Positions 1-64,000 of a stretch of 64,000 nt of DNA are shown piece by piece. The notes beneath the pieces were generated by a model. That model had not been told where the DNA came from. It saw only the letters and a program-made list of their open reading frames with translations, and did not search any database. The stretch is from Piscirickettsiaceae bacterium. Its GTDB lineage: Bacteria; Pseudomonadota; Gammaproteobacteria; Nitrosococcales; Methylophagaceae. The stretch is from contig JABSQO010000001.1 of NCBI GenBank assembly GCA_013215775.1, positions 1-64,000 of the forward strand, given 5' to 3'. Within the stretch, counting starts at the first letter, position 1, and each line of letters starts with the position of its first letter. The translations under genes and the position numbers were made by a program.

Positions 1-61
1 AAAGGGGGGGGGCGAATGATTTTGCTCTCCCCTTTATTAATTTACAACCTCAAGGTTTAAC

Positions 62-340
62 ATGGCTGAAACTATCACTGCTGATGATGTAATAGAACTC
101 TCATCATTGTATTTATTACGGTGGGAAGAACCTCAACAGGCACATATCCTTCTCTACCCCGAAGGAGTGGTAAAACTCAATGAAACGGGTGCTGAAATAT
201 TGAAATATTGTGATGGCACACAGACTGCTGAAGAAATTATCACTGCATTAAACAAATCATATACCACCGACGTAAGTGAAAGCGTCTACAAATTTTTAGA
301 GGTGTCCTATGCCAAAGGATGGATCAGAATTAAATCCTGA
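62..340 (+). CDS. pqqD: PQQ biosynthesis peptide chaperone PqqD
   Basis: 92 aa, PqqD-like (LLRWEEPQQAHILLYPEGVVKLNETGAEIL); overlaps the pqqE start. Confidence 0.93.
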   Translation: MAETITADDVIELSSLYLLRWEEPQQAHILLYPEGVVKLNETGAEILKYCDGTQTAEEIITALNKSYTTDVSESVYKFLEVSYAKGWIRIKS

Positions 341-1472
341 TAGTTCAGAGTTAACACTTGATGGCTTAGGAATCCCAATGTGGCTCACTCTTGAGCTGAC
401 ATATAAATGTCCTCTGCAATGTCCATGGTGTAGTAATCCACTCGATTTTGATAAATTCAAAAATGAGCTTTCAACGGAAGAATGGAAAAAAGTATTACGT
501 GATGGTCGAAAAATGGGTGCATTGCAACTTGGTTTTACCGGTGGCGAACCTATGCTCCGTGATGATATTGAAGAGCTTGTTGCCTATGCTGAAGAGCTTG
601 GCTACTACACTAATCTCATCACATCAGGTGTCGGCCTGACACCTAAACGTTTACAAGTATTAAAGGACGTGGGTCTTAAACAGATCCAGCTCAGTATACA
701 AGCCAGCGATCGAGAGTTATCACACAAATTAGTTGGTGTTGATGTTTTCGATCAAAAAATGGCTGTTGCTAAAGATATCAAAGCCCAAGGTTTTCCTATG
801 GTATTGAATATCCCAATCTGTAAACAGAATATTGGTCAGACCAGACAAATGTTGGAAATGGCTGAAAAGCTTGAAGTTGAATATATCGAATTTGCCAATA
901 TCCAGTATTACAATTGGGCACTACTGAACCGTGAAGAGTTTCTACCTTCATTGGAAGAACTGCAGGCTGCCGAAGAAGTCGTCAAGGAATATCGAGATCG
1001 CTTAGGCAATAAAATGCAGATCTACTTTGTTATTCCTGACTATTATGAAGAACGTCCAAAGGCATGTATGAATGGCTGGGGTGCTATTCATTTAACAATT
1101 GGACCCGATGGTGCCGCCCTTCCTTGTCAAGAGGCTCGTGTTATCAAGGGACTTGAGTTTCCTAATGTTCGAGACAATCCTTTGGATTGGATTTGGAATG
1201 AGTCCCCTGTATTTAATGCTTATCGTGGTGATAGCTGGATGAAAGAGCCCTGTATGAGCTGTGATGAAAAAGAAAATGATCATGGCGGCTGCCGTTGTCA
1301 GGCTTACCTGTTGACCGGTGATGCAGCTAATACCGATCCTGTTTGCTCCAAATCACCCATGCACGATGTTATTGAATCATGTGTGGCCAATATAGCAAGC
1401 CCACACAGAGTTGAACGACCTCTTGTATTTAGGAAAAAGGGTTCTATTACCACTGATTTTCTTGATGTGTAA
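309..1472 (+). CDS. pqqE: PQQ biosynthesis radical SAM protein PqqE
   Basis: Radical SAM motif CPLQCPWC near the N-terminus, Cys-rich C-terminus (CMSCDEKENDHGGCRCQ). Confidence 0.95.
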   Translation: MPKDGSELNPDSSELTLDGLGIPMWLTLELTYKCPLQCPWCSNPLDFDKFKNELSTEEWKKVLRDGRKMGALQLGFTGGEPMLRDDIEELVAYAEELGYYTNLITSGVGLTPKRLQVLKDVGLKQIQLSIQASDRELSHKLVGVDVFDQKMAVAKDIKAQGFPMVLNIPICKQNIGQTRQMLEMAEKLEVEYIEFANIQYYNWALLNREEFLPSLEELQAAEEVVKEYRDRLGNKMQIYFVIPDYYEERPKACMNGWGAIHLTIGPDGAALPCQEARVIKGLEFPNVRDNPLDWIWNESPVFNAYRGDSWMKEPCMSCDEKENDHGGCRCQAYLLTGDAANTDPVCSKSPMHDVIESCVANIASPHRVERPLVFRKKGSITTDFLDV

Positions 1473-1474
1473 TC

Positions 1475-1579
1475 ATGAAATTTCCACCTGAAAGTATAAG
1501 TGGCTGCATTGTTGTAGCCACTTTCCTAACTACTCTACTGTTTGTTATAGCCCGAATACTTATAAATGGTAGCTTCTAA
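1475..1579 (+). CDS. putative 34 aa single-TM microprotein (MKFPPESISGCIVVATFLTTLLFVIARILINGSF)
   Basis: ATG 3 nt after the pqqE stop, one hydrophobic span, stop 14 nt before the next gene; below the ORF-track size cutoff; no strong SD. Confidence 0.4.
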   Translation: MKFPPESISGCIVVATFLTTLLFVIARILINGSF

Positions 1580-1593
1580 ATATTGGAATACTG

Positions 1594-2088
1594 ATGACGT
1601 TAACTGCATCTATTGATGTTGCTGCACGCTTGTTGCATCTAGTGGGGCTCTTGATATGGATAGGACATAATTATGCCAATGTTATCCAAAACCCCAAGTT
1701 TAAACCTGCACAACCGAGTGATCCTGGTGCAATGCTGGCAGCAATGAAACGTGAACATGGCACCTTCCGTTATGCCTCTCTAGTAGTGCTTGTAACAGGT
1801 ATATATATGCTTTGGTTTCGAGGTACATTATTTGATGCCTTAACACTATCCGGACCATCACTTGTGATTGGCATCGGAGTTTGGCTGGGCATCATTATGG
1901 TTTTAAACCTCTGGTTTGTGCTGTGGCCTCACCAGAAAAAAGTACTCGGCTTTATCCCTGCTGATGATGAAGAACGTATCCGCTGTTCTCGTATCACATT
2001 CCTATCATCCAGAACCAATACCATCCTTTCATTTGTCACTTTGTTCTTCATGATTACAGGTGCACACGGACTCTTTTTCTATACCTGA
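1594..2088 (+). CDS. membrane protein resembling the urate hydroxylase PuuD membrane domain
   Basis: Motifs LLIWIGHNYANV and NLWFVLWPHQKKVLG; several TM segments. Confidence 0.6.
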   Translation: MTLTASIDVAARLLHLVGLLIWIGHNYANVIQNPKFKPAQPSDPGAMLAAMKREHGTFRYASLVVLVTGIYMLWFRGTLFDALTLSGPSLVIGIGVWLGIIMVLNLWFVLWPHQKKVLGFIPADDEERIRCSRITFLSSRTNTILSFVTLFFMITGAHGLFFYT

Positions 2089-2106
2089 TTAGGTTGAGAT
2101 ATCACT

Positions 2107-3201
2107 ATGTATAATTTCTCTGCCGGTCCAGCTCAACTTCCACCAGAAGTCTTAAACAAAGCAAAAGACGAGTTATTGGACTGGCATGGTTGTGGAATGT
2201 CGGTTATGGAAATGCCGTTCACCTCTGATGAATTCAATGAAATCAGCACAAAGGCGTATCAGGATTTAAAAATCTTAATAAACCTACCTGAAAACTATCA
2301 CCCCTTGTTTTTACAAGGCGGGGCTTATGCCCACTTCTCACTGCTTGCCATGAATTTATTAGGCAACAATCCAAACGCGGATTATATACAGACCGGCCAC
2401 TGGTCAACCCGAGCTATTAATGAAGCCAAACGTTACGGCCATATCAATATCGCCGCCAGCAGTAAACAATCCGGATTCGACCATATCCCAGCCTTCCATC
2501 AATGGAATCTCGATCCACAAGCCGCCTATTGTCATATCACCACCAATGAAACCGCTAATGGTGTGCAATTTCAAAAAATTCCAGATTTGGAAGTACCTCT
2601 TGTTGCCGATGTCACCTCTGACTTTTTGACTCGACAAATGGATATTTCAAAGTTTGGGCTTATCTATGCCAGTGCTCAGAAAAATATTGGCCCCTCAGGG
2701 CTCACCATCGTCATTATCCGTGATGATTTATTAGATCAAGCGATGGATATTGTGCCAGCAGTATTCAACTATAGTCGACAAGCCAAAACTCGAGTAAACA
2801 CGCCATCAACCTACAGTATTTATATGGCTGGTCTAATGTTTTCTTGGTTATTAGAACAAGGTGGTATCGAAAAAGTTGAACAACAAAATAGCATTAAGGC
2901 CCAGCGTCTTTATGATGCTATCGACAATGATTATTTTTATCTTTGCACCGTTAATCCAGCTGATCGCTCAAAGGCAAATATCTGTTTTGAACTCACCAAC
3001 GCTGATCTGGCTGATGACTTTCTTAATGACGCCAAAGAAAATGGCTTACTCAATCTAAAAGGCCACGGCGTACGCGGTGGAATTCGTGTCAGCAACTACA
3101 ACGCCATGCCACTTGAAGGCTTCGATACTTTAATAGACTTTATGCAAGACTTTGCAGCAAGTCACACAATCACACCACGACAACAGCTGTGCATCGTTTA
3201 A
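2107..3201 (+). CDS. serC: phosphoserine aminotransferase
   Basis: MYNFSAGPAQLPPEVL start, PLVADVTSDFLTR, YASAQKNIGPSGLTIVIIR (PLP lysine). Confidence 0.96.
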   Translation: MYNFSAGPAQLPPEVLNKAKDELLDWHGCGMSVMEMPFTSDEFNEISTKAYQDLKILINLPENYHPLFLQGGAYAHFSLLAMNLLGNNPNADYIQTGHWSTRAINEAKRYGHINIAASSKQSGFDHIPAFHQWNLDPQAAYCHITTNETANGVQFQKIPDLEVPLVADVTSDFLTRQMDISKFGLIYASAQKNIGPSGLTIVIIRDDLLDQAMDIVPAVFNYSRQAKTRVNTPSTYSIYMAGLMFSWLLEQGGIEKVEQQNSIKAQRLYDAIDNDYFYLCTVNPADRSKANICFELTNADLADDFLNDAKENGLLNLKGHGVRGGIRVSNYNAMPLEGFDTLIDFMQDFAASHTITPRQQLCIV

Positions 3202-3206
3202 CTATC

Positions 3207-4127
3207 ATGATTTACCACACATTATTAAAGCTACTCACCAATAAAAATGACGGTTCTATCCACCGCTTTGCTCAACGCTTAACCGTTCTTTTCTGCCAAC
3301 TCTCTCGACTCAATCCAATCAAACGATCTCAACCTACATCACCGGTAAATGTAATGGGATTACAGTTTTCCAACCCTGTTGGTCTTGCAGCTGGATTTGA
3401 TCGAACAGGCACGTTTTTGCCCTATTCTGAATGTATCGGCTTCGGCTTTGTTGAAATAGGCACAATCAATATCGATGCAACACAAGTACTGGATAACACG
3501 ATCATTACAACACTACAGAACCTCAATAAGGCGACTAAATATAAGCAAAAGACGAAGCACCCTCAACAATGGGGCATCAGTCTCGGCAGCCTGAGAAATA
3601 CGCTTGATGAACAAACCGTAGCTGACTACAGCAAAGGCATGGGGTTATTTTGGCTATTTGCTGATTACCTTGTTATTAACCTGAGTCGTCCAGAAAGTGA
3701 TGCACGTGCATTGAAGCCAGATTTATATGGCTTGGATCTCTTTTTAACAAATATTCGACACCATCATAAAAAGTTAAATACAGAATATGATCTGTCTATT
3801 CCTCTTCTGGCAAAACTCGCCATTGACTACCGCCAGAATGAATCAACGGCTGAAATCATACAGTTGCTCAAACAACGAGGTTTTGATGGCGTGATCCTCG
3901 CTTTTGAAAACTGGCCAAATATTCAGCAAATCGCAGACTATTTACATAACCTCAAAGCACAACACACGGATTTTCCATTTATTGTAGTCGGCGGCATTCG
4001 CTCCACACAAGATAGTGAACAATTGCTAGCAGCTGGAGCCTCACTCGTTCAGATTTATACTGCGTTAGAACAACAAGGACCCGTAAAAACAAGGAAGGTG
4101 ATTGCTAATCTTGTTTATAAAGAGTAG
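3207..4127 (+). CDS. divergent dihydroorotate dehydrogenase-like (PyrD family) protein
   Basis: NPVGLAAGFDRTG, GFGFVEIGTI and VVGGIRSTQDSEQLLAAGASLVQIYTAL resemble class 2 PyrD; the central catalytic/ligand region is altered. ORF track extends to GTG 3189; ATG 3207 is an alternative. Confidence 0.75.
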   Translation: MIYHTLLKLLTNKNDGSIHRFAQRLTVLFCQLSRLNPIKRSQPTSPVNVMGLQFSNPVGLAAGFDRTGTFLPYSECIGFGFVEIGTINIDATQVLDNTIITTLQNLNKATKYKQKTKHPQQWGISLGSLRNTLDEQTVADYSKGMGLFWLFADYLVINLSRPESDARALKPDLYGLDLFLTNIRHHHKKLNTEYDLSIPLLAKLAIDYRQNESTAEIIQLLKQRGFDGVILAFENWPNIQQIADYLHNLKAQHTDFPFIVVGGIRSTQDSEQLLAAGASLVQIYTALEQQGPVKTRKVIANLVYKE

Positions 4128-4546
4128 CTTATTAATGACGCACAGAATGTAATGGATTCAAGAAAAGGAGATCTAACCATGTGCATAACCTCCCTCCTGA
4201 AACAGAAAAAAAACTGGCCACTTTTGTCACTAAAACAGTCATTGACTTGGCCACCTAATTCCTAATAAATCACACCACACCAAAAATAATCAAAGTGTTA
4301 CATAACCCCATGCTGTGCATACTTTGAATTATATGGCGGTCACATAAAACACACTGTTTGCCGAAAAATGCCTGGTTAGTCTGAAACCCATCAGTACGAA
4401 CAAAAGGAGGTAAATATCGCATACAACAACGACCCACAAAAACAAGAGATGTTGGGAGCAATAATCTCCCTCATTGCATAGGGATGTCGATGCCGAGGCA
4501 GCTGACATCCACCCAAAATATCGATCCAACATTTTAGGAGAATCTT

Positions 4547-5092
4547 ATGACAAAACCTAAATTACCCCCTGCTGGCACTGGCCCATCCTTGGATGACCAG
4601 CCTTTCGTACCCAGTGGTACACCCAACCCACTCCCTGCTGGAGAACCATTCAAAACCGACCCAGACAAATGGTATTTCCTTAAGGTGAACTATGTTGACG
4701 ATAAGGGGAAGTCTGTTACTGGGTATGCATACCCGGTTGGGGCAAATCCATCCACTTCATTCTGGGATTACGTGGTGTTACAAGCAGGGACCCCTGCTAA
4801 AAAAAACGCATTAAAATTTAAATTGGCTCCACTCGATGATCAAGGATGGCAAAGGTGGGAGATACGCGATGATGCTTACAATAGCGGCTATCGCCTGTCC
4901 TGCAAAGCCACAGGCTGGCTTTATCGTGCCTCAGCGTATGATGTAAAATTTCGTATCGTTGATGGCAAATTGTATTGCAGTTACTGGCATGGCCCAGTAG
5001 GTTCTACATATCGCTCTTACCTCGTTTCTGAGGGCCAATATACAGGGATGGGCTTACCGGAGTTCACCTGCGAATTAGAATTAGCTAGCTAG
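4547..5092 (+). CDS. hypothetical protein (181 aa)
   Basis: Long ORF with SD (taggag) upstream; no family recognised. Confidence 0.6.
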   Translation: MTKPKLPPAGTGPSLDDQPFVPSGTPNPLPAGEPFKTDPDKWYFLKVNYVDDKGKSVTGYAYPVGANPSTSFWDYVVLQAGTPAKKNALKFKLAPLDDQGWQRWEIRDDAYNSGYRLSCKATGWLYRASAYDVKFRIVDGKLYCSYWHGPVGSTYRSYLVSEGQYTGMGLPEFTCELELAS

Positions 5093-5190
5093 GTCGAGCG
5101 GGCACCTTCATAAGGCCGAGATAACATCAACACCTTAGCCAACAACTGGGTTGAGTCAACTTAAATTCGTCTAACCCAACGCTCAAACGG

Positions 5191-5231
5191 AATCAATAGG
5201 GTCAAATCAATCGAGTCTGACCCTATTGATT
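5191..5231. repeat. 14 bp perfect inverted repeat aatcaatagggtca/tgaccctattgatt, REP-like hairpin
   Basis: 5191-5204 and 5218-5231 are reverse complements, 13 nt loop; related copy at 6218. Confidence 0.8.
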
Positions 5232-5346
5232 TTTCAAAATACCCTTATTAGTGTCATTTTTTCGTCATAAAACTTGCGTATTCTTTTTACATGGTTAGAA
5301 TCAAGCAACGGCCTCTTAATTTAGTCCTGTGTTCGGAGTATATAAA

Positions 5347-6210
5347 ATGACAGACAAAGTGATACTCGTAGTTCTTGATGGTTTAGCGTATAAGATTGCC
5401 GAGGAATGTATGGGGTTTGTTCAGGCATTAAGTGAGCAAGGATTGGCAAGCCTTTACAAAGTACAATGCGAATTACCATCGATGTCTCGTCCGCTCTACG
5501 AGACCATCCTAACGGGAGTGACACCCGCAATTAGCGGAATCGTTCACAACCAAGTGATCCGTAACTCCAACCAAAAAAGCGTTTTCAGCTTGGCTCGAGA
5601 AGCAGGGTTGACCACCGCTGCAGCTGCATTTCATTGGTTCAGCGAACTGTATAACCAAAGCCCTTATAACGCTGTACGAGACCGCCATACAGTAGATACC
5701 GAACAACTCATCCAATATGGCTCTTTTTACCATGATGGGCAATACCCTGACGGCCATTTGTACCTTGATGCTGAATTGTTACGCCGCCGTTATGACCCTG
5801 ACTTTCTACTGATTCATCCGATGAGTATTGACGAGGCTGGTCATCGTTCTGGACTTGATAGTTCCCATTACCGCAACACCACTCGCCGATCAGATAAAGA
5901 GCTATCTGAATACCTTCCAACTTGGATTGAAGCCGGCTACCAAATTATCATTACCGCAGATCATGGCATGAATACAGATAAAAGCCACGGAGGATCTTTA
6001 GCCGAAGAGCGAGATATTCCCTTATATGTCATTGGCGATCGTTTCTCTCACCAAGCAGGTTGCGCACCAAAACAAACGGAGATTTGTGGCGTTATCTGTG
6101 AGCTACTGGGACTCCGCGATCATAGTAAATCTGTGACTGAAAATTTATTACTGAATGAAGAGCATGAGCAATCTGAACACAAAGTCATAAAGGGTGCTTG
6201 GGGTAGCTGA
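5347..6210 (+). CDS. alkaline phosphatase / type I phosphodiesterase-nucleotide pyrophosphatase superfamily protein
   Basis: VILVVLDGLAYKIA, PSMSRPLYETILTGVTP, ITADHGMNTDKSHGG metal-binding motifs. Confidence 0.82.
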   Translation: MTDKVILVVLDGLAYKIAEECMGFVQALSEQGLASLYKVQCELPSMSRPLYETILTGVTPAISGIVHNQVIRNSNQKSVFSLAREAGLTTAAAAFHWFSELYNQSPYNAVRDRHTVDTEQLIQYGSFYHDGQYPDGHLYLDAELLRRRYDPDFLLIHPMSIDEAGHRSGLDSSHYRNTTRRSDKELSEYLPTWIEAGYQIIITADHGMNTDKSHGGSLAEERDIPLYVIGDRFSHQAGCAPKQTEICGVICELLGLRDHSKSVTENLLLNEEHEQSEHKVIKGAWGS

Positions 6211-6217
6211 CCCAGTA

Positions 6218-6243
6218 AATCAATAGGGTCACTCGATTGATTT
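6218..6243. repeat. second copy of the aatcaatagggtca REP-like motif
   Basis: aatcaatagggtca at 6218-6231 identical to 5191-5204, then ctcgattgatt, the reverse complement of the first copy's loop. Confidence 0.65.
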
Positions 6244-6301
6244 GAAGCAATTGATTTAAACCGCTTTACCATCCCGTTTTTATCGCCGCAAAAAAACTGT
6301 G

Positions 6302-6416
6302 TTTTGATGGCGTGATCCTCGCTTTTGAAAACTGGCCAACTATTCAGCAAATCGCAGACTATTTACGTAGCCTCAAAACACGACAGATGATTGCCAAAGC
6401 GGTTGGTACCGAGTAA
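6302..6416 (+). pseudogene. fragment of the PyrD-like gene (3' end)
   Basis: ttttgatggcgtgatcctcgcttttgaaaactggccaa.tattcagcaaatcgcagactatttac is near-identical to 3883-3950; ends with a diverged tail and TAA. Confidence 0.85.
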
Positions 6417-6552
6417 CGTCACTTTTAATTAGAAATTTTAAGTGGCGGTGTATGAGGAGTTTTTACACTGCCCCAAATATTCACAAAAAGGCTACCAACT
6501 TCACTAAGTCAGTATTTGAGGCATTAGGCGAATGTTAGAGGGAGAATGCTAG

Positions 6553-7464
6553 TTGACATTTATTGTGGCGGCTACCGGTTCAGATTGGATATGGATGCTC
6601 GCGGATCGACGTCTTTCGTATGGTCACGGAAGAGTAAAAGATAATGCTCGAAAAATATTTAGTCTTGAAACAAAGGATGGTACGGCATTGCTTGGCTATG
6701 CAGGTTTAGGCTCGACAGCTATGAAGAATGAGCCTAGTGACTGGATGGGCAATACCGTTAGAGGCCTTAATTTACCTTTAGAGCAAGTATTGAATGTCTT
6801 GGCTGATAGCGCAAAAAAAAGACTTCCTCGTCATCTACAAAAGCCGTCGTTTCCTGGAACTCCATCCCATAACATTATCATTCCAGCCTTTGTTGACGAT
6901 CACCCTCGGATATATTCTATTGATTTGTCATTAACGAACGGCAAGAAAGATCTCAATTTTAGATACACCCGACATGTGACAGGTAAAAAATCATCTAAAG
7001 GAGATATTAGTCCTAGAATTGCTATTGCTGGTTCTGGAGCACAATATATCTGCAAACAAAAGAAGTGGGCAAAAAATATATTACGAGTCATCAAGGCTCA
7101 TGACGAAGAAAAAGTAACCCCCTTTGAGGTAGCCAAGCAGTTTGCAAAGCTTAATTTTCAAGTCTCTAAGAAAGATAAATACGTGAGTAAGGAATGTGTT
7201 GTAATTTGGAGGCATAAGAAGAGTGGTGGTGGGGCTCTAAATTTCTCTGGACTTACAAAAGACACAAAGACTCAGTTCAAGCCAATTCCGGCTATTGCAA
7301 ATGGCATGGATATAAATGCAATAATCAACGTTATTTTGCCGCATTTTACAAAATCTTCAGAGGCGTTTTTTGAGCGGGGAGAGAAAATGGTCGAGCCCGA
7401 TAAGGATGCGATAAACCAAGAATTAGCAAAGCTGCCTGAAGGGCCTGATGACACTCTCGCCTAA
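6553..7464 (+). CDS. proteasome-type Ntn hydrolase (303 aa), TTG start
   Basis: MTFIVAATGSDWIWMLADRRLS...NARKIF...GYAGLGS; after Met removal Thr1, Asp17 and Lys33 are in canonical positions. Confidence 0.75.
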   Translation: MTFIVAATGSDWIWMLADRRLSYGHGRVKDNARKIFSLETKDGTALLGYAGLGSTAMKNEPSDWMGNTVRGLNLPLEQVLNVLADSAKKRLPRHLQKPSFPGTPSHNIIIPAFVDDHPRIYSIDLSLTNGKKDLNFRYTRHVTGKKSSKGDISPRIAIAGSGAQYICKQKKWAKNILRVIKAHDEEKVTPFEVAKQFAKLNFQVSKKDKYVSKECVVIWRHKKSGGGALNFSGLTKDTKTQFKPIPAIANGMDINAIINVILPHFTKSSEAFFERGEKMVEPDKDAINQELAKLPEGPDDTLA

Positions 7465-7628
7465 CAAGGTCATTAATTTTACCGTTACCATCCCGTTTTT
7501 ATCGCCATCCAAAAGACTGTGTTTTGCAGATAAAGAGGATAAGTGTTTGAGCGTAGCGAGTTTTTATCCACGCTGCAAAAGATAGTTTTTTGTGTGACTA
7601 GTGATAATGTCGGGCATCTTTTTCTTTG

Positions 7629-7662
7629 GTTCGTTTCTTTTGGGTGAACAAAAGAAATGAAC
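7629..7662. repeat. imperfect inverted repeat (gttcgtttcttttg / caaaagaaatgaac)
   Basis: 13/14 complementary arms, 6 nt loop. Confidence 0.6.
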
Positions 7663-7710
7663 GCCCTGTGGCAGCAATAATAATTTAACCAAATTTGTTA
7701 ATTAAAAGAA

Positions 7711-8613
7711 TTAAGCCTCTACCGCAATATAATCCATCCCCGATTCACCTCGCCAATAACCATCACAAGCTGGTGCACTGAGCATTGATTCAATATCAGT
7801 ATCTGACGATTCACCTTTAATCACCTGTGCGTAACGTTGAATAATGTCTGTCATATGATTCGGCTGTGGGCTAAGTCGCATGATGTCGACGCCGAGCTGC
7901 TGCATTTGTTGCCAATGCGGTAACAGATGTTGAATTCTTCCCGATTGGGTTTGAATACCGTTAATGGTGAAAAATTGTTCCCCTTCTTGGCTATCCATCG
8001 CTAAACCTTCAGGATAATCTTGGCAAACAAGCTGGCAATCATCCTTAGGCAGTTTACGAAACCTTGCCGTAAAACAACGTGCTGAAAATGCTAATGGCAT
8101 GCGGCCAAATGAAAATACTTCTGTTTCAATTTTATCTTTAAAGCCCATGGTCTCAACATCTGCCAATATGTCTTTTAATGTATTGGCATCTAACTCAACC
8201 GGCATGACCCAACGCATTAAACCTTGTTGCTGTAATAGTTTGAGAGTGTAGGCATTATAGATATTGAGCGCCGGACCACCGACAAAGGGTAAAGATTGAT
8301 CAGCCATGAGTTGCACAGCGCCCATGTCATTGGCTTCGACTAAAATATCGCCGTTTTGACACAAGCGTTTAACACCGGCCATATCTGATTGGGCTTCAAT
8401 TAATGTCAGCGTTGATAACACCACTTGTTTGCCTGATTGAGCTAATTCTTTGGCTAGCTCAATCCATTCTGCTGTTTTTAGAAAGCGACGTTTGGCACAC
8501 ACTGTTTCGCCCAGATAAATAATATCTATCGGGCTATTGATGTGGGTGTGATAAAAGTCTTCCACCGTTTGGCGTGGCCAAAAATATTGTATGGCACCTA
8601 AAGAGAGTTTCAT
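7711..8613 (-). CDS. ubiV: U32 peptidase family, O2-independent ubiquinone biosynthesis protein UbiV
   Basis: MKLSLGAIQYFWPRQTVEDFY; adjacent to ubiU and the SCP2-type ubiT. Confidence 0.9.
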   Translation of the reverse strand: MKLSLGAIQYFWPRQTVEDFYHTHINSPIDIIYLGETVCAKRRFLKTAEWIELAKELAQSGKQVVLSTLTLIEAQSDMAGVKRLCQNGDILVEANDMGAVQLMADQSLPFVGGPALNIYNAYTLKLLQQQGLMRWVMPVELDANTLKDILADVETMGFKDKIETEVFSFGRMPLAFSARCFTARFRKLPKDDCQLVCQDYPEGLAMDSQEGEQFFTINGIQTQSGRIQHLLPHWQQMQQLGVDIMRLSPQPNHMTDIIQRYAQVIKGESSDTDIESMLSAPACDGYWRGESGMDYIAVEA

Positions 8614-8632
8614 GGGTTTGGGCCTACATTAT

Positions 8633-9628
8633 TTATTGCCATGGGCGGTTGTATGCACCCAGTGTTGTTTGGGTACCTTCTGACACGCTGGCAAGATCAT
8701 TCATCCATTGTGGTTTAGCGACATAGTTTTGTGAATCTGAATGGCAACTATCGATGGCTTGTCGCCATACTTTCGCGACCTTAGATACATACGCCGTACT
8801 GCGTTGACGGCCTTCAATTTTGATCGCTTTTACCCCTGCTGCTTGTAACTCGGGTAGAAGTTCTAAGGTATTCAAACTCGTCGGTTCTTCTAAGGCATGA
8901 TAGGTATGACCATCAACATTAAACCGACCTTTACACACGACGGGATAACCCGCTTTTTCATCCTTGCTGTAACGGTCAATCAACACGCCATTTAAGCGAC
9001 TCTCCGTACCTTCTGGCGTTTCAACCCAACGAACCGCTTTGGCTGGGCTGCATGCACCGCAGGTATTCGGTGATTCGCCGGTGGCATAAGAAGATAATAA
9101 ACAACGTCCTTCGACCATCACACATAAACTACCAAAGCCAAAGACCTCTAGTTCCACTGGGCTATCTTCTGCCAAGCGTTTAACTTGTGACATGGATAAT
9201 ACCCGTGGAATAACCGCTCGTTTAATATCAAACTGTTGTTTATAAAATCGTAAGGCTTCGGCATTGGTCGCTGAACCCTGTACCGATAAATGACGAGCAA
9301 GATTGGGATGGTTTTCAGTGGCATAGGCCAATACACCAGCGTCTGCAATAATCAAAGCATCAATACCTATATCAGCTGCAACATCCACCGCTTTTTGCCA
9401 ACGTGACCAGCCCGCAGGTTGAGGAAAAGTATTGATGGCAACATAAACTTTGCTGCCACGATCATGGGCATAGTTGACGGCTTTTTGTGCCGTGCCATCG
9501 TTAAAATTTAGGCCAGCAAAATGTCGAGCGTTAGTATCATCTTTAAAACCGATATAAACGGCATCGGCACCGCTATCAACAGCCATTTTCAGCATCGAGA
9601 TATTGCCTGCTGGGCAAACCAGTTCCAT
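8633..9628 (-). CDS. ubiU: U32 peptidase family, UbiU
   Basis: MELVCPAGNISMLKMAVDSGADAVYIGFKDDTNARHFAGLNF; U32 signature. Confidence 0.93.
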   Translation of the reverse strand: MELVCPAGNISMLKMAVDSGADAVYIGFKDDTNARHFAGLNFNDGTAQKAVNYAHDRGSKVYVAINTFPQPAGWSRWQKAVDVAADIGIDALIIADAGVLAYATENHPNLARHLSVQGSATNAEALRFYKQQFDIKRAVIPRVLSMSQVKRLAEDSPVELEVFGFGSLCVMVEGRCLLSSYATGESPNTCGACSPAKAVRWVETPEGTESRLNGVLIDRYSKDEKAGYPVVCKGRFNVDGHTYHALEEPTSLNTLELLPELQAAGVKAIKIEGRQRSTAYVSKVAKVWRQAIDSCHSDSQNYVAKPQWMNDLASVSEGTQTTLGAYNRPWQ

Positions 9629-9700
9629 CCCTTTCCCCTTGTTTTATCTCGCTACATAATAAGGGTTTTAGTCAGCAAGAAATGGCTAGTTGATTCTCTT

Positions 9701-9714
9701 TTGATCCATGTCAT
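9701..9714. promoter_or_regulatory. weak FNR/Anr-like half-conserved site in the ubiU-ubiT divergent region
   Basis: ttgatccatgtcat versus TTGATNNNNATCAA. Confidence 0.35.
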
Positions 9715-9782
9715 TGTTATCCTGCTGATAAGCGCCATTATGGTCATTAAATCTAATTTACACGCTTAAAGTGAGATCAAAT

Positions 9783-10298
9783 ATGGCAGCAATTCCGCAT
9801 AAACTTGCGTTATTAATTCCTCAAAAATTAGCACGCTTACCCGGCATTCAATATTTGCCGTGGAGAACGCCTTTTAGATTGTTGCCCAAGGCTGTTCAAT
9901 TAACTATTGCCACAAAAGTATCTAACTACTTGCTACAACAACAACTGATGGATGGCGAACTCGATTTTCTTGAAGATGCAGTACTAAGAATTCAAATCAA
10001 AGACTTAAATTTTGATTGGCAAGTCTGTTTAAAGCAGAACCAGCTCTCTTTTAGTGAAGGCATAAACACTGCTGACACTACATTTTCTGGTAACTGCAAA
10101 GAATTTTTATTATTAGCGAGTCGGCGTGAAGATCCTGACACGTTGTTTTTTCAACGCCGCTTATCAATTGAAGGCGATACTGAATTGGGGCTGCAAGTGA
10201 AGAATCTTATTGATAGCGTTGATTTAGACGAGTTTCCACAGTCGTTAAATCATGCCATCTATTTAACCGCTGACTTTGTTGAGGCTTTGCCGCAATAG
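9783..10298 (+). CDS. ubiT: SCP2-domain ubiquinone biosynthesis accessory factor UbiT
   Basis: SCP2-like protein divergent from ubiUV; ATG 9783 (ORF track starts at GTG 9771). Confidence 0.85.
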   Translation: MAAIPHKLALLIPQKLARLPGIQYLPWRTPFRLLPKAVQLTIATKVSNYLLQQQLMDGELDFLEDAVLRIQIKDLNFDWQVCLKQNQLSFSEGINTADTTFSGNCKEFLLLASRREDPDTLFFQRRLSIEGDTELGLQVKNLIDSVDLDEFPQSLNHAIYLTADFVEALPQ

Positions 10299-10840
10299 CC
10301 CATATTGCTACTTACTTTTGGTCTAAAGGGTTTGATAACTGTTTCATCACATTCCAAATAAGGCCCTTCCATCAGGTCGATGCAATACGGTACCGCAGGA
10401 AAAACAGCATCAAGACATTCTCGAATAGACTTAGGTTTGCCGGGAAGGTTAATAATCAGACTATTTCTTCTTAGCCCTGCGGTCTGGCGAGACAAAATAG
10501 CAGTTGGTACAAATTTCAATGATTCTGCCCGCATTAATTCACCAAATCCCGGCATCATACGATCACATACAGCTTCCGTTGCTTCCGGTGTCACATCACG
10601 TTTTGCCGGCCCTGTTCCACCCGTTGTCACCACAAGGCAACAGTGATCTTCATCTACCATTTTGATCAACATGGCTTCAATCTCAGCCTGTTCATCCGGA
10701 ATCACCTCATAAACCGGTTGCCAAGACGATGTCAGATAATCATTTAAGGTTTCAATAATTGCCTTGCCAGAAATATCTTGATAAATACCCTTGCTGGCAC
10801 GATCACTGATTGCCACGATGCCAATTTTTGCTACTGTCAT
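10259..10840 (-). CDS. mogA: molybdopterin adenylyltransferase
   Basis: AKIGIVAISDRASKGIYQD, VVTTGGTGPAKRDVTPEAT, LPGKPKSIRECLDAVFPAVPYCIDLMEGPYLE. Confidence 0.93.
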   Translation of the reverse strand: MTVAKIGIVAISDRASKGIYQDISGKAIIETLNDYLTSSWQPVYEVIPDEQAEIEAMLIKMVDEDHCCLVVTTGGTGPAKRDVTPEATEAVCDRMMPGFGELMRAESLKFVPTAILSRQTAGLRRNSLIINLPGKPKSIRECLDAVFPAVPYCIDLMEGPYLECDETVIKPFRPKVSSNMGYCGKASTKSAVK

Positions 10841-10867
10841 AATGCTAAAACCTAAAAATTAATACGG

Positions 10868-11437
10868 CTAAGTGCTAAAAGCCAATTGATGAAACAAAGT
10901 CACATCATCTAATTCAGGATGAAATGTCAGCCCAATATGCCTGCCTTGTCGAACTGCCACAGCGTTATTGTTATAACTCGCTAACAGCTCAACATCTGGC
11001 CCAATATCACTGATTATTGGCGCTCGAATAAAGGTAGCAGGAATGGTTTCCTGCTTATCCTTAAGATTGACGACCACATCATCCACAAATGAATCTAATT
11101 GTCGCCCATAGGCATTGCGTGTCACATTGACATCGATCAAGCCAAACGTATTTATATCTGCGTCACTGTGTAGTGCGTTACCTAGCATGATCAAACCAGC
11201 ACAGGTGCCTAATATGGGATATTGCTGAGCAAAAGTCTGGATTGGCTGCCTTAATCCAGTCGTATCTAACAACTTGCTCATCGTTGTAGATTCCCCGCCG
11301 GGTATAACCAAACCAGATACTTGCCCTAGTTGCTCTTGGTAACGTACTAATATCGGCTCAAAATTTAACTGCAATAAAATCTGACTGTGTTTTTCAACAT
11401 TACCCTGTAAGGCAAGTAAGCCTATCTTCACTACCAA
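10868..11437 (-). CDS. pdxT: pyridoxal 5'-phosphate synthase glutaminase subunit
   Basis: [44 protein letters not shown]. Confidence 0.96.
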
Positions 11438-12318
11438 CCTCGTTCCTGTAAACGCTGTTCAACTGGAATTTCCGCAATAACAAGACCTTTCATCGCACTT
11501 CTTAGGCCTGTTGAAATCTCAGCCAATTTTTGAGCATCATCAAAATACGTTACCGCTTCAACGATAGCTTTGGCCCTATCCGCGGGATCGTCACTCATAA
11601 ATATTCCTGATCCGACAAATACCGTTTCTGCACCTAATTGCATCATCAATGCCGCATCAGCTGGGGTTGCCACGCCACCAGCTGCAAAATTAGGTACGGG
11701 TAATTTTCCTGTTTCTGCGACCTGACGAACCAAATCAAACGGCGCACCAAAATCTCTCGCTTTTGCCATCAGTTCTTCAATTCCCAAGCCGGTCAGACTT
11801 TTCATATCATATTGAAGCTGACGCATATGTCGTACCGCTTCAACAATGTTACCGCTACCCGCCTCACCTTTAGTTCGAATCATGGCGGCACCTTCACCTA
11901 TCCGTCTTAATGCTTCCCCTAGATTTCGACAACCACAGACAAAGGGTACTTTAAACTCATTTTTCCAAATATGATTCGTTTCATCGGCTGGAGTTAGTAC
12001 TTCACTTTCATCAATAAAATCAACGTCCAGTGCTTGTAAAATCTGAGCCTCAACAAAATGACCAATTCGGCATTTCGCCATCACAGGAATAGAAACCTCA
12101 TTCTGTATTCCTTTGATCATTTCTGGATCACTCATTCGTGCAATGCCACCATCTTTTCGAATGTCAGATGGAATTCGCTCCAATGCCATCACGGCAACAG
12201 CGCCCGCGTCTTGTGCAATTTTTGCTTGCTCAGGATTGGTAACATCCATAATTACTCCACCTTTGAGCATTTCAGCCAAACCAATTTTCAGCTTAAATGA
12301 ATCTGTACTTTGTGCCAT
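11431..12318 (-). CDS. pdxS: pyridoxal 5'-phosphate synthase lyase subunit
   Basis: [56 protein letters not shown]. Confidence 0.98.
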
Positions 12319-12340
12319 CTATCAAAACCTCATTAAATAA

Positions 12341-13021
12341 TTAGGATGTTCTTAACGTAAATTTGGGAAACATGGCATTGATCGTATTTATAAAAATACC
12401 GTCAAGTACAAAGGGAGTGCCATCAAAATCATAATCTTCAACCGCACGACATTGCTGTAATGCGTAATTTTTCACCCCTACTGCCGCCAATATTTTTGCC
12501 AGTTCAAGCAGTGTATTTCCGGCAAAGAAATTGGGATCAACCGTAGTGCGAACTTCATAATCAATACCACTTTCCAGAAGTAGTTTCAGGCTTTCACGAA
12601 CCTTTTTGCCACTTCCTTCTATCCCCGTTAGATCTGCATAGTTGGTAAATGTTGTTTTGACATCAAGACCTACCCAATCCAGCAGTGGCAAGCATCGGGA
12701 TAAACGTTGTGGATTGCCACCCGCAGTATGGAGTGCAACTTTAAAACCCATATCCTTCACAGCAGCTATCGCTTCTGATAAACCAGATTGCAATAATGGT
12801 TCACCACCACTAAAGACCACGCCATCCAACAATCCACGTCGCTTTTCTAAAAAACATCGCAACATTTCCCAATCATCAGCGGCTTCATCTACCTTCAGCA
12901 GATGAGGGTTCTGACAATAAGCACATCGCCAAGCACAGCCTTGTAAAAACACGACTGCAGCTAAATGACCGGGGAAATCAATGGTAGTGAACGGGGTCAT
13001 GCCACCAATATTGAGGTGCAT
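12341..13021 (-). CDS. nrdG: anaerobic ribonucleoside-triphosphate reductase activating protein
   Basis: Radical SAM GCAWRCAYCQNPHLL, next to nrdD. Confidence 0.93.
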   Translation of the reverse strand: MHLNIGGMTPFTTIDFPGHLAAVVFLQGCAWRCAYCQNPHLLKVDEAADDWEMLRCFLEKRRGLLDGVVFSGGEPLLQSGLSEAIAAVKDMGFKVALHTAGGNPQRLSRCLPLLDWVGLDVKTTFTNYADLTGIEGSGKKVRESLKLLLESGIDYEVRTTVDPNFFAGNTLLELAKILAAVGVKNYALQQCRAVEDYDFDGTPFVLDGIFINTINAMFPKFTLRTS

Positions 13022-13040
13022 TTAACGAGTACCGTTTTTG

Positions 13041-13211
13041 TTAATGATGTGTTGGGTGTTCAACAAAGTGTTTGCGTTCAGCATGCTCACTTTGCTTACC
13101 AGGGTTGAATGACGTTACTGGGCGGTGATAGCCCATCACGCGTGTCCATATTTCACAGCGCTGACGTTCTTCTTCACGCAATTCAATAGTCATAGTGTTG
13201 TTAGTTGACAT
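13041..13211 (-). CDS. 56 aa NrdD C-terminal glycyl-radical-domain-like protein
   Basis: MSTNNTMTIELREEERQRCEIWTRVMGYHRPVTSFNPGKQSEHAERKHFVEHPTHH; RVMGYHRP motif; strong SD (aggag) before ATG 13211; absent from the ORF track. Confidence 0.85.
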   Translation of the reverse strand: MSTNNTMTIELREEERQRCEIWTRVMGYHRPVTSFNPGKQSEHAERKHFVEHPTHH

Positions 13212-13241
13212 AGTTTTCTCCTGTTTAACATATTTAAATGA

Positions 13242-15290
13242 TTAGGCAGCAGCCTGTTGAGTCCGCTTTTCTGCCAATATTTCTTTATCACAATCTGGAC
13301 AGAATTCATGTTCACCTGAAAGATAGCCGTGCTTGGGACAAATTGAGAATGTGGGTGTAATCGTAATGTAGGGAAGTCGGAAACGTTCCAATACTCGCCG
13401 AACCAATGTGCTACATGCTTTTGAATCCGAGATCCGTTCGTTCATATAAAGGTGCAGCACTGTGCCGCCAGTGTATTGAGTTTGCAACTCATCTTGTAGT
13501 GATAAAGCCTCAAACGGATCATCCGTCAACCCAACGGGTAACTGTGAAGAATTCGTATAGTAGGGTGCATCCTTAGTGCCGGCCTGAATAATGTCAGTAA
13601 AACGCTTACGATCTTCTTTTGCAAAGCGGTAAGTCGTTCCTTCAGCAGGTGTTGCCTCCAGGTTATACATATTCCCCGTTTCATCCTGAAAAGCGATTAA
13701 CTTTTCTCTAATATGGGTAAGGAGACGTGAAGAAAAACTCCGACCCCACTCATCACTAATATCATGGGTGTCATCACTGAAGTTACGGATCATCTCGTTA
13801 AGTCCGTTGACACCAATAGTGGAGAAATGATTTCTCAGCGTCCCCAGATAACGCTTGGTATAAGGATATAATCCACCATCCATATAACGTTGAATCATCT
13901 TACGTTTGATCTCTAGGCTGTTCTTGGCCAGTTCCATCAACCTGTCAACATTTTTAATTAAAGCGGTTTCGTCATTGCTATACAGATAACCAAGACGAGC
14001 ACAGTTGATGGTGACAACCCCAATAGAACCCGTTTGTTCAGCAGAACCAAACAGGCCGTTACCACGTTTCAACAACTCTCGAAGATCCAGTTGTAGGCGG
14101 CAACACATTGAACGAACCTGACTTGGCTCCATATCAGAGTTAATAAAATTCTGGAAATACGGCAATCCATATTTGGCTGTCATATCAAATAACCGTATTG
14201 CATTATCACTTTCCCAAGGGAAATCTTTAGTGATGTTGTAGGTAGGAATTGGAAAGGTAAAAACGCGACCCTTGGCATCACCAGCAATCATTACTTCAAT
14301 ATAGGCTTGATTGATCATGTCCATTTCTACTTGCAAGTCGCCATAAGAAAAGTCCATTTCTTCACCAGCAATTACCGGAATTTGTTCCTGCAAGTCATTG
14401 GGGCAAACCCAGTCAAAAGTTAGGTTAGTAAAGGGTGTTTGTGTTCCCCATCGTGAAGGAACGTTAAGGTTATAGATAAACTCCTGAATACATTGGCGAA
14501 CAGTATCGTAGCTCAACTCTCCACGGCGTATATAAGGTGCTAAATAAGTATCAAAGGAACTAAAAGCCTGTGCTCCAGCCCATTCATTTTGCAAGGCTCC
14601 AAGGAAATTCACCATCTGCCCTAACGCACTGGAAAAATGCTTTGGAGGGCCGGCTTCAACCTTACCCGGCACACCGTTGAAACCCTCAGTCAATAAAGTT
14701 CGCAATGACCAACCTGCACAGTAACCTGCCAACATATCGAGGTCATGAATATGAAGATCCCCTTCACGGTGAACCAATCCTATTTCTTTAGGATAGACAT
14801 GGTTAAGCCAATAGTTAGCAGTAACCTTACCTGCCGTGTTGAGGATCAAGCCACCTAAAGAATAGCCTTGGTTGGCATTTGCATTGACCCGCCAGTCGAG
14901 TTGTTGCAGATATTCATTCATCGAGGACTCAACATCGATCATAGACTTTTGATCTTGACGCAACTTTCCATGTTGTTCGCGATAGACAATATATGCACGT
15001 GCAGTGCGGTAATGGTCAGAAGTAATTAAGACCTGTTCGACCACATCCTGAATTTGTTCAATCTCAAGTGTACGAGTTGCATAACGATGGCGCAGCACCT
15101 TTAATACTTGAAGGGTTAATCGTTGAGCCTCGTCTTTGGAAAATTCATCGGTGGCAAGACCTGCACGTTGGATCGCTAAGAGAATCTTATCCGTATTAAA
15201 TTTAGCCTGCTGACCATCACGTTTCATTACCATTATGGGTAATTTGTCTACCGAGGGATCTTTAGTCGTTGTTGCTTTCTCTGTATACAT
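13242..15290 (-). CDS. nrdD: anaerobic (class III) ribonucleoside-triphosphate reductase large part
   Basis: ATP-cone N-terminus (VMKRDGQQAKFNTDKI), SMCCRLQLDL, Zn motif CPKHGYLSGEHEFCPDC; ATG 15290 with SD preferred over TTG 15311. Confidence 0.95.
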   Translation of the reverse strand: MYTEKATTTKDPSVDKLPIMVMKRDGQQAKFNTDKILLAIQRAGLATDEFSKDEAQRLTLQVLKVLRHRYATRTLEIEQIQDVVEQVLITSDHYRTARAYIVYREQHGKLRQDQKSMIDVESSMNEYLQQLDWRVNANANQGYSLGGLILNTAGKVTANYWLNHVYPKEIGLVHREGDLHIHDLDMLAGYCAGWSLRTLLTEGFNGVPGKVEAGPPKHFSSALGQMVNFLGALQNEWAGAQAFSSFDTYLAPYIRRGELSYDTVRQCIQEFIYNLNVPSRWGTQTPFTNLTFDWVCPNDLQEQIPVIAGEEMDFSYGDLQVEMDMINQAYIEVMIAGDAKGRVFTFPIPTYNITKDFPWESDNAIRLFDMTAKYGLPYFQNFINSDMEPSQVRSMCCRLQLDLRELLKRGNGLFGSAEQTGSIGVVTINCARLGYLYSNDETALIKNVDRLMELAKNSLEIKRKMIQRYMDGGLYPYTKRYLGTLRNHFSTIGVNGLNEMIRNFSDDTHDISDEWGRSFSSRLLTHIREKLIAFQDETGNMYNLEATPAEGTTYRFAKEDRKRFTDIIQAGTKDAPYYTNSSQLPVGLTDDPFEALSLQDELQTQYTGGTVLHLYMNERISDSKACSTLVRRVLERFRLPYITITPTFSICPKHGYLSGEHEFCPDCDKEILAEKRTQQAAA

Positions 15291-15344
15291 ACTCGCTTTC
15301 CCTTTATCCAAATAGTGTATTTCAAGTTACACCAAATGCAACAT

Positions 15345-15397
15345 AACACAACATGTAGTATGTAAGACGAGTTAAAACCACAACATGTTGTGGTTTT
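15345..15397 (-). promoter_or_regulatory. two tandem NrdR-box-like palindromes upstream of nrdD
   Basis: 24 bp perfect palindrome aaaaccacaacatgttgtggtttt (15374-15397) and acacaacatgtagtatgt centred about 32 bp away. Confidence 0.7.
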
Positions 15398-15409
15398 GAT
15401 CTAGATCAA
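15396..15409. promoter_or_regulatory. FNR/Anr binding site
   Basis: ttgatctagatcaa, perfect match to TTGATNNNNATCAA, about 106 bp upstream of the nrdD ATG. Confidence 0.8.
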
Positions 15410-15611
15410 TATTTACACTTACTTGTAAGATAGTTCTTTCTCAAACAGTCCAATCATTTCATTACAAAAAACACAGTTTTATGTGTAAAAACTGGTTGTC
15501 CACATCAAATACTCAAACCACTATGTGTAAATTGATGGGATACGTTGGTATTTAAGATAAAACTCATAAGCTAGGCAAAAATAACTGTAATGGTTGAAAA
15601 CAGCACTAAAT

Positions 15612-15696
15612 CCATACATTAATACAATATTGTATGGCTAATTGTTTGCTACAAGAACAAAGACATGTTACTTTTGTATGGAAATATTGCATACAA
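15612..15696. promoter_or_regulatory. repeated TGTATG(G) half-sites, candidate MocR operator
   Basis: ccataca 15612-18, tgtatgg 15631-37, ttgtatg 15674-80, catacaa 15690-96. Confidence 0.55.
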
Positions 15697-15707
15697 GGTA
15701 ATTGATA

Positions 15708-17096
15708 ATGTCCTCATGGAAACCAAGAATTGAACAAAGTGCCCGTCTTAAATACTTAGGTATTGTTGAAGCGCTTGAAGCTGATATCTATGCAGGCTAT
15801 GTTAATACCGGTGATCGACTACCGTCACAACGAACTATTGCCGAGGAATTAAGCGTTGATCTGACAACCGTTACCCGTGCATTTAATGAAGCGCGACGAC
15901 GAGGGTTAATTGACGCAAAAGCAGGGCGTGGCACCTTCATTAAGGAAGGCGTTGAAAGTAAGATCATTTCACGCGATTCAGAAGATAATCCACCATTGGA
16001 TTTGAGTATGAATAATCCACCTCAGCCTGAAAAAGCCAATCTGCAACAACGCATACCCGATGGCATTGCCAGCCTTATTTCTGGTGCACGTCAAATGTTG
16101 CAATTACATTATCAAGACAGTGCCGGCAGTCCCCACGATCGCGAAGCAGCGGCCACCTGGCTACGAAAGAAAATTACTGATGTTTCCGCAGAGCGTATAT
16201 TAATAACCGGCGGAGCCCAGGCGGCATTATTTGCTATCGCCAAATGCCTCATCAAACCTGGAGAAACCATTGCAGCTGGTGAGTTTAGCTATCCAGGATT
16301 GAAATCCGTAGCCGAACAATTAGACTTTAATCTTACTCCTTTGGCGATGGATGATGGCGGCATCATTCCCGAGTCGTTTGAACAGTGCTGCCAACTACAC
16401 CGACCAAAAGCACTCTATGTCATTCCCGCTATCGATAATCCAACAACAGCCACCTTGTCTACAGAACGACGCAAAGCCATTGCTGAGATCGCCCGTCGAT
16501 TTAATGTTTCGATTATTGAAGATGATCCCTACACGTCATTACAAAGTAATCCTTTTCCACCTATAGCAAATATGGCTCCTGAGTTAACTTGGCATATCTC
16601 AACGCTGTCTAAATGTGTCACCCCGGCGTTACGAATTGCCTATGTTATTGCGCCATCCTCTGCTGAAGCATTGAGCCTGTCTGCTGTATTAAGGGCAATC
16701 AGTGTGATGGCCTCACCATTAATGTCTGCGTTAGTTTCACGCTGGATTTACGATGGCACCATCGACGATATTGCAACCGCGATTAGAGACGAAAATGTAA
16801 AACGGCAGACCTTAGCCAAGAAATTATTAGCGGGTTATACGTTTTCAACGGATGTCGAAGGTCATCATCTCTGGCTGACACTACCTAATAATTGGCATGC
16901 TGATGACTTTGTTGCTCAGGCCAGTCGCTTAGGTGTGTCCATAGTGCCTAGCTCAATCTTTGCTATTGGTGATAGAACAACCCAAGCAGTAAGAATTTCA
17001 TTAGGGCTTACTCCCGATATTCAAACATTAAACGCCTTGTCCATTTTGGCGAAACTCATGTTGCAATCATCATTAACACCTAGAGCAATCGTATAG
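15708..17096 (+). CDS. MocR family (GntR-wHTH / aminotransferase-like) transcriptional regulator
   Basis: N-terminal wHTH (GDRLPSQRTIAEELSVDLTTVTRAFNEARRRGLI) and class I aminotransferase fold (STLSKCVTPALRIAYVI). Confidence 0.92.
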   Translation: MSSWKPRIEQSARLKYLGIVEALEADIYAGYVNTGDRLPSQRTIAEELSVDLTTVTRAFNEARRRGLIDAKAGRGTFIKEGVESKIISRDSEDNPPLDLSMNNPPQPEKANLQQRIPDGIASLISGARQMLQLHYQDSAGSPHDREAAATWLRKKITDVSAERILITGGAQAALFAIAKCLIKPGETIAAGEFSYPGLKSVAEQLDFNLTPLAMDDGGIIPESFEQCCQLHRPKALYVIPAIDNPTTATLSTERRKAIAEIARRFNVSIIEDDPYTSLQSNPFPPIANMAPELTWHISTLSKCVTPALRIAYVIAPSSAEALSLSAVLRAISVMASPLMSALVSRWIYDGTIDDIATAIRDENVKRQTLAKKLLAGYTFSTDVEGHHLWLTLPNNWHADDFVAQASRLGVSIVPSSIFAIGDRTTQAVRISLGLTPDIQTLNALSILAKLMLQSSLTPRAIV

Positions 17097-17143
17097 ATCA
17101 GTTTCAATAGTTATACCCACACAGTTTTAACGAGTAACAAGTA

Positions 17144-18577
17144 ATGAGTAACGAGCAAAAAGAATCAGCCATCACAGTAGGTATCTACCAAGAAATGACA
17201 GAGTGGCATGTTAACGATGGTGGTAGCAAAATTGTTGCTAAACGTATGCCAGGCAAGTTTAGGAATCTAAAATGGTTGGGCATGTTGACTTGGCTTCCTT
17301 TCTTCTTGGGCCCCTATATTCGCTGGGATGGCTCGCAAGCTATCTTGTTTGATATACCGAATCAACAATTTCACATTTTTGATATCACCATTTTCCCACA
17401 AGATATTTGGATGCTATCTCTAACGCTCCTTTTCTTTGCCATTCTATTAGCAGCAGTAACCAGTATTGCCGGGCGCGTTTTCTGTGGGTATTTTTGTTTT
17501 CAAACGGTATGGACCGATGTGTTCTCTTTTATAGAGGCTAAACTTGAGGGAGATACGCCTTCAAAAGCACAGAAATTTAAAAATGCCCCCTGGACTATCA
17601 ATAAAAGTATGCGTGTTTTAACCAAACATTCACTTTGGTTGATGATTTCCTTATTAACAGGGCTTTCATTTGTGGCATGGTTTATCGATGTTTTTCAACT
17701 ATGGGTTGATTATTTCACGCTACAGGCTCCGATGGCTGCATGGTTAATTCTGGCGACTTTTGCCGTGTTTACATATGGCTTTGCAGGGTTTATGCGTGAA
17801 CAAGTTTGTTTTTGGTTATGTCCATATGCACGGTTACAAGGGGTGATGTATGACCAAGATACGGTATTGCCAGCTTATGATGCAGAACGTGGTGAACCCA
17901 GAGGGAAACTGAATCAAGATGGGGTAGATAGCAGTCAAGGGAGTTGTATTGATTGTAAAGTCTGTGTTGCCGTTTGCCCAACAGGTATTGATATCAGACA
18001 GGGTCAACAGGAAGGCTGTATTACCTGTGGTATATGTATTGATGCCTGCGACAGCATAATGGATAAAATCGATCAGCCAAGAGGATTGATTCGTTATGCA
18101 TCGTACAAAGAACTACATCACAATGCACCTGCTATCGCTTTATGGAAACGGCCTCGAGTGCTTATTTATACCTTGATTTTATTAAGCTCAGTTGCAGGTG
18201 TGGTTTATGGGTTTACGCATTTATCACCTACGGAGTTTAAAGTGATTCATGAACGTCAGCCGCTCTTTGTTCTTCTTAGTGATGGCTCAATTCAAAATAA
18301 ATATACCCTGAAGTTATTAAATAAAACTAAAAAAGATATTGAGGTGGAATATCAGATCGAAGGGATAGATGGCGCGACAGCACGCGGCATAAAGAAAGTG
18401 TTCACTGTAGAACCCGGAAAAATAGTTCCTGTGACTGCCTTTGTAAAAGTACCAAAAGAAAACCTCACTGCCAATCTGATGCCAATTTTATTCAAGGCCA
18501 AGGTGATTTCAGGACCTAATATTACCGCACGTTATAAAAGTATGTTTATTGGACCGAACTCAATACACAATAAGTAG
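17144..18577 (+). CDS. ccoG: cytochrome c oxidase accessory protein CcoG (FixG/RdxA)
   Basis: TM protein with CGYFCFQTVWTDVF, CIDCKVCVAVCPTGIDIRQGQQEGCITCGICIDACD. Confidence 0.95.
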   Translation: MSNEQKESAITVGIYQEMTEWHVNDGGSKIVAKRMPGKFRNLKWLGMLTWLPFFLGPYIRWDGSQAILFDIPNQQFHIFDITIFPQDIWMLSLTLLFFAILLAAVTSIAGRVFCGYFCFQTVWTDVFSFIEAKLEGDTPSKAQKFKNAPWTINKSMRVLTKHSLWLMISLLTGLSFVAWFIDVFQLWVDYFTLQAPMAAWLILATFAVFTYGFAGFMREQVCFWLCPYARLQGVMYDQDTVLPAYDAERGEPRGKLNQDGVDSSQGSCIDCKVCVAVCPTGIDIRQGQQEGCITCGICIDACDSIMDKIDQPRGLIRYASYKELHHNAPAIALWKRPRVLIYTLILLSSVAGVVYGFTHLSPTEFKVIHERQPLFVLLSDGSIQNKYTLKLLNKTKKDIEVEYQIEGIDGATARGIKKVFTVEPGKIVPVTAFVKVPKENLTANLMPILFKAKVISGPNITARYKSMFIGPNSIHNK

Positions 18578-18608
18578 TGAGTGAAAAAGATAAGATTTGA
18601 GGCGAACG

Positions 18609-18706
18609 ATGAACATCTATAATGGTTATGACTGAGCAATTGTAGCGAAACGTGTTGCTCAGTTTAGAGAACAAATTGAACGGTATAAAACACTTGCTGG
18701 ATTAGC
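18609..18706 (+). pseudogene. remnant of the N-terminus of a nitrite/sulfite reductase-type hemoprotein
   Basis: Translation MNIYNGYD*AIVAKRVAQFREQIERY with an in-frame TGA; resembles the YDxAIVxxRVxQFRxQxxR start of that family. Confidence 0.45.
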
Positions 18707-18714
18707 TAAACGAA

Positions 18715-18748
18715 ACCTCAGTTCCCTTTATGGGTGCTGGGGTTTTTT
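18715..18748 (+). terminator. rho-independent terminator downstream of ccoG
   Basis: aacctcag...ctggggtttttt hairpin plus T-tract. Confidence 0.6.
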
Positions 18749-19148
18749 ATTGGGTTCTTAGTCGCTTACTCGGAACAAATATGCCTATAAACACCATCAA
18801 CCCCATCATTAGATGCGTCACAACTAAAATGGGCTTGCTATAACTCAAATCTTGTTGGAGTAGATAGATGGCTAAATGACTGTTAGCTAACTCTTGGTCA
18901 CCAAGCGCTTTTATATCAAAGGCAATCATATCAATTTGGTTCAGCAAGTTAATGCTTATTAATAAATTGATACTTGCAAAGAGCCCATAAAAAAATAAAA
19001 AACCCCATTTAAAACTTGTTTTGATTTCAATGTCGAATGCAAACAAGCCCCCCAATAAAGCTAAGTGAAGGCTAATAAAAATTGCCCAATGTTCATAAAG
19101 CTGAGTGTGAATATCTGTTGATAGAGTAATTAATTCAGCAAGAGTCAT
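18747..19148 (-). CDS. small membrane protein, hypothetical
   Basis: 133 aa with about four hydrophobic segments. Confidence 0.6.
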   Translation of the reverse strand: MTLAELITLSTDIHTQLYEHWAIFISLHLALLGGLFAFDIEIKTSFKWGFLFFYGLFASINLLISINLLNQIDMIAFDIKALGDQELANSHLAIYLLQQDLSYSKPILVVTHLMMGLMVFIGIFVPSKRLRTQ

Positions 19149-19316
19149 GTTACTTCCTATTCCTGCGGTTAAGTTTATATACTTGTATTAAGTCGCATAG
19201 TACTATTAAATCTTTCCTATTTGAAAGCAAGGATGTTGAATAGATTTTAGATTCTTGAAAACAGGGTTGTTTATGTAGTAAATTACTCGTTGAGAACTCT
19301 TTTTAGTGATGAATAT

Positions 19317-19586
19317 ATGAAAGCGAAAATTACAATCTTTAGTCTTGCTGTTGTTATGAGCGGTTGCGCTATTGACCCAGTTTCAATTGCTGGGCCTGAC
19401 GGTAAACAGCGTTACACTCTAAGTTGCAATTCAGGTACAGACAAGTGTCATCAGAAAGCTGCTAAGTTGTGTCCTAGCGGATACGATGTTATTGAACACT
19501 CTAAAGAATCATCTACACGTGTAGCACATTATGGTGAATATCCTATAACTACCAACATAGAGAACTTTACTATTGATTGTCAGTAG
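19317..19586 (+). CDS. putative lipoprotein
   Basis: MKAKITIFSLAVVMSGC lipobox; ATG 19317. Confidence 0.6.
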   Translation: MKAKITIFSLAVVMSGCAIDPVSIAGPDGKQRYTLSCNSGTDKCHQKAAKLCPSGYDVIEHSKESSTRVAHYGEYPITTNIENFTIDCQ

Positions 19587-19627
19587 TTAGATAAAAGAAA
19601 AGTGTTGATATAAACATGGTTGGAGAA

Positions 19628-20527
19628 TTATTTAACTAAAGAATTCTTTAAATCTTGAGCTAGCCAATCAACTAGTGTTCGCACTCTCGTTGCCATCAGC
19701 CGGGAATGAGGGTACACAAGATTTAATGGCTTAGGTGCTGGCTCAAATTCGCTCAACACTATTTCTAACTCACCACTTTCAACCCATGGCATAACTTGGT
19801 AATTAAAGAATAATCCAAAGCCAAGTCCCGCAACACAAGCGTCAACAGAGGCTTTTACCTGATTACACCTAAAACTACCGCCCACCTTAACATCTAGATC
19901 TTTTCCACTATCATTGAAATGCCAAATGGAATTCGATGAAATTCCTGAGAAACGCACGCAGGGTAGATCTGATAATTCTTCTGGTCGTTGAGGTCTGCTT
20001 TCCAATTTTTCTAATAGATTTGGGCTGACACAAACCACCTGACGAATCTCTCCTGCAGGCTTAGCAATCAGTGAAGAATCATGTAAGTGAGCAATACGTA
20101 CCGCCAAATCAATCCCTTCATCCACAATATTAACAACTCTATCAAACAACAATAGATTGATTTCAACATGAGGGTATTGTTCAAGAAAACGAGTAACGGA
20201 TGGAGCAACATGCATTTCACCAAAACGGACTGGGGCAGACAATGTAATCATGCCTCTTGGCACAATTTTCTCTTGGCTAAGTGCAAGCTCAGACTCTTCA
20301 ACTTCTGCAAGAATCTTACGACAACGCTCTAAATAGATCCGTCCTTCTTCTGTTAGTGCAATCCGACGGGTCGTACGATTAAAAAGGCGTGTCTGAAGTA
20401 GCTCTTCTAAAGCGGCTAGTATTCTGACAACTGCTGGTAACGACTTACCAAGTACATTAGCTGCAGCCGTTAAACTCCCTTCATCGGCAATTTTTACAAA
20501 TACCGTCATCGCGTTAAGTTTATCCAT
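19628..20527 (-). CDS. LysR family transcriptional regulator
   Basis: MDKLNAMTVFVKIADEGSLTAAANVLGKSLPAVVRILAALEELLQTRLFNRTTRR. Confidence 0.95.
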   Translation of the reverse strand: MDKLNAMTVFVKIADEGSLTAAANVLGKSLPAVVRILAALEELLQTRLFNRTTRRIALTEEGRIYLERCRKILAEVEESELALSQEKIVPRGMITLSAPVRFGEMHVAPSVTRFLEQYPHVEINLLLFDRVVNIVDEGIDLAVRIAHLHDSSLIAKPAGEIRQVVCVSPNLLEKLESRPQRPEELSDLPCVRFSGISSNSIWHFNDSGKDLDVKVGGSFRCNQVKASVDACVAGLGFGLFFNYQVMPWVESGELEIVLSEFEPAPKPLNLVYPHSRLMATRVRTLVDWLAQDLKNSLVK

Positions 20528-20537
20528 AAAACCATAT

Positions 20538-20556
20538 TACTCCACTTTATGGAGTA
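20538..20556. promoter_or_regulatory. candidate LysR operator
   Basis: tactcca-cttta-tggagta dyad in the LysR/DsrE divergent region. Confidence 0.5.
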
Positions 20557-20674
20557 GTTAAATAGGATTTAAGGCATTTATTGTTAATAACGGATTAACT
20601 AATCTAGTCAGCAAGGAATACAACTTATTCCGAGTTACATTTAATAAATAACATTTTTGATTAGGAGTTTTATC

Positions 20675-21049
20675 ATGAAAGCAGCAATAATTATTTTATC
20701 TGATCCAAAGTCTGGTAGCGAAGATGCACTTGGCAGAGTATTTAATGCCTTAGCGACAGCCTATGATTTTAAACAAGGTGGTGATGAAGTCACCGTCTTA
20801 TTTCAAGGTGCCGGAACAAGATGGATTGCCGAACTTAGTAATCCAACTCATCCCGTTTATGAATTGTTTGAAACAGTTAAAGATACTGTAGCAGGCGTTT
20901 CTTGTGGCTGTGCCGAAGTATTTGGTGCGACTGAAGAAATTGAAAAATCCGCTTTTGATCTTATTACAGATAATGCAGTTCCAGGGACATCTGGTCTGCC
21001 TAGTTTACGAAAACTAGCGGCAGAGGGTCACACAATTTTGACATTTTAA
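20675..21049 (+). CDS. DsrE family protein
   Basis: MKAAIIILSDPKSGSEDALGRVFNAL..DEVTVLFQGAGTRW, conserved Cys (GVSCGCAEVFG). Confidence 0.75.
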   Translation: MKAAIIILSDPKSGSEDALGRVFNALATAYDFKQGGDEVTVLFQGAGTRWIAELSNPTHPVYELFETVKDTVAGVSCGCAEVFGATEEIEKSAFDLITDNAVPGTSGLPSLRKLAAEGHTILTF

Positions 21050-21198
21050 ACTTGATATTTGGGCGGATGTCATAACGTTTGTCATTTGCCCAAATTTTTA
21101 ATATTTAACCTGCGTTATTCGTAGGTCATTATTTTCCAAATCCTACATTATTAATCATAATGTACCGAGCAAACATCTCAATAATAGGAGACATTGCT

Positions 21199-23106
21199 AT
21201 GTCAAATTCAAGCTTTCCATACCATGAAGGTGAACTTGCCGTACAACAACTAGCCAATGAATCTGAAATGGCACGTATGAATGGTGCTGTGGTAAGTAAC
21301 ACGATTATTGGTGGGGCATTACGCTTTATTGAACAGCAGTCGATGGCTGTGATCGGTAGTGTCAGTGAAGATGGCTCTATTTGGTCTTCAGTGTTATTTG
21401 GCCCTCCTGGATTTGTGCGAGCCTTAGATGACCACACATTAGAAATTGATCTATTACAATCACCTTCAGCTCAAGACGATCCGTTGTGGACTAACCTAAA
21501 TACAAACCCAAATGTAGGCATACTGTTAATTGAACTGAGTTCACGTAGACGGATCCGAATAAATGGCCAGGCAAGAAAAGTGTCTGCTAATCGCTATATT
21601 ATCGATGTTGAACGCTCCTATCCTAACTGCCCCAAATATATTCAACGTCGACAATTAAAAACATTCGTAGCTAATGAATATTTTCCTAATTCACAACCAA
21701 GCACAAAGGGAAAGATAATCAATGAAAAACAAAAATCATTGATTGCAAAATCAGATACTTTATTTGTCGCTAGTGCTCATCCCGAGCATGGTGTTGACTC
21801 TTCACACCGTGGAGGACATCCCGGATTCGTACAACTTATAGACAACCACACCCTTCGCATACCTGATTTTTCCGGAAATAGTATGTTTAATACATTAGGA
21901 AATTTTGTCAGCTATCCATATGCTGGTTTAGTTTTTATTGATTTTGAGCGTGGTGGTGTACTTCAATTATCGGGGCAAGTGGAAATTCTTTGGGATTTAG
22001 ATGACCCTAATGATGAGACAGGTGGTACTCAACGATACTGGCAATTCAAAATATCAGCCTGGCAAGAATGTACCATTCCAACAGATCTGGACTGGGAATT
22101 TATGGACTCTTCCCCTTTCATTCCGAAACAGTTACGCACGTTACCAAATGATGGAAAACTACTACTCAAGATTGGACACATTCAAAGTGAAACAGATCAA
22201 ATAAAATCATTTAGATTATTTTCAGCAAACAACGAACCACTGCCAGAGTTTGAACCGGGCTCGCATATACAAGTTAAGGTAAAACTACCCGATGGAAGTG
22301 ATGTCGATCGTCACTACTCACTGCTGTCTGATCCTAATAATAGGGCGTTCTACGAAATAGCCGTACTTGCTGAACCGCATGGTCGAGGAGGCTCACTCTA
22401 TTTTCATAAGTCTGTTCAGGAAGGCGATATGATAGAAAGTAAGCCCCCTAAAAATGAGTTTCCTATGGTTAACAACTCATGTCACAACATACTCATTGCC
22501 GGTGGGATCGGTATTACACCCATTCTTTCCATGTTGCACAAACTAGCATCTAACCAACAATCCTTTGAGATGCACTATAGTGCCCGCACGAAAGCAAAAC
22601 TTGCATTCCGAAATAGAATAGAAAGCTTAGCTGGTGATAGAGTAAATTTTTATGCCGCAGATAAATCAAATGGACAACGACTTGATCTAGATAGGTTGCT
22701 ATCAACACCTAAGCCTAATGTGCACGTTTATGTCTGTGGCCCACGTAGACTGATCAGTGCTGTGCGTGATATTGCTACTTCTCGAGGTTGGCCTTCAACG
22801 CAGATCCACTTTGAGAGTTTCGGTGCACCAACTTTAGTGACAGATCTTCCTCTTCAAGTCCATTTGGCTAAATCCAAAATGATAGTCACTGTTCCTGCAG
22901 ATCGTTCTATTCTTGATACTCTACTGGATGCAGGCGTGAGTGTTCCTCATGAATGTAAACGTGGTGAGTGTTCAATGTGTGCCACAAAGGTATTAGCAGG
23001 TGAGCCAGACCATCGTGATCTATGTTTGAGTCAAGAAGATAGGATGACCTCCATGTGTGTTTGTGTTTCACGGGCACAAGGTGAAGAATTACAGTTAGAC
23101 CTCTAA
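21199..23106 (+). CDS. PNPOx-like domain / ferredoxin reductase / 2Fe-2S ferredoxin fusion oxidoreductase
   Basis: PNPOx-like N-terminus, FAD motif DRHYSLLSDP, NAD motif ILIAGGIGITPILSM, 2Fe-2S CKRGECSMC. Confidence 0.88.
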   Translation: MSNSSFPYHEGELAVQQLANESEMARMNGAVVSNTIIGGALRFIEQQSMAVIGSVSEDGSIWSSVLFGPPGFVRALDDHTLEIDLLQSPSAQDDPLWTNLNTNPNVGILLIELSSRRRIRINGQARKVSANRYIIDVERSYPNCPKYIQRRQLKTFVANEYFPNSQPSTKGKIINEKQKSLIAKSDTLFVASAHPEHGVDSSHRGGHPGFVQLIDNHTLRIPDFSGNSMFNTLGNFVSYPYAGLVFIDFERGGVLQLSGQVEILWDLDDPNDETGGTQRYWQFKISAWQECTIPTDLDWEFMDSSPFIPKQLRTLPNDGKLLLKIGHIQSETDQIKSFRLFSANNEPLPEFEPGSHIQVKVKLPDGSDVDRHYSLLSDPNNRAFYEIAVLAEPHGRGGSLYFHKSVQEGDMIESKPPKNEFPMVNNSCHNILIAGGIGITPILSMLHKLASNQQSFEMHYSARTKAKLAFRNRIESLAGDRVNFYAADKSNGQRLDLDRLLSTPKPNVHVYVCGPRRLISAVRDIATSRGWPSTQIHFESFGAPTLVTDLPLQVHLAKSKMIVTVPADRSILDTLLDAGVSVPHECKRGECSMCATKVLAGEPDHRDLCLSQEDRMTSMCVCVSRAQGEELQLDL

Positions 23107-23308
23107 TCGGGCGATGCCCTCTCGGCTTTGCTTCGGCATAAAGATAGTCTGGATAAAACCCAAAAATGTAGTACATTGTGCCTACTCGTATGGATAAGAC
23201 CGATACATATAGTGATGATCAAGCGTGAAACTATAAGACACGCAATATTTTCTGATACTATTTAGTTCTTGATTCACTCTATCTTCAACTAGGAAAGGAT
23301 TTACTCTC

Positions 23309-23899
23309 GTGCACTCAACATTATTAAAAACGGCAACAGCAGCCTTTCTCAGCTGTATTGTTTTGATGTCAACACAAGTAATTGCTCTAGATTTGAATCT
23401 GAACTTGGAAGATAAATCTGCATTAACAAGGCTAACTGATACTGACTGGACCTTATTAAAGTCAACAGCTAAAAATGCATTAGACAATAGTGACGATGGC
23501 AGCAGCCATGTTTGGAAAAACCCTGAAACATCGAATGCGGGTGTAATCACCATATTATCTACAGATGAAAGTAACGGTATATTTTGTCGCAAGGCTAGGT
23601 TTATTAATACTGCGGGAGAATTAACGAGTACGACTTTTGTTGACTTGTGCAAACAAGAAGGTATCTGGACAGAGGTTAGCCTCAGATCAACAACAACCTC
23701 TTCACAACTACCCGCTAATGACTCATCCTCTGAAATGTTTGATGATGCGTCAGTTAGGTCAACTGACATAACAAATAAAACCCTTGGACAAACCTCTGAA
23801 TATTGCCTTGAATTATTCCGAAATATTGAGGATCTTAAAGGAAAGCCTGCAAGACGATCAGTTGCTATTGATTTACATAAAGCAGAGTGCCTGAGGTAA
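23309..23899 (+). CDS. hypothetical exported protein (GTG start)
   Basis: Signal peptide LLKTATAAFLSCIVLMSTQVIA; SD aggaaagga. Confidence 0.6.
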   Translation: MHSTLLKTATAAFLSCIVLMSTQVIALDLNLNLEDKSALTRLTDTDWTLLKSTAKNALDNSDDGSSHVWKNPETSNAGVITILSTDESNGIFCRKARFINTAGELTSTTFVDLCKQEGIWTEVSLRSTTTSSQLPANDSSSEMFDDASVRSTDITNKTLGQTSEYCLELFRNIEDLKGKPARRSVAIDLHKAECLR

Positions 23900-23953
23900 T
23901 TTAAACAACAACTATTCGTCTATAGGTACCAACAAATACAAGACCTCAGTTCC

Positions 23954-25540
23954 CTATCGGGTACTGGGAGTTTTTATTTCCAACTGCTGGCGGGCATGCT
24001 CGGCAAAACCAGCACCTGCTTCAGCATAGAAATTAAAACTCTCATGAACTCCTGCTGCTTCCAGAGCAATACGATCATCATCGTGTTTAGCCACCGCGGC
24101 AATAGCACCGCTGTAACCTACGTTATTCAAAAATTTAACAGCTTGCTGCATGTCTCTCATACTTGGCATCGCCAGCATAATCAAGCGTAATTTACTGATG
24201 TCAACATCGTGCCAGAAATCAATATCCTCTGCATCACCTAATATCACCTGATGTCCTGACCGCTGGTGACTATTCACCTTATCAATATCAGCATCAATTC
24301 CATAAACCATATCGGCATACGTTTCTCGCATCGCCAGATAAGCACCACTACCAACCCTACCCATTCCAACAACTAAAATTTCTGCATCACCCAGATCGGG
24401 TCGAACATAACTTGCAAGTCGTTTATCTGTCTCAAAATAATGCAGATAATGTTCAATAGATGCATACAGACTATGTACTCGGACATTCACAATCGAACCA
24501 ATAACAAAACTGAAAGACAGAGAAATAGCAATAATCATTAGCCATTGCTGATCAATCCAACCTGCCCCACCCCCTACTGCAGCGACAATCAAGCCGAATT
24601 CACTATAGTTTGCCAAGCTCGTGGTGCTGAGATAAGCCGTACGTGCTCGTATGCGGAATCGAGTAAGAATTCCAAAAAATAGTAACGTTTTTATCGGTAA
24701 CACTAACAACACTAATCCAACGGCAATCACTAAATCAGACATAGTCGGTAGTGCATTGATGCCTATCGAGAGAAAAAAACCAATTAAAAACAAGTCTTTA
24801 AAACTCAATAAAGTGCGTGATAGTTCACCTGATTTACGTTGTCCACTTAGCATTACACCTATAATGAGTGCACCCAAATCGGCCTTCATGCCCACTAGTT
24901 CGAATAGCTCACCACCACCGATAGCCATGAATATTCCGAACAATACCAATATTTCACCATGACCACTACGTTCCATAAAGTGGTTAAGCAGTGGTCGAAG
25001 AAAAGGCAAACATAACAATAGCAGCGCCCAGAGAGTAGGCGATTTGTCCGTTGCTAACGTCAGAAAGATTACCGCGATAATATCTTGAATAATAAGAATA
25101 CCTATCGCCACCTGTCCATGGCGAGATTTCATTTCGCCCCGATCTTCCAAAGTCTTTACCGCGAATACAGTACTACTGAAGCTTAATGCGAAAGAGATAA
25201 CAGCCGCGGCCTGCCAATCCAACACCCCTAACCAAGAAAGTCCCATTAAAGTGGGTATCAATAATAACCCGACAAGAATGACAATGAGTGATGCCATATG
25301 TAGACATGCCGTACCCCACACTTCTGGTGCCAGTAAGTTACGCAAACGTAATTTTAGACCAATAGTAAAGAGCAACAGGGTGATGCCTAAATCAGCAAAC
25401 TTTTCTAATGCTGGACCACCTTCAATACCTAAGGCATGCAAAGCGAAGCCCGCACATAAAAAACCCACTAATGGCGGCAGACGAATTTGTTGAGCAGTAA
25501 AACCAAGAGCTAGGGCTATCAACAACCAAAGAAAATCCAT
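23954..25540 (-). CDS. Kef-type cation:proton antiporter with TrkA-N domain (CPA2)
   Basis: LPPLVGFLCAGFALHALGIEG, TM repeats, C-terminal NAD-binding ILVVGMGRVGSGAY. Confidence 0.9.
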   Translation of the reverse strand: MDFLWLLIALALGFTAQQIRLPPLVGFLCAGFALHALGIEGGPALEKFADLGITLLLFTIGLKLRLRNLLAPEVWGTACLHMASLIVILVGLLLIPTLMGLSWLGVLDWQAAAVISFALSFSSTVFAVKTLEDRGEMKSRHGQVAIGILIIQDIIAVIFLTLATDKSPTLWALLLLCLPFLRPLLNHFMERSGHGEILVLFGIFMAIGGGELFELVGMKADLGALIIGVMLSGQRKSGELSRTLLSFKDLFLIGFFLSIGINALPTMSDLVIAVGLVLLVLPIKTLLFFGILTRFRIRARTAYLSTTSLANYSEFGLIVAAVGGGAGWIDQQWLMIIAISLSFSFVIGSIVNVRVHSLYASIEHYLHYFETDKRLASYVRPDLGDAEILVVGMGRVGSGAYLAMRETYADMVYGIDADIDKVNSHQRSGHQVILGDAEDIDFWHDVDISKLRLIMLAMPSMRDMQQAVKFLNNVGYSGAIAAVAKHDDDRIALEAAGVHESFNFYAEAGAGFAEHARQQLEIKTPSTR

Positions 25541-25604
25541 GTCACACGCCTTATTTAAAGTGTTACTACAAAAATTAGAGTCCTAAATAATATAAGACCT
25601 TGTT

Positions 25605-26492
25605 TTATGAACGACCCACTGCCCGATTTTCCAGTGCACGTATTCTTGCTTCAATAGGTGGATGTGATGAAAATAATGCCATAATCCCACCTTTATCGTT
25701 AATACCAAAAGCAGCCATTTGCTCAGGCAATGCTTCGGGTTCAACCCGCCCAAGACGTTTAAGAGCATTTATCATGTTTTGATGGCCAGCCAAGTCCGCA
25801 CCACCCGTATCGGCAATAAATTCACGTTTTCTCGAAAAATACATCACAATAGTTGATGCAAGTATGGACAAAACAATCTGAGACACGATTACCGTGACGA
25901 AGTAGCCTATACCGTGACCCTGATTATTTTTTAAGATGACGCGATCTACAATATGTCCAATAATCCGTGATAAAAAGACCACGAATGTATTAACAACACC
26001 CTGAATTAACGCCAGAGTCACCATATCTCCATTGGCGATATGACTCATTTCATGCCCAACTACCGCTTCAATTTCTCCTTGCGACATTTCATTTAATAAG
26101 CCTTGAGACACGGCCATCAAAGCATTGTTTTTACTAGCCCCTGTCGCAAAAGCATTCATTGCGGACGATGGAAAAATGGCAACTTCCGGCATTTTTATAC
26201 CAACAATTTTTGCCTGCTTTTCAACTGTGCTCACTAACCATTTCTCAATATTGCTTGTTGGGTTAGTAATGACGACCGCACCCGTCATCCGTTTTGCCAT
26301 CCATTTTGAAATGAGTAATGAAATGAGTGAGCCACCAAAACCGATAACACCTGAAAGTATGACTAATGCCTGAATATTAAGATCAGAGCCATTTTCAGCT
26401 AATATACTGTCAACACCCAATATCCTCAACGTGATGCTCAGCACCACCATAATGGCAATATTGGTCATAATAAATAACATAATTCGTTTCAT
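25605..26492 (-). CDS. htpX: protease HtpX
   Basis: MKRIMLFIMTNIAIMVV, zinc motif VVGHEMSHIANGDMVT; ATG 26492 preferred. Confidence 0.96.
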   Translation of the reverse strand: MKRIMLFIMTNIAIMVVLSITLRILGVDSILAENGSDLNIQALVILSGVIGFGGSLISLLISKWMAKRMTGAVVITNPTSNIEKWLVSTVEKQAKIVGIKMPEVAIFPSSAMNAFATGASKNNALMAVSQGLLNEMSQGEIEAVVGHEMSHIANGDMVTLALIQGVVNTFVVFLSRIIGHIVDRVILKNNQGHGIGYFVTVIVSQIVLSILASTIVMYFSRKREFIADTGGADLAGHQNMINALKRLGRVEPEALPEQMAAFGINDKGGIMALFSSHPPIEARIRALENRAVGRS

Positions 26493-26817
26493 CGTTTTTT
26501 CCCATCTCATCATAAATATTTGGTCACTATGGCGCTTCTCGTTTATTAACACAGGCAACGGAGCCACATTAGTAATACGTGATAATTATACAGCTCACCT
26601 TAACAATAATTCGAATATATCGGAGGATTTTACAACCGAAATCTCATCTAGGACATAATCCATCGCCCCCGACCCCTTTACTTCTTTTTCAGCCACACAA
26701 TAGTTCCATTACTAGGCAAAAAACCGATGTTACAATTAGGCTAGAAAACCTCCTCATGCCGAGAAGTTTAAATTAACGTATATCAATACCCTCCGATAGA
26801 ATGAACAAGGATAAACA

Positions 26818-28092
26818 ATGAAACTAGAATCGCTTGCCTTACATCATGGATATGAATCTGAAGCCACAACGAAAGCGGCGGCAGTACCCATTTATCAAAC
26901 CACTTCTTATACGTTTGATAATACCCAGCATGGTGCCGATCTTTTTGATCTCAAAGTGCCCGGTAATATCTACACACGGATAATGAACCCAACGACTGAT
27001 GTACTAGAGCAACGCTTATCGGCGATGGAAGGCGGCATTGCCGCATTAGTCGTCGCATCAGGAATGGCTGCGATCACTTATGCGCTTCAATGCATCTGTG
27101 ATCTTGGTTCTAATGTTATCAGCACAAGTCAGTTATATGGAGGCACTTACAATCTGTTTGCACATGGCTTACCTAGACAAGGTATTGATGTTCGAATGGT
27201 GTCAGCTAATGACTTTGCTGGCTTTGAGAAAGCGATAGATGACAACACACGAGCCATCTTCTGTGAATCCATCGGCAATCCAGCAGGTAATATTGTCGAC
27301 ATCGAAAAACTAGCAGAAATTGCCCATCGACATGGCGTGCCCCTCATTGTTGATAATACTGTTGCCACACCCTACCTGTGTCGCCCCATTGATTTAGGTG
27401 CAGATATAGTTATTCACTCACTCACAAAATACATCGGCGGGCACGGGAACTCTATTGGTGGGGTAATTATCGATTCTGGTAAATTTGATTGGGTAGCCAA
27501 TAAAAACAGGTTCCCTATGTTGAATGAACCGGATCCTTCATATCATGGTGTTGTTTACACAGAAGCGCTTGGTGAAGCCGCTTATATTGGACGTTGTCGT
27601 GTTGTACCTCTTCGAAATACCGGTGCAGCCATCTCACCGCATAATTCATTTTTAATTTTACAAGGTTTGGAAACACTTGGACTCCGGATGGAAAGACATT
27701 GTGAAAATGCAGAAAAATTGGCTGCTTTTCTCAAAGATCATCCAAAAATAAATTGGGTAAATTATGCCGGCCTCCCCGATAGCCCTTATTATCAAGCTTG
27801 TAAAAAAATCACTGGTGGTAAAGCGTCAGGAATTTTAAGCTTTGGCATTGAAGGTGGGGCTACTGCAGGTGCCCAGTTTATTGATGCATTAGAAATGATC
27901 CTTCGCTTAGTCAATATCGGTGATGCTAAATCTCTAGCATGCCATCCTGCATCAACTACGCATCGGCAATTAAATGAAGAAGAATTAATATCCGCTGGGG
28001 TAAGCTCGGATCTAGTGAGAATTTCAGTAGGTATCGAACATATTGACGATATCATTGCTGACGTCAGTCAGGCATTGGATAAAGTTTCATAG
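26818..28092 (+). CDS. metY: O-acetylhomoserine aminocarboxypropyltransferase
   Basis: Cys/Met metabolism PLP enzyme: ADIVIHSLTKYIGGHGNSIGGVI. Confidence 0.92.
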   Translation: MKLESLALHHGYESEATTKAAAVPIYQTTSYTFDNTQHGADLFDLKVPGNIYTRIMNPTTDVLEQRLSAMEGGIAALVVASGMAAITYALQCICDLGSNVISTSQLYGGTYNLFAHGLPRQGIDVRMVSANDFAGFEKAIDDNTRAIFCESIGNPAGNIVDIEKLAEIAHRHGVPLIVDNTVATPYLCRPIDLGADIVIHSLTKYIGGHGNSIGGVIIDSGKFDWVANKNRFPMLNEPDPSYHGVVYTEALGEAAYIGRCRVVPLRNTGAAISPHNSFLILQGLETLGLRMERHCENAEKLAAFLKDHPKINWVNYAGLPDSPYYQACKKITGGKASGILSFGIEGGATAGAQFIDALEMILRLVNIGDAKSLACHPASTTHRQLNEEELISAGVSSDLVRISVGIEHIDDIIADVSQALDKVS

Positions 28093-28142
28093 AGTTTGGC
28101 GTAAGCTTAGACTAGTAAGTTGAGTGAACAAAGATGCTATCA

Positions 28143-28193
28143 GTTTTCATCTAAAGGAATACAACCTTAATTGTCATTTCTTTAGATGAAAAC
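28143..28193. repeat. inverted repeat downstream of metY
   Basis: gttttcatctaaag ... ctttagatgaaaac, perfect 14 bp arms. Confidence 0.7.
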
Positions 28194-28293
28194 CATTTAT
28201 CTGCAACACTTTTCTCCTTCCCTTGAGTTGATGCAATAGTTAATAACCGTGACAAGGTATCACTGCTCCCCTGCCCCCCCCCTTAAATCCTGT

Positions 28294-28854
28294 CTATTTC
28301 TCACTAAACTCAGCCATTTCTTCAATGCTATATCTTGGTGTAATATGCTGTGAACAGTTTCCATCCCAAGTCTCGACTCGAATGATAAAGGCACGTTCAG
28401 CTTTGCCTTTGTAATCTGCAACTGATAGTTGGTTAATAAGATCTTGATCATCTTCTTTTACTTCGGCAGTACCCCAAATTTTGATTCTGCCTCGATTTGG
28501 ATAATCCATTAGGAACAAGCTCACTTTATTGTTTTCTTCCAGATTTCCATATGAAATATATTGACGGTTACCTCTAAAATCAGCAAAACCCAAAGTATGA
28601 TCATCTAATACTTTTAGAAAACCTTTTGGTCCACCACGATGTTGAATATAGGGTTGTCCATCACTATTTACTGTTGCCATATAAAAAGAATCACGTTCTG
28701 CAATAAACGTAGCTAAGTCTGGTGTGATCGTATCTGGCCACCAGTTTTGCTCAATCTTGGCATAAGATTTCCTGGAACCATATCGTGTTTGAATCTTTTT
28801 CACACTATCTGTAAACGCTATATCACTTGCATACTGTTTCATGATGTTCTCCAT
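28294..28854 (-). CDS. pyridoxamine 5'-phosphate oxidase family protein
   Basis: FYMATVNSDGQPYIQHRGGPKGFLKVLDDHTLGFADFRGNRQYIS. Confidence 0.88.
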   Translation of the reverse strand: MENIMKQYASDIAFTDSVKKIQTRYGSRKSYAKIEQNWWPDTITPDLATFIAERDSFYMATVNSDGQPYIQHRGGPKGFLKVLDDHTLGFADFRGNRQYISYGNLEENNKVSLFLMDYPNRGRIKIWGTAEVKEDDQDLINQLSVADYKGKAERAFIIRVETWDGNCSQHITPRYSIEEMAEFSEK

Positions 28855-28925
28855 CTTGTGTTAAACAAGCCGTCGAAACAAATTATTAATGAGTATCGTC
28901 GGCCTGTTTAGGTGAATTACTGACG

Positions 28926-29945
28926 CTATTTAGCTGGAATAAAGTTTCTGATATATTCGGCAACCACTTCACTATCTTCTTCTAATACAAAGTGACCCGT
29001 GTCTAACAAATGGAATTCTAAATTCTTTAGATCACGCTTATAAGGATGAGCGCCTGCTGCTGGGAAAATTTCATCTTTTTCTCCCCACACAATCAACGTA
29101 GGTGGCTGGTGTTTACGCATATAAGCCTGCCACGCTGGGTACAACGGTGGATTTGAACCGTAGCTGTAGAAAAGTTGAAGCTGAATGGCATTACTACCTT
29201 CCCGATCTAATAACGGTTGCACATGATTCCAGGTATCAGGGCTAATATTTTCAACATTACGAACACCGTTGGTATATTGCCATTTTGTGGCACCTTCAGT
29301 GAGTAGAAAACGTAGTGCTGCATCATTAGTCATATTGGGTTGTTTATATGCTGCTTTTACGTTTTTCCACCAATCGTTATCCAAACCTTGATTTACTGCA
29401 TTACGGTCTTTCCAATACGCTTGAATAGGCTGCCAAAAGTTATTGTTAATACCTTCAACATAGGCGTTACCATTTTGAATAATTAATGATTCAATACGCT
29501 CTGGATATTTTGTAGCAATACGGAAACCAACGGGAGCACCGTAATCCATCATGTATAAGCTATATTTTTTCAGACCGATTTTATTGATAAATTTATCAAC
29601 AACATTGGCCAAATTATCAAAGCTATAGTCGAACTTATCGACTGCTGGCATTGAGCTATAACCATAACCTGGATAATCCGGTGCGATTAGGTGAAAGCGA
29701 TCAGATAGTTCTGGAATCAAATCACGAAACATATGTGATGATGTGGGAAATCCATGCAATAACAAGATGGTTGGATTTTTAGGATCGCCTGCTTCGCGAT
29801 AGAAAATATCTAAGCCATCAATGGCGACTGTTTTATATTTAACGTCATTGATATGCTCTTTTGCAAAAGTTGCTGGTGAAAGTCCAACACTAAAAAGTAA
29901 AGTAATTAAAACAATTTTAAAAATACCGACTCTTGGTGTATTCAT
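28926..29945 (-). CDS. exported alpha/beta hydrolase (haloalkane dehalogenase/epoxide hydrolase-like)
   Basis: Signal peptide, [47 protein letters not shown]. Confidence 0.88.
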
Positions 29946-29986
29946 GCTCTTTTCTCCTGATATTAATTAAGTAGCAACTTAACTAT

Positions 29987-30002
29987 TGCAGGAGATGTGC
30001 CA
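29987..30002 (-). promoter_or_regulatory. sigma54 (-24/-12) promoter of the alpha/beta hydrolase gene
   Basis: Minus strand TGGCACATCTCCTGCA versus TGGCACRN4TTGCW. Confidence 0.75.
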
Positions 30003-30078
30003 AGACATAAAATATATATTTATACAAGCAATATCAACATGTTATGTTTATTTTGAGTTTTATGTAGCGCGGCCATAA

Positions 30079-30096
30079 TTAACGATATATCGTTAA
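30079..30096. promoter_or_regulatory. candidate upstream activating sequence, 18 bp perfect palindrome
   Basis: ttaacgatatatcgttaa, about 80 bp upstream of the minus-strand sigma54 promoter. Confidence 0.7.
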
Positions 30097-30165
30097 ACAA
30101 CGACATTATGTTTTTTGGTGCTTACTCAATATACAAATCTATTCTATATAGAAGTTATCGTTACA

Positions 30166-31605
30166 TCACGCAGCGGATGTAGATCGTCTGATGCCTAATT
30201 TACTCATTCTGGAACGCAGCGTATTAGGATGCATTTCTAGGATGGATGCAGCCCCATGCTCACCAGATATTCGCCAATCTGTATGTTCAAGCACTTTAAT
30301 AATGTAGTCTTTTTCCATCTCAGAAAATGTTTTCAAATTGGCCTGGACATTCACACTACTTCTATCGGTTAACCTATCTTGTAACTTCAGTACATTATTG
30401 TTCGATAGGATAACGGCACGCTCGATAATGTTTTCCAATTCACGTACGTTCCCCGGCCAAGAATAATTACTCAATTCATCCATAACTGCCTGAGGGATAA
30501 TATCAATCTGCTTGGCCATCTTTTGAGAAAACTTAGTTACAAAAGATTGAACAACAATCGCAATATCCTTACCTCGCTCTCTTAACGGTGGCAATGTAAT
30601 CGGGAACACATTGAGTCGGTAAAACAAATCTTCTCTAAAATCACCTTTCGCAACCATCGCTTTTAAATCTCTATGAGTAGCAGCAATAATCCTTACGTCA
30701 ACAGAAATAGTGGTTGTTCCACCTAAGCGTTCAAACTCCCCTTCTTGTACTACTCTTAACAATTTAACTTGCAAGTCTAATGACAACTCACCAATTTCAT
30801 CTAAGAAAATCGTTCCACCGTCAGCCAATTCAAACCGGCCAATTCGTCGTGATATTGCTCCAGTAAAACTACCTTTTTCATGGCCAAATAATTCGCTTTC
30901 TATTAAGTTTATAGGTAATGCTGTGCAATTAACCTTCACTAATGGTCGTTCTTTTCGCTGACTTAGGTTATGAACAGAGCGAGCAAATAACTCTTTTCCC
31001 GTGCCGGTTTCACCTAGCAACAAAACGGTTGTGTCGGTCGGTGCAACTTGTTCTACTTGATGAAACACTTTTTTTAACTTGGGGCTCTGGCCTAAAATCT
31101 CTTCAAAGTTACTGTTATGCTTGATCTCTTCTTGTAAATAGGTGTTTTCTGCTTCGATACGCTCTTTAAGCTGACTGATTTCCTCTAGGGCTTTCTTCAA
31201 TTTAGTTTCAGACTGTTTTATCTCCGTGACATCTTGAAACACAACAACTGCACCGATGATTTCACCGTCATCAATGATAGGTGTACTACTGTAATACACG
31301 GGAAAACTTGTGCCATCCTTACGCCAAAACACTTCATCACGCACTTGATGATGGACTTCACCATCTTTCAACGCAGCATAAATAGGGCATTCTTCGCGGG
31401 GGTATAGGTTGCCATCTGCACGGCTATGGTGATGCTGTTCATGGCCTGCTTCACCAATCGTATCTTCAACACTCCATCCCGTTATTTCAACTGCAGCGGG
31501 GTTAACAAAAGTGACCTTGCCATTTTTATCTAAGCCATAAATACCTTCACCAGCAGCATTTAATATCAGTTCATATCTTTCTTTTATTTGATCAATATTT
31601 GTCAT
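30166..31605 (-). CDS. sigma54-dependent transcriptional regulator with PAS domain
   Basis: PAS, AAA+ with [17 protein letters not shown] and GSFTGA, C-terminal Fis-type HTH. Confidence 0.97.
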
Positions 31606-31630
31606 AAAATTTACCTATCAAATTGGCAAT

Positions 31631-31656
31631 GTAAACGATACTCACACATCGTTTAC
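31631..31656. promoter_or_regulatory. inverted repeat upstream of the regulator gene
   Basis: gtaaacgat - 8 nt - atcgtttac. Confidence 0.55.
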
Positions 31657-31679
31657 ACGCAATCCATAAATTGAAACAT

Positions 31680-31702
31680 ATCGTTGTTGCACGATATATC
31701 GT
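31680..31702. promoter_or_regulatory. candidate UAS for the plus-strand sigma54 promoter
   Basis: tcgttgttgcacgatatatcgt; 20/22 match to tcgttgtttaacgatatatcgt at the other UAS. Confidence 0.7.
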
Positions 31703-31793
31703 ATTTAATTTAAAAGCAAGCCAACCACTGACAACATCTAATATCAACCGTATCTATTTGTTTCATATTGACTTGTTTTAAAACACCTCCTGT

Positions 31794-31809
31794 TGGCACA
31801 TCATCTGCA
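31794..31809 (+). promoter_or_regulatory. sigma54 (-24/-12) promoter of the SnoaL-like gene
   Basis: TGGCACATCATCTGCA. Confidence 0.75.
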
Positions 31810-31858
31810 GTGTACTTCACTACACCAATCTTTAAATCCCCAAAAGAAGGAATAAATT

Positions 31859-32272
31859 ATGAATACTAGACCGCCACTACCTCCGTTCAATCAACAGACT
31901 GCTGCAGAAAAAGTGCTGTTGGCTGAAAAAGGATGGAATTCTCGTGATCCGCTCAAAGTTGCAATGGCATACACTATTAATAGTGAATGGCGTAATCGTG
32001 CTGAAATATTTTCAGGCAGAGAAAAGATAATCGAATTCCTCACCAGAAAATGGCAAAAAGAACTCGATTATCAGCTAAAAAAAGAACTGTGGTGCTTTGA
32101 TGACAATAGAATTGCCGTGACGTTTAAATACGAATGGCATGATGATTCAGGACAATGGCATCGTTCCTACGGTAATGAGCTCTGGGAGTTTGCAGAAGAC
32201 GGTCTGATGCAACGCCGAATAGCCAGTATTAATGACAAACCAATCACATTTGATGATCGTGAAATCTTTTAA
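31859..32272 (+). CDS. DUF1348 / nuclear transport factor 2-like protein
   Basis: [58 protein letters not shown]. Confidence 0.85.
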
Positions 32273-32534
32273 TTAATTTCAAAATTAATTCCGGAAAAAG
32301 TCAATTTCATTTTTTAGCATTTTAGATATTGAAAAGCATTCGGAATTAGTCCAGAAATTATCCGTTACTTTTATTTAACTTATCGGTATAATGCCCGCCA
32401 GTTAAACGTACTTTAAACCTTTTGGCTTCATGGTCGTACTGATCGACGTTCAGGCTTAAGTACCAATATACATCTGAAATTCCTGACTCAATATGGCATT
32501 AGGGGTTTTTGATGTATTCACTGAAAGATATCTT

Positions 32535-32608
32535 GGCTGCGTGGCAGAGTGGTTATGCAGCGGACTGCAACTCCGTATACGCCGGTTCGATTCCGACCGC
32601 AGCCTCCA
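32535..32608 (+). tRNA. tRNA-Cys (GCA)
   Basis: ggctgcg..gactgcaactc..ggttcgattccgacc..cgcagcctcca; cloverleaf, GCA anticodon, encoded CCA. Confidence 0.95.
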
Positions 32609-32993
32609 TTTCTTTCTATCTTGCTTGCTTGCTTGGATTCCACCCCCAAGCGACAACAAGATAGGCTTCCCCATTCCAGTTTTGGCTTTACAGTTCGAAC
32701 TGTAAATCTTAAACATCTGAGAATCATATCGGATGCAGGAGGCAACGCCCTATCTACAAACCTCCGTTATGTCTTAACATCAATACTGTAAGTATCTGTT
32801 AATAAATACTTATTAATTGACAGCTCTTAAATAAAGTCTATAATTCGAAAGGTCTAAATTAATTGATTGGGTGAGTTTAGCTAAAAGGACTTTAAAGATA
32901 TTATTGTGTGGCTTCGTTAGGCCTACCAATGAAACGTCGTTTTTTCTGACATTCAAACTGTTCTTAACAATATAATAAAAAAGAGACATTAGA

Positions 32994-33533
32994 ATGAACA
33001 AATTATGCCGTTTATCTCTACTTGCCATCGTTGCTTTTGCGATGACCGGTTGTAGCACGATCCACAACAGTATCAGCCCAGACAAATTACAGTCTGACTT
33101 ACGTGCATCAGTAGAAGCGCCCCTTGAACTCAGCGGTGTCGAATCTCAAGTTTGTATTGTGCATCCTATACAAGCACAACCCAAACTCGTCAGAATACCG
33201 GAACCTTATAACGCTAAACTGTATTTCTTATTAGACCAAACGGTGTTCACGCCAGAATCAACCGTCGAGTCGCAAGAAGTCTATCAAACACTTATTGATC
33301 GCAATGACCGTGAAGTGATTATTAGTGGACATACTGACACTTCGGCTTCAAACGAATATAACGATGCCCTGTCTCAACGTCGATCAGAAAAAGTTCGCCA
33401 AGATTTAATTGATTTCGGGGTACCATCTCACGCCATCAGTATTTCATCTGAAGGTGAATATAGACTGCTTGTTGACACCCCTGATGAAACGGTAGAAGTA
33501 AGAAATCGTCGCGTCGAAATTAACGTACGCTGA
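32994..33533 (+). CDS. OmpA family lipoprotein
   Basis: Lipobox FAMTGCS; C-terminal OmpA (VIISGHTDTSASNEYNDALSQRRSEKVRQDLIDFGV). Confidence 0.9.
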   Translation: MNKLCRLSLLAIVAFAMTGCSTIHNSISPDKLQSDLRASVEAPLELSGVESQVCIVHPIQAQPKLVRIPEPYNAKLYFLLDQTVFTPESTVESQEVYQTLIDRNDREVIISGHTDTSASNEYNDALSQRRSEKVRQDLIDFGVPSHAISISSEGEYRLLVDTPDETVEVRNRRVEINVR

Positions 33534-33549
33534 CCAACGGAGTTTTATA

Positions 33550-34884
33550 ATGATTCATAAACGTAAATTGCTGTCTTTTTCAGTCTCAATAATAAGTGCT
33601 GCCTTAATGTCTGTGCCAGTTCTAGCTCAGACGATTACCGAGGCTGTTGAAAAAACGATTCAAAGCAACCCACAAATATTGGCCGAATCTAGCCGTAGTC
33701 TTAGTGTTGATCAAACAATCGATCAAGCTCGTTCAGGTTATTACCCTAAAGTAGATTTAAGTCTAGGTGCTGGTTACGAAAGATCAGATACTCCAACAAC
33801 CAGACCAGACCACAATAAATCATATCATCGCGGTGAGGCCGAAATAACAGCCACACAAATGTTATACGATGGTCTTGCTACTAAAAACAGCATCGATCAA
33901 ACTACATCTCTGTCTGAATCTGCAGGTTATAGTGTGGCTGATACGACTGAAACAACAAGTCTCAGTGCTATCCAAGTCTATCTTGATGTATTACGTGGAA
34001 ATCAACTGGTTTCGTTCACTGAAGATAATTTAAATAGTCACGAGCGAATTAATTCACAAATCCAACTACGTGCAGATAGTGGCGTAGGTACTCAAGCAGA
34101 TGTTGATCAATCAACGGGGCGTGTTGCACTTTCACAAGCCAATTTAGCGGCTAACCAAGGCAACGTTGTAGATGCAAGAACCAACTACCTTCGTGTTATT
34201 GGTAATGTGCCCGAAGCACCTATTGATCCAAGTGATGAATGTTGTAACGATGTGCCAGCCACTTTAGATGATGCAATTGAAATTGCCTATCACCAGCATC
34301 CCGCACTCCGCTCATCTATTGCAGAGCATGAAGCAGCTTTAGCACAACAACAAGGTGCTTACGCACCAATGGAACCCCGTGTTGATTTAGAACTCAGCAT
34401 GAGTGCCGACAATAATTTAGATGGTATTTCTGGACATAATAATGATGCTTTAGCGATGTTCCGTCTGCGCTACAACCTACTTAATGGTGGTGCAGATGCA
34501 GCACGAATCGACGAAACAGAGTTCCTAAGTGAACAAGCAAAAGAAAATGCCAACATTGCTAAACGTGACATAGAACAAGAGGTACGTTTAGCTTGGAATG
34601 CGCTTGATTCAATTACCAGCCGCCTACAATATTTAGAGTCACATGTTCAATCATCAGAAAAAACGCGTGACGCTTATCAACAACAGTTCAATCTAGGTCA
34701 AAGAACATTAATTGATTTACTGGATACTGAGAACGAACTACTAACGGCTCGCATTAATCACACTAACGCCTATTATGACCGTATCTATGCTTGTTACTGG
34801 TTAACAGAAACTATGGGTAAATTGCTAGAATCATTAGAACTAGCATCACCTGAACAAGCAATTACTGTATCTAGTGCGGAATAA
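33550..34884 (+). CDS. TolC family outer membrane protein
   Basis: Signal peptide and TolC repeats (GYYPKVDLSLGAGYERS, FNLGQRTLIDLLDTENEL). Confidence 0.92.
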   Translation: MIHKRKLLSFSVSIISAALMSVPVLAQTITEAVEKTIQSNPQILAESSRSLSVDQTIDQARSGYYPKVDLSLGAGYERSDTPTTRPDHNKSYHRGEAEITATQMLYDGLATKNSIDQTTSLSESAGYSVADTTETTSLSAIQVYLDVLRGNQLVSFTEDNLNSHERINSQIQLRADSGVGTQADVDQSTGRVALSQANLAANQGNVVDARTNYLRVIGNVPEAPIDPSDECCNDVPATLDDAIEIAYHQHPALRSSIAEHEAALAQQQGAYAPMEPRVDLELSMSADNNLDGISGHNNDALAMFRLRYNLLNGGADAARIDETEFLSEQAKENANIAKRDIEQEVRLAWNALDSITSRLQYLESHVQSSEKTRDAYQQQFNLGQRTLIDLLDTENELLTARINHTNAYYDRIYACYWLTETMGKLLESLELASPEQAITVSSAE

Positions 34885-34925
34885 ACTTAACTTTATATAT
34901 AGTTAGTCACGTTAGAAACATATAT

Positions 34926-34958
34926 AAGGCTTGGTCTATTTTTAGATCAAGCCTTTTT
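34926..34958 (+). terminator. rho-independent terminator
   Basis: aggcttggtct...agatcaagccttttt. Confidence 0.8.
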
Positions 34959-34964
34959 AATACC

Positions 34965-35165
34965 GTAGATTCCCGCTTTCGCGAGAATGACAAACATTCC
35001 TCCGTCACTCTGTGCTTATCCACTCGTCATTCCCCATTCCGCACATTCTTTCCCTGTGTCATTCCGTACACTTTCCTGCCGTTATTGCGACACAATCCAA
35101 TCACGCTCGTCATTGCATTGCGAACACTTTTCCCCGTCATTCCGTACTTGATACGGAATCCAACA
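34965..35165. repeat. cluster of GTCATTCC.../GGAAT-type intergenic repeats
   Basis: Several gtcattcc(gt/cc) units including gtcattccgtacttgatacggaatcc (35136-35161). Confidence 0.7.
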
Positions 35166-35416
35166 ACCATAAAAGCGAAAACAATTTTTCCCTTTCTCAA
35201 AGAAAGCGAATGCTCCAGATATAATAGAAACCACAATATATCTATCTTTCACCTTAACTTGTGGTAAAAATAATACAAAACTTAAAGTAATTTCTATTTT
35301 TGTTGCAAAAGTGTTGCAAACCTCCTCCAGATGTGGAAAATACAACGTTAACCGAGTTTATCTCTGGTTACGAGAAGAAATAAGTAATCTGTTAACAACA
35401 ATAAAGGTATACAGAA

Positions 35417-36580
35417 ATGACATTTAACAAAAAAGTATTAGCTGGTCTAGTTGCGCTTGCAGCTGCAAGCTCTGCTCAATCAGCAACATTAGTCGCTGAA
35501 GATGGTTGGGAAGTTAAAGTTGGTGGTTTAATCAACCAATTTTTAGTTTACACTGACGATGATAACGGTGAAGACAACACAGAAATTCGTGATGGTCTTT
35601 TACCAGCATTCTTGAACTTTGATTTTAAAGCACCAACAATGAATGGTCTTGATATCGCTGCTCATATTTCTATCAGCCCTGGTACAAACCAATCTAGCTA
35701 TGACACATTTGAACAACGTGAAGTTTACTTCACTGTAGACGGTTCATTCGGTCAAATCTTAGCAGGTAAAGCATTAGGTCTTTATGGTTCACACAACATC
35801 CTAACTGAGCAAACTCTCTGGGGTGTTGGTTACGGTACAGGCGGTAACGGTGGTACAACTCTAGGTGGTATCGGTCTTGGTTATGACTACGCTGCTTGGC
35901 GTTCACAGTTCAAATGGACTTCACCTGACATGAACGGCTTTAAAATTGCTGTAGCAATTGTTGATAGCACTGATGGTGGTTTACTTCTATCTGGCAAACC
36001 AACTGGTCCTCTTTCAACGGGTCAAGAAGATTCTGAAGATTTACGTTACGAAATTGACTTCTCTTACGCGGGCACAATGGATAACGGTAGTTACTCTGCA
36101 TGGTTATCTGCAATGACTCAAGACCATGATGCTCTTGCTGACGATGCTCAAGCATGGACTGTCGGTGGTACATTAACAATGGGTAATTTTGAGTTTATGG
36201 CTCAATACTCTGATTCTGAAGATGCAACTAACGCTACTGCTGAAACATACGTAGCTGGTTCATTTGTAATTGATGAGCCTGCAGCAGCTTCTGAAAAATT
36301 AGAGTGGAGTCAATACATCGTTCAAGCGGGTTACCGTTTCGGTGGTACTACTTTAGTGTCTGTTAACTACTCTGAACTTACAGATGATAGTTCATCAGCT
36401 CTTAGAGCTGCACGTTACGGTGACGCTAGTGATGATACTATCGAACGTTTCACTCTTGGTGTATACCATGATGTAAACGCTAACCTTAAATTGGTTGCTG
36501 AGTGGACAAACGTAGAAGACGATGCTGATGCTGGTTTAGACCAAGACATCTACTCTATCGGTGGTTTCGTATTCTTCTAA
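35417..36580 (+). CDS. Gram-negative porin
   Basis: Signal peptide, beta-strand pattern, GSFGQILAGKALGLYG, C-terminal aromatic (GGFVFF). Confidence 0.88.
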   Translation: MTFNKKVLAGLVALAAASSAQSATLVAEDGWEVKVGGLINQFLVYTDDDNGEDNTEIRDGLLPAFLNFDFKAPTMNGLDIAAHISISPGTNQSSYDTFEQREVYFTVDGSFGQILAGKALGLYGSHNILTEQTLWGVGYGTGGNGGTTLGGIGLGYDYAAWRSQFKWTSPDMNGFKIAVAIVDSTDGGLLLSGKPTGPLSTGQEDSEDLRYEIDFSYAGTMDNGSYSAWLSAMTQDHDALADDAQAWTVGGTLTMGNFEFMAQYSDSEDATNATAETYVAGSFVIDEPAAASEKLEWSQYIVQAGYRFGGTTLVSVNYSELTDDSSSALRAARYGDASDDTIERFTLGVYHDVNANLKLVAEWTNVEDDADAGLDQDIYSIGGFVFF

Positions 36581-36638
36581 AGTTTACAAAAACTGCTTAA
36601 CGTTTCAAATCGTATGATTTGATTCGAGTGTAAGATTA

Positions 36639-36672
36639 AAAAAGCCTCAGCCTTCTGGTTGGGGCTTTTTTT
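36639..36672 (+). terminator. rho-independent terminator after the porin gene
   Basis: aaaaaagcctcagccttctggttggggcttttttt. Confidence 0.75.
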
Positions 36673-36675
36673 TGC

Positions 36676-36875
36676 CCGTCATTACGGGAAGTGCAACGAC
36701 GACGCAATCTACTTGCCCTCTCCCGTCATTGCGAGCACAGCGAAACAATCTACCCCTATGGATTATCACGGGACTTCATCCCTCGAATGACAAACCTTCC
36801 GTCATTGCGAGAAGTGACACGACGACGCAATCTAATCCTTCTGGATTGCCACGGGACTTCATCCCTCGCAATGAC
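36676..36875. repeat. tandem copies of the gtcattgcgag...cgacgcaatct...gattgccacgggacttcatccctcgcaatgac repeat
   Basis: Copies near 36676-36720 (partial), 36723-36792 and 36801-36875; self-complementary ends. Confidence 0.85.
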
Positions 36876-36958
36876 AGTTCATCTATTTTCCTCTGTACTC
36901 TCCGTGTCTCTGTGGTAAATTTAGCTATTATTATTTAATAAAACATCATCACACCGGA

Positions 36959-37585
36959 ATGACTATGACCATATTATTGCCGACGATTATTAATGCCATA
37001 CAAAATACGATTGATGAAAATTCAACTGAAGTAACTGAATTAGATAAAGCCATTGGTGATGGTGATCATGTGGTGAATTTACAACGAGGCTTAGATGCCT
37101 TATCACAAATCAGTGACGAATTAAGTTCGATGACATGGTCTGCTGCTTTTATGAAAATAGGTATGACTTTAATGTCCACTATGGGAGGCGCTTCAGGCTC
37201 TCTATTCGGCTCGATGTTTATTAGCATGGCTAAGGCGGCTAAAGATAAAGAACTTAATGCTATCTCCTTTGCAGAAATATTTAATCAGGGTATCGAATCC
37301 GTTAAACAGCGTGGCAAATCTGATATCGGCGAAAAGACCATGTTAGATACTTTGATTCCTGTTGCAAATAGTCTACAAACCGATGTGGCAAACAATATTG
37401 ATTACCATCAAATGCTCGAAAACATTGTTCGGCAAGCCATTAAAGGAATGGAATCAACTAAAGAATTGATCGCCACCAAAGGTCGCGCTTCTTTTCTTGG
37501 AGAACGTGCTATTGGCCATATTGATCCTGGAGCTAGGACTAGTCAACTTATGATTTGTGCTGTTGTTGCTGTTTTAAAACAATAA
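36959..37585 (+). CDS. dhaL: dihydroxyacetone kinase subunit DhaL-like
   Basis: LDKAIGDGDHVVNLQRG, TMGGASGSLFGSMF, HIDPGARTSQLM. Confidence 0.9.
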   Translation: MTMTILLPTIINAIQNTIDENSTEVTELDKAIGDGDHVVNLQRGLDALSQISDELSSMTWSAAFMKIGMTLMSTMGGASGSLFGSMFISMAKAAKDKELNAISFAEIFNQGIESVKQRGKSDIGEKTMLDTLIPVANSLQTDVANNIDYHQMLENIVRQAIKGMESTKELIATKGRASFLGERAIGHIDPGARTSQLMICAVVAVLKQ

Positions 37586-37614
37586 ATTCACCACAAAGTC
37601 ACAGAAGATAATCA

Positions 37615-37641
37615 GTCATTCCCGCGAAAGCGGGAATCCAT
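37615..37641. repeat. dRS3-like hairpin gtcattcccgcgaaagcgggaatcca
   Basis: cccgc/gcggg-type hairpin; inverted partner at 37967-37994. Confidence 0.8.
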
Positions 37642-37646
37642 TGATA

Positions 37647-37937
37647 TCAACATATACTTTGATATAAGTCTCTCCAATTAACATTTTCTTTTTCAATCAA
37701 TTCGGTTTTCCATTGTCGTCGCCATTTTTTTAATTTCTTTTCACGCGAGATGGCCGATGCCATTTCCTGATGAAGTTCATACCAAACTAGATTATGCACG
37801 TGATATTTCTGGCTAAAACCTCCGAATACATTATTCTTGTGTTCCCATATACGCTTAATCAAATTTGATGTTACACCGATATAGAGTGTGCCATTCCTTT
37901 TGCTGGCCAAGATATAAACACAGGGTTGTTTCTCCAT
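37647..37937 (-). CDS. GIY-YIG nuclease family protein
   Basis: CVYILASKRNGTLYIGVTSNLIKRIWEHKN. Confidence 0.95.
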   Translation of the reverse strand: MEKQPCVYILASKRNGTLYIGVTSNLIKRIWEHKNNVFGGFSQKYHVHNLVWYELHQEMASAISREKKLKKWRRQWKTELIEKENVNWRDLYQSIC

Positions 37938-37966
37938 AACGCTCCTTGAATATGTGTTTCTGCTTC

Positions 37967-37994
37967 ATAGATTCCGTGATTGACACGGAATGAC
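37967..37994. repeat. inverted partner repeat atagattccgtgattgacacggaatgac
   Basis: Reverse complement gtcattccgtgtcaatcacggaatctat. Confidence 0.75.
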
Positions 37995-38025
37995 GAAATA
38001 TCCTTTGTAGAAACTTCCAATACAA

Positions 38026-39015
38026 TCAACAACCCCAACGTAAATTAGCGGTATGCACTGGCGCATCCCATAATTCAATAAATTCATCATCGAGCAGAGT
38101 CAAAGTAATAGATGCACCCGCCATCTCTAGTGATGTGGTGTAATTACCCACTAATGACCGTACTACTGCCACACCACGATCTTGCCAATATTGGGCGGCT
38201 AAATCATACATTAAATATAACTCCATTAATGGTGTGCCACCAAAGCCATTAATATGTAGTAATACTCTTTGCCCAGACTGTGGTTTTAAGTCTTCGTCAA
38301 TGGCTGTTGTTAAATGCTTAACAATATCACTGGCACTCGTTAATTCCATCGGTTCACGACCACGTTCTCCGTGTATTCCCACACCCATTTCGATTTCATT
38401 ATCGCCAATATCAAATGTAGGAGACCCTATTGCAGGAACAGTACAGCTCGTCAGTGCGACCCCCATGGAAGCGGTTGCATTATTGACTCGGTCACCTAAA
38501 GCTTTGCACTCAGCTAAACTTGCGCCAGCCTCTGCAGCTGCACCCACTATCTTTTCAACAATAAGTGTCCCCGCTACACCACGGCGACCAGTGCTGTGAT
38601 CTTTTGGTAATGAAACATCATCACTGACCAGTACTGTTTCATGTTCACAATCCAACATTTCTGCAGCAATTTCAAAATTCATCACATCACCAGCATAGTT
38701 CTTAACTATAAATAAAACTCCGCCACCTGTTTCAACAGCTTCAACTGCGGCCATCATTTGATCCGGTGTAGGGGATGTGAAGATTTGACCTGGGCATGCG
38801 GCATCTAACATGCCTTTTCCGACTAATCCTGTGTGCAAAGGCTCATGACCAGAACCTCCGCCTGACACTAGTACCACTTTGCCGGGGGCAGAATTTTGTT
38901 TCCGATTGATAAAATGAGGCGTTAAATTAAATTGGATAATGTCATCATGCGCTTTGGCAAAACCTGTCAGACTTTCTTCTAATAAGCTTTCAACACCATT
39001 CATTATCTTCTTCAT
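38026..39015 (-). CDS. dhaK: dihydroxyacetone kinase subunit DhaK-like
   Basis: VVLVSGGGSGHEPLHTGLVGKGMLDAACPGQIFTSPTPDQM, MGVGIHGERG, ELWDAPVHTANLRWGC. Confidence 0.93.
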   Translation of the reverse strand: MKKIMNGVESLLEESLTGFAKAHDDIIQFNLTPHFINRKQNSAPGKVVLVSGGGSGHEPLHTGLVGKGMLDAACPGQIFTSPTPDQMMAAVEAVETGGGVLFIVKNYAGDVMNFEIAAEMLDCEHETVLVSDDVSLPKDHSTGRRGVAGTLIVEKIVGAAAEAGASLAECKALGDRVNNATASMGVALTSCTVPAIGSPTFDIGDNEIEMGVGIHGERGREPMELTSASDIVKHLTTAIDEDLKPQSGQRVLLHINGFGGTPLMELYLMYDLAAQYWQDRGVAVVRSLVGNYTTSLEMAGASITLTLLDDEFIELWDAPVHTANLRWGC

Positions 39016-39033
39016 TTTGAACTCTCCAGCTAT

Positions 39034-39867
39034 TTATAAATTCTTTAAGGTTTGGCTAATTTCTTGAATATCCGCCATTATCCATGTTGGCTCATAATCC
39101 ACATCTGCAATATCTTGCTCTGACGACACACCCGTTAATACTAAAATACTGCGAATACCAGCATTCACAGCGCCCAAAATATCAGTGTCTAAGCGATCAC
39201 CTATGGCAATGATGTTATTGGGTTCTATCGCTAATATTTCTAAAGCCTGTTGATAAAGAATGGGTTGTGGTTTACCTATACATGTCGGCTTAACGCCCGT
39301 CGCCGCTTCAAGTGCAGCAATGGTACCGCCATTCCCCATCACTTCACCCAATTCTGTTGGCAACGTTGTATCGGCATTAGTTGCAAAAAATTGCGCACCC
39401 GCCCTAATATTAAGCGTGGCTGTTGCCAATTTATCCCACGTTAATTGTCTATCAAGACCTGAAACAACAATATCGGCACCTTGGTCAGTAATTGCCTTGT
39501 CTGGCTGATTAACTTGATACAGATCCGTTAAGATAAAACCCTGTTCAATAAGTGGTTGTCGAAGGCCATCTTCACCAATCACAAAGACACGGCGTTTATC
39601 TGCCGGCAGATGTTTCTTAAGATAACTTGCCGTCGCCATGCTCGAGGTAAGAATCTCTTCTAAAGACACATCAACATCCATTTTAGCTAATTTGTCAACA
39701 TACTGCTGCTGAGTCAAACTAGCATTATTAGTCGCTAAAACAAAAGGAATATTGGCTATTCTCAATGTTGAAAAAAAGTCTACTATGCCATCGACCGGGT
39801 CATTGCCATGCCACAGCACACCATCCATATCGATAATTAATCCACCAACATTCTCTATAATTTCCAT
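39034..39867 (-). CDS. HAD-IIA family hydrolase (NagD/phosphoglycolate phosphatase-like)
   Basis: GLIIDMDGVLWHGNDPVDG, VLATNNAS, IAIGDRLDTDILGAVNAGIRSILVLTG. Confidence 0.92.
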   Translation of the reverse strand: MEIIENVGGLIIDMDGVLWHGNDPVDGIVDFFSTLRIANIPFVLATNNASLTQQQYVDKLAKMDVDVSLEEILTSSMATASYLKKHLPADKRRVFVIGEDGLRQPLIEQGFILTDLYQVNQPDKAITDQGADIVVSGLDRQLTWDKLATATLNIRAGAQFFATNADTTLPTELGEVMGNGGTIAALEAATGVKPTCIGKPQPILYQQALEILAIEPNNIIAIGDRLDTDILGAVNAGIRSILVLTGVSSEQDIADVDYEPTWIMADIQEISQTLKNL

Positions 39868-39985
39868 TTCACCAATACTTTATTATCTAAAAATTAATCT
39901 ATCTCAAACAGAGCTTGTCACAAATCAAATCACTCTGTCTAGCTATTTTGAAGCCGCTGTTTTTCCATTGCCCTCTGTGGTAAAT

Positions 39986-40015
39986 TGACAAAGCATGGTG
40001 TTTTGCTATATATTA
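39986..40015 (+). promoter_or_regulatory. sigma70-like promoter of hps1
   Basis: ttgaca - 18 nt - tatatt. Confidence 0.55.
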
Positions 40016-40074
40016 TTCCGGCGTATTTTTGACGTAATTTACTAATTTAATAACCTTTTTAGGAGCATGTCCGC

Positions 40075-40716
40075 ATGGCAAAAGCACTTATTCAAATGGC
40101 TCTAGACTCTCTAGATTTCGACGCGACAATGGCACTTGCTGAGCAAGTAGCACCTTATGTTGACATCTTAGAGATTGGTACACCTTGTATCAAATATAAC
40201 GGTTTAGAACTTGTTACAGCATTAAAAGCAAAATTCCCAGAAAAATTAATCCTAGTTGATCTTAAAACTATGGATGCTGGTGAATATGAATCAACTCCAT
40301 TCTACGAAGCAGGTGGTGACATCTGTACTGTTCTTGGTGCTTCTGATAAAGCAACAATGGGTGGTGTTATCAAAGCCGCTAATGCTAACAATGCTGAAGC
40401 TCAAATTGACTTAATCAGCGTTAAAGATAAAGCAAAATGTGCAACTGAAGCAGCTGCAAATGGCGCTCAAATCATCGGTGTTCACACTGGTCTTGATGCT
40501 CAAGCAGCAGGTCAAACACCTTTTGCTGATTTAAAACTGATTGCTGACTTGAACCTTGGCGTTCGTATTTCAGTTGCCGGTGGTATCAACAAAGATACGA
40601 TCCAAGGCACAGTTCAAGCTGGCGCAACAATCGTTGTTGTTGGTGCTGCAATCTACGGTGCAGATTCTCCAGCTGATTCAGCTAAAGAATTGCGTGCACT
40701 AGTTGACGCAGCATAA
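40075..40716 (+). CDS. hps: 3-hexulose-6-phosphate synthase
   Basis: MALDSLDFDATMALAEQVAPYVDILEIGTPCIKYNGLELVTALKAKFPEKLILVDLKTMDAGEYE. Confidence 0.96.
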   Translation: MAKALIQMALDSLDFDATMALAEQVAPYVDILEIGTPCIKYNGLELVTALKAKFPEKLILVDLKTMDAGEYESTPFYEAGGDICTVLGASDKATMGGVIKAANANNAEAQIDLISVKDKAKCATEAAANGAQIIGVHTGLDAQAAGQTPFADLKLIADLNLGVRISVAGGINKDTIQGTVQAGATIVVVGAAIYGADSPADSAKELRALVDAA

Positions 40717-40740
40717 GCTGAACGCTTACGTTAAAACAAA

Positions 40741-40762
40741 TGAGCAGCCAACATGGCTGCTC
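40741..40762 (+). terminator. hairpin terminator after hps1
   Basis: tgagcagccaacatggctgctcattt. Confidence 0.6.
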
Positions 40763-40888
40763 ATTTATTTAATAACAACCAGAATCAATTATTGAAAAGC
40801 TGGTTCAAAAAATAGTATTTAACCTTTATATCCTTACAAAAACATAATCTCAGGATATTTAGAACAAATAAAACAGGGGTAGTTTCTT

Positions 40889-41164
40889 ATGAGTAAAAAA
40901 GGTTTATTTGCTTCAATCTGCAGCTTTTTCAGCGGTTTGTGTTCATCTTCATCCACCAGCACTTCATCGGATAACGATGGTTTGACAGGGGTTGAACGTT
41001 ACATCCGTAACCAAGCTACTACAGCATCAACATCTACTGGTGTTGAAAACTATATTCAAAACCAAGCAAGTACAACACCAACTGGCGTTGAACAATATAT
41101 CCAAAATCAAGCTAATGCTGCACAGCTTACAAGTGTTGAGAGATATATCCGCAAGCAAGGCTAA
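40889..41164 (+). CDS. 91 aa protein with four tandem T[GS]VExYIx[NK]Q motifs
   Basis: TGVERYIRNQA..TGVENYIQNQA..TGVEQYIQNQA..TSVERYIRKQ after an amphipathic N-terminus and Ser/Thr linker. Confidence 0.85.
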   Translation: MSKKGLFASICSFFSGLCSSSSTSTSSDNDGLTGVERYIRNQATTASTSTGVENYIQNQASTTPTGVEQYIQNQANAAQLTSVERYIRKQG

Positions 41165-41334
41165 TAACGCCTTAACAAACATTTAAGGTTTATTCTGCTG
41201 TTGACTCTAGAGCCATAATAATCTCTCGACTTCCAAAGCCCAGCACAATAAACAATTCATTTTTCTGACAATATAACGCCATCCGCGATCTTGTTAGAAT
41301 ATTTTAACTTCACTTTAGAAAGGTATTTTTTAAC

Positions 41335-42318
41335 ATGGCAAATTTACTTGACCAACTTAAAAGTATGACCGTTGTTGTTGCCGACACAGGTAACATCGCT
41401 GCTATTGAGCAATTTACACCTCGTGATGCAACAACAAACCCATCTTTGATTACAGCTGCATCACAAATGCCAGAATATCAAAGCATTGTTGACGACACAT
41501 TAAAAGGCGCACGCGAAACAGTCGGTGCTGATGCTGATGCATCTGAAGTGGTTACGCTTGCTTTTGACCGTCTGGCCGTATCATTCGGTTTAAAAATTCT
41601 TGAAATAGTTCCTAAACGTGTTTCAACAGAAGTTGATGCTCGTTTATCTTATGATACCGATGCAACTATTGCTAAAGGTCGCGACCTTATTGCTCAATAC
41701 GAAGCAGCTGGCGTATCACGTGAACGCATCCTAATTAAAATTGCAGCAACTTGGGAAGGTGTTCAAGCGGCTAAAGTACTTGAACAAGAAGGCATTCACT
41801 GTAACCTAACATTGGTATTTGGTCTTCACCAAGCAATCGCTTGTGCTGAAAATGGCATTACACTCATTTCACCTTTCGTGGGCCGTATCCTAGACTGGTA
41901 CAAAAAAGACACTGGTCGTGATTCTTACCCAGCAGATGAAGATCCTGGTGTTGTATCGGTTACTGAAATCTACAATTACTATAAAAAATTCGGTTATAAC
42001 ACTGAAGTGATGGGCGCAAGCTTCCGTAACTTAGGTGAAATCACTGAGTTAGCAGGTGTTGATCTACTCACCATTGCACCAGCATTACTTGATCAGTTGC
42101 AATCAACTGAAGGCGACTTACCACAAAAATTAAATGCTGATAATGCCGCTTCAATGGATATTGCTAAAATCGATATGGACAAAGCAATGTTTGAAAAAAT
42201 GCATGCCGCAGATCCAATGGCTACTGAAAAACTAGCTGAAGGTATTGATGGTTTTGCAAAAGCACTAGAAGTGCTTGAAGAATTACTTGCCAATCGTCTA
42301 GCAGAAATTGAAGCTTAA
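41335..42318 (+). CDS. tal: transaldolase
   Basis: [61 protein letters not shown]. Confidence 0.97.
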
Positions 42319-42348
42319 TTTCTCAAGATTATTGCAGTAACAAACTTG

Positions 42349-42382
42349 TCGACCCTAATTCCTTAATTGGAACTAGGGTCGA
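42349..42382 (+). terminator. hairpin downstream of tal
   Basis: tcgaccctaattcc..ggaactagggtcga. Confidence 0.6.
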
Positions 42383-42492
42383 TATTTTAAAAGCCGGCTC
42401 AATTGACATTGTGCGGGCTTGTGAATTATAGTTATTAGTCGCGTATTTGACGTGTACTAAAAATAAATATACTACTTTAAGGAGTAAGTAAC

Positions 42493-43128
42493 ATGGCACA
42501 AATCCAAATGGCTCTAGATTCTCTAGATTTCGACGCAACAATGGCTTTAGCAGAAGCAGTTGCACCATACGTGGACATCTTAGAAATTGGTACACCTTGT
42601 ATCAAATATAATGGCCTTAAACTTGTTAAAGCTTTAAAAGCTGCTCACCCTGACAAAACAATCTTAGTTGATCTTAAAACTATGGATGCAGGTGAGTATG
42701 AATCAACACCTTTCTTTGAAGCTGGTGGTAGCATCTGTACCGTATTAGGCGCAGCTGATACTGCTACCGTCAATGGTGTTATTACAGCGGCCAATGCAAA
42801 CGGTGCTGAATGTCAAGTTGACTTAATCGGTGTTGAAGATAAAGCTGCTGTTGCTAAAGAAGCGGCTGCAAACGGCGCACAAATCATCGGTGTTCACACT
42901 GGTCTTGATGCACAAGCTGCAGGTCAAACACCTTTTGCTGATTTAGCGATGATCGCTGGTCTTGGCTTAGATGTTAAAATCTCAGTTGCTGGTGGTATCA
43001 ACAAAGATACAATCCAAGGCACAGTTCAAGCTGGTGCTGCAATTGTTGTTGTTGGTGCAGCTATCTACGGTGCAGATTCTCCAGCTGATTCAGCTAAAGA
43101 ATTACGTGCTTTAGTTGACGCAGCATAA
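42493..43128 (+). CDS. hps: 3-hexulose-6-phosphate synthase, second copy
   Basis: Highly similar to the 40075-40716 product; followed directly by hpi. Confidence 0.96.
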   Translation: MAQIQMALDSLDFDATMALAEAVAPYVDILEIGTPCIKYNGLKLVKALKAAHPDKTILVDLKTMDAGEYESTPFFEAGGSICTVLGAADTATVNGVITAANANGAECQVDLIGVEDKAAVAKEAAANGAQIIGVHTGLDAQAAGQTPFADLAMIAGLGLDVKISVAGGINKDTIQGTVQAGAAIVVVGAAIYGADSPADSAKELRALVDAA

Positions 43129-43139
43129 GGAATATTACA

Positions 43140-43673
43140 ATGCATCGTGATCTACTCTTAAATAAAATTACTACTATCCTTGGTTCTACTGATGATTCAT
43201 TGGAGGCTACTTTAGTTTCAATGTGTGATGATGCTAAACGCATCTTTATTACAGGTGCAGGTCGCTCAAAACTGGTTGGTAACTTCCTAGGGATGAGATT
43301 GATGCATAGTGGTTATGAAATATTTGTTCAAGGTGAAATCAGCACACCAAGCATCCGCGAAGGCGATTTATTAATCGTTATCTCTGGTTCTGGTGAAACG
43401 ACTCAACTTGTTTCATTTACTAATAAAGCCAAATCTGAGGGCGCTAAAGTGGTTTTGATTTGTTCAAAATCTAGCTCAACGATTGGTGATTTAGCTGACC
43501 AAACAATTCAAGTCGGTGCCGATGATAGTTTTGCTCCTACAAAGGGCATGCCTATGGGTACTATGTTTGAATTATCAACACTCATCTTCTTAGAAGCAAT
43601 GGTGTCTCATCTAATCCATGAGCGCGGTATTGCTGAAGAAGAAATGAGAGCGCGTCACGCTAATATGGAATAA
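43140..43673 (+). CDS. hpi: 6-phospho-3-hexuloisomerase
   Basis: SIS domain: KRIFITGAGRSKLVGNFLGMRLMHSGYEIFVQGEISTPSIREGDLLIVISGSGETTQ. Confidence 0.96.
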   Translation: MHRDLLLNKITTILGSTDDSLEATLVSMCDDAKRIFITGAGRSKLVGNFLGMRLMHSGYEIFVQGEISTPSIREGDLLIVISGSGETTQLVSFTNKAKSEGAKVVLICSKSSSTIGDLADQTIQVGADDSFAPTKGMPMGTMFELSTLIFLEAMVSHLIHERGIAEEEMRARHANME

Positions 43674-43700
43674 TCACTTTTCCTGAAAAGCATTAAGAAA

Positions 43701-43730
43701 CGAGTAGTCTCCGGGCTACTCGTTTTTTTT
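43701..43730 (+). terminator. rho-independent terminator after hpi
   Basis: cgagtagtctccgggctactcgtttttttt. Confidence 0.9.
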
Positions 43731-43810
43731 TGCCTATATTTAACCAAATATAGAGCATTTCGATCCTTAGCTGTATAATCTCTATTTTAAGCACTTCACA
43801 CATATTGATT

Positions 43811-45220
43811 ATGACTACTGCTACTGCCAACACACTTTACGATAAATTATGGGATCAGCACGTTGTACGATCCGAAGAAAGCGGTACAACACTGCTTTAC
43901 ATCGACCGCCAACTTGTCCATGAAGTTACCTCACCACAGGCATTTGAAGGCCTTCGCATGGCGAACCGTGTTCCTCATCGGATAGATTCAATTTTGGCAA
44001 CACCTGATCATAATGTGCCAACGAATCATCGCGACCAAGGTATTGCCGATCCTATTTCTCGCTTACAAGTAGAGACTTTAGATAAAAACTGCAAAGAGTT
44101 TGGCGTAACTGAATTTGATTTGTCTGATATACGTCAAGGTATTGTCCATGTCGTGGGGCCTGAACAAGGCGCTACACTACCAGGAATGACTGTCGTATGT
44201 GGTGACTCACATACATCAACCCATGGGGCCTTTGGGGCCTTAGCTTTCGGTATCGGCACCTCAGAAGTTGAGCACGTGATGGCTACCCAATGTTTAATCC
44301 AGCAAAAAGCCAAAAACATGTTAGTTCGTGTAGATGGTCACGTTAGAGATGGCGTGACAGCTAAGGATATTGTGTTGGCCATCATTGGTAAATTAGGGAC
44401 TGCTGGTGGTACTGGTTATACCATTGAGTTTGCTGGTGAAGCTATCCGGTCACTCAGTATGGAAGGTCGTATGACTGTCTGTAATATGACAATTGAAGCA
44501 GGGGCTCGTGCTGGCGTAATCGCTGTTGATGACATTACCGTTAACTATTTAAAAGGCCGCCCTTTTGCACCATCAGGCGATAACTGGGGAAAAGCAGTCG
44601 AGGCTTGGCAAGATTTGCATAGCGATGAGGGTGCTGTATTTGATAAAACACTCGTACTCAATGCTGCAGATATCAAACCACAAGTAACATGGGGAACATC
44701 ACCTGAGATGGTTATTTCCATTGATGATAATGTGCCTGACCCTGCCAACGAGACTGACTTAGTCAAACGCAACGGCATGGAAAGAGCCTTAACTTATATG
44801 GGGCTTACAGCCAATCAGGCTCTTGCAGATATTCAGCTAGATCGGGTATTTATTGGCTCTTGCACAAATTCTCGTATTGAGGATTTACGCCAAGCAGCGG
44901 ATGCTATTAAAGGCGGTAAAGTAGCATCAACATTAAAACAAGCTTTGGTCGTTCCCGGTTCTGGCTTAGTGAAACAACTGGCTGAACAAGAAGGTTTAGA
45001 TAAAATCTTTATCGAAGCAGGTTTTGAATGGCGTGATCCCGGCTGCTCTATGTGCTTGGCAATGAATGCTGATCGTTTAGAATCAGGCGAACATTGTGCC
45101 TCTACATCAAATAGAAACTTTGAAGGGCGACAAGGCTTAGGTGGCCGCACACATTTAGTGAGTCCAGCGATGGCAGCAGCAGCAGCAATTGCCGGACATT
45201 TTGTCGACATTACTCGTTAA
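43811..45220 (+). CDS. leuC: 3-isopropylmalate dehydratase large subunit
   Basis: [70 protein letters not shown]. Confidence 0.95.
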
Positions 45221-46153
45221 GTGGCTTCTATCCAACAAACGATTGTTGAGGAATTACATACTTTAAGAGATGTCCTTCGTTGGGCAACCTCACAATTTAA
45301 TGCTGCTGAGTTGTTTTATGGCCATGGTAATGCGGATGCCTTTAATGATGCATTGCAACTCATCTTACACAGCTTGCATTTGCCTGCTACTGAGTTTCCC
45401 GAACACTTTGCTGATGCACGATTAACCCATGCTGAAAAACAGGCGATTGCAGACTTAATAGAACGCCGTATCACAGAGCGTGTACCTGTTCCTTACCTCA
45501 CCCATGAGGCATGGTTTGCTAGCATGCCATTTTATGTCGATGAACGCGTATTAATCCCTCGTTCTCCTTTCGCAGAATTAATTAATGAACAATTTTCGCC
45601 TTGGGTCAATGATCCTAATTCCGTAAGCCATATTCTTGATTTATGCACTGGCGGGGGCTGTATTGCTATTGCTTGTGCTAACGCTTTCCCTAATGCCCAC
45701 GTTGATGCTGTTGATATCAGTGAAGATGCTCTAGATGTGGCTAATATTAATATTGTTAAACATCTCTTAGATGACAGTGTTCATACCCTTCAATCTGATT
45801 TATGGACTGCATTAGATAATCAACAATACGATCTTATTGTCAGTAACCCACCTTATGTTGGGGCTGAAGAAATGGCGACATTGCCGGATGAATATCGTCA
45901 TGAACCTACTTCAGCTCTTGAGGCTGATGATAATGGACTGGCATTAGTCGAACAGATTTTGTTGCGTGCTGCCGAGTTCTTAACACCTGATGGACTCTTA
46001 TTTGTCGAAGTAGGAAACAGCGATCTTGCCGTAATGGAAAAATGGCCCGATATCGAGTTTTTATGGTTGGATTTTGAACACGGTGGCCATGGTATATTTA
46101 TGCTAGAACACCATCAATGTATTGATTTTTCCCAACGATATAAAACGCGTTAA
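45221..46153 (+). CDS. prmB: 50S ribosomal protein L3 N(5)-glutamine methyltransferase
   Basis: HILDLCTGGGCIAIACANAFP, IVSNPPYV; GTG start abutting the leuC stop. Confidence 0.92.
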   Translation: MASIQQTIVEELHTLRDVLRWATSQFNAAELFYGHGNADAFNDALQLILHSLHLPATEFPEHFADARLTHAEKQAIADLIERRITERVPVPYLTHEAWFASMPFYVDERVLIPRSPFAELINEQFSPWVNDPNSVSHILDLCTGGGCIAIACANAFPNAHVDAVDISEDALDVANINIVKHLLDDSVHTLQSDLWTALDNQQYDLIVSNPPYVGAEEMATLPDEYRHEPTSALEADDNGLALVEQILLRAAEFLTPDGLLFVEVGNSDLAVMEKWPDIEFLWLDFEHGGHGIFMLEHHQCIDFSQRYKTR

Positions 46154-46156
46154 CTG

Positions 46157-47449
46157 TTAGTTATTTTCCTGATAAATTTTGACACAATTTCTACCTGACA
46201 TTTTAGCCTGATACATCGCACCATCTGCCAATTCAAATAAACTATTTAATGTCTGTGAAGCCTCACCGGTCATAGTCGCAATACCAATGCTCACTGTCAG
46301 TGTCAGATTTGCTGGTTTGAATTGAGATAAGCGTTTTTGTAGCCTATTCATCAATGACTCTGCTTTTGTTGAATCACAATTTGGTAATAGAAAAATAAAC
46401 TCTTCCCCCGCCCATCTTGCGACGAGATCCTCATCCCGTACAAAGCGTTTTAGCCATGTTCCTAGTCCAGCCAATACTTCATCACCCTTCGGATAGCCGT
46501 ATGTTTCATTAATATTCTTAAAGTGATCAATATCCAGAACAGCTAGGGTTAAAGGACGATTAAAACGGCGAGATTCACTAAAATATTTACCCGAAAATTC
46601 ACGCAAAGCATGGCGATTGAATAATTGGGTTAATTCATCCAGCATGGCTAGGCTATAAAGTGATTTTTGCTGGGCTTGCAGTTCCAATAATCCTTGATAA
46701 CCCGTTACATGATTGTAAACACGTTGGCGCAGTTCTTCACGAATAATAGGCTTCGCCACATAATCATTCACACCCAAATGAAATAGCTCTATTTTCCGGG
46801 AAACATTGTCAAAACCTGATGTTGCAATAATTGGGATATTGCCGTATTCACCTTGCGACCGCCGGATCTTCCTCACTAATGAAATACCACTCATTGCACC
46901 TTCAAGCATGATGTCGGTAATAACAAGATCATAGTAACCATCTTCGTATGCTTCCCACGCCCCCTCGGCATGAGTGTATGCATCAACATCGAGCCCCATA
47001 TCGGTTAGTAGATCAATAATTATCTCTTGTAAAACACGGGAATCCTCAATAAACAGTACACGCCCTGATAATTGCCTAGTTTCTCGCTCTGCGAACCGAT
47101 CTAAATAGACTTCTAATTCCGTCAGATCTTTCTTACTAAAAATATCTGTTGCACCGGCTAATAATGCCTGCTTAACAAGCTTAGAATTATCTTCATCAGC
47201 TAGTACGATAACCGAAGCAAAATCATATCCTGCTATTGATCGTATTTGGCCACAGAATTCACTGCCCGACATGCCTCCCAGATGAAAACAACAACACACC
47301 AGCGTAAATCGCTCTTGCTTGGCGAGCTCTAACCCTGACTCGCCTGACTCTGCAACCGTCACGGTAAATCCTGATTTTTCTAACAGTTCCTGAACAATGC
47401 TCCGGAATAATTTTGATCCATCAATTACTAATGCATTTAACTTACGCAT
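46157..47449 (-). CDS. two-receiver response regulator with GGDEF domain
   Basis: Two REC domains; diguanylate cyclase domain with AGEEF. Confidence 0.93.
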   Translation of the reverse strand: MRKLNALVIDGSKLFRSIVQELLEKSGFTVTVAESGESGLELAKQERFTLVCCCFHLGGMSGSEFCGQIRSIAGYDFASVIVLADEDNSKLVKQALLAGATDIFSKKDLTELEVYLDRFAERETRQLSGRVLFIEDSRVLQEIIIDLLTDMGLDVDAYTHAEGAWEAYEDGYYDLVITDIMLEGAMSGISLVRKIRRSQGEYGNIPIIATSGFDNVSRKIELFHLGVNDYVAKPIIREELRQRVYNHVTGYQGLLELQAQQKSLYSLAMLDELTQLFNRHALREFSGKYFSESRRFNRPLTLAVLDIDHFKNINETYGYPKGDEVLAGLGTWLKRFVRDEDLVARWAGEEFIFLLPNCDSTKAESLMNRLQKRLSQFKPANLTLTVSIGIATMTGEASQTLNSLFELADGAMYQAKMSGRNCVKIYQENN

Positions 47450-47511
47450 TTATCTTCCATATTTGTTATTTAACTTCATTCTGCCTTGTTATCAGCATCA
47501 ACGCCAACTTT

Positions 47512-48204
47512 TCATCCACGTTCTAATAATTGCTTGGTAAAGACAGTCCTTAAATAAAACCCCTTAGGATTGATTTTTTCTGTCAAACCTACCCTTGAAA
47601 CACCTTTTGCGAGGACTCTGCTATGAGCAGCCTTAGGACGAATTTGTAAATACTCGCCCTCTTTAGCAGTCAATTCATCTTGCTGTCCTAAAACAACACG
47701 ATCCATTAACTCTTCCCAATCATGCTGTAGTACCAAATCCTGTTCTATCGTTGGTTGCCATAACCATGCTTGACCAATATAACGTTCTGCTAGTGGAATG
47801 GTATTTTCAGCTTCCACCGGAACCCAGAGTACCTGTGCTAATTTACGCCGTACCCAACTAGCTTGCCACGTCATTTCTCCTGTTTGTTGTAGTGATACCG
47901 TACACACATAAGTGGATTCTTTAGGCAAACCTTGTGCATTTAATGGCAGTGTTTTCATTTCAATACCTAACGCCACAAAGTCAGGTTGTGCTTTATTGCC
48001 CGCATCGGCACCCAATGCTATTTCTAACAGATTACCGACCCATCCCTTATGTCGCTTTAAGTCATCGGGCACACTTACGCCTAATTCTGTAGCAATTTGT
48101 CCCAATGTTTTCCCTGCTAAATTGCCGCATCGAACTAATAATTCCTCTGCTGATTGTGGCGGAAAAATTCTGCGTTTCGGCAATGATTGAGTATTATCAT
48201 TCAT
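47512..48204 (-). CDS. mutH: DNA mismatch repair endonuclease MutH
   Basis: HKGWVGNLLEIALGADAGNKAQPDFVALGIEMKTLPL. Confidence 0.95.
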   Translation of the reverse strand: MNDNTQSLPKRRIFPPQSAEELLVRCGNLAGKTLGQIATELGVSVPDDLKRHKGWVGNLLEIALGADAGNKAQPDFVALGIEMKTLPLNAQGLPKESTYVCTVSLQQTGEMTWQASWVRRKLAQVLWVPVEAENTIPLAERYIGQAWLWQPTIEQDLVLQHDWEELMDRVVLGQQDELTAKEGEYLQIRPKAAHSRVLAKGVSRVGLTEKINPKGFYLRTVFTKQLLERG

Positions 48205-48249
48205 ACAAGCATGATAACCTAGCGCTCTTTATTATGCTGTGACAAAACT

Positions 48250-49173
48250 GTGAAAGCACTTTCAATCCACAATCTCTCCAAGACATATAGTAATGGTCTC
48301 GAAGCACTAAAAGGTATTGACCTCGAAGTTGAACAAGGTGATTTTTTTGCCTTGCTGGGCCCTAACGGTGCAGGTAAATCAACCACTATCGGCATCATTA
48401 CATCTCTAGTGACTAAAACAGCTGGTAAGGTCAAAATCTTTGGCACTTGCATTGATCGTCATCCTGAACTAGCCAAATCCTATCTCGGTTTAGTGCCTCA
48501 AGAATTTAACTTTAATGGTTTTGAGCAAGTTAAACACATACTGATTAATCAGGCAGGCTATTACGGCATGCCTGTAAAACAAGCCGAACCACGTACTGAT
48601 GAGCTCTTACGTCAACTTGGCCTATGGGATAAACGTCATACACCTGCACGCGCCTTATCTGGCGGTATGAAACGTCGATTAATGATTGCTCGAGCTCTAG
48701 TACATAAACCTCAATTACTCATTCTTGATGAACCGACTGCCGGTGTCGATATTGAGCTTCGCCGTTCCATGTGGGCATTTTTACAAGATATCAATGCCCA
48801 AGGCACCACAATCATTTTAACAACACATTATTTGGAAGAAGCCGAAAATCTCTGTCGTAATATTGCCATTATTGACCGTGGTAACATCGTTGAAAATACC
48901 GATATGAAATCACTGCTTAATCGACTCGATAAGGAAACATTTATTTTCGATCTTAAATCACCTTTACCGGCCGATTTCAGTCTAGATAACTTTTCCTATC
49001 AACGTGTGGACAGCACCACCATTGAAGTTGAACTCAAGCGAGATGACAGTCTTAACGACTTGTTTTCTACTCTCTCTGAAAAAGGCATTGAAGTCTGTAG
49101 CATGAAAAATAAAGCCAACCGACTGGAAGAGCTCTTTTTAAGTTTGGTCGAAAAATCAGAGGCGACGTTATGA
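48250..49173 (+). CDS. ABC transporter ATP-binding protein (YadG-like)
   Basis: LLGPNGAGKSTTIGII, ALSGGMKRRLMIARAL, LLILDEPTAGVD. Confidence 0.94.
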   Translation: MKALSIHNLSKTYSNGLEALKGIDLEVEQGDFFALLGPNGAGKSTTIGIITSLVTKTAGKVKIFGTCIDRHPELAKSYLGLVPQEFNFNGFEQVKHILINQAGYYGMPVKQAEPRTDELLRQLGLWDKRHTPARALSGGMKRRLMIARALVHKPQLLILDEPTAGVDIELRRSMWAFLQDINAQGTTIILTTHYLEEAENLCRNIAIIDRGNIVENTDMKSLLNRLDKETFIFDLKSPLPADFSLDNFSYQRVDSTTIEVELKRDDSLNDLFSTLSEKGIEVCSMKNKANRLEELFLSLVEKSEATL

Positions 49174-49949
49174 GTACACAACAGTACCGCCATTGGATCG
49201 CTTTTCACACTTTATTGACCCGTGAGATTCGCCGCTTTGTTCGAATTTGGCCACAAACCTTATTACCTCCCGCTATCACCATGACCTTGTATTTCATTAT
49301 CTTTGGTAATTTAATTGGCAGTCGTATTGGAAGCATGGGTGGATTTAGCTATATGGAATATATTGCACCCGGCATTATTATGATGTCAGTCATTAATAGT
49401 GCTTATTCAAATGTCGCTTCCTCATTTTTCAGTGCCAAATTTCAGAATCATATTGAAGAGCTAATTGTTGCCCCCGTGCCTAACTACTTAATTCTAGGAG
49501 GCTATGTTGTCGGCGGTATGGCAAGAGGTTTATGTGTTGGTTTAATTGTAACGATTGTGTCGCTGTTTTTTACATTAATTGAAATCCAACACCTGTGGGT
49601 CACTATCAGCATGATCATCCTCTGTTCAATGATGTTTGCTTTGGGTGGCTTTATTAATGCTATTTATGCCACCAGCTTTGATGAAATATCGATTATCCCA
49701 ACCTTTATTCTGACGCCGTTGACCTATTTAGGCGGCGTGTTTTATTCCATTAGTTTACTGCCCGAATTTTGGCAAAATGTATCACTACTCAACCCCATTC
49801 TATATATGGTTAATGCATTCCGTTTTGGTATGCTCGGCGTGTCAGATATTCCAGTCGCTATTGCCTTCGGTATTATTCTCATTTGTATTGTCGGACTGAC
49901 TAGTTTTGCTCTATACCTACTCAATAAAGGCACTGGCATCAGGAACTAA
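49170..49949 (+). CDS. ABC-2 type transporter permease (YadH-like)
   Basis: Multi-TM ABC-2 permease overlapping the ATPase stop. Confidence 0.92.
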
Positions 49950-50924
49950 AGCTAAGGCATTTTCTAACACTTCGAGACCTGCACCCTTAAGATGTGCATT
50001 CTCACTCAAATGACGCCGCCAAGCCTTAGCCCCGGGCTGACCTTGAAACAATCCTAATAGATGCCGTGTTATCGACTTAATGGGGCGACCTTGTGACATT
50101 CGCTGCTCAATATAGGGCAACATATTTTGAATAACTTCATGGCGTGATACTACGTGATGCTGATCGCCAAATAGAACACTATCAGCCTGTGCTAATAGAT
50201 AGGGATTATGATAAATCGCTCGCCCCATCATTACACCATCAATCTGTTTTAGATGCTGTTGTACTTCTTCAAGAGTATGAATACCCCCATTAATATCAAT
50301 ATGGAGGTGTGGAAAATCCTGTTTGAGTTGATATACCCGCTGATAATCTAGTGGTGGCACATCGCGGTTTTCTTTAGGACTCAAACCCTGCAACCACGCT
50401 TTACGTGCATGCAATATAAATATTTCACAACCTGCATCTGCGACTTGTGAAATAAAATCGGTCAAAAACTCATAACTATCAAGTTTATCAATTCCTAATC
50501 GTGTTTTAACCGTTATCGGAATATCGACTGCCGATCGCATAGCGCCAACGCCTTCTGCCACCAATTTCGGATCTGCCATTAAACAAGCACCAAAACTCCC
50601 CGACTGTACTCGATCACTTGGGCAACCTACATTAAGGTTAATTTCGCTATAACCTGATTTCTGACCTAATAATGCACATTTTGCCAAGGCATCAGGATCG
50701 CTGCCACCTAATTGTAATCCCAGAGGGTATTCACTGGCATCATGGGCAAGAAAACGGTCACTATCACCATGAATTAATGCTCCTGTAGTCACCATGTCGG
50801 TATAGAGCAAACAATGCTTGGAAATCAGACGTAGGAAATAACGAAAATCCCGATCGGTCCAATCTAACATGGGGGCGACAGATAATCGATGTGCTTGTTT
50901 TAAAGTGAATTGGCTTTCAGTCAT
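49917..50924 (-). CDS. dusA: tRNA-dihydrouridine(20/20a) synthase DusA
   Basis: [45 protein letters not shown]. Confidence 0.95.
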
Positions 50925-50948
50925 CTTACTATTTTATCTTCTCTTACA

Positions 50949-50980
50949 AAAAAGCCCTGAACAAAGAACAGGGCTTTTTA
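50949..50980. terminator. bidirectional hairpin terminator
   Basis: aaaaaagccctgaacaaagaacagggctttttt. Confidence 0.8.
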
Positions 50981-51129
50981 GATTTTCTACATAGTTTTTA
51001 AACAAGATAAAAGCTAGTAATTTTGCTCTCTGGTTAGGCGGATAATTTTTGAGCACCGGAATGTATAATCAATACATGAGGAGCGTAGAAAATAATCCAA
51101 CACCGCCAGAGGGTAAAAGGCCAGCTTTT

Positions 51130-52770
<1,641 letters not shown>

Positions 52771-52799
52771 TTATTCCTCTTTAAATATTCTTTATTAAT

Positions 52800-53090
52800 T
52801 TAGTTTTCGATGACAGCAACGATATCGTCTTCACGCATCACTAGTAATTCTTCGCCATCAACTTTGATTTCTGTGCCGGCATATTTACCGAATAAAATTT
52901 GGTCACCAACGCTAACATCTAAAGCACGGACATCTCCAGAATCAGTAATTTTGCCTTTACCTGTGGCAATAATCTCACCACGTACTGGTTTTTCAGCTGC
53001 ATTATCAGGGATAACAATACCGCCTGCACTCATAGTTTCTTCTTCCATGCGGCGAACAATCACACGATCATGTAGGGGACGAATATTCAT
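52800..53090 (-). CDS. groS: co-chaperonin GroES
   Basis: [35 protein letters not shown]. Confidence 0.99.
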
Positions 53091-53150
53091 TAATATTTCC
53101 TTAAAAAAATGTCTAATAAAATGTGTCTAAATAAATCTAGAACCCCATAC

Positions 53151-53176
53151 ATGGGGTTGCAAAAATAAACTTCAAG
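53151..53176 (-). promoter_or_regulatory. sigma32 heat-shock promoter of groESL
   Basis: Minus strand CTTGAA - 14 nt - CCCCAT. Confidence 0.85.
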
Positions 53177-53195
53177 GGGGGACAAGCTAAAAAAG

Positions 53196-53651
53196 TTATC
53201 GTAAATGTCGGTCTTCATCCTTATCAACAATTTCACCTTCAATAATCGTCGAATCAGTTTGTCCATAATGTGAATGCATCGTTTGGCCATGGAAAACAAA
53301 ATTTCCTTTGCTAAATACTCTCTTAATTAAGCTTTGGCGAAAAAATGGGACTAACAAAATAAAACCAATGATATCGGTAAAAAATCCCGGGGTGAGTAAC
53401 ATCGCACCACTGAATAGCAAGGCAACACCTTCTAACATTGCAATAGCGGGGATCTGGCCTTGAGCCATTGATAATTGCGCTCGCTGCAGTGTATTTAAAC
53501 CCTGCATTCGCAATAAACCGGCGCCAATAACTGCCGTAGCAACCACTGCAAATATTGTCCAAGCGGCGCCAATAACTTCACCCACTTGAATCAAAAAATA
53601 AATCTCAATTAGCGGCACTAATAGAAACAATACCAATAAGGAACGAAACAT
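53196..53651 (-). CDS. fxsA: FxsA family membrane protein
   Basis: PLIEIYFLIQVGEVIGAAWTIFAVVATAVIGAGLLRMQG, TPGFFTDIIGFILLVP. Confidence 0.92.
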   Translation of the reverse strand: MFRSLLVLFLLVPLIEIYFLIQVGEVIGAAWTIFAVVATAVIGAGLLRMQGLNTLQRAQLSMAQGQIPAIAMLEGVALLFSGAMLLTPGFFTDIIGFILLVPFFRQSLIKRVFSKGNFVFHGQTMHSHYGQTDSTIIEGEIVDKDEDRHLR

Positions 53652-53797
53652 AATATTTTCTGTGTAATTAATTGTTACTGATTAGATTGGGATGCTGCTT
53701 ACTGTTTTCAAGTAAAAAATAATTTTGATGCATTTAGTGCAAATCAATTTCTACAATGAGGCAAGACTTTTGCTAAATTAATAGCGGAGATCGATCT

Positions 53798-54064
53798 TAT
53801 ACCCAAAATCATTGGAACTGCATGATTTCAGCGGGAATTAAAATCGATCAGTGGCAAGGCATTTGTTTGTAGACTTAGTCATTCTAAGTTTCAAACAAAT
53901 AACGCAGGCAGTGACTATTTTAAACCCGCCCCATGGGAGCTAAGATGAAAAGACAGCGCTGCGTTTCAACGCTTATGAAGGACCAGTCCTTCACTGTGCC
54001 TTGTGCCTTGCTCTAACTTCCCACCTTAGCTCTGAAACAAGTAGTTCCAATGACTTTGGGTATA
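53798..54064. mobile_element. MITE-like element
   Basis: 22 bp terminal inverted repeats tatacccaaaatcattggaact / agttccaatgactttgggtata (21/22), no ORF, TA at both outer ends. Confidence 0.65.
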
Positions 54065-54118
54065 GACTAATGTCTGATAAAATAGCCACTTCACTTAACT
54101 GAATATAGAAGACTTATC

Positions 54119-54793
54119 GTGAAAAGAATTTTTGCTAGCTTATTGCTAGTTCTACCATTATTAACACCTTTAACAAGTATTGCAGAAACAACTCGTTATG
54201 TTTCTGATGAACTTGAAATCACTATGCGTTCAGGCCAAGGGGTGAAATTTGGCATTCGTAAAATGTTAAAGAGTGGCGCCAAACTAGATGTTATTGAAAC
54301 CGACCCTTCGGGCTACTCTAAGGTTCGTACCAATAAAGGAACAACGGGCTGGGTATTAACTCGTTATCTCAGCAATACCCCTAGTTCACGGAACCTGCTT
54401 GAGGCGAGCGACCAAAAAGCAGCTAATTTGGAATTAGAACTTGCTAACTATAAGGAAGAGATTCAGGCTATATCTTCACAAAACTCTACAACGGGTAGTG
54501 AAAACTTATCACTGAAAGAAACATCACAACGCTTAAGCAAAGAACTGGATGACCTGCGTAGCACAGCATCAAATGCCGTTGCATTAGATAATGAAAATAG
54601 ACAATTGAAAGAAAAATTACAGCAAATTGATCATCAAATACAATCCTTGGTCATTGAAAATAGTGCCCTTAAAGATAGTGATGCTAAAAGCTGGTTCTTG
54701 ATTGGTGCTGCAGTATTATTTGGTGGCATTATATTGGGTCTAATTTTGCCACGCTTACGTCTTCAACGGAAAAGTAGCTGGGGCAACTTGTAA
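54119..54793 (+). CDS. TIGR04211-like SH3 domain protein (signal peptide, SH3, coiled coil, C-terminal TM)
   Basis: ETTRYVSDELEITMRSGQGVKFGIRKMLKSGAKLDVIE; C-terminal TM LIGAAVLFGGIILGLIL. Confidence 0.88.
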   Translation: MKRIFASLLLVLPLLTPLTSIAETTRYVSDELEITMRSGQGVKFGIRKMLKSGAKLDVIETDPSGYSKVRTNKGTTGWVLTRYLSNTPSSRNLLEASDQKAANLELELANYKEEIQAISSQNSTTGSENLSLKETSQRLSKELDDLRSTASNAVALDNENRQLKEKLQQIDHQIQSLVIENSALKDSDAKSWFLIGAAVLFGGIILGLILPRLRLQRKSSWGNL

Positions 54794-54918
54794 TCTAGAA
54801 TCCTTCATTCAATGGCTTTGAGAAAGCCGTATTAACGAGAGTGTTGATACGGCTTTTTTGTGGGCGAAATTGTATATATACAAAACTATATATATAATAT
54901 TCGGAATATATATTTTGA

Positions 54919-55278
54919 ATGATGCTAATGACTTTACAGGCTGTCGATTTTTACTCCGTATTATCTCACCCGATGAGATTAAGAGCGCTTATTTTAATTA
55001 AACAGCTTGATGAATTATGCGTGTGTGAACTCACTCATTCATTAGGCCTGGCACAGCCAGTGATTTCCCGTCATCTCGCTCAACTTAAACAAGCCGGTTT
55101 ATTGTTATCCCGTCGTCAGGGTCTATGGATTTATTACCGCCTCAATAATGATATTCCTAACTGGGTAAACGATGTTATTCAATCCACCGCTGATGGCATT
55201 GCCGATACATCCCCCTATAAAGAGGATCGAATTGCCCTCAATACAATGCTAGACAGACCCAATCAGGCCTGCTGCTGA
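54919..55278 (+). CDS. arsR: ArsR family transcriptional regulator
   Basis: [53 protein letters not shown] metal site. Confidence 0.93.
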
Positions 55279-55294
55279 CAATAGGAATAAAACA

Positions 55295-56308
55295 ATGACA
55301 ATACGCGTGGCTATCAATGGCTTTGGACGCATGGGTAAACTGGCTTTACAAGCCGGCTGGAACAGTGATGACATCCAGTTTGTACATATTAATGAAATCA
55401 GCGGTGATGCTGCATGTCATGCTCATTTATTACAATTCGACTCTATCCATGGTCGCTGGGGCGACGATAAAACGATCACGAGTACCGATTCACAGATAAA
55501 TATTGATGGTCATGCCATTAGTTTTAGCCAAAGCAACACTCCAGCAGAAGTAAACTGGTCTGACTATGACATTGATTTAGTGCTGGAATGCTCTGGAAAA
55601 TTCAAAACATCACAACAACTTCAGCCTTATTTTGATCAAGGTATTAAAAAGATTCTAGTCTCCGCACCCTGTCCTGAACCTGCTCTCAATCTAGTCTACG
55701 GTGTCAATCATGATCGTTATGCTCCCAAGCAACATCATATTGTGACAGCCGCATCTTGCACCACAAACTGTCTGGCACCAATCGTTAAAGTTATGCATGA
55801 ATCATTAGGTATTAAGCATGGTTCAATGACCACTATTCACAACATTACCAACACCCAAACGATTGTTGATAAAGGTCATACAGATTTACGCCGTGCTCGT
55901 GCCTGTGGCCAATCCCTCATCCCAACTACGACTGGCTCTGCCAAAGCTATCACCAATATCTTTCCCGAACTGCAAGGCAAATTAAATGGTCTGGCTGTTC
56001 GCGTGCCATTGCTCAACGGCTCCTTAACTGACTTTGTATTTGAGTCCAATAGAGAAACGACTATTGAAGAAGTAAATTCTTATTTTAAGTTGGCTTCCGA
56101 AAATGCATTAAAAGGTATTTTAGGTTATGAGACTCGCCCACTAGTATCGGCAGACTACATCAATGATCCTCACTCAGGTGTTATTGATGCACCATCGACA
56201 ATGGTCATTGATAATACCCAAGTGAAAATATTAGCGTGGTATGACAATGAATGGGGTTATGTTAATCGTATGATTGATCTTGCCAATATGATTTCTCGGA
56301 CAATGTAA
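55295..56308 (+). CDS. ArsJ-associated glyceraldehyde-3-phosphate dehydrogenase
   Basis: [44 protein letters not shown]; between arsR and arsJ. Confidence 0.94.
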
Positions 56309-56310
56309 CC

Positions 56311-57519
56311 ATGAACTCGTCCCATAATTTACGTAATTATGCGGTTATCACCGGAGGTTACTGGGCATTCACTCTGACTGATGGTGCGATCCGAATGTTA
56401 GTAGTGCTCTATTTTCATCAACTTGGTTACACACCATTAGCCATTGCCAGCTTGTTCTTGTTTTATGAATTTTTTGGCATTATCACTAATTTAGTAGGTG
56501 GCTGGTTAGGCTCTCGTATTGGTCTTAACAACACCATGCATATCGGTATGGCGTTACAAGTTGCGGCCTTAATGATGTTAACCGTGCCGGTAGAATACCT
56601 GAGCATTACTTATGTGATGGTGGCACAAGCCTTATCGGGAATTGCCAAAGATTTAAATAAAATGAGCGCCAAAGCCAGCGTTAAATTATTTATTCCTAGC
56701 GATGGCAAGCGACAATCATCAACAACCTTATTTAAATGGGTGGCGGCTTTAACCGGATCTAAAAACACGCTCAAAGGTGTCGGTTACTTTTTAGGCGGTT
56801 TGTTATTAGCGGTATATGGTTTTCAGGGTGCACTTTATATCTTGGCTGGCAGCTTATTTGTGATATTGATTTTAACCTGGCTACTCTTACCCACTGATCT
56901 CGGAAAAACCAAAAACAAAGCCAAATTTTCACAGCTATTTTCCAATGATCCCGCCATTAATTGGTTATCCGCTGCACGATTTTTCTTATTTGGCTCGCGC
57001 GATGTGTGGTTTGTAGTGGCCCTGCCGGTCTATATGACCGCCAGTTTGGGGTGGAACTATCAACAAACTGGTAGCTTCTTTGCGTTATGGATCATTGGCT
57101 ACGGTCTGATACAAGCCCTCACCCCAAAACTATTAAAAGGACACTCACCAAATGGTAATTCCGCACAATGGTTAGCATGGATTTTAATGTTACTGCCCGC
57201 TGGTATTGCCTTGGCTCTTTATCAAGGCTTAGAGCCTGCTGGGGTGATCCTTATCGGCTTGAGCCTTTTTGCCATTGTTTTTGCCATTAACTCAGCCGTG
57301 CATTCTTATCTGATTGTCGAATGGTCAGATCATGACAAGGTAGCGATGAATATTGGTTTTTATTATATGGCCAATGCGGGTGGGCGACTCACTGGCACCG
57401 TGTTATCAGGTCTATTATTCCAATACTATGGCTTGACTAGCTGCTTAATAGCTTCAAGTGTTTTTATTGCCTGTGCAGCTTTTCTCTCTATCAAACTGCC
57501 ACAAAAAAGCCCCACTTAA
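56311..57519 (+). CDS. arsJ: organoarsenical efflux MFS transporter ArsJ
   Basis: NYAVITGGYWAFTLTDGAIRMLVVLYFHQLGYTPL; 3' of the ArsJ-type GAPDH. Confidence 0.94.
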   Translation: MNSSHNLRNYAVITGGYWAFTLTDGAIRMLVVLYFHQLGYTPLAIASLFLFYEFFGIITNLVGGWLGSRIGLNNTMHIGMALQVAALMMLTVPVEYLSITYVMVAQALSGIAKDLNKMSAKASVKLFIPSDGKRQSSTTLFKWVAALTGSKNTLKGVGYFLGGLLLAVYGFQGALYILAGSLFVILILTWLLLPTDLGKTKNKAKFSQLFSNDPAINWLSAARFFLFGSRDVWFVVALPVYMTASLGWNYQQTGSFFALWIIGYGLIQALTPKLLKGHSPNGNSAQWLAWILMLLPAGIALALYQGLEPAGVILIGLSLFAIVFAINSAVHSYLIVEWSDHDKVAMNIGFYYMANAGGRLTGTVLSGLLFQYYGLTSCLIASSVFIACAAFLSIKLPQKSPT

Positions 57520-57552
57520 ACAAGTGAGGCTTCTTAATCTATAGATCTAAAT

Positions 57553-59406
57553 TTATTTATTTTTAAGCTGTTCTACATCCCGTACAGCGCCTTTTGATGC
57601 TGATGTGGTTAATGCAGCATAAGCTTGTAATGCTAAGCTTACTTTACGCTCACGACCTACTGGCTGCCATGCATCGTCACCCTTAGCTTCCATTGCAACA
57701 CGACGCTCGGCCAACGCCTCATCAGATATGTCTACTTTAATGATGCGATTAGGAATATCGATCACAATAGTATCGCCCTCTTCCACCAAACCAATAGCAC
57801 CACCTTCTGCCGCTTCCGGTGAAGCATGGCCAATTGATAATCCAGATGTGCCACCTGAGAATCGACCGTCGGTCAATAAAGCACAAGCCTTACCCAAGCC
57901 TTTGGCTTTCAGGTAACTAGTTGGATACAACATTTCTTGCATGCCTGGACCACCTTTAGGCCCTTCATAACGAATAATAATGACGTCACCTTCAACCACT
58001 TGTTCGGTCAATATCGCCGTCACTGCCGTATCTTGCGACTCAAAAATACGCGCTGGGCCAGAGAAAGTTAAGTTAGATTCATCAACACCAGCCGTTTTGA
58101 CAATACAGCCTTCTATAGCAATATTGCCGAACAGCACAGCCAAACCACCATCTTGACTATAGGCATGTTCAATATCACGGATACAACCTGTTTCACGATC
58201 TAGATCAAGACTTGGCCAACGTGTACTTTGACTAAAAGCGACTTGAGTTGGAATACCGGCTGGGCCAGCTAAGAAACGCTGTTTTGCGACTTCACTATTG
58301 CCACGAGCCACATCCCATTCTGCTAATGCATCCGCTAAGCTTGCACTATGTACTGTCGGTAAATCAGTATGCAATAAACCACCTGCGGCTAACTCTCCCA
58401 AAATACTAAACACACCACCCGCGCGATGCACATCTTCCATATGATAATCGGGAGAAGCTGGTGCAACTTTGCATAAATTAGGGATTTTACGCGACATACG
58501 GTCAATATCATCCATAGTGAAATCAACATGACCTTCGTGGGCTGCTGCCAATAAGTGCAATACTGTATTTGTCGAACCGCCCATAGCAACATCTAAGGCA
58601 ATGGCATTTTCAAATGCCTCTTTGCTCGCAATAGATCGTGGTAACGCCGAGTCATCATCGCCTTCATAATAACGCTTAGCTAAGTCAACAATTGTCCGTC
58701 CCGCTTCAAGGAATAATTCTTCACGATCAGCATGCGTCGCTAATAGTGAACCATTACCCGGAAGAGACAAACCCAAGGCTTCTGTCAAACAGTTCATTGA
58801 ATTAGCCGTAAACATTCCTGAACATGAGCCACATGTTGGACAAGCTGAACGTTCTATTTGCGCCACATCTTCATCACTGACATTCTCATCAGCGGCTTGC
58901 ACCATAGCGTCTACCAAATCTAATTTGACATCTTTGCCCGCTAATCTGGTTTTCCCAGCCTCCATTGGTCCGCCGGAAACAAAGATCACCGGAATATTCA
59001 ACCTTAAGGCTGCCATCAACATGCCTGGGGTAATTTTGTCGCAGTTTGAAATACACACAATGGCATCAGCACAATGTGCATTGACCATATATTCAACTGA
59101 ATCCGCAATAATCTCACGTGAAGGCAAACTGTACAGCATGCCACTATGACCCATGGCAATACCGTCATCCACTGCAATTGTATTAAATTCTTTCGCAACA
59201 CCGCCCGCTTTTTCAATCTCGCGCGCAACTAACTGCCCCATATCCTTCAAATGCACATGTCCCGGTACAAATTGAGTAAAGGAGTTAGAGATCGCAATAA
59301 TGGGCTTGCTAAAGTCCTCGTCTTTCATTCCTGTTGCACGCCACAAAGCGCGCGCTCCCGCCATATTACGGCCGGCTGTCGATGTTCTTGAACGATATTC
59401 AGGCAT
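57553..59406 (-). CDS. ilvD: dihydroxy-acid dehydratase
   Basis: [59 protein letters not shown]. Confidence 0.98.
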
Positions 59407-59525
59407 AACTATTCTCCAAACTTATGTCTTAGTTTCTGCACCAAATATTTCATTTTCGCGCACGTTATCTAATAAATTTTACACGCAACTTTGCAAGCTT
59501 GCTGAGACTAAGCGAAAATTACCGT

Positions 59526-60815
59526 ATGAAAACGCCTAACTCTACCAATATTGACACAACTACAAGCTGGTTTCGTACCGCTGCGCCTTATATTCATGCG
59601 CACCGTGGCGCAACCTTTGTGATCGCTTTTGATGGAGAGACTCTCGCAACAGAAGGTTTTGATAACCTGATCCACGATTTTGCTTTATTAAATAGCTTGG
59701 GCATTAAATTAATTTTAGTTTATGGCGCCAGACCACAAATCGATATTCAATCTAAGCTACACAAGGTTAATATCAATTTTCATAACGATCTGCGCATAAC
59801 TGACGAAAATAGTCTAAAAATAGCAAAGTCAGTAATCGGCAAACTACGTCTTGATATCGAAGCTAAATTATCTTTTGGGCTTCCTCATACACCCATGGCC
59901 GATGCACAGGTACGTTGCACCAGCGGTAATTTTGTTACCGCACGCCCCGTAGGCATTAAAGATGGCATTGATTTTGGCTATACCGGCGAAGTACGTCGGG
60001 TGGATACTCAAGGTATAAATGAGCAACTTGCTTTAGGCAATATGGTGTTATTACCACCAATGGGGTTTTCGCCAACCGGTGAAATTTTTAATCTGTCTTA
60101 TGAAGCCATTGCCACAAAAGTGGCAACTGAATTAACGGCCGATAAGCTGATATTGATCGGCGATGCTCATTCGGAATTACCACGCGAATTAACGCTTCAA
60201 CAGGCCGAAAACATCTCCAATCCTGACAGCCACACCCTTCAAGCAGCAATAGAAGCCTGTAATACGGGTGTGCAACGTGTCCATTTATTAGACCGTTTAC
60301 AAGATGGCGCCTTATTACAAGAATTGTTTAGTCGCGATGGTGCTGGCACATTAATCAGTGCAACTTCTTTTGAAACTATTCGTCAGGCGACAATTGATGA
60401 TGTGGCGGGAATTTTAGAACTTATCCAGCCATTGGAAGAAAGTGGTGTGCTAGTTAAACGTTCACGTGAACGTCTAGAAATAGAAATCGACCATTTTACT
60501 GTTATGGAGCGCGATGGAACTGTTATCGCTTGTGCAGCTTTATACCCATTCTCAAACACTACAATGGCTGAACTGGCATGTCTTGTAGTCGTTAAAGACT
60601 ATCAGAGTGTTGGTCGAGGGAATCAATTGCTAGCGAGTATTGAACAACAAGCTGTGGGTATGGGGTTAACTGATTTATGTGTTCTCAGCACCCAAACTAC
60701 ACACTGGTTTTTGGAGAATGGCTTTCAAACTGCTCAAACCGCAGATTTACCCATTGCCAAACAGGAGCTCTATAATTTTCAACGTAATGCTAAGGTCTTT
60801 ACTAAAACCTTGTAA
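59526..60815 (+). CDS. argA: amino-acid N-acetyltransferase
   Basis: Amino-acid kinase-like N-terminus (WFRTAAPYIHAHRGATFVIAFDGE) plus GNAT C-terminus. Confidence 0.95.
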   Translation: MKTPNSTNIDTTTSWFRTAAPYIHAHRGATFVIAFDGETLATEGFDNLIHDFALLNSLGIKLILVYGARPQIDIQSKLHKVNINFHNDLRITDENSLKIAKSVIGKLRLDIEAKLSFGLPHTPMADAQVRCTSGNFVTARPVGIKDGIDFGYTGEVRRVDTQGINEQLALGNMVLLPPMGFSPTGEIFNLSYEAIATKVATELTADKLILIGDAHSELPRELTLQQAENISNPDSHTLQAAIEACNTGVQRVHLLDRLQDGALLQELFSRDGAGTLISATSFETIRQATIDDVAGILELIQPLEESGVLVKRSRERLEIEIDHFTVMERDGTVIACAALYPFSNTTMAELACLVVVKDYQSVGRGNQLLASIEQQAVGMGLTDLCVLSTQTTHWFLENGFQTAQTADLPIAKQELYNFQRNAKVFTKTL

Positions 60816-60817
60816 CG

Positions 60818-61327
60818 TTATCTTTTTCGCTGGCTCTCAACCCGTTTTTTATATTCAGGAAAAAGAATGGGGGCTAACTCATGTAGTGCTTTTTCATAAA
60901 CCCGACGCTTGAAGAACACGATTTCTTGCGCAGGTGTCCAATAATCAACCCAACGCCAATTATCAAATTCTGGCTTCTCAAATTGATCTAATTTAACGTC
61001 TTCTTCTTTGCCGATAAATCGTAATAAGAACCAGCGCTGTTTTTGGCCTATACACAGTGGTTTATTGCCATGTCGCAAATATCGTTTCGGCAAACGGTAA
61101 CGAAGCCAATCGCTTGTCATGCCTAACACTTCTACATGTTCCGGCAACAAGCCTACTTCTTCCATTAATTCGCGATAAACCGCTTGTTCAGGCGTTTCAT
61201 CACACTTAATGCCTCCTTGGGGAAATTGCCAAGAATCATGTTGCGCTCGTTGCGCCCACAGCACCTGATTATGTTTATTGCAAACAATAATGCCTACATT
61301 AGGCCTATAGCCATCCTCATCAATCAC
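60818..61327 (-). CDS. rppH: RNA pyrophosphohydrolase
   Basis: [27 protein letters not shown]; Nudix box [23 protein letters not shown]. Confidence 0.97.
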
Positions 61328-61474
61328 ACTCTTAATCTCTTGTTATGGAAGTATTCGCTTCTATAACGTTATAATTCTTCAATACTCTCTAGATTAGACA
61401 AAGCACTCACGGTATGCAATTCATTTTGCATACAATGTTGTTTGTTTCTCTTACTAACCGTGAAATCAAACACT

Positions 61475-62131
61475 ATGGCACTAGCAATTTTCGACTTAGA
61501 TAACACGCTACTTAGCGGGGATAGCGATTATTTATGGGGGCAGTTTTTAGTTGAAAATAATATTGTTGATGGCACTTGGTATCAACAAGCCAATCAAGAT
61601 TTTTACGACCAGTATCTTGCTGGCACCATGGATATATTTGAATTCCTAGCGTTCCAACTTAAACCACTGGCGGATAATTCCTTGGTCGATTTGCATCGCT
61701 GGCGAAAGCAGTATTTAACCGAAAAAATAGAGCCAATTCTATTGTTAGAAGGACGTTCTTTTATAGCTCAACATCAACAACAAGGTGATACCTTACTCAT
61801 CATCACTGCTACCAATAGCTTTATAACCACTCCCATTGCTGAAAAATTAGGCATTCAGAATTTAATCGCAACTGAACCTGAAATAGTTGATGGGATTTAC
61901 ACAGGGAAAGTAACCGGTACTCCTTCTTATCAACAGGGTAAAGTTGAACGCTTAATGGATTGGCTAAACAAACATAGTCAGACACTTGAAGGTAGTTATT
62001 TTTATAGTGATTCACATAATGATTTGCCCTTATTAAATCTTGTCGATCATCCTATTGCAGTGGATCCCGATCCAAAATTACAAGCGATTGCTCAGCAGAA
62101 AGACTGGAAAATTCTCAGTTTCCGTCAATAA
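61475..62131 (+). CDS. HAD-IB family hydrolase (SerB-like phosphatase)
   Basis: [47 protein letters not shown]. Confidence 0.93.
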
Positions 62132-62175
62132 TTGGTACAATTCTTCGTTTTTATTATTCACATCAGGCCATCATT

Positions 62176-63618
62176 ATGGAATGGGAAGTCGTCATTGGAT
62201 TAGAAATCCACGCCCAACTCGCCACCAAAAGTAAAATTTTCTCCAGCGCTTCTACCGCATACGGTGCGGAACCTAATACACAAGCCTGCGCTGTTGATTT
62301 AGGTCTCCCTGGTGTTCTGCCGGTGCTGAACCAAGAAGCGGTTAAAATGGCGATTAAATTTGGTTTAGCTATTGGTGCTGAGTTACCTAAACGATCTGTC
62401 TTTGCGCGTAAAAACTATTTTTACCCTGACTTACCCAAAGGTTACCAAATTAGCCAATTTGAACACCCTATCGTTGCAAAAGGTGAGCTATCAATTGAAT
62501 TAGAGGATGGTTCTGAACGGATCATCGGTATTACTCGTGCCCATTTAGAAGAAGATGCTGGTAAATCAATGCATGGCAACTTTCATGGTCAAACAGGTGT
62601 TGACCTCAACCGTGCCGGCACACCTTTATTAGAAATCGTCTCTGATCCAGACATGCGCAGTGCAAAAGAAGCCGTCGCTTATATGAAGAAAATTCATTCC
62701 CTCGTGCGTTATCTTGAAATTTGTGATGGCAATATGCAAGAAGGTTCTTTCCGCTGTGATTCCAATGTCTCTGTTCGTCCAAAAGGCCAAAAAGAGTTGG
62801 GCACTCGTGCTGAAGTAAAAAACGTTAATTCATTTCGTAATGTTGAGCGCGCAATCAATATTGAAATTGAGCGTCAAATTGAATTGATTGAAGATGGTGG
62901 CACCGTTGTACAAGAAACTCGTTTATACGACGCCGATAAAAATGAAACTCGCTCCATGCGTAGTAAAGAAGAAGCGAATGATTACCGTTATTTCCCTGAT
63001 CCTGATTTATTACCCGTCGTTTTAGAACAAGAAATGATCGAACAAATTCGTGCTACTTTGCCTGAACTACCTAACGCTAAACGTGACCGATTTGTGGCCG
63101 ATATGAACTTGTCACTTTATGATGCTTCGGTGCTGACTAGTAGCCGAGAATTGGCTGATTATTATGAAACTGTTCTAACTGCCTCTGATAATAAAGATCC
63201 TAAATTGTGTGCTAATTGGATTATTACCCAACTCTTAGGCGCTCTGAATAAAGCAGGTATTGATATTTCTGATTCCCCTATCAGTGCTCAACAGCTGGGC
63301 GGCTTATTAACTCGCATTAATGACAACACCATTTCAGGAAAAATTGCTAAACAAATCTTCGATAACCTCTGGAATGGAGAAGGTAAAGATGCTGATAGCA
63401 TCATCGAATCACAAGGTCTGAAACAAGTAACTGACAGTGGTGCAATTGAAGCCTTGGTCGATGAAGTAATTGCAAACAATCCTGATCAAGTTGAACAATA
63501 CCGTAGCGGTAAAGAGCAATTGTTAGGTTTCTTTGTTGGCCAGATTATGAAAGCTTCAAAGGGTAAAGCGAATCCAGCCCAAGTTAGTGAATTATTAAAA
63601 TCAAAACTCACTGACTAA
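62176..63618 (+). CDS. gatB: Asp-tRNA(Asn)/Glu-tRNA(Gln) amidotransferase subunit B
   Basis: [33 protein letters not shown]. Confidence 0.98.
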
Positions 63619-63641
63619 ACTGATAATTTATTTTATCTATA

Positions 63642-63676
63642 AAAAAGGCTGTGTTCTTTCGAACACAGCCTTTTTA
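63642..63676. terminator. rho-independent terminator between gatB and the convergent gene
   Basis: aaaaaggctgtgttctttcgaacacagccttttt. Confidence 0.9.
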
Positions 63677-63697
63677 ATTTATAACGTTGATGGTTAT

Positions 63698-64000
63698 TTA
63701 GTCACTCGTTAATATCGCTGATAACTTACCAGACAACATGCCGAAGACGGTACCAACAATCATTGATAATGAAATCACAACAACAGGATTAGATAAATCC
63801 ATTGCTGTAGTGCTTCCACCAACATGAATTGCATAAGCAGCTGTAGCTGCATAACCATAAACAAGCGTTGGCACAACAGATAATGCTGGTACTTGAGAAG
63901 CGAATACCAATATAAATACTGTTACGGCTACCCATACTGGTGCAGTGAGTGTATCACCAAGAGGAACCATGCCCATCATTGCAAACGCAATGCCGGCCAT
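63698..64000 (-). CDS. DUF1097-like membrane protein (5' end beyond the window)
   Basis: C-terminal 100 aa, hydrophobic, PTLVYGYAATAAYAIHVGG. Confidence 0.65.
   Translation of the reverse strand: MAGIAFAMMGMVPLGDTLTAPVWVAVTVFILVFASQVPALSVVPTLVYGYAATAAYAIHVGGSTTAMDLSNPVVVISLSMIVGTVFGMLSGKLSAILTSD

Follow-up and report, generated by a model that had tools for sequence, protein, structure and literature searches.

The array gene and its neighbourhood

In the window, the whole stretch of 64,000 nucleotides that was analysed, a 91-aa open reading frame (ORF) with an ATG start was found on the forward strand at 40889..41164. It encodes a protein with a hydrophobic N-terminus, a Ser/Thr linker and four ten-residue motifs predicted to be helical. 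Upstream lies hps1, encoding 3-hexulose-6-phosphate synthase (40075..40716, forward strand; TIGR03128, 242 bits, cut-off 200), and downstream lies tal, encoding transaldolase (41335..42318, forward strand; TIGR00874, 479 bits). Further along the same strand are hps2, encoding a second 3-hexulose-6-phosphate synthase (42493..43128; TIGR03128, 240 bits), and hpi, encoding 6-phospho-3-hexuloisomerase (43140..43673; TIGR03127, 191 bits, cut-off 160). The identities that an earlier, sequence-only reading of this DNA had given to these four neighbours were borne out by the model matches.

The genes around the ORF were RuMP, DHA kinase and leuC genes. The dihydroxyacetone kinase subunit genes dhaL (36959..37585, forward strand; TIGR02365) and dhaK (38026..39015, reverse strand; TIGR02363) are conserved neighbours, and the gene for an HAD-IIA phosphatase (39034..39867, reverse strand; TIGR01460) is kept in the cluster and is also found in methanotroph RuMP clusters. 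In Methylophaga this dhaK/dhaL and phosphatase segment (36959-39867 in the window) is a conserved neighbour of the RuMP genes, and in methanotroph clusters it is so at least in part. By eye, AGGGG is a plausible Shine-Dalgarno sequence 9 nt 5' of the ATG of the ORF. A promoter and terminator scan around the ORF gave scores not above those of shuffles. A hairpin 3' of hps1 (40742-40762) was noticed by eye and was not flagged in that scan.

The sequence-only reading had described four near-identical motifs in this ORF, and all four were confirmed on the forward strand: TGVERYIRNQ (40985..41014), TGVENYIQNQ (41036..41065), TGVEQYIQNQ (41081..41110) and, close to the C-terminus, TSVERYIRKQ (41129..41158). 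The spacing of 15-17 aa that it gave was correct as a figure, when measured from start to start. Between the repeats of the ORF, 12% of sites differed at codon position 1, 13% at position 2 and 55% at position 3, so that third positions were 4-5 times more variable than positions 1 and 2. The same comparison of 112 repeats from 23 homologues gave 18, 19 and 56%. This excess at third positions indicates that the amino acids and not the DNA are conserved, and that the protein sequence is under selection. Furthermore, exact DNA matches to T-x-x-V-E-x-Y-I in the host genome (2.2 Mb) numbered eight, versus none for the reversed control, which places these repeats beyond chance. Four of the eight were in the 91-aa ORF, three in the linker of ChpA and one in a prophage protein.

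Motif, N-terminus and predicted structure

The small proteins of this kind and the methanotroph arrays described below share the motif [TS][GS]Vx[KR]Y[ILVM]xxQ, in which V (99-100%) and Y (97-99%) are nearly invariant. T or S occupies position 1, R or K predominates at position 5, I, L, V or M stands at position 7, and Q is the commonest residue at position 10. AlphaFold, run on the family alignment, modelled one helix at the N-terminus and one per motif (residues 34-45, 51-60, 66-76 and 82-90 for motifs 1 to 4) and no global fold, with a mean pLDDT of 63.5 and a pTM of 0.22. The model is thus suggestive of separate helices on a flexible string, like beads. The motif may be read as a short N-capped helix whose V/Y/I face docks in a groove.

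The N-terminal segment MSKKGLFASICSFFSGLCSS (40889..40948, forward strand) is a putative membrane-associating helix. It is conserved in the alignment (consensus MSEKGFFASICxFFKGLFSS in the small proteins) and hydrophobic, and was modelled as a helix at residues 4-18 with low confidence; this conservation does not extend to the linker that precedes the array. The sequence-only reading had called the N-terminus KGLFASICSFFSGLCSS amphipathic. A conserved short hydrophobic segment is indeed present, but its amphipathicity is only modest (hydrophobic moment about 0.3).

Small homologues adjoin hps and tal

Among 59 relatives, 30 had matches to the 91-aa protein; these represent four genera of a single family. 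When 85,488 species genomes were scanned, 45 relatives were returned, all from Methylophaga, Piscirickettsiaceae or other proteobacterial MAGs; two were of ChpA size and 43 were small array proteins, the latter found only in the Methylophaga-type genomes of marine methylotrophs. These small homologues are 65 to 204 aa long and carry 2 to 8 motifs. Both hps and tal lie within 1.5 kb of every one of them (43/43), and the RuMP-cluster neighbours of the gene are kept across the four genera. The sequence-only reading had set in advance that homologues lying mostly away from RuMP genes would count against it, and the opposite was observed.

We define the RuMP-linked motif-array family as proteins with at least two [TS][GS]VxxY[ILVM]xxQ-type motifs 13-26 aa apart and a membrane-associating N-terminal segment, encoded beside hps, hpi, tkt, tal or fba. 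The 91-aa protein has four such motifs at a spacing of 15-17 and is encoded between hps1 and tal, and its 43 small homologues likewise lie beside hps and tal.

Arrays in RuMP clusters beyond Methylophaga

On one contig of a Methylophaga bin (L065; G028:C210), two membrane-anchored proteins with SGVxKYL motifs are encoded beside methanotroph-like tal and fba genes; this contig is probably contamination of the bin. A motif-array profile (A2) was then applied to 387 gammaproteobacterial genomes and matched in six, which were the identical six in which the HxlA model TIGR03128 scored above its cut-off (Fisher 2e-13, phylogeny ignored). Two of the six, G294 and G177, are outside Methylophagaceae. 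The order of G294 was taken, from gene content, as the methanotroph order Methylococcales, and among 121 genomes of that order arrays were found in 77 and HxlA in 94 (again ignoring phylogeny). The only array-positive, HxlA-negative genome, G542, has an hpi-tkt-array-tal-fba cluster interrupted by a contig end (L231). In G542, a gene for a 513-aa protein with 21 motifs also stands at a contig start (L230:481-2019), so that the genes upstream of it fall outside the contig; it is followed by one for a haem-oxygenase-like protein (PF14518). This survey of methanotroph-type arrays covered the gammaproteobacterial draw and the order of G294.

Linkage was close in the methanotroph order as well. Among the 71 array loci listed, 61 share a contig with an hps match, and 58 of these 61 are less than 10 kb from hps (median 3.9 kb), the other three being about 700 bp or less from a contig end. 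Of 45 exact DNA-pattern matches to [TSPA]GVxKY[LF] in six methanotroph genomes, 42 were inside array loci, indicating that use of the motif elsewhere is rare in those genomes. When the search was extended to E 10, array matches in methanotroph genomes were found only at RuMP loci, except for one protein of G294, the contig-start array of G542 and weak, chance-level matches. In G294 itself (L155:2199-16717), hps-hpi-tkt-array occurs twice in tandem, each copy ending in a 458-aa array protein, and is followed by hps-hpi-tkt, an array with a transmembrane (TM) helix, tal and fba. The arrays were copied with the duplicated hps-hpi-tkt units, and thus multiply alongside the pathway genes.

Several HxlA-positive, array-negative genomes have hps apart from other RuMP genes (L239-L242, L248), and in one genome counted as array-negative (G501) an array had been overlooked. 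G485 has tkt, tal, hps and hpi in a genuine RuMP cluster without an array, and clusters of this type show that the array is not essential for RuMP. In G442, array matches were found (E 6e-12), yet its hps-hpi locus (L245; G442:C8) is without an array, as are its congeners. The array and the RuMP cluster may have passed together from one order to another. The lineages may therefore not be independent, and such a transfer as a unit would itself signal functional linkage.

In the methanotroph-containing order, 2-21 motif copies are carried on different membrane anchors, and three architectures can be distinguished across the family. The first, the small form, has a short hydrophobic N-terminus and 2-8 motifs. 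The second starts with a predicted signal peptide, followed in most cases by two [YF]PA[AT][DN]FxPxV segments, then by a TM helix and, as a rule, by four motifs, of which the last is C-terminal; the signal peptide and TM helix were read from the sequence and not by a predictor program. Proteins of the third, 250-513 aa long, have a short anchor at the N-terminus and contain 8-21 motifs. If the usual topology rules hold, the arrays of the second architecture would lie in the cytoplasm, where the RuMP enzymes reside. The membrane tether put forward in the sequence-only reading is accordingly retained as a predicted association, through the signal peptide and TM helix or the short hydrophobic N-terminus of the relatives.

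Comparison with known families and systems

The 91-aa ORF had no credible match in Pfam, NCBIfam or PHROGs, and the methanotroph array proteins had none in Pfam or NCBIfam; in both cases the weak matches were to low-complexity or TM segments. A search of PDB by sequence gave no match up to E=10. No relative of the array protein was found among viral contigs and phages, nor in a plasmid search with the L065 protein. The earlier statement that no family could be recognised thus stands. In the open-access literature searched, no description of the motif, of these proteins or of a natural RuMP scaffold was found. The class of array proteins is previously undescribed; the principle of a multivalent motif scaffold is known, whereas the protein family and the pathway are new, and the scaffold function is one that we infer.

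The sequence-only reading had compared the ORF with EPYC1 and CsoS2, and the likeness stands on paper as one of working principle but not as membership in either family, since there is no sequence relation and the pathway is different. EPYC1, the Rubisco linker of Chlamydomonas, is similarly disordered with a few regularly spaced short helical motifs, and multivalent binding of an enzyme is proposed here as well. EPYC1 is, however, a eukaryotic protein of the pyrenoid with longer repeats and another motif. The 91-aa protein has no sequence relation to it (no Pfam or PDB match), and its neighbours are RuMP genes and not Rubisco. CsoS2, of alpha-carboxysome assembly, is a bacterial repeat protein encoded beside the enzyme that it organises, with short helical N-repeats that bind Rubisco. 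It differs from the 91-aa protein in repeat, size and pathway; the latter matched no Pfam or NCBIfam repeat family, and carboxysome shell genes were absent from the part of the window examined. The encapsulation or targeting peptides of bacterial compartments recruit enzymes through the docking of a short amphipathic helix. Such a peptide is present once, on the cargo enzyme itself, whereas the motif described here is repeated in tandem on an anchored protein of its own; RuMP enzymes encoded at the loci examined, unlike such cargo enzymes, are without the motif. Among 253 Hps-matching ORFs (with redundancy between loci), no fusion of the motif to a RuMP enzyme was found, only one chance match. 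A comparison of Hps next to arrays with Hps away from arrays gave five scattered differing positions and no clear docking surface.

A proposed scaffold or tether for RuMP enzymes

Several features are consistent with a membrane-bound tether or scaffold of the RuMP enzymes: close linkage to the pathway genes, multivalent arrays, exchangeable anchors and duplication together with hps-hpi-tkt. We propose, with a probability of roughly 0.55, that the 91-aa ORF represents, in its smallest form, a class of multivalent short-linear-motif proteins that associate with the membrane and serve the RuMP cycle as a scaffold or tether at the cytoplasmic face. Each motif [TS][GS]V[EA]xY[ILVM]xxQ would form a short helix with T/S as N-cap, one face of V, Y and I/L and an otherwise polar or basic surface, and these helices would be strung on flexible Ala/Ser/Thr linkers. 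The array would be fixed to the inner membrane on its cytoplasmic side. In the small form the hydrophobic N-terminal helix would do this, and in methanotrophs either a short N-terminal anchor or the combination of signal peptide and TM helix. Through several of its motifs, the array would dock in a groove of an oligomeric RuMP enzyme. Hps or Hps-Hpi would be the most plausible partner and, less specifically, Tal, Tkt or Fba. As a single candidate Hps ranks first, since it flanks the array in most of the layouts seen, among them a locus with hps and tkt only (L236). The formaldehyde-fixing enzymes would thereby be clustered at the membrane, near periplasmic methanol oxidation, and the presumed benefit would be low formaldehyde or high flux.

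The motif outside RuMP clusters and alternative explanations

In many Methylophagaceae the same motif array, in 2-10 copies, is carried by the linker of ChpA before its Hpt domain. The ChpA-type kinase of the host (~1848 aa; G000:C1, about 71.6-71.9 kb; L068, L158:3431-8971), encoded outside the window, has three motif copies in this linker. ChpA/PilL, of the pil-chp system, resembles the 91-aa protein in this array, but it is a large kinase of several domains (Hpt, HATPase, CheW and receiver), none of which the 91-aa protein has. In G294, a 298-aa protein encoded outside the RuMP cluster (L229:5481-6374) has four motifs and a Cys-rich C-terminus (CHATTSRGKRC...CPQH); no homologues of it were found elsewhere in the class draw. 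A prophage protein of the host (G000:C23:108867-108980; L070:1387-1863, L157), matching phrog_916 and encoded next to the major capsid gene, has one perfect motif, RTGVEKYIQKM, which may be chance, as a looser pattern was estimated from codon counts at about one match per genome.

The ChpA arrays and the G294 protein imply that the reader of the motif may be something other than a RuMP enzyme: it could be an adaptor of more general use, or else both proteins are brought to the RuMP assembly. The interpretation given in the sequence-only reading is supported in part: the linkage to RuMP was upheld, in 43 of 43 small homologues and by arrays on unrelated anchors in a second order, and the ChpA array shows that the motif is not used in RuMP clusters alone. 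The motif might be a general docking motif for one non-RuMP cytoplasmic or membrane adaptor, such as a localisation factor, with the RuMP arrays and ChpA as its clients and the RuMP array positioning, or competing for, the adaptor. The consensus shared with ChpA just before the Hpt domain and the four-motif protein of G294 would both follow from this explanation. We consider it unlikely, given that arrays track HxlA across genomes and that methanotroph matches, even to E 10, are almost only at RuMP loci.

The repeats could also be amphipathic helices that bind to membranes, coating or shaping the inner or intracytoplasmic membrane without an enzyme as partner. The helices are short, the proteins are anchored and the largest arrays occur in the methanotroph order, members of which build intracytoplasmic membranes. 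The hydrophobic face, however, consists only of V, Y and I/L, and the near-invariant V/Y together with the fixed helix N-cap argue for a specific groove rather than generic lipid binding. Furthermore, the array is also present inside the soluble multidomain ChpA, and Methylophaga keeps the array protein although, to our knowledge, it has no intracytoplasmic membranes. This explanation appears improbable. An equally improbable role is that of a small regulatory or stress protein, for example in formaldehyde sensing or enzyme inhibition, whose repeats alter the activity of one RuMP enzyme and not its location. Tethering or clustering would explain the recurrence of membrane anchors and the presence of up to 21 motifs better than simple inhibition does, even though the 91-aa protein is small, has its own gene between hps1 and tal, and could match an oligomeric enzyme through its multivalency.

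Mimicry of the FtsZ C-terminal peptide (in the host DYLDIPAFLRRQAD), recruiting ZipA, FtsA, MinC or SlmA, is very unlikely, because the ungapped pairing of IPAFLRRQA with VERYIRNQA shares its hydrophobic spacing and R.QA but the motif has Tyr and not Phe (F at most 3%), FtsZ lacks the T/S-G or T/S-S cap, and the motif is tied to RuMP genes. The motif also departs from the pattern [DE][IV]PxFLR[RK]Q (host tail LDIPAFLRRQAD), with no Pro among the position-4 residues listed and Y in 97-100% at position 6.

Implications for RuMP methylotrophs

Returning to the scaffold or tether, a wider and more tentative reading is that gammaproteobacterial RuMP methylotrophs and methanotrophs may fix formaldehyde in a membrane-attached assembly, built with one short-motif code on several unrelated anchors, copied with hps-hpi-tkt operons and shared with ChpA in Methylophaga, possibly coupling C1 metabolism to surface behaviour. 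In biochemical work on Methylococcus, hexulose phosphate synthase was reportedly found in the particulate fraction, and an anchored array is a candidate explanation for this. Because the motif is closely tied to one pathway and is missing from the family libraries and literature searched, it deserves a name even if its function proves different.

Artificial assemblies of RuMP enzymes are already in use for synthetic methylotrophy (Price et al. 2016, listed among the references of PMC8879981). If the proposal is true, the array would be a natural part for such work. RuMP bacteria would then own a scaffold that is like the Rubisco linkers in logic and serves enzymes that fix toxic formaldehyde, and the array would give a handle on the cytoplasmic capture of formaldehyde made in the periplasm.
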